A stretch of 10,999 nt of DNA, from positions 1-10,999 of the forward strand of contig NZIT01000029.1 of assembly GCA_002691725.1 (NCBI GenBank), given 5' to 3'. Shown piece by piece: positions 1 through 10,999 of the stretch. This DNA is from SAR116 cluster bacterium (GTDB taxonomy: Bacteria > Pseudomonadota > Alphaproteobacteria > Puniceispirillales > UBA1172). The notes beneath the pieces are model-generated. The model had not been told where the DNA came from, did not search any database, and saw only the letters and a list, made by a program, of their open reading frames with translations. Each line of letters begins with the position of its first letter. The first letter of the stretch is position 1. Both the position numbers and the translations under genes were made by a program.

Positions 1-1462
1 CATTATCATAGCTATTCTCAGAATAGATATTCTGATAGATTTGCGCCCGTATTTTACCAAGCTCAACGCCCGGCTGATCAAAACTATTAAGCCCCCATAG
101 TGATCCTGACATGGTCGTCACATATTCGAATAACGCCAAAATTCGCCCAAGCGTATATGGCGATAGCTGAAGCCAGGTGATGACCGATGAGGGTCTGCCA
201 CCGGGGAAAGATGTATCCTCACCCCCAAGAGCAAGCGTATCAGCCTGTGCCAACATCTGAATAATCAGCTCATCATGATGATCGGCTACCAAGTCTGGCG
301 CAAGATTAGCATCTGCCATTAACGGCCGCAAAGGTGCCATAAAGGTAACAGGGGTAATGATAGGGCTTTGGTGAATATGCTGAAAAAAACTATGCTGGGC
401 ATTACTTCCAGGCTCACCAAAAATGACGGGTGCGGTATTGCCCTGAACAGCGTTGCCCATAGCATTGATGGATTTCCCGTTTGATTCCATCTCTAATTGT
501 TGAAGCCAGGCCGAAAACCGCGACAGCCTCTGATCATATGGGCATAATGCCTCCGCGCTATACCCAAGAATAGTGGTGTTCCAATACCGCATCAATGCCA
601 TATTTAGTGCCGTATTCTGAAAATCCTGTGCTGATAAAATATGCTGATCGACGGCATGACCACCTGCTAACATGGCGCGGAAGCCAGCATCACCAATCGC
701 CATCATCAAGCCAAATCCAACGACAGACCAGAGCGAATATCTACCGCCAATAGCTTCATCAAAGATCAATATCTTATCTTTATCAAACCCTGCATCAAGC
801 GCTTTTTTAGGCTTTGCGGTGATCGCAATCATGCGCTCAGCTATCGCAACATCATGATCCCTAAACCAGCGCTTAGCCATCGTCATATTGGCCGCCGTTT
901 CATGCGTTGAAAATGATTTGGATATAACCAGAACAGCCGTTGTTGTGGGATCAAGCCCGGCCAGGCAATCACCCAGATGCGACGGGTCTAAATTGCTGAC
1001 AAAATGGATATCAGGCCCTTGATGATAGGGCGATAACGCCGCCACGGCCATAGCCGGCCCTAAATCAGAGCCGCCAATACCAATCGACACAATATCCGTA
1101 ATCCCCAATTCCATTAACCTGTCAATATGGCTAGCCATGTGATCAACACTCGCTTGTGCCATCGGTTGTGACGGGTCGCGCAAATGCGCGTGCAGGGCTT
1201 GCCGTTGCTCAGACAGGTTCACAATCTCACCATCCAGCATGGCATGACATTTTTCCATGACTTGCGCTTCAGTGGCGTATTGCAGCAATAGATGATAATG
1301 ATCATCGGTGACATTCTGGCGCGTTAAGTCAATAGACATGTCCTCAATCGTAAAGCAAAGCCTGTCCTCTCTATCAATATCGGCTAATAGATCAGACATC
1401 TTAGCGCCATCAGAGGGCGTTGATCCGACACTCGCTTTTAATTTTTCTGTTATTGTTGACAC
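1..1462 (-). CDS. pgi: Glucose-6-phosphate isomerase, 3' end cut by window edge
   Basis: Cytosolic enzyme that interconverts glucose 6-phosphate and fructose 6-phosphate in glycolysis and gluconeogenesis. I translated it by hand from the reverse strand; 487 codons are visible with no stop. Family signatures appear in order: SIGIGGSDLGP near residue 126, GGRYSLWS near 236, the MESNGK motif with the likely catalytic Glu at 326, the QHSFF His at 357, and FDQPGVELGK with the likely catalytic Lys at 470. By comparison with E. coli Pgi (549 aa), roughly 40 C-terminal residues lie beyond the left edge, and the N-terminus is some 25 residues shorter. The start is a GTG: an in-frame TGA lies 27 nt upstream and no ATG lies between. 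An AGGAAAG (1476-1482) is rather far from it (13 nt), so the exact start is less sure than the identity. The gene is divergent from the flavodoxin-like gene. Confidence 0.96.
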   Translation of the reverse strand, partial: MSTITEKLKASVGSTPSDGAKMSDLLADIDREDRLCFTIEDMSIDLTRQNVTDDHYHLLLQYATEAQVMEKCHAMLDGEIVNLSEQRQALHAHLRDPSQPMAQASVDHMASHIDRLMELGITDIVSIGIGGSDLGPAMAVAALSPYHQGPDIHFVSNLDPSHLGDCLAGLDPTTTAVLVISKSFSTHETAANMTMAKRWFRDHDVAIAERMIAITAKPKKALDAGFDKDKILIFDEAIGGRYSLWSVVGFGLMMAIGDAGFRAMLAGGHAVDQHILSAQDFQNTALNMALMRYWNTTILGYSAEALCPYDQRLSRFSAWLQQLEMESNGKSINAMGNAVQGNTAPVIFGEPGSNAQHSFFQHIHQSPIITPVTFMAPLRPLMADANLAPDLVADHHDELIIQMLAQADTLALGGEDTSFPGGRPSSVITWLQLSPYTLGRILALFEYVTTMSGSLWGLNSFDQPGVELGKIRAQIYQNIYSENSYDN

Positions 1463-1510
1463 GTTACATAAATCACTTTCCTGGCATCATCATTAAGACT
1501 CATCATATCT

Positions 1511-1529
1511 TATATCATAAATTGATATA
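1511..1529. promoter_or_regulatory. Inverted repeat in the divergent pgi / flavodoxin-like spacer
   Basis: TATATCA (1511-1517) is separated by 5 bp from TGATATA (1523-1529), a perfect 7-bp inverted repeat. It sits inside the 134-bp spacer that must hold the promoters of pgi (minus) and of the flavodoxin-like gene (plus). Its position fits an operator, but it is pure A+T apart from one G:C pair per arm and could be chance. I could not assign convincing -35/-10 boxes on either strand here. Confidence 0.25.
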
Positions 1530-1596
1530 TCATGCCGCAGATTCCGCAACATAAGATAGGTTTGCAGTTTAGCAATAGTTTTGTCATGGTGAGCGA

Positions 1597-2061
1597 ATGA
1601 ACCATTCAGAAAAACATATTTTATTCATTGATCATTCGCCGTCAATACGGACAAAAATGCTGGCTGATGCTGCCATGGCTAGCATGACATCCGAAAGCGA
1701 TTTAGCAATCATCCGAAAACAGCCTTTGGATACAACAGCCGAAGATATCATTGCTGCCGATGGTGTTCTTATTGCCACAACCGAGAATATCGGCTACATG
1801 GCTGGATTGACCAAAGACGTTTTTGACCGCACCTATAACGCTCTGCTTGACGTCACCGCAGGCAAACCAGTTGCTGTCTATATTCGCGCTGGACTAGATG
1901 GAACAGGAAGCCGCAAAGCTATGGAAAGTATTTTAACCGGATTACGCTGGCGCCTGATGAGAGATGTTCTGATTTGTCATGGCAAATGGGATGATCATTT
2001 TATTGAAACAGTTGAAACTCTAGCCCTTGGTCTGGCGCTCCGCGTTGAGATGGGAGCATAG
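1597..2061 (+). CDS. Flavodoxin-fold protein, NAD(P)H-dependent FMN reductase-like
   Basis: A 154-residue single-domain protein, the size of a short-chain flavodoxin. A first beta strand (HILFID, residues 7-12) runs into a Ser-rich loop (SPSIRTK, 14-20) where flavodoxins bind the FMN phosphate. A second strand, GVLIAT (56-61), leads into TTENIGYMAG (61-70) and KDVFDRTY (73-80), which closely resembles the PENFGYMSG...KDFFDR pattern of flavodoxin/NADPH-dependent FMN reductase families that contacts the isoalloxazine ring. Likely role: cytosolic FMN-binding redox protein; the partner is unknown. The ATG is preceded by GGTGAG with suitable spacing. The transporter gene starts 4 bp after its stop, so the two are almost certainly co-transcribed. 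The phosphate loop is not the textbook form, so flavin binding is inferred. Confidence 0.75.
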   Translation: MNHSEKHILFIDHSPSIRTKMLADAAMASMTSESDLAIIRKQPLDTTAEDIIAADGVLIATTENIGYMAGLTKDVFDRTYNALLDVTAGKPVAVYIRAGLDGTGSRKAMESILTGLRWRLMRDVLICHGKWDDHFIETVETLALGLALRVEMGA

Positions 2062-2065
2062 GTTA

Positions 2066-2956
2066 ATGCTGACCTTGATCAAGCAGATATTATTCAGCGC
2101 ACCTGTGCTATTGGCGTTAGCAGCGTTAGGCTGGGGCGGCAACACCATCGCCGCTCGTCTGGCGGTTGGTGAGCTATCGCCTATGTTGCTGGTCTCAACA
2201 CGCTGGCTCATGGTGGCGGTTTTGTTAATGTCTATTTTCCCGCGGTCTATTCTTGAGGCGCTCAAGACCTATAAGCATCGCTGGTTATTTTTGCTGGCAA
2301 TGGGCGCAGGTTTAAGCGGCTTTAACATCATGTTCTATCTGGCCGCGCATAGCACAACTGCTATTAATCTTGGACTAATGCAGAGCAGTATTCCGGCTAT
2401 CATCATGCTCATGGGATTAATTCTCTTTCGGACACGCGCAACCATGTTGCAAATGATTGGTTTGGTGATTGCCATGACCGGCGCGGTCATTGTTATTGCC
2501 AAAGGATCACTTGAAACAATCCTGACGCTAACATTCAATCATGGGGATTTGATCATGATGGGGGGCTGCATCTGTTATGCTGGCTATACACTTGGATTAT
2601 CGCGGCGGCCTGCTATTGATAGCGTTACCATGATGGGCGTATTAGCTATCTTTGCTTTCTTGGCATCGCTTCCCTTCACCCTTGTTGAGGGCGTTGCAGG
2701 TGCCTTGATATGGCCGTCACTGACAGGCTGGCTCATTCTGATTTATGTCGCTATTGTGCCGTCTTTTCTATCACAAGTCTGGTTTATGTTAGGTGTTGAC
2801 AAGATAGGGTCTAGCAAGGCTGGCATGTTCACCAATCTGGTGCCCGTATTTTCAGCATTGCTAGGGATACAGCTTCTCGGTGAGCAAATGGGATTTTACC
2901 ATTTGGCTTCATTAGCAATGGTGTTCACCGGGTTATATATTGCCCAGCGGCGATAA
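2066..2956 (+). CDS. EamA/DMT-superfamily membrane transporter
   Basis: A 296-residue, very hydrophobic protein of the drug/metabolite transporter superfamily. About ten membrane helices fall in two halves, matching the two EamA repeats: the first half begins with LALAALGWGGNTIAARLAV, and the second contains GGCICYAGYTLGLSRR followed by a C-terminal run with NLVPVFSALLG and LLGEQ, both typical EamA signatures. Expected to sit in the inner membrane and export or import a small metabolite; the substrate cannot be predicted. I chose ATG 2066 over an in-frame start 39 bp upstream because GGGAG (2052-2056) precedes it at good spacing and the longer form would overlap the flavodoxin-like gene by 35 bp and add a charged, non-family N-terminus. 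Downstream lies a hairpin facing the convergent csp gene. Confidence 0.88.
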   Translation: MLTLIKQILFSAPVLLALAALGWGGNTIAARLAVGELSPMLLVSTRWLMVAVLLMSIFPRSILEALKTYKHRWLFLLAMGAGLSGFNIMFYLAAHSTTAINLGLMQSSIPAIIMLMGLILFRTRATMLQMIGLVIAMTGAVIVIAKGSLETILTLTFNHGDLIMMGGCICYAGYTLGLSRRPAIDSVTMMGVLAIFAFLASLPFTLVEGVAGALIWPSLTGWLILIYVAIVPSFLSQVWFMLGVDKIGSSKAGMFTNLVPVFSALLGIQLLGEQMGFYHLASLAMVFTGLYIAQRR

Positions 2957-2978
2957 AAATAATCATTCAAAAATTAGT

Positions 2979-3004
2979 TAACTATCACGTCAATTTGATA
3001 GTTA
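2979..3004 (-). terminator. Hairpin between convergent transporter and csp genes
   Basis: TAACTATCA (2979-2987) and TGATAGTTA (2996-3004) form a perfect 9-bp stem with an 8-nt loop. Read on the minus strand it starts about 26 nt after the csp stop and is followed by ACTAATTTTTG, a short T-rich run, so it best fits an intrinsic terminator for csp. Read on the plus strand it has no T tract, so it would stop transporter transcripts poorly. The stem is A+T rich and weak. Confidence 0.5.
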
Positions 3005-3029
3005 CAGCAGTATCATTCAGCGAAGCAGA

Positions 3030-3239
3030 TTATTCCACTACCTTAATGTTCATAGCACAAAGCTTGCCATTTTTAGCTTCTGCCATTTCATATTCGACAG
3101 CTTGACCTTCTGCTAATTCAGATAGACCGGCTTCTTGAACTGCACTGATATGGATAAACGCATCTGAACCACCTTCATCAGGCTCAATAAATCCGTATCC
3201 TTTAGTGGTATTAAACCATTTGACTTTGCCTTTTGACAT
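3030..3239 (-). CDS. CspA-family cold-shock protein
   Basis: A 69-residue single cold-shock domain, a five-strand OB fold that binds single-stranded RNA and DNA and acts as an RNA chaperone. Landmarks: KWFN (7-10), RNP1 as KGYGFI (13-18) and RNP2 as DAFIHIS (26-32); length is normal for the family. I start at the ATG giving MSKGKVKWFN, because AAGGTG (3246-3251) stands at normal spacing before it. An in-frame GTG three codons earlier overlaps that Shine-Dalgarno and would add only three residues. RNP1 has Tyr where E. coli CspA has Phe, a common variant. The 5' leader is unusual: a tandem repeat array abuts the ribosome binding site. A terminator-like hairpin follows the stop. Confidence 0.96.
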   Translation of the reverse strand: MSKGKVKWFNTTKGYGFIEPDEGGSDAFIHISAVQEAGLSELAEGQAVEYEMAEAKNGKLCAMNIKVVE

Positions 3240-3251
3240 GTTCGTCACCTT

Positions 3252-3384
3252 GTCGTTAGCCCCAGGGGTCGTTAGCCTCAGCGGTCGTTAGCCTCAGGGG
3301 TCGTTTAGCCCCAGGGGTCGTTTAGCCCCAAGGGTCGTTTATCCTCAGGGGTCGTTTAGCCCCAGAGGTCGTTATTCTCTGGGG
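3252..3384 (-). repeat. Eight tandem 16-17-bp repeats in the csp 5' leader
   Basis: On the transcribed minus strand the units follow the consensus CCCTGRGGCTAAACGAC. Plus-strand unit starts are 3252, 3268, 3284 (16 bp each) and 3300, 3317, 3334, 3351, 3368 (17 bp each); the three nearest csp have lost one A. AACGAC is invariant in all eight, while the CCCTGRGG part varies. The last unit touches the AAGGTG Shine-Dalgarno. Where one unit's GGGG meets the next unit's CCCC, a short hairpin with an A-rich CUAAACGA loop can form, so the array could fold into a string of small hairpins. No spacers are present, so it is not CRISPR. An in-frame stop in unit 3 argues against a coding extension of csp. 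Confidence 0.9.
3360..3384 (-). promoter_or_regulatory. Perfect 8-bp hairpin at the distal end of the csp leader array
   Basis: CCCCAGAG (3360-3367) and CTCTGGGG (3377-3384) are exact reverse complements around a 9-nt loop. On the csp mRNA this would be the first and strongest hairpin of the leader, formed by the two most divergent repeat units, with the invariant AACGAC exposed in its loop. The stem departs from the repeat consensus on both sides yet stays fully paired, which hints at selection for structure. No T tract follows, so I do not call it a terminator. Confidence 0.5.
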
Positions 3385-3421
3385 AGGGAAGATTAAAAAT
3401 AATTACAATTTTATAACTTAT

Positions 3422-3463
3422 ATTATACAGCATTATAGATGGTGCAGATTTCAGGTAAGACAA
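3422..3463 (-). promoter_or_regulatory. Candidate csp promoter region
   Basis: Two TATAAT hexamers read on the minus strand (plus positions 3422-3427 and 3432-3437). Upstream are only weak -35 candidates, TTGTCT (3458-3463, 20-bp spacer) and TTACCT (3453-3458, 15-bp spacer). Use of either -10 box would give a leader of about 175-190 nt carrying the whole repeat array. The spacing is not ideal, so the -35 assignment is tentative. No terminator separates this region from the upstream dehydrogenase gene, so some readthrough is possible. Confidence 0.35.
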
Positions 3464-3475
3464 GTTTTCAATGAT

Positions 3476-4369
3476 TTATTTTTTAATATGCTGATAGAGA
3501 ATAGACGTATCCTTTTTATGCCATCCCTTTTTCTGCATTTCAGCAAGCAGCTCACAGACAAGTTCTGTTGCTGGTAAAGACTGGCCCATTTCGCTAGAGG
3601 CGTGGCAGGCAATGCTTAAATCCTTTACATGAAGCCGCGATTCCATTCCTGCGGAGAAATCTTCATCAATCATTTTTGGCGCCATCAAGGCTAGCATTTT
3701 ACTACTGGCAAAGCCTTGCATCATCACATCCATGACAGCGTTTTGATCAACCTCATGAATAGCCGCAAACCGCATCGCTTCTGCGACACCTTCAATGGTC
3801 ACAACTTGAGCAATCTGATTGCATAATTTGGCGACTTGCCCCGCCCCCATGCCGCCAATATGACGATGACCGCTAGTGTAGGCGGAAAGCGGCTCTAAAA
3901 TAGCTTGTATATCCGTATCATCGCCGCCTAGCATAGATACTAATGTTCCTGCTTTTGCGCCAATACTCCCACCTGAGACAGGCGCATCAACCCAGCCGAC
4001 ACCATGTGCTTTAAGCCCGTCGCCAATTTGCCTGGCCATTTCAGGGGCAATGGTGCTGTGATCCATGACAATAGATCTCTCATTTGCGCCTGATTTAGCA
4101 CCATGAATAACCGCATCTTCGCGCCCAATCAGCACCTCATACACATCCTCGCCAGCAATGACATTAGTAATGATCAGATCACATTCTGCCGCCATAGCCG
4201 CCGGGTTTGACATCGCAGTCATGCCAGATTTAATAAGCTCAGCGCCCTCGGTCTCGAAGAAATTTTCGCGTCTCGCATATCCTCTGACATCGTATCCAGC
4301 ACTGATCAGATGCGCGGCTATAGGCGCCCCCATCACCCCAAGTCCAATACAGCCTATTGTCTTTATCAT
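3476..4369 (-). CDS. 3-hydroxyisobutyrate / tartronate-semialdehyde reductase-family dehydrogenase
   Basis: A 297-residue NAD(P)-dependent beta-hydroxyacid dehydrogenase, oxidising a 3-hydroxy acid or reducing its semialdehyde in the cytosol. The N-terminal Rossmann domain has GLGVMG (9-14), and Arg residues after the second strand (GYARR, 30-34) suggest NADP preference. The substrate loop reads DAPVSGGS (128-135) and the catalytic Lys is K181 in GAGQVAKLCNQ with N184. The helical C-terminal domain carries HVKDL (247-251), as in the GarR/GlxR branch. Length is normal. The ATG follows GAGGGG closely. The gene is divergent from the thiamine-diphosphate enzyme gene across a 125-bp spacer, so its substrate may be that enzyme's product. 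Hydroxyisobutyrate versus tartronate semialdehyde cannot be settled by eye. Confidence 0.88.
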   Translation of the reverse strand: MIKTIGCIGLGVMGAPIAAHLISAGYDVRGYARRENFFETEGAELIKSGMTAMSNPAAMAAECDLIITNVIAGEDVYEVLIGREDAVIHGAKSGANERSIVMDHSTIAPEMARQIGDGLKAHGVGWVDAPVSGGSIGAKAGTLVSMLGGDDTDIQAILEPLSAYTSGHRHIGGMGAGQVAKLCNQIAQVVTIEGVAEAMRFAAIHEVDQNAVMDVMMQGFASSKMLALMAPKMIDEDFSAGMESRLHVKDLSIACHASSEMGQSLPATELVCELLAEMQKKGWHKKDTSILYQHIKK

Positions 4370-4494
4370 GCGCCCCTCTTTCTCAGCTTTATTAACATGA
4401 CATCTTTATCATCGTTTCACAATTTTTTGCTTTATTATTCTTGATAACGTTCTTATTGTGCCAACTATTGAATGATAATAGAAAGCATTCTTAA

Positions 4495-6120
4495 ATGCAC
4501 GTAGCTGACCAAATTATTGATACGATACTTGAGGCTGGCACAGATACTGTCTTTTCACTTTCTGGCAACCAGATTATGAAAATCTATGATGCCGCGTTTG
4601 ATAAAGATATCAGAATAATCCATACTCGCCATGAAGCTGGTGCCGTGTTCATGGCAGATGGCTATGCGCGGTCAAGTCACCGGACAGGCGTGGCTTTATG
4701 CACGGCCGGCCCAGGCTTTACCAATGCGCTCGGGCCGCTTTTCAGTCTGAAATTATCAGAATCCCCCATCGTGCTGATTACCGGAGATAGCCCCGTTGCA
4801 GATGACGCAAGAGGCGGCTTTCAAGAACTTGATCAAACGGCTATTTCTGCTGAACTAGTGAAGGAAACCTGGCGGCTCACCAACAGCACTAATATCGGCA
4901 GTGTTATCCGTGAAGCGATAATACTTGCCCGTTCAGGGCGTCATGGCCCTGTTCATTTAGCAATACCCGAAGATGTGCTGACAGAGCCTGCACAGCCGTT
5001 TTTATTTTCATTTGATGATATGACTGATCGCATCGGTTATTCGATCGCCGCCACTGACCTGACGGCAATTACGCGCGCGCTGGATAGTTTTGATAAACCG
5101 CTTATTGTGACGGGTGCCACCATCGCCCCTAACCGTTGCCACGATATGATTAAGCCCCTATCGGAAACCCATCATATTCCTGTCATTTCCTTGACCAGCC
5201 CGCGGGGTTTGCGTGATCCTATGCAAGGGAAGTTGCAAGATGTTCTGAAATCAGCGGATGGGATTATTCTGATGGATAAAGACCCTGATTTTTCTCTTGG
5301 ATTTGGTTCGCCAGAAATTATGCCAGCGTCAAGACTGGTGGTTTGCGCCGCCCAATCTGAAACGGTCTCGCTATGCAATCAGGTGTTTCACGGCAATATG
5401 ATATGGGGGTGCAGTGCCGATCCTATGCAAACGATGAAGGCTCTCAGCCAAGCATCTTTGCGGCGGCGCTCGTCAGCGTGGAAAAAGTCGGTTGAAACAT
5501 TACTGGCCAAGCGCCCTGATGCTGTGACAATAAAAGACAAATCGGCACAGATCACACAGATTACTCCAGCCCGTATCATGCAGGGCTTTGCTAATTGCAT
5601 TGACCCTAATAAGCCGCCGCTAGTCGTTTGTGATGGCGGTGAGTTTGGGCAATGGGTTCAAGCCGGCCTGCCTGATCCTAAGGTGATGGCGGCGCGCACA
5701 TATACTAATGGCATTTCAGGCGGAATTGGCGGTGCGCTCCCTCAAGCTATCGGTATTGCCATTGCTAATCCTGACCAACATGTTGTCGCCTTTATGGGTG
5801 ATGGCAGTGCTGGCTTTAATCTGCCTGAAATAGAAACGGCCAGACGTGCCAATCTGTCGATCACGTTTATTATCGGTAATGATTATCGCTGGGGGGCAGA
5901 AGTCGAAATTCAGAAAAATCGATATGGCGAGGACCGTGTCCACTCATGCGATTTAGATGCAGAAACCCGATATGATCTGATCGCAGAAGGGTTCGGCGTT
6001 AACGGCAAATTGGTCACAGCCCCTGATCAGATTGAATCCGCCATGCAAGAGGCGTTTTCCTCACATGGTGTATCGGTGATTAATATTCTGATGACAGGCA
6101 TGGCCGCGCCATCGTTCTAA
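4495..6120 (+). CDS. Thiamine-diphosphate-dependent enzyme, acetolactate-synthase large-subunit type
   Basis: A 541-residue three-domain ThDP enzyme. The N-terminal pyrimidine-binding domain has the cofactor-activating Glu at E47 (RHEAGAVFMADGYAR), AGPGFTNALG (71-80) and FQELD (109-113), as in acetolactate synthase. The middle domain spans roughly 190-320. The C-terminal diphosphate-binding domain has GDGSAGF from G435 and the metal-ligand Asn at N462, but continues NDYRWG where most relatives read NNxxxG. The family condenses or decarboxylates 2-oxo acids. E47 argues against true glyoxylate carboligase, which lacks this Glu. No regulatory subunit gene (ilvN) is adjacent, so branched-chain amino acid synthesis is unlikely to be its role. 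The start follows a weak GAAAG. A 14-bp tandem repeat covers its stop codon. The exact reaction is unknown. Confidence 0.85.
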   Translation: MHVADQIIDTILEAGTDTVFSLSGNQIMKIYDAAFDKDIRIIHTRHEAGAVFMADGYARSSHRTGVALCTAGPGFTNALGPLFSLKLSESPIVLITGDSPVADDARGGFQELDQTAISAELVKETWRLTNSTNIGSVIREAIILARSGRHGPVHLAIPEDVLTEPAQPFLFSFDDMTDRIGYSIAATDLTAITRALDSFDKPLIVTGATIAPNRCHDMIKPLSETHHIPVISLTSPRGLRDPMQGKLQDVLKSADGIILMDKDPDFSLGFGSPEIMPASRLVVCAAQSETVSLCNQVFHGNMIWGCSADPMQTMKALSQASLRRRSSAWKKSVETLLAKRPDAVTIKDKSAQITQITPARIMQGFANCIDPNKPPLVVCDGGEFGQWVQAGLPDPKVMAARTYTNGISGGIGGALPQAIGIAIANPDQHVVAFMGDGSAGFNLPEIETARRANLSITFIIGNDYRWGAEVEIQKNRYGEDRVHSCDLDAETRYDLIAEGFGVNGKLVTAPDQIESAMQEAFSSHGVSVINILMTGMAAPSF

Positions 6121-6150
6121 TTCCATCGTTCTGATTCCATCTTATCTGGA
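6109..6150. repeat. 14-bp tandem repeat over the stop codon of the ThDP enzyme gene
   Basis: CCATCGTTCTAATT (6109-6122) is followed directly by CCATCGTTCTGATT (6123-6136), one mismatch in 14, and then by a decayed third copy beginning CCATCTTATCTG (6137-6150). The first copy supplies the last Ser-Phe codons and the TAA stop. The period is not a multiple of three, so the later copies are outside the reading frame. Looks like recent replication-slippage duplication. Confidence 0.75.
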
Positions 6151-6155
6151 TTTAT

Positions 6156-6209
6156 CTGATCTTAATCTTCTTGCGCGGGTTAACTTTCTTGTATGGGTTA
6201 ATCGTCTTG
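6156..6209. repeat. 18-bp triple tandem repeat over the stop codon of the GST-like gene
   Basis: Read on the minus strand, three adjacent 18-mers share CAAGA and an internal TTAA with a TAA stop: CAAGACGATTAACCCATA (6192-6209), CAAGAAAGTTAACCCGCG (6174-6191) and a third, CAAGAAGATTAAGATCAG (6156-6173). The first contains the real stop of the GST-like gene. Because the period is a multiple of three, the stop codon is repeated in frame three times. With the neighbouring 14-bp repeat it fills the spacer between the two convergent genes; I see no terminator hairpin there. Confidence 0.7.
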
Positions 6210-6794
6210 TCTGGAGACGACTTTTTGAACTGCTGGGCGGCTGTCAACACTATCATATATTGCCCGCAGTTTTGGACGACCGGCAAAACTTTCCTCTAAA
6301 TGCTCATCCCATGTCAGCAGCATAAATAGATAATCATCTGCCACCGTTGCCTGGCCGCCGACCAGATAATCACTTGGCAAGGCTTCAACATGATCATAGA
6401 CCACCCGCATCTCTGCCAGCGCCAAGGCTCTGACAACATCCTCCTCACCATAGCGATCGGGATAGTGAAACCGCAATATCGCCGAATAAAGCGTTGTCGC
6501 AAGATACGTTATCCATGATAAAAATTGCGCATATGATGGGTCATCTGGCGCTGGGGCTAAGGCATGTTTGCTATCATGCTTCAATAGCATCAGCACAATA
6601 GCAAGGCTTTCAAAGACGGGTTTACCATCATCGGTGATAAATACGGGTATTCGCCCATAAGGAGAAATCGCACGAAAGTCTGGCGATTTTCGCTCATCAT
6701 CAGTGGGATAGATAATATCACAATTAAGCCCAAGCTCTTCCAGCATAATCTCAACTATGAGCGAGCCAGCCCCATGCTTTGCATAAAGTTTCAT
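6198..6794 (-). CDS. Glutathione S-transferase-like protein
   Basis: A 198-residue protein with the two-domain GST layout. The N-terminal thioredoxin-like half begins MKLYAKHGAGS, with S11 a candidate thiol-activating residue. It continues with GRIPVF (47-52), which carries the cis-Pro P50 that contacts glutathione, and E62-S63, the pair that binds the gamma-glutamyl group in GSTs. The remainder is an all-helical domain. Likely cytosolic glutathione conjugation or isomerisation; the substrate is unknown. AAGGA precedes the ATG at normal spacing, and it begins 34 bp after the uronate-dehydrogenase-like gene on the same strand, probably as the last gene of that unit. Slightly short for a GST but complete. 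Its stop codon lies inside an 18-bp tandem repeat. Confidence 0.85.
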   Translation of the reverse strand: MKLYAKHGAGSLIVEIMLEELGLNCDIIYPTDDERKSPDFRAISPYGRIPVFITDDGKPVFESLAIVLMLLKHDSKHALAPAPDDPSYAQFLSWITYLATTLYSAILRFHYPDRYGEEDVVRALALAEMRVVYDHVEALPSDYLVGGQATVADDYLFMLLTWDEHLEESFAGRPKLRAIYDSVDSRPAVQKVVSRQDD

Positions 6795-6828
6795 GATAGT
6801 TTCCTTATCTCACCACGCTTCATTTTGC

Positions 6829-7635
6829 CTAATCGTCGAAATGCTGATCAACCGTGAACTGGCCACCATGACGGGCAATAACATCACTTTTCGGGTCAGG
6901 CTCGGGCGTATTTGCCTCAACTTTTTCACGATAAATCTCAGATGTATCTTGCGGATGAAACCCTATATGCCGGGCGTTGTGATTATCAATCAAAACCGAT
7001 GTATTATTAGATACCCCATAGATAATGGTATGGCGCACAGAAGGCGCCCATAAACACCGATCAATCAGACGGCGCAAATCATCATAACTGAGCCACGTCG
7101 TCAACATGCGGCGATCCAGAGGTTCAGGAAAACAGGAATAGATACGCACCGAAACGCTCTCAAGTTCATATTTATCCCAGTAATATTGCGCCGTTGCCTC
7201 ACCAAAGACTTTCGATACCCCGTAGTTGCTGTCAGGGCGAACTTGTGACTTGGAATCAACAATCTCTGTCCGAGGGTAGTAGCCAATCGTGTGAACAGAA
7301 CTCGCCCAGATCACACGCTTAACCCCATTCTTACGGCATCCTTCATAGAGATTATAGACGCCGATAATATTAGAGTTCAGCACTCTTTCCCATTCGCCTT
7401 CGCGCGCTTGGCCACCCATATGGACAACCACATCAACATCTTTTGTCAATGCAATCATAGCATCCATATCAGCCAGATCGGCGTTAACAAACTCCTCATG
7501 CGAATCACAATTATCAATATCCACCTGATCACTGAGTCGAACATGGTCTGCATATTTATGGACAATGGAACGTAATTCCGTTCCTAGCGCACCTGCCGCC
7601 CCTGTCAGAAGTAGTCGATTATATTTTTTAGCCAC
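6829..7635 (-). CDS. Uronate-dehydrogenase-like NAD-dependent short-chain dehydrogenase
   Basis: A 268-residue extended short-chain dehydrogenase/epimerase. Rossmann motif TGAAGALG (11-18), then NIIGVYNLYEG (89-99), ASSVHTIGYYP (111-121), and the catalytic YxxxK as Y138-GVS-K142. The C-terminal RIYSCFPEP and RMLTTW blocks and the length strongly resemble Agrobacterium uronate dehydrogenase, which oxidises glucuronate and galacturonate to aldarolactones with NAD. Two positions differ: after the second Ser of the SSxHTIGYYP block this protein has Val114 where I recall Asn, and the GGQA segment (75-78) has Ala where I recall Ser. The substrate may therefore not be a standard uronic acid. It starts at GTG, preceded by GAGGG, 55 bp after the LysR gene. 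As part of the operon, it likely feeds an acid to the hydro-lyase/flavoprotein steps. Confidence 0.82.
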   Translation of the reverse strand: MAKKYNRLLLTGAAGALGTELRSIVHKYADHVRLSDQVDIDNCDSHEEFVNADLADMDAMIALTKDVDVVVHMGGQAREGEWERVLNSNIIGVYNLYEGCRKNGVKRVIWASSVHTIGYYPRTEIVDSKSQVRPDSNYGVSKVFGEATAQYYWDKYELESVSVRIYSCFPEPLDRRMLTTWLSYDDLRRLIDRCLWAPSVRHTIIYGVSNNTSVLIDNHNARHIGFHPQDTSEIYREKVEANTPEPDPKSDVIARHGGQFTVDQHFDD

Positions 7636-7690
7636 TGAACCCTCTTTTCATCTTACTAAATTGCGTTTATCACTTGCCTATACCTCATCA

Positions 7691-8566
7691 CTACTGGCTT
7701 TCATCGTCAATGGCTTTCTCACAACATGCCAGCAAATCATGTATAGTATGGTTATTTCGATTAATTCTTGGCACAGCCAGAACAACCTCTCTTTTGCTGG
7801 CATCTTTCAGTGGAATAATTTTTATATCAGATGGAAATAAGCGTGATGACGCCATCGGCACAATGGATACCCCAAGACCTGCATAGACAAGCGCAATAAC
7901 GCCTTCTAACGTATCAATTTCCATCCCGGACGTGATATCAAGCCCTTGTTGTTCAAACCATTTATCAATTTTGAGAGATACCCGTGCCGACCGATTAAAC
8001 CGGACATACGGATTATCCCGGAAAATGTTAATGACATTATTGCCAGTCACTCTGGAACTGGCGATCAGAACCAAGTCTTCTTCTTTCAGATGATGGTAGA
8101 TAATATCTGTCATATCTTTGCTCGGCTTGCTGATGATAGCGACATCAATAGCGCCTGACTGTAATTCTGCTTCCAGCTCAAAGCTTTCATCTAGCCTGAC
8201 AATAATATCAAGCTCAGGCATATCATTACGGAATGCCATGAGCGCTGACGGCAGGAATGAACTCAACACCGAATGGACGGTTCCAATCGTTAGGCTTTTT
8301 TGGGTTTGGTGTTGCATATCATCAGGTTCTAGCTCTTGCCATTCTTTCAAGACCGCAACAACCTTATCCAGATAGATCAGCCCATCACGGGTCAGCCGTG
8401 GCGGTTTTTTACTGCGGTCAAACAGTTTAAGCTGAGCAAATTCTTCCAGCCGTTTCATTTGCAGACTAATGGCAGAAAGCGATAATCCCATATTTTTGGC
8501 GGCCGCTTGAAAGCTGCCTAAATCCGCAATGTAACGATATATTTCCAAGGTTTTAATATCTGGCAT
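7691..8566 (-). CDS. LysR-family transcriptional regulator
   Basis: A 291-residue LysR-type regulator of normal length. The N-terminal winged helix-turn-helix covers about residues 1-62, with GSFQAAAKNMGLSLSAIS followed by QMKRLEE and LKLFDRSKKPPRLT, the usual LysR recognition helix and wing. A linker helix leads to a two-lobe periplasmic-binding-protein-like effector domain (about 90-285), including IGTVHSVLSSFLP and the VYAGLGVSIVP segment typical of the C-terminal lobe. It begins only 8 bp after the hydro-lyase beta-subunit stop, with AGGA as ribosome binding site, so it is encoded inside the operon it probably controls rather than divergently as most LysR genes are. The effector is presumably a pathway acid. 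Its target promoter would lie beyond the right edge of the window. Confidence 0.93.
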   Translation of the reverse strand: MPDIKTLEIYRYIADLGSFQAAAKNMGLSLSAISLQMKRLEEFAQLKLFDRSKKPPRLTRDGLIYLDKVVAVLKEWQELEPDDMQHQTQKSLTIGTVHSVLSSFLPSALMAFRNDMPELDIIVRLDESFELEAELQSGAIDVAIISKPSKDMTDIIYHHLKEEDLVLIASSRVTGNNVINIFRDNPYVRFNRSARVSLKIDKWFEQQGLDITSGMEIDTLEGVIALVYAGLGVSIVPMASSRLFPSDIKIIPLKDASKREVVLAVPRINRNNHTIHDLLACCEKAIDDESQ

Positions 8567-8574
8567 GATGTGTC

Positions 8575-9255
8575 CTACATTACTTCATCTTTGCGATCAT
8601 CAGTTTCACCATAGCGGCTTAATGCTGGCGGTTTTAACCCATCATAGAGGCTATTTATATGGTCGGCTATGGCATCATTATGTTGAGCAAAAAGGGAATT
8701 ACCCTCAAGATCGCTATCAACAATAAATGGCCCAAATGCTTTGACATCAAACATCCACATAGCCTGCGCGATGCCTAAATCATCTAGCCAGAAGACATCC
8801 CTCACCCCAACAACCCCACGCCCTAATAAGGCGCCAGTGCCATATCCTACTGTTGTCAGATAAACAGCGCCTCTGGGGGCCAGGATATTGGCGTAGTCAT
8901 CTTTCGGCATACCGCCTTTACCAATGACAATTTTAGTGCCGGTTAAATCAAGCCAGCTTTCCATCCATTTTGAAAACCGGAATGACGCGGTAGCCGTGAC
9001 CCCGCCGATGATATAACTGCCCTCGTCTGATTGTGATGCCGCAGGCGAGCAATGAAAATTGACATTACTGATGGGCGCCAGATCAGGTATCGGCAGGCTC
9101 TGGCCTTTGCCCAAAACCCTGTCATAAACGCCTTCTCTGGCGGTATACACAACACCCTCCAAATAGACGATATCACCTGGCTTTAGCTTGGCAATATCTG
9201 ATGCCGACACTGGCACTTTCAGATGATGCGTGTTGCGTGTTGCTGCCTGGCTCAT
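8575..9255 (-). CDS. Class I fumarase / tartrate dehydratase-type hydro-lyase, beta subunit
   Basis: A 226-residue beta subunit, equivalent to TtdB or the C-terminal domain of FumA. It pairs with the alpha subunit to form an iron-sulfur hydro-lyase that adds or removes water from a hydroxy-dicarboxylate. Conserved active-site features: R40 in TAREG, T89 and R93 in TATASFRF, and K113 in IGKGGM; AFGPFIVD near the end matches the family C-terminus. Where FumA has AHKR after the Arg block, this protein reads VYDR, so a His is replaced by Tyr. I start at the ATG giving MSQAATR, because GGGAGGGG lies just before it and the ATG overlaps the alpha stop (ATGA). The longer frame would add 12 residues and lacks such a site. 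The substrate (fumarate, tartrate or another acid) is unresolved. Confidence 0.9.
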   Translation of the reverse strand: MSQAATRNTHHLKVPVSASDIAKLKPGDIVYLEGVVYTAREGVYDRVLGKGQSLPIPDLAPISNVNFHCSPAASQSDEGSYIIGGVTATASFRFSKWMESWLDLTGTKIVIGKGGMPKDDYANILAPRGAVYLTTVGYGTGALLGRGVVGVRDVFWLDDLGIAQAMWMFDVKAFGPFIVDSDLEGNSLFAQHNDAIADHINSLYDGLKPPALSRYGETDDRKDEVM

Positions 9256-10181
9256 GTGATCCCCTCCCGCCGCATATATGGGGTAAACCACCTCGGATCA
9301 GTGCGATAAGTAATCTCACCACTGCTATGGATACGAGCAGTCGCCCGCCGCGATGACAGACAAAAGGTATGGACACTAACTGGCATCCCGCCTGTATGCG
9401 TGTAGCCAACCTCAATATGGCAATCAACCACCATGGATGAGCCAACAAATCCCATTGCCCCCATGCCAATAGAATTGCCTAATTCTTTGAACTCATGTTC
9501 CAGTTTGGCGATCTCAGGGTCAGGATTACGGTCACCAACAACTCGCAAGCATGCCGCCTGTTTGCCTAATTGCATACAAGTATCCTTGGACCCGCCAATA
9601 CCAACGCCAACAATCGCAGGCTGACATGCTAATCCGCGCTTGCCAAAAGCAATCAATGTATCCAGCAAAAACCGCTTTATACCATCAATACCATCACCCG
9701 GAAATAACATGCGATAGTCTGATCCAAATAACCCGCCTTTATGAACGGTTGTTATATCAATCCAGTCGGCATCTGGCTCAAAGCTCCATTCCACCTCAGG
9801 GGCGTTGATACCAAGGTTATTATTATGCTCAGTTCGCCAAAGCGGATGCACACGGTTTGGCCGCAGCGGCACGTCATGCGTCGCATTTGCCGTGGCTTTC
9901 CTTAACGCCGCATCAAGCGCAACCATGCTTTTCATATCGGCGTTATCACCAATTTTGACATAATAGCGCGGCAGGCCAGTATCCGCGCACATCGGCCGCC
10001 TATCTTCGGTGGCGGCACGATAATTATCCAGCATCGCTGAGAGAACAAAAGCCGATAAATCACCGGTTTCTTTATCAGCCATGGCCTCAATTCCAGTCAG
10101 GTAGTCATCAGGAATATCAATCGCGGCCTTTTTCATAATATGATAAGCCGCTTCTTCGATATGGTCTGCGGTTATTGTCAT
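9252..10181 (-). CDS. Class I fumarase / tartrate dehydratase-type hydro-lyase, alpha subunit
   Basis: A 309-residue alpha subunit, equivalent to TtdA or the N-terminal domain of FumA, which carries the catalytic [4Fe-4S] cluster. Three cysteines fall at the family's cluster-ligand positions: C65 (CADTG), C186 (GLACQPA) and C274 (HTFCLSSRR). D67 in CADTG and H262 in THTGG fit the catalytic Asp and His described for class I fumarase, and R107 in PLRPNRV a substrate Arg. The residue after the first cysteine is Ala where family members usually have Gln, a possible substrate determinant. Its ATG overlaps the flavoprotein stop by 4 nt, and its TGA overlaps the beta ATG by 4 nt, so all three are translationally coupled. 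Split subunits favour the TtdAB/two-subunit class over one-chain FumA/FumB. Confidence 0.92.
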   Translation of the reverse strand: MTITADHIEEAAYHIMKKAAIDIPDDYLTGIEAMADKETGDLSAFVLSAMLDNYRAATEDRRPMCADTGLPRYYVKIGDNADMKSMVALDAALRKATANATHDVPLRPNRVHPLWRTEHNNNLGINAPEVEWSFEPDADWIDITTVHKGGLFGSDYRMLFPGDGIDGIKRFLLDTLIAFGKRGLACQPAIVGVGIGGSKDTCMQLGKQAACLRVVGDRNPDPEIAKLEHEFKELGNSIGMGAMGFVGSSMVVDCHIEVGYTHTGGMPVSVHTFCLSSRRATARIHSSGEITYRTDPRWFTPYMRREGIT

Positions 10182-10999
10182 GATGTCAGCTCCTCTTGGT
10201 ATTGTGCTGATGGTGGCGGTATGCCTGCATCATCATCAATCAGGCTTTGCCCGGGCTTAACGATGCTGAAATCAACTGGCTCAAGGGTTAACGTCAAGCC
10301 CTTATCGGTCGCGTGAATAACCGTATTCGCTGAGTCTTCTAAACTGCCTGTATCAAGGAAATCTTCACGATAATGCGCCCCGCGAGAGTTTTCCCTGCCG
10401 CGCGCCGCCAACGCAATCGCCTGTGAAATTCGAATTAAGGATTTGAGATTAAGCCATTCATGCCAGCTCATATTAAAGGCATGATCTTGACCGCTAATTC
10501 CCATCTCATTTATGGCCTCAGCATATGATGCAAGTGTCGCAAGGCCTCTATCCAGACCTGCTTGATCACGCATCACGCCAACATCTTCCCACATCGTTTC
10601 AGCCAATGCCTGCCTAAGCTGAAAGATATCACCACCAGATTTTGTAAAAGGATATTCGGCATCTGCTATGGCTTGCTCTAAATCATTCGCATCAGCATCA
10701 CGCCAGCCTTTATTCTGCCTCAAATAGGCGGCCATACTATCCCCAGCTATACCGCCAAAGACTGTCGAATTAGCAACGCCATTGCCGCCCAGTCGGTTCG
10801 CCCCATGAACGCCGCCGCAATCCTCACCAGCAGCAAATAATCCATCAATGGCCGTGCTAGCATCAGCGTTAAATGATATTCCCCCCATCATGTAATGCGC
10901 GGTAGGGACAACCTCAACCAATCCGCCAGCCAGATCAAATCCACAATCCTTGCAGCGCTTGACCATGCCGGGGAAGCTCTTAGCCACATGATCAGCACC
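10178..10999 (-). CDS. Fumarate reductase / succinate dehydrogenase-type flavoprotein, C-terminal part
   Basis: The frame runs off the right edge without a start, showing the last 273 residues of what should be a protein of roughly 550. Features shared with SdhA/FrdA-type flavoproteins: HYMMGGI (substrate-binding His), GLFAAGE, GVHGANRLGGNG (with the substrate-binding Arg of HGANRLG), and ENSRGAHYREDF in the C-terminal helical domain. It would oxidise or reduce a dicarboxylate using FAD. After NRLG it reads GNGVANSTVFG instead of the NSLLDxVVFG of respiratory succinate dehydrogenase, pointing to a side branch rather than complex II. No SdhB, C or D genes follow; instead the stop overlaps the hydro-lyase alpha start. 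The FAD-binding N-terminus and any upstream iron-sulfur partner are outside the window. Confidence 0.9.
   Translation of the reverse strand, partial: GADHVAKSFPGMVKRCKDCGFDLAGGLVEVVPTAHYMMGGISFNADASTAIDGLFAAGEDCGGVHGANRLGGNGVANSTVFGGIAGDSMAAYLRQNKGWRDADANDLEQAIADAEYPFTKSGGDIFQLRQALAETMWEDVGVMRDQAGLDRGLATLASYAEAINEMGISGQDHAFNMSWHEWLNLKSLIRISQAIALAARGRENSRGAHYREDFLDTGSLEDSANTVIHATDKGLTLTLEPVDFSIVKPGQSLIDDDAGIPPPSAQYQEELTS

Follow-up and report, generated by a model that had tools for sequence, protein, structure and literature searches.

The csp locus and its tandem array

The window analysed here, a stretch of 10,999 nt, is contig C107 of a 2.12-Mb draft genome that is 88% complete and is referred to below as G000, the genome carrying the array. 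On the minus strand lies a csp gene with a single cold-shock domain (3030..3239; PF00313, E 1.1e-22), which starts with an ATG at 3239 and is flanked by genes for an EamA transporter and an NAD-binding dehydrogenase. The best match to this gene in a collection of named genomes comes from Alphaproteobacteria bacterium SI072_bin95 (88% identity), and two further genomes follow at 71%, of which one bears the name SAR116 cluster. The 101 genomes searched include 12 of the family, and the csp ortholog is present in ten of these; it is absent from G003 and G009, in which the best matches reach 1.0e-21 and 4.7e-21, respectively. G003 is also without the neighbouring dehydrogenase (best match 33% identity), in a search that did not include G009.

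Upstream of csp, minus-strand positions 3384-3252 split exactly into eight tandem units of 17, 17, 17, 17, 17, 16, 16 and 16 nt (five of 17 and three of 16) with the consensus CCCTGGGGCTAAACGAC, and TRF reports the array at 3252-3373 with a period of 17, 7.4 copies and a score of 174. The order of the units in the 133 bases ahead of the Shine-Dalgarno (SD) sequence is CCCCAGAGAATAACGAC, CTCTGGGGCTAAACGAC, CCCTGAGGATAAACGAC, CCTTGGGGCTAAACGAC, CCCTGGGGCTAAACGAC, CCCTGAGGCTAACGAC, CGCTGAGGCTAACGAC and CCCTGGGGCTAACGAC. A first-pass annotation of this DNA had described eight units of 16-17 bp with an invariant AACGAC, the last of them touching the SD, and all of this is confirmed by TRF and by the exact split: each of the eight units terminates in AACGAC, and the SD (AAGGTG; 3246..3251, minus strand) begins directly after position 3252. 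Units 1 and 2 (3351..3384, minus strand) contain a perfect 8-bp inverted pair, CCCCAGAG and CTCTGGGG, around AATAACGAC. The array is far above chance expectation, with a TRF score of 174 as compared to a top score of 56 among 300 first-order Markov shuffles of positions 3201-3450.

A conserved promoter-like element upstream of the array

At 3437..3464 on the minus strand is an element of the form CTTG-N18-CCATCT, which resembles RpoH (sigma-32) promoters, and CTTG-N18-CCATNT is present at identical spacing upstream in all ten orthologous csp leaders (G000, G001, G002, G004-G008, G010 and G011). A CTTG -35 with a CCCATNT-like -10 is the form of RpoH promoters, and the csp element is a candidate of this type. 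Because the array is situated between this conserved element and the SD, it most likely belongs to the csp mRNA leader, as the annotation had proposed. Its further claim, that the array lies between a probable csp promoter and the SD, holds for the conserved CTTG-N18-CCATNT element, although a search of the csp strand between 2900 and 3600 turned up no promoter of the sigma-70 type. Assuming that transcription starts 7 nt past the -10-like element, at about 3429, the leader would begin with an AU-rich 5' part (3385..3429, minus strand). The available part of PMC3441632 reports that the TTG and -10 bases weigh in RpoH promoters and does not contain the term 'cold shock'; in the available part of PMC11813361, that term occurs only in one reference-list entry.

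A similar element, CTTGACAG..CCATAT with a spacing of 19, precedes groES in seven of seven genomes of the genus, while the other six of the 13 groES loci fetched, all from outside the genus, are without such a match at the groES start. The spacing therefore differs by one between csp (CTTG-N18-CCATNT) and groES (CTTG-N19-CCATAT). By eye, the RpoH-like promoter of groES in the genus (L192, L193, L195, L196, L198, L199 and L201) is followed by an inverted repeat that we take to be CIRCE-like, an arrangement that suggests a putative double heat-shock control of groES in the genus. A search of the G000 genome with the pattern CTTG-N17-CCCATNT returned six matches, as compared to two for the control, and none looked like the promoter of a gene, since five are located within ORFs and one separates two convergent ORFs; the csp promoter, with its ACCAT, is not covered by this pattern.

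As a separate observation, a second RpoH-like sigma factor, which scored 286-296 bits and thus below the family cut-off of 323, is present in all seven csp-bearing genomes searched (G000, G001, G002 and G004-G007) and is missing from G003. This one absence in the genus is only a hint of a possible link between the csp ortholog and the sigma factor, and the presence of the sigma factor in G012, G013 and G015, from which the csp ortholog is absent, argues against a tight one.

Unit number in orthologous csp leaders

Counted by eye, there are eight units in G000, three degenerate units in G006, and one weak GC version each in G004 and G001, where a single GACCC..GGGCAAAACGAT stands ahead of the SD; the AAGGTG SD itself is common to all four genomes. 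The first and last units of G006 resemble, again by eye, the first and last units of G000, unit 1 (within 3351..3384) being a match between the two. Eight relatives have 81-98 nt between the end of the -10-like element and the ATG, as compared to 113 nt in G006 and 197 nt in G000, and this distance rises from 81 to 113 to 197 along the series of one, three and eight units; the excess in leader length corresponds to about two extra units in G006 and about seven in G000. At a tolerance of 3 mismatches, the paired unit is found in only one of 136 genomes of the order, and there at the csp locus only. G000's species is represented by one genome in these comparisons.

The first-pass annotation had asked whether copy number and AACGAC are conserved across csp upstream regions. 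Copy number varies from one to three to eight, and the G006 units end in AACGAC, AATAAC and AACTAC, so that the motif is kept in one of three. It had also named absence of the array from all close relatives as an observation that would count against its reading, and this is largely what is seen: the long array is present in none of them, and G006 alone has a degenerate three-unit form. Imperfect head-to-tail copies of a unit within the 10-100 bp range, with a copy number that differs among close genomes at one locus, are as expected of an intergenic minisatellite (VNTR). What seemed an odd repeat becomes a series of one, three and eight units at one orthologous leader, which is a natural set for testing whether hairpin number has an effect.

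Tandem repeats elsewhere in the genome and genus

Within the G000 genome, 88% complete as assembled, the unit with up to 2 mismatches is found at the csp locus and as one single copy at C82 only, and matches with 3 mismatches are no commoner than those of a reversed control pattern. A dispersed repeat of the REP, BIME or MITE type, for which many copies would be expected, was therefore ruled out for this assembly. Short intergenic tandem arrays are common in the genus. At a TRF score of 50 or more, G000 yielded 31 arrays from the 200 kb sampled, and 10 of these fall within the roughly 16 kb that are intergenic; the corresponding figures are 19 arrays for G006 (159 kb), with 11 in roughly 13 kb of intergenic DNA, and nine for G003 (40 kb), with three in roughly 5 kb. 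Markov sequence of 200 kb contained no such array, whatever its class. The intergenic units are mostly 10-22 bp long and most of the sampled arrays have 2-4 copies, with at least five copies in two of the ten intergenic arrays of G000 and one of the 11 of G006. The csp array is an extreme case among the arrays of the genus, because its score exceeds that of every intergenic array sampled (174 versus 121) and because arrays of at least five copies are rare between genes. In csp leaders, a strong array within 250 nt is seen in one of 126 loci, which is the window's own, and eight others have weak arrays (score 40-81); these 126 remain from 130 csp loci after removal of four that lack a recognised csp start, and they include two pairs in which the same contig is represented twice. 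Two further short tandem arrays in the window, at 6109-6141 (14 bp x 2.4) and 6162-6214 (18 bp x 2.9), sit at the convergent ends of genes for a TPP enzyme and a GST-like protein.

Upstream repeats with variable copy number have been described for hmw1A and hmw2A of Haemophilus influenzae, where, according to the available part of PMC2424069, more copies of a 7-bp repeat generally mean less transcript, although not always for hmw1A. As in that system, short tandem units lie upstream of one gene and differ in copy number between relatives. The csp unit differs in being 16-17 nt long, self-complementary and located beside the SD of a csp gene rather than upstream of a surface adhesin gene; moreover, the differences in copy number seen here are between relatives, and any effect on transcript would be a putative one.

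A hairpin ahead of the csp SD in the family

The 30 nt before the SD fold better than their shuffled versions (1000 shuffles, p 0.000-0.037) in six of the nine relatives (L022-L027). Of 122 other genes that have an SD and non-coding sequence upstream, only 5 reach 0.037; the 122 control genes, called by a simple ORF heuristic, come from the sampled DNA of G000, G006 and G003 and not from the six hairpin genomes. Mann-Whitney comparisons of relatives with control genes give 1e-5 on all nine and 6.5e-5 on the seven less redundant ones. No significant SD-proximal hairpin is seen in G006 (L019, 0.31), G004 (L020, 0.15), G001 (L021, 0.18) or G000 (0.85). The stems are unrelated in sequence, with TGACCC/GGGTCA in G008, ACCGC/GCGGT in G010 and GAAAAAC/GTTTTTC in G011, while the promoter and SD are constant. 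In a MAFFT alignment of eight SD-proximal stretches (without G000 and G006) the stems do not occupy the same columns, and a matching pair that changes from C-G to U-A was noted, by eye, for G005 and G002 only. Much of this marine bacterial family appears to keep a hairpin, rather than a sequence, ahead of the csp SD, with folding retained in six of nine relatives while the sequence turns over. Neither this hairpin nor the series of one, three and eight repeats was found described in our searches of the open-licence literature and Rfam. Other csp leaders of the order (L143, L040, L045 and L146) also seem, by eye, to carry a hairpin before the SD.

By sequence comparison, the last unit of the array (CCCTGGGGCTAACGAC; 3252..3267, minus strand) occupies the place of the relatives' single SD-proximal hairpin. 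We also considered an element acting at the DNA level, in which repeated sites for a DNA-binding protein would lie downstream of the promoter. Repressors commonly have tandem sites directly past a promoter, and the array is placed in this manner; such an element is nevertheless highly improbable given that no repeated copies of the unit turn up at other sites in the genome or order and that six relatives keep an RNA hairpin but not its sequence.

Predicted folding and access to the ribosome site

Folded alone, the array has a predicted energy of -45.0, as compared to a mean of -35.05 for dinucleotide shuffles (z -3.14), although the longer piece 3220-3400 gives a z of only -1.21. The suggestion in the first-pass annotation that GGGG of one unit pairs with CCCC of its neighbour to give a string of beads describes a possible fold, but pairing is not specific to neighbours: every unit head is nearly self-complementary, so that all combinations of two units can pair, at 5-8 of 8 positions. 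Stems in G000 would form between units, rather than within them, because CCCCTGGGG leaves no loop space. There is no sign of a tuned, fixed register of the beads: over all permutations of the unit heads, 14% of orders reach the observed 29 of 32 standard pairs and 9% do as well as the observed order when only Watson-Crick pairs count, and among 300 orders compared by folding energy the share is 15%. The linkers are predicted to be mostly unpaired (mean pairing 0.01-0.35).

The annotation had offered a modular RNA thermosensor as one role for the array, with stems that melt or rearrange with temperature and so open or close the SD. The E. coli cspA leader is not known to be repetitive. The csp leader examined here resembles it in length (about 190 nt inferred, as compared to 160 nt in E. 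coli), and the cspA mRNA is a thermosensor whose leader is a temperature-dependent structural switch, as set out in the available part of PMC6386945. By contrast, the predicted cost of opening the region from SD to ATG in the G000 leader is hardly tied to unit number, being 10.0-10.7 kcal/mol at 4 °C, 8.4-9.0 at 15 °C, 7.1-7.5 at 25 °C and 5.6-5.9 at 37 °C with any number of units from zero to eight, and 9.2, 7.8, 6.6 and 5.0 kcal/mol at these temperatures with nothing upstream of the SD. No Rfam family matches the window at gathering score, and in silico we see none of the SD occlusion and release expected of an RNA thermometer or cspA-type thermosensor. Within the limits of nearest-neighbour folding, the array would neither hide nor free the ribosome site in a temperature-dependent manner, and a thermosensor role is very doubtful. 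The proposal of an anti-SD element fares no better, since the longest complement to the SD within the array is 4 nt, G-U pairs included.

To see whether the 30-nt stretch before the SD, or the array, keeps the SD free, each was compared with 200 shuffles of itself: the native cost of opening the SD lies under the shuffle mean in nine of ten leaders at 15 °C and in nine of ten at 37 °C, with a fraction below 0.05 only for L022, in which the fraction of shuffles that are as good at 37 °C is 0.04 for the SD and 0.02 for the RBS. The native G000 array is slightly, and not significantly, kinder to the SD than its own shuffles (fraction as good 0.20-0.29, and 0.18-0.29 over all values for G000).

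Proposed origin of the array and its possible effects

The array resembles a recent repeat that expanded in place more than it does a thermometer built into the leader. We consider it reasonably probable that it is a lineage-specific minisatellite in the csp 5' leader of a presumably SAR116-type alphaproteobacterium, and that it grew from the SD-proximal hairpin segment and has little or modest effect. Growth would have started from a short segment (CCC..GGG plus an A-rich linker) directly upstream of the csp SD, which replication slippage or unequal exchange may have multiplied into the array. Because the hairpin falls short of significance in four leaders (G006, G004, G001 and G000), the proposed descent of the unit from it is argued from position and from the G004 and G001 sequences. 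In the RNA, GC-rich stems would alternate with single-stranded UAAACGA linkers, the ribosome site would not be gated, and the effect of the array on csp expression would be small or absent. A neutral or near-neutral reading is the best supported one, even though the retention of a self-complementary head and AACGAC by all eight G000 units is compatible with selection.

The same invariance of AACGAC, together with the predicted single-strandedness of the linkers, might favour a multi-site landing pad, which the annotation had suggested for Csp itself and on which Csp, S1 or another single-strand RNA binder would occupy the repeated UAAACGAC linkers and regulate csp. A precedent is offered by the TAACTGA direct repeats of Beggiatoaceae, which likewise lie near the start codon, there within several nucleotides, and for which Csp, S1 and Csr have been proposed as binders; these have a 7-nt unit, occur at about 170 places and are not predicted to fold, at least as reported in the available part of PMC4679880, whereas the csp array is found at one place and folds strongly. 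A sequence-specific protein site at AACGAC is, however, weakened because the closest relative, G006, does not keep the motif in two of its three units; young duplicates have bases in common without selection, and the array unit is not repeated at other genes of the genome. We therefore regard a landing pad as improbable.

A bulk or stability effect, and not a thermometer, is the functional reading that survives. Here the string of hairpins would raise csp translation, as a barrier or standby platform, or would slow mRNA decay stepwise with unit number. Such an effect is consistent with the presence of hairpins with unrelated stems at the equivalent place in six relatives and with strong predicted folding that leaves the RBS cost nearly unchanged. 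It also resembles the physical-barrier and standby structures described in PMC11087576, where, among tandem upstream structures, 5'UTR G-quadruplexes raised translation, more so with an added hairpin, in a manner that bypasses RBS accessibility, which the authors do not invoke in the available part of the paper. On the other hand, those are synthetic constructs with a measured effect and G-quadruplexes 46 bp upstream of the SD, while the csp array is known from sequence and folding; in the same available part, no single hairpin raised translation alone, two hairpins only equalled one G-quadruplex, and inhibition is cited for structures near the start codon, whereas the array here touches the SD. 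In addition, the long form is present in one genome only and G006 preserves the sequence of the unit poorly, and a functional bulky leader is in our judgement possible but unlikely. A bolder version, to which we assign a rather small chance, combines growth and function: slippage would provide a heritable volume control, in which nothing but the bulk of the hairpin string would determine how strongly an RNA chaperone gene is translated or how long its mRNA lasts, the gene being driven by a promoter of the heat-shock type. If this were true, an ancestral SD-proximal hairpin would have been amplified into a leader that is tunable by copy number without gating of the ribosome site.

The genus also has a second class of csp genes (L133 and L134, and also L129-L132), in which a different leader is conserved, reading by eye about GTCAACG.TTTGCTTCTC. 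In L133 and L134, the csp paralogs of G005 and G002, a CTTCT/AGAAG stem seen by eye around the SD resembles a simple SD-masking hairpin.
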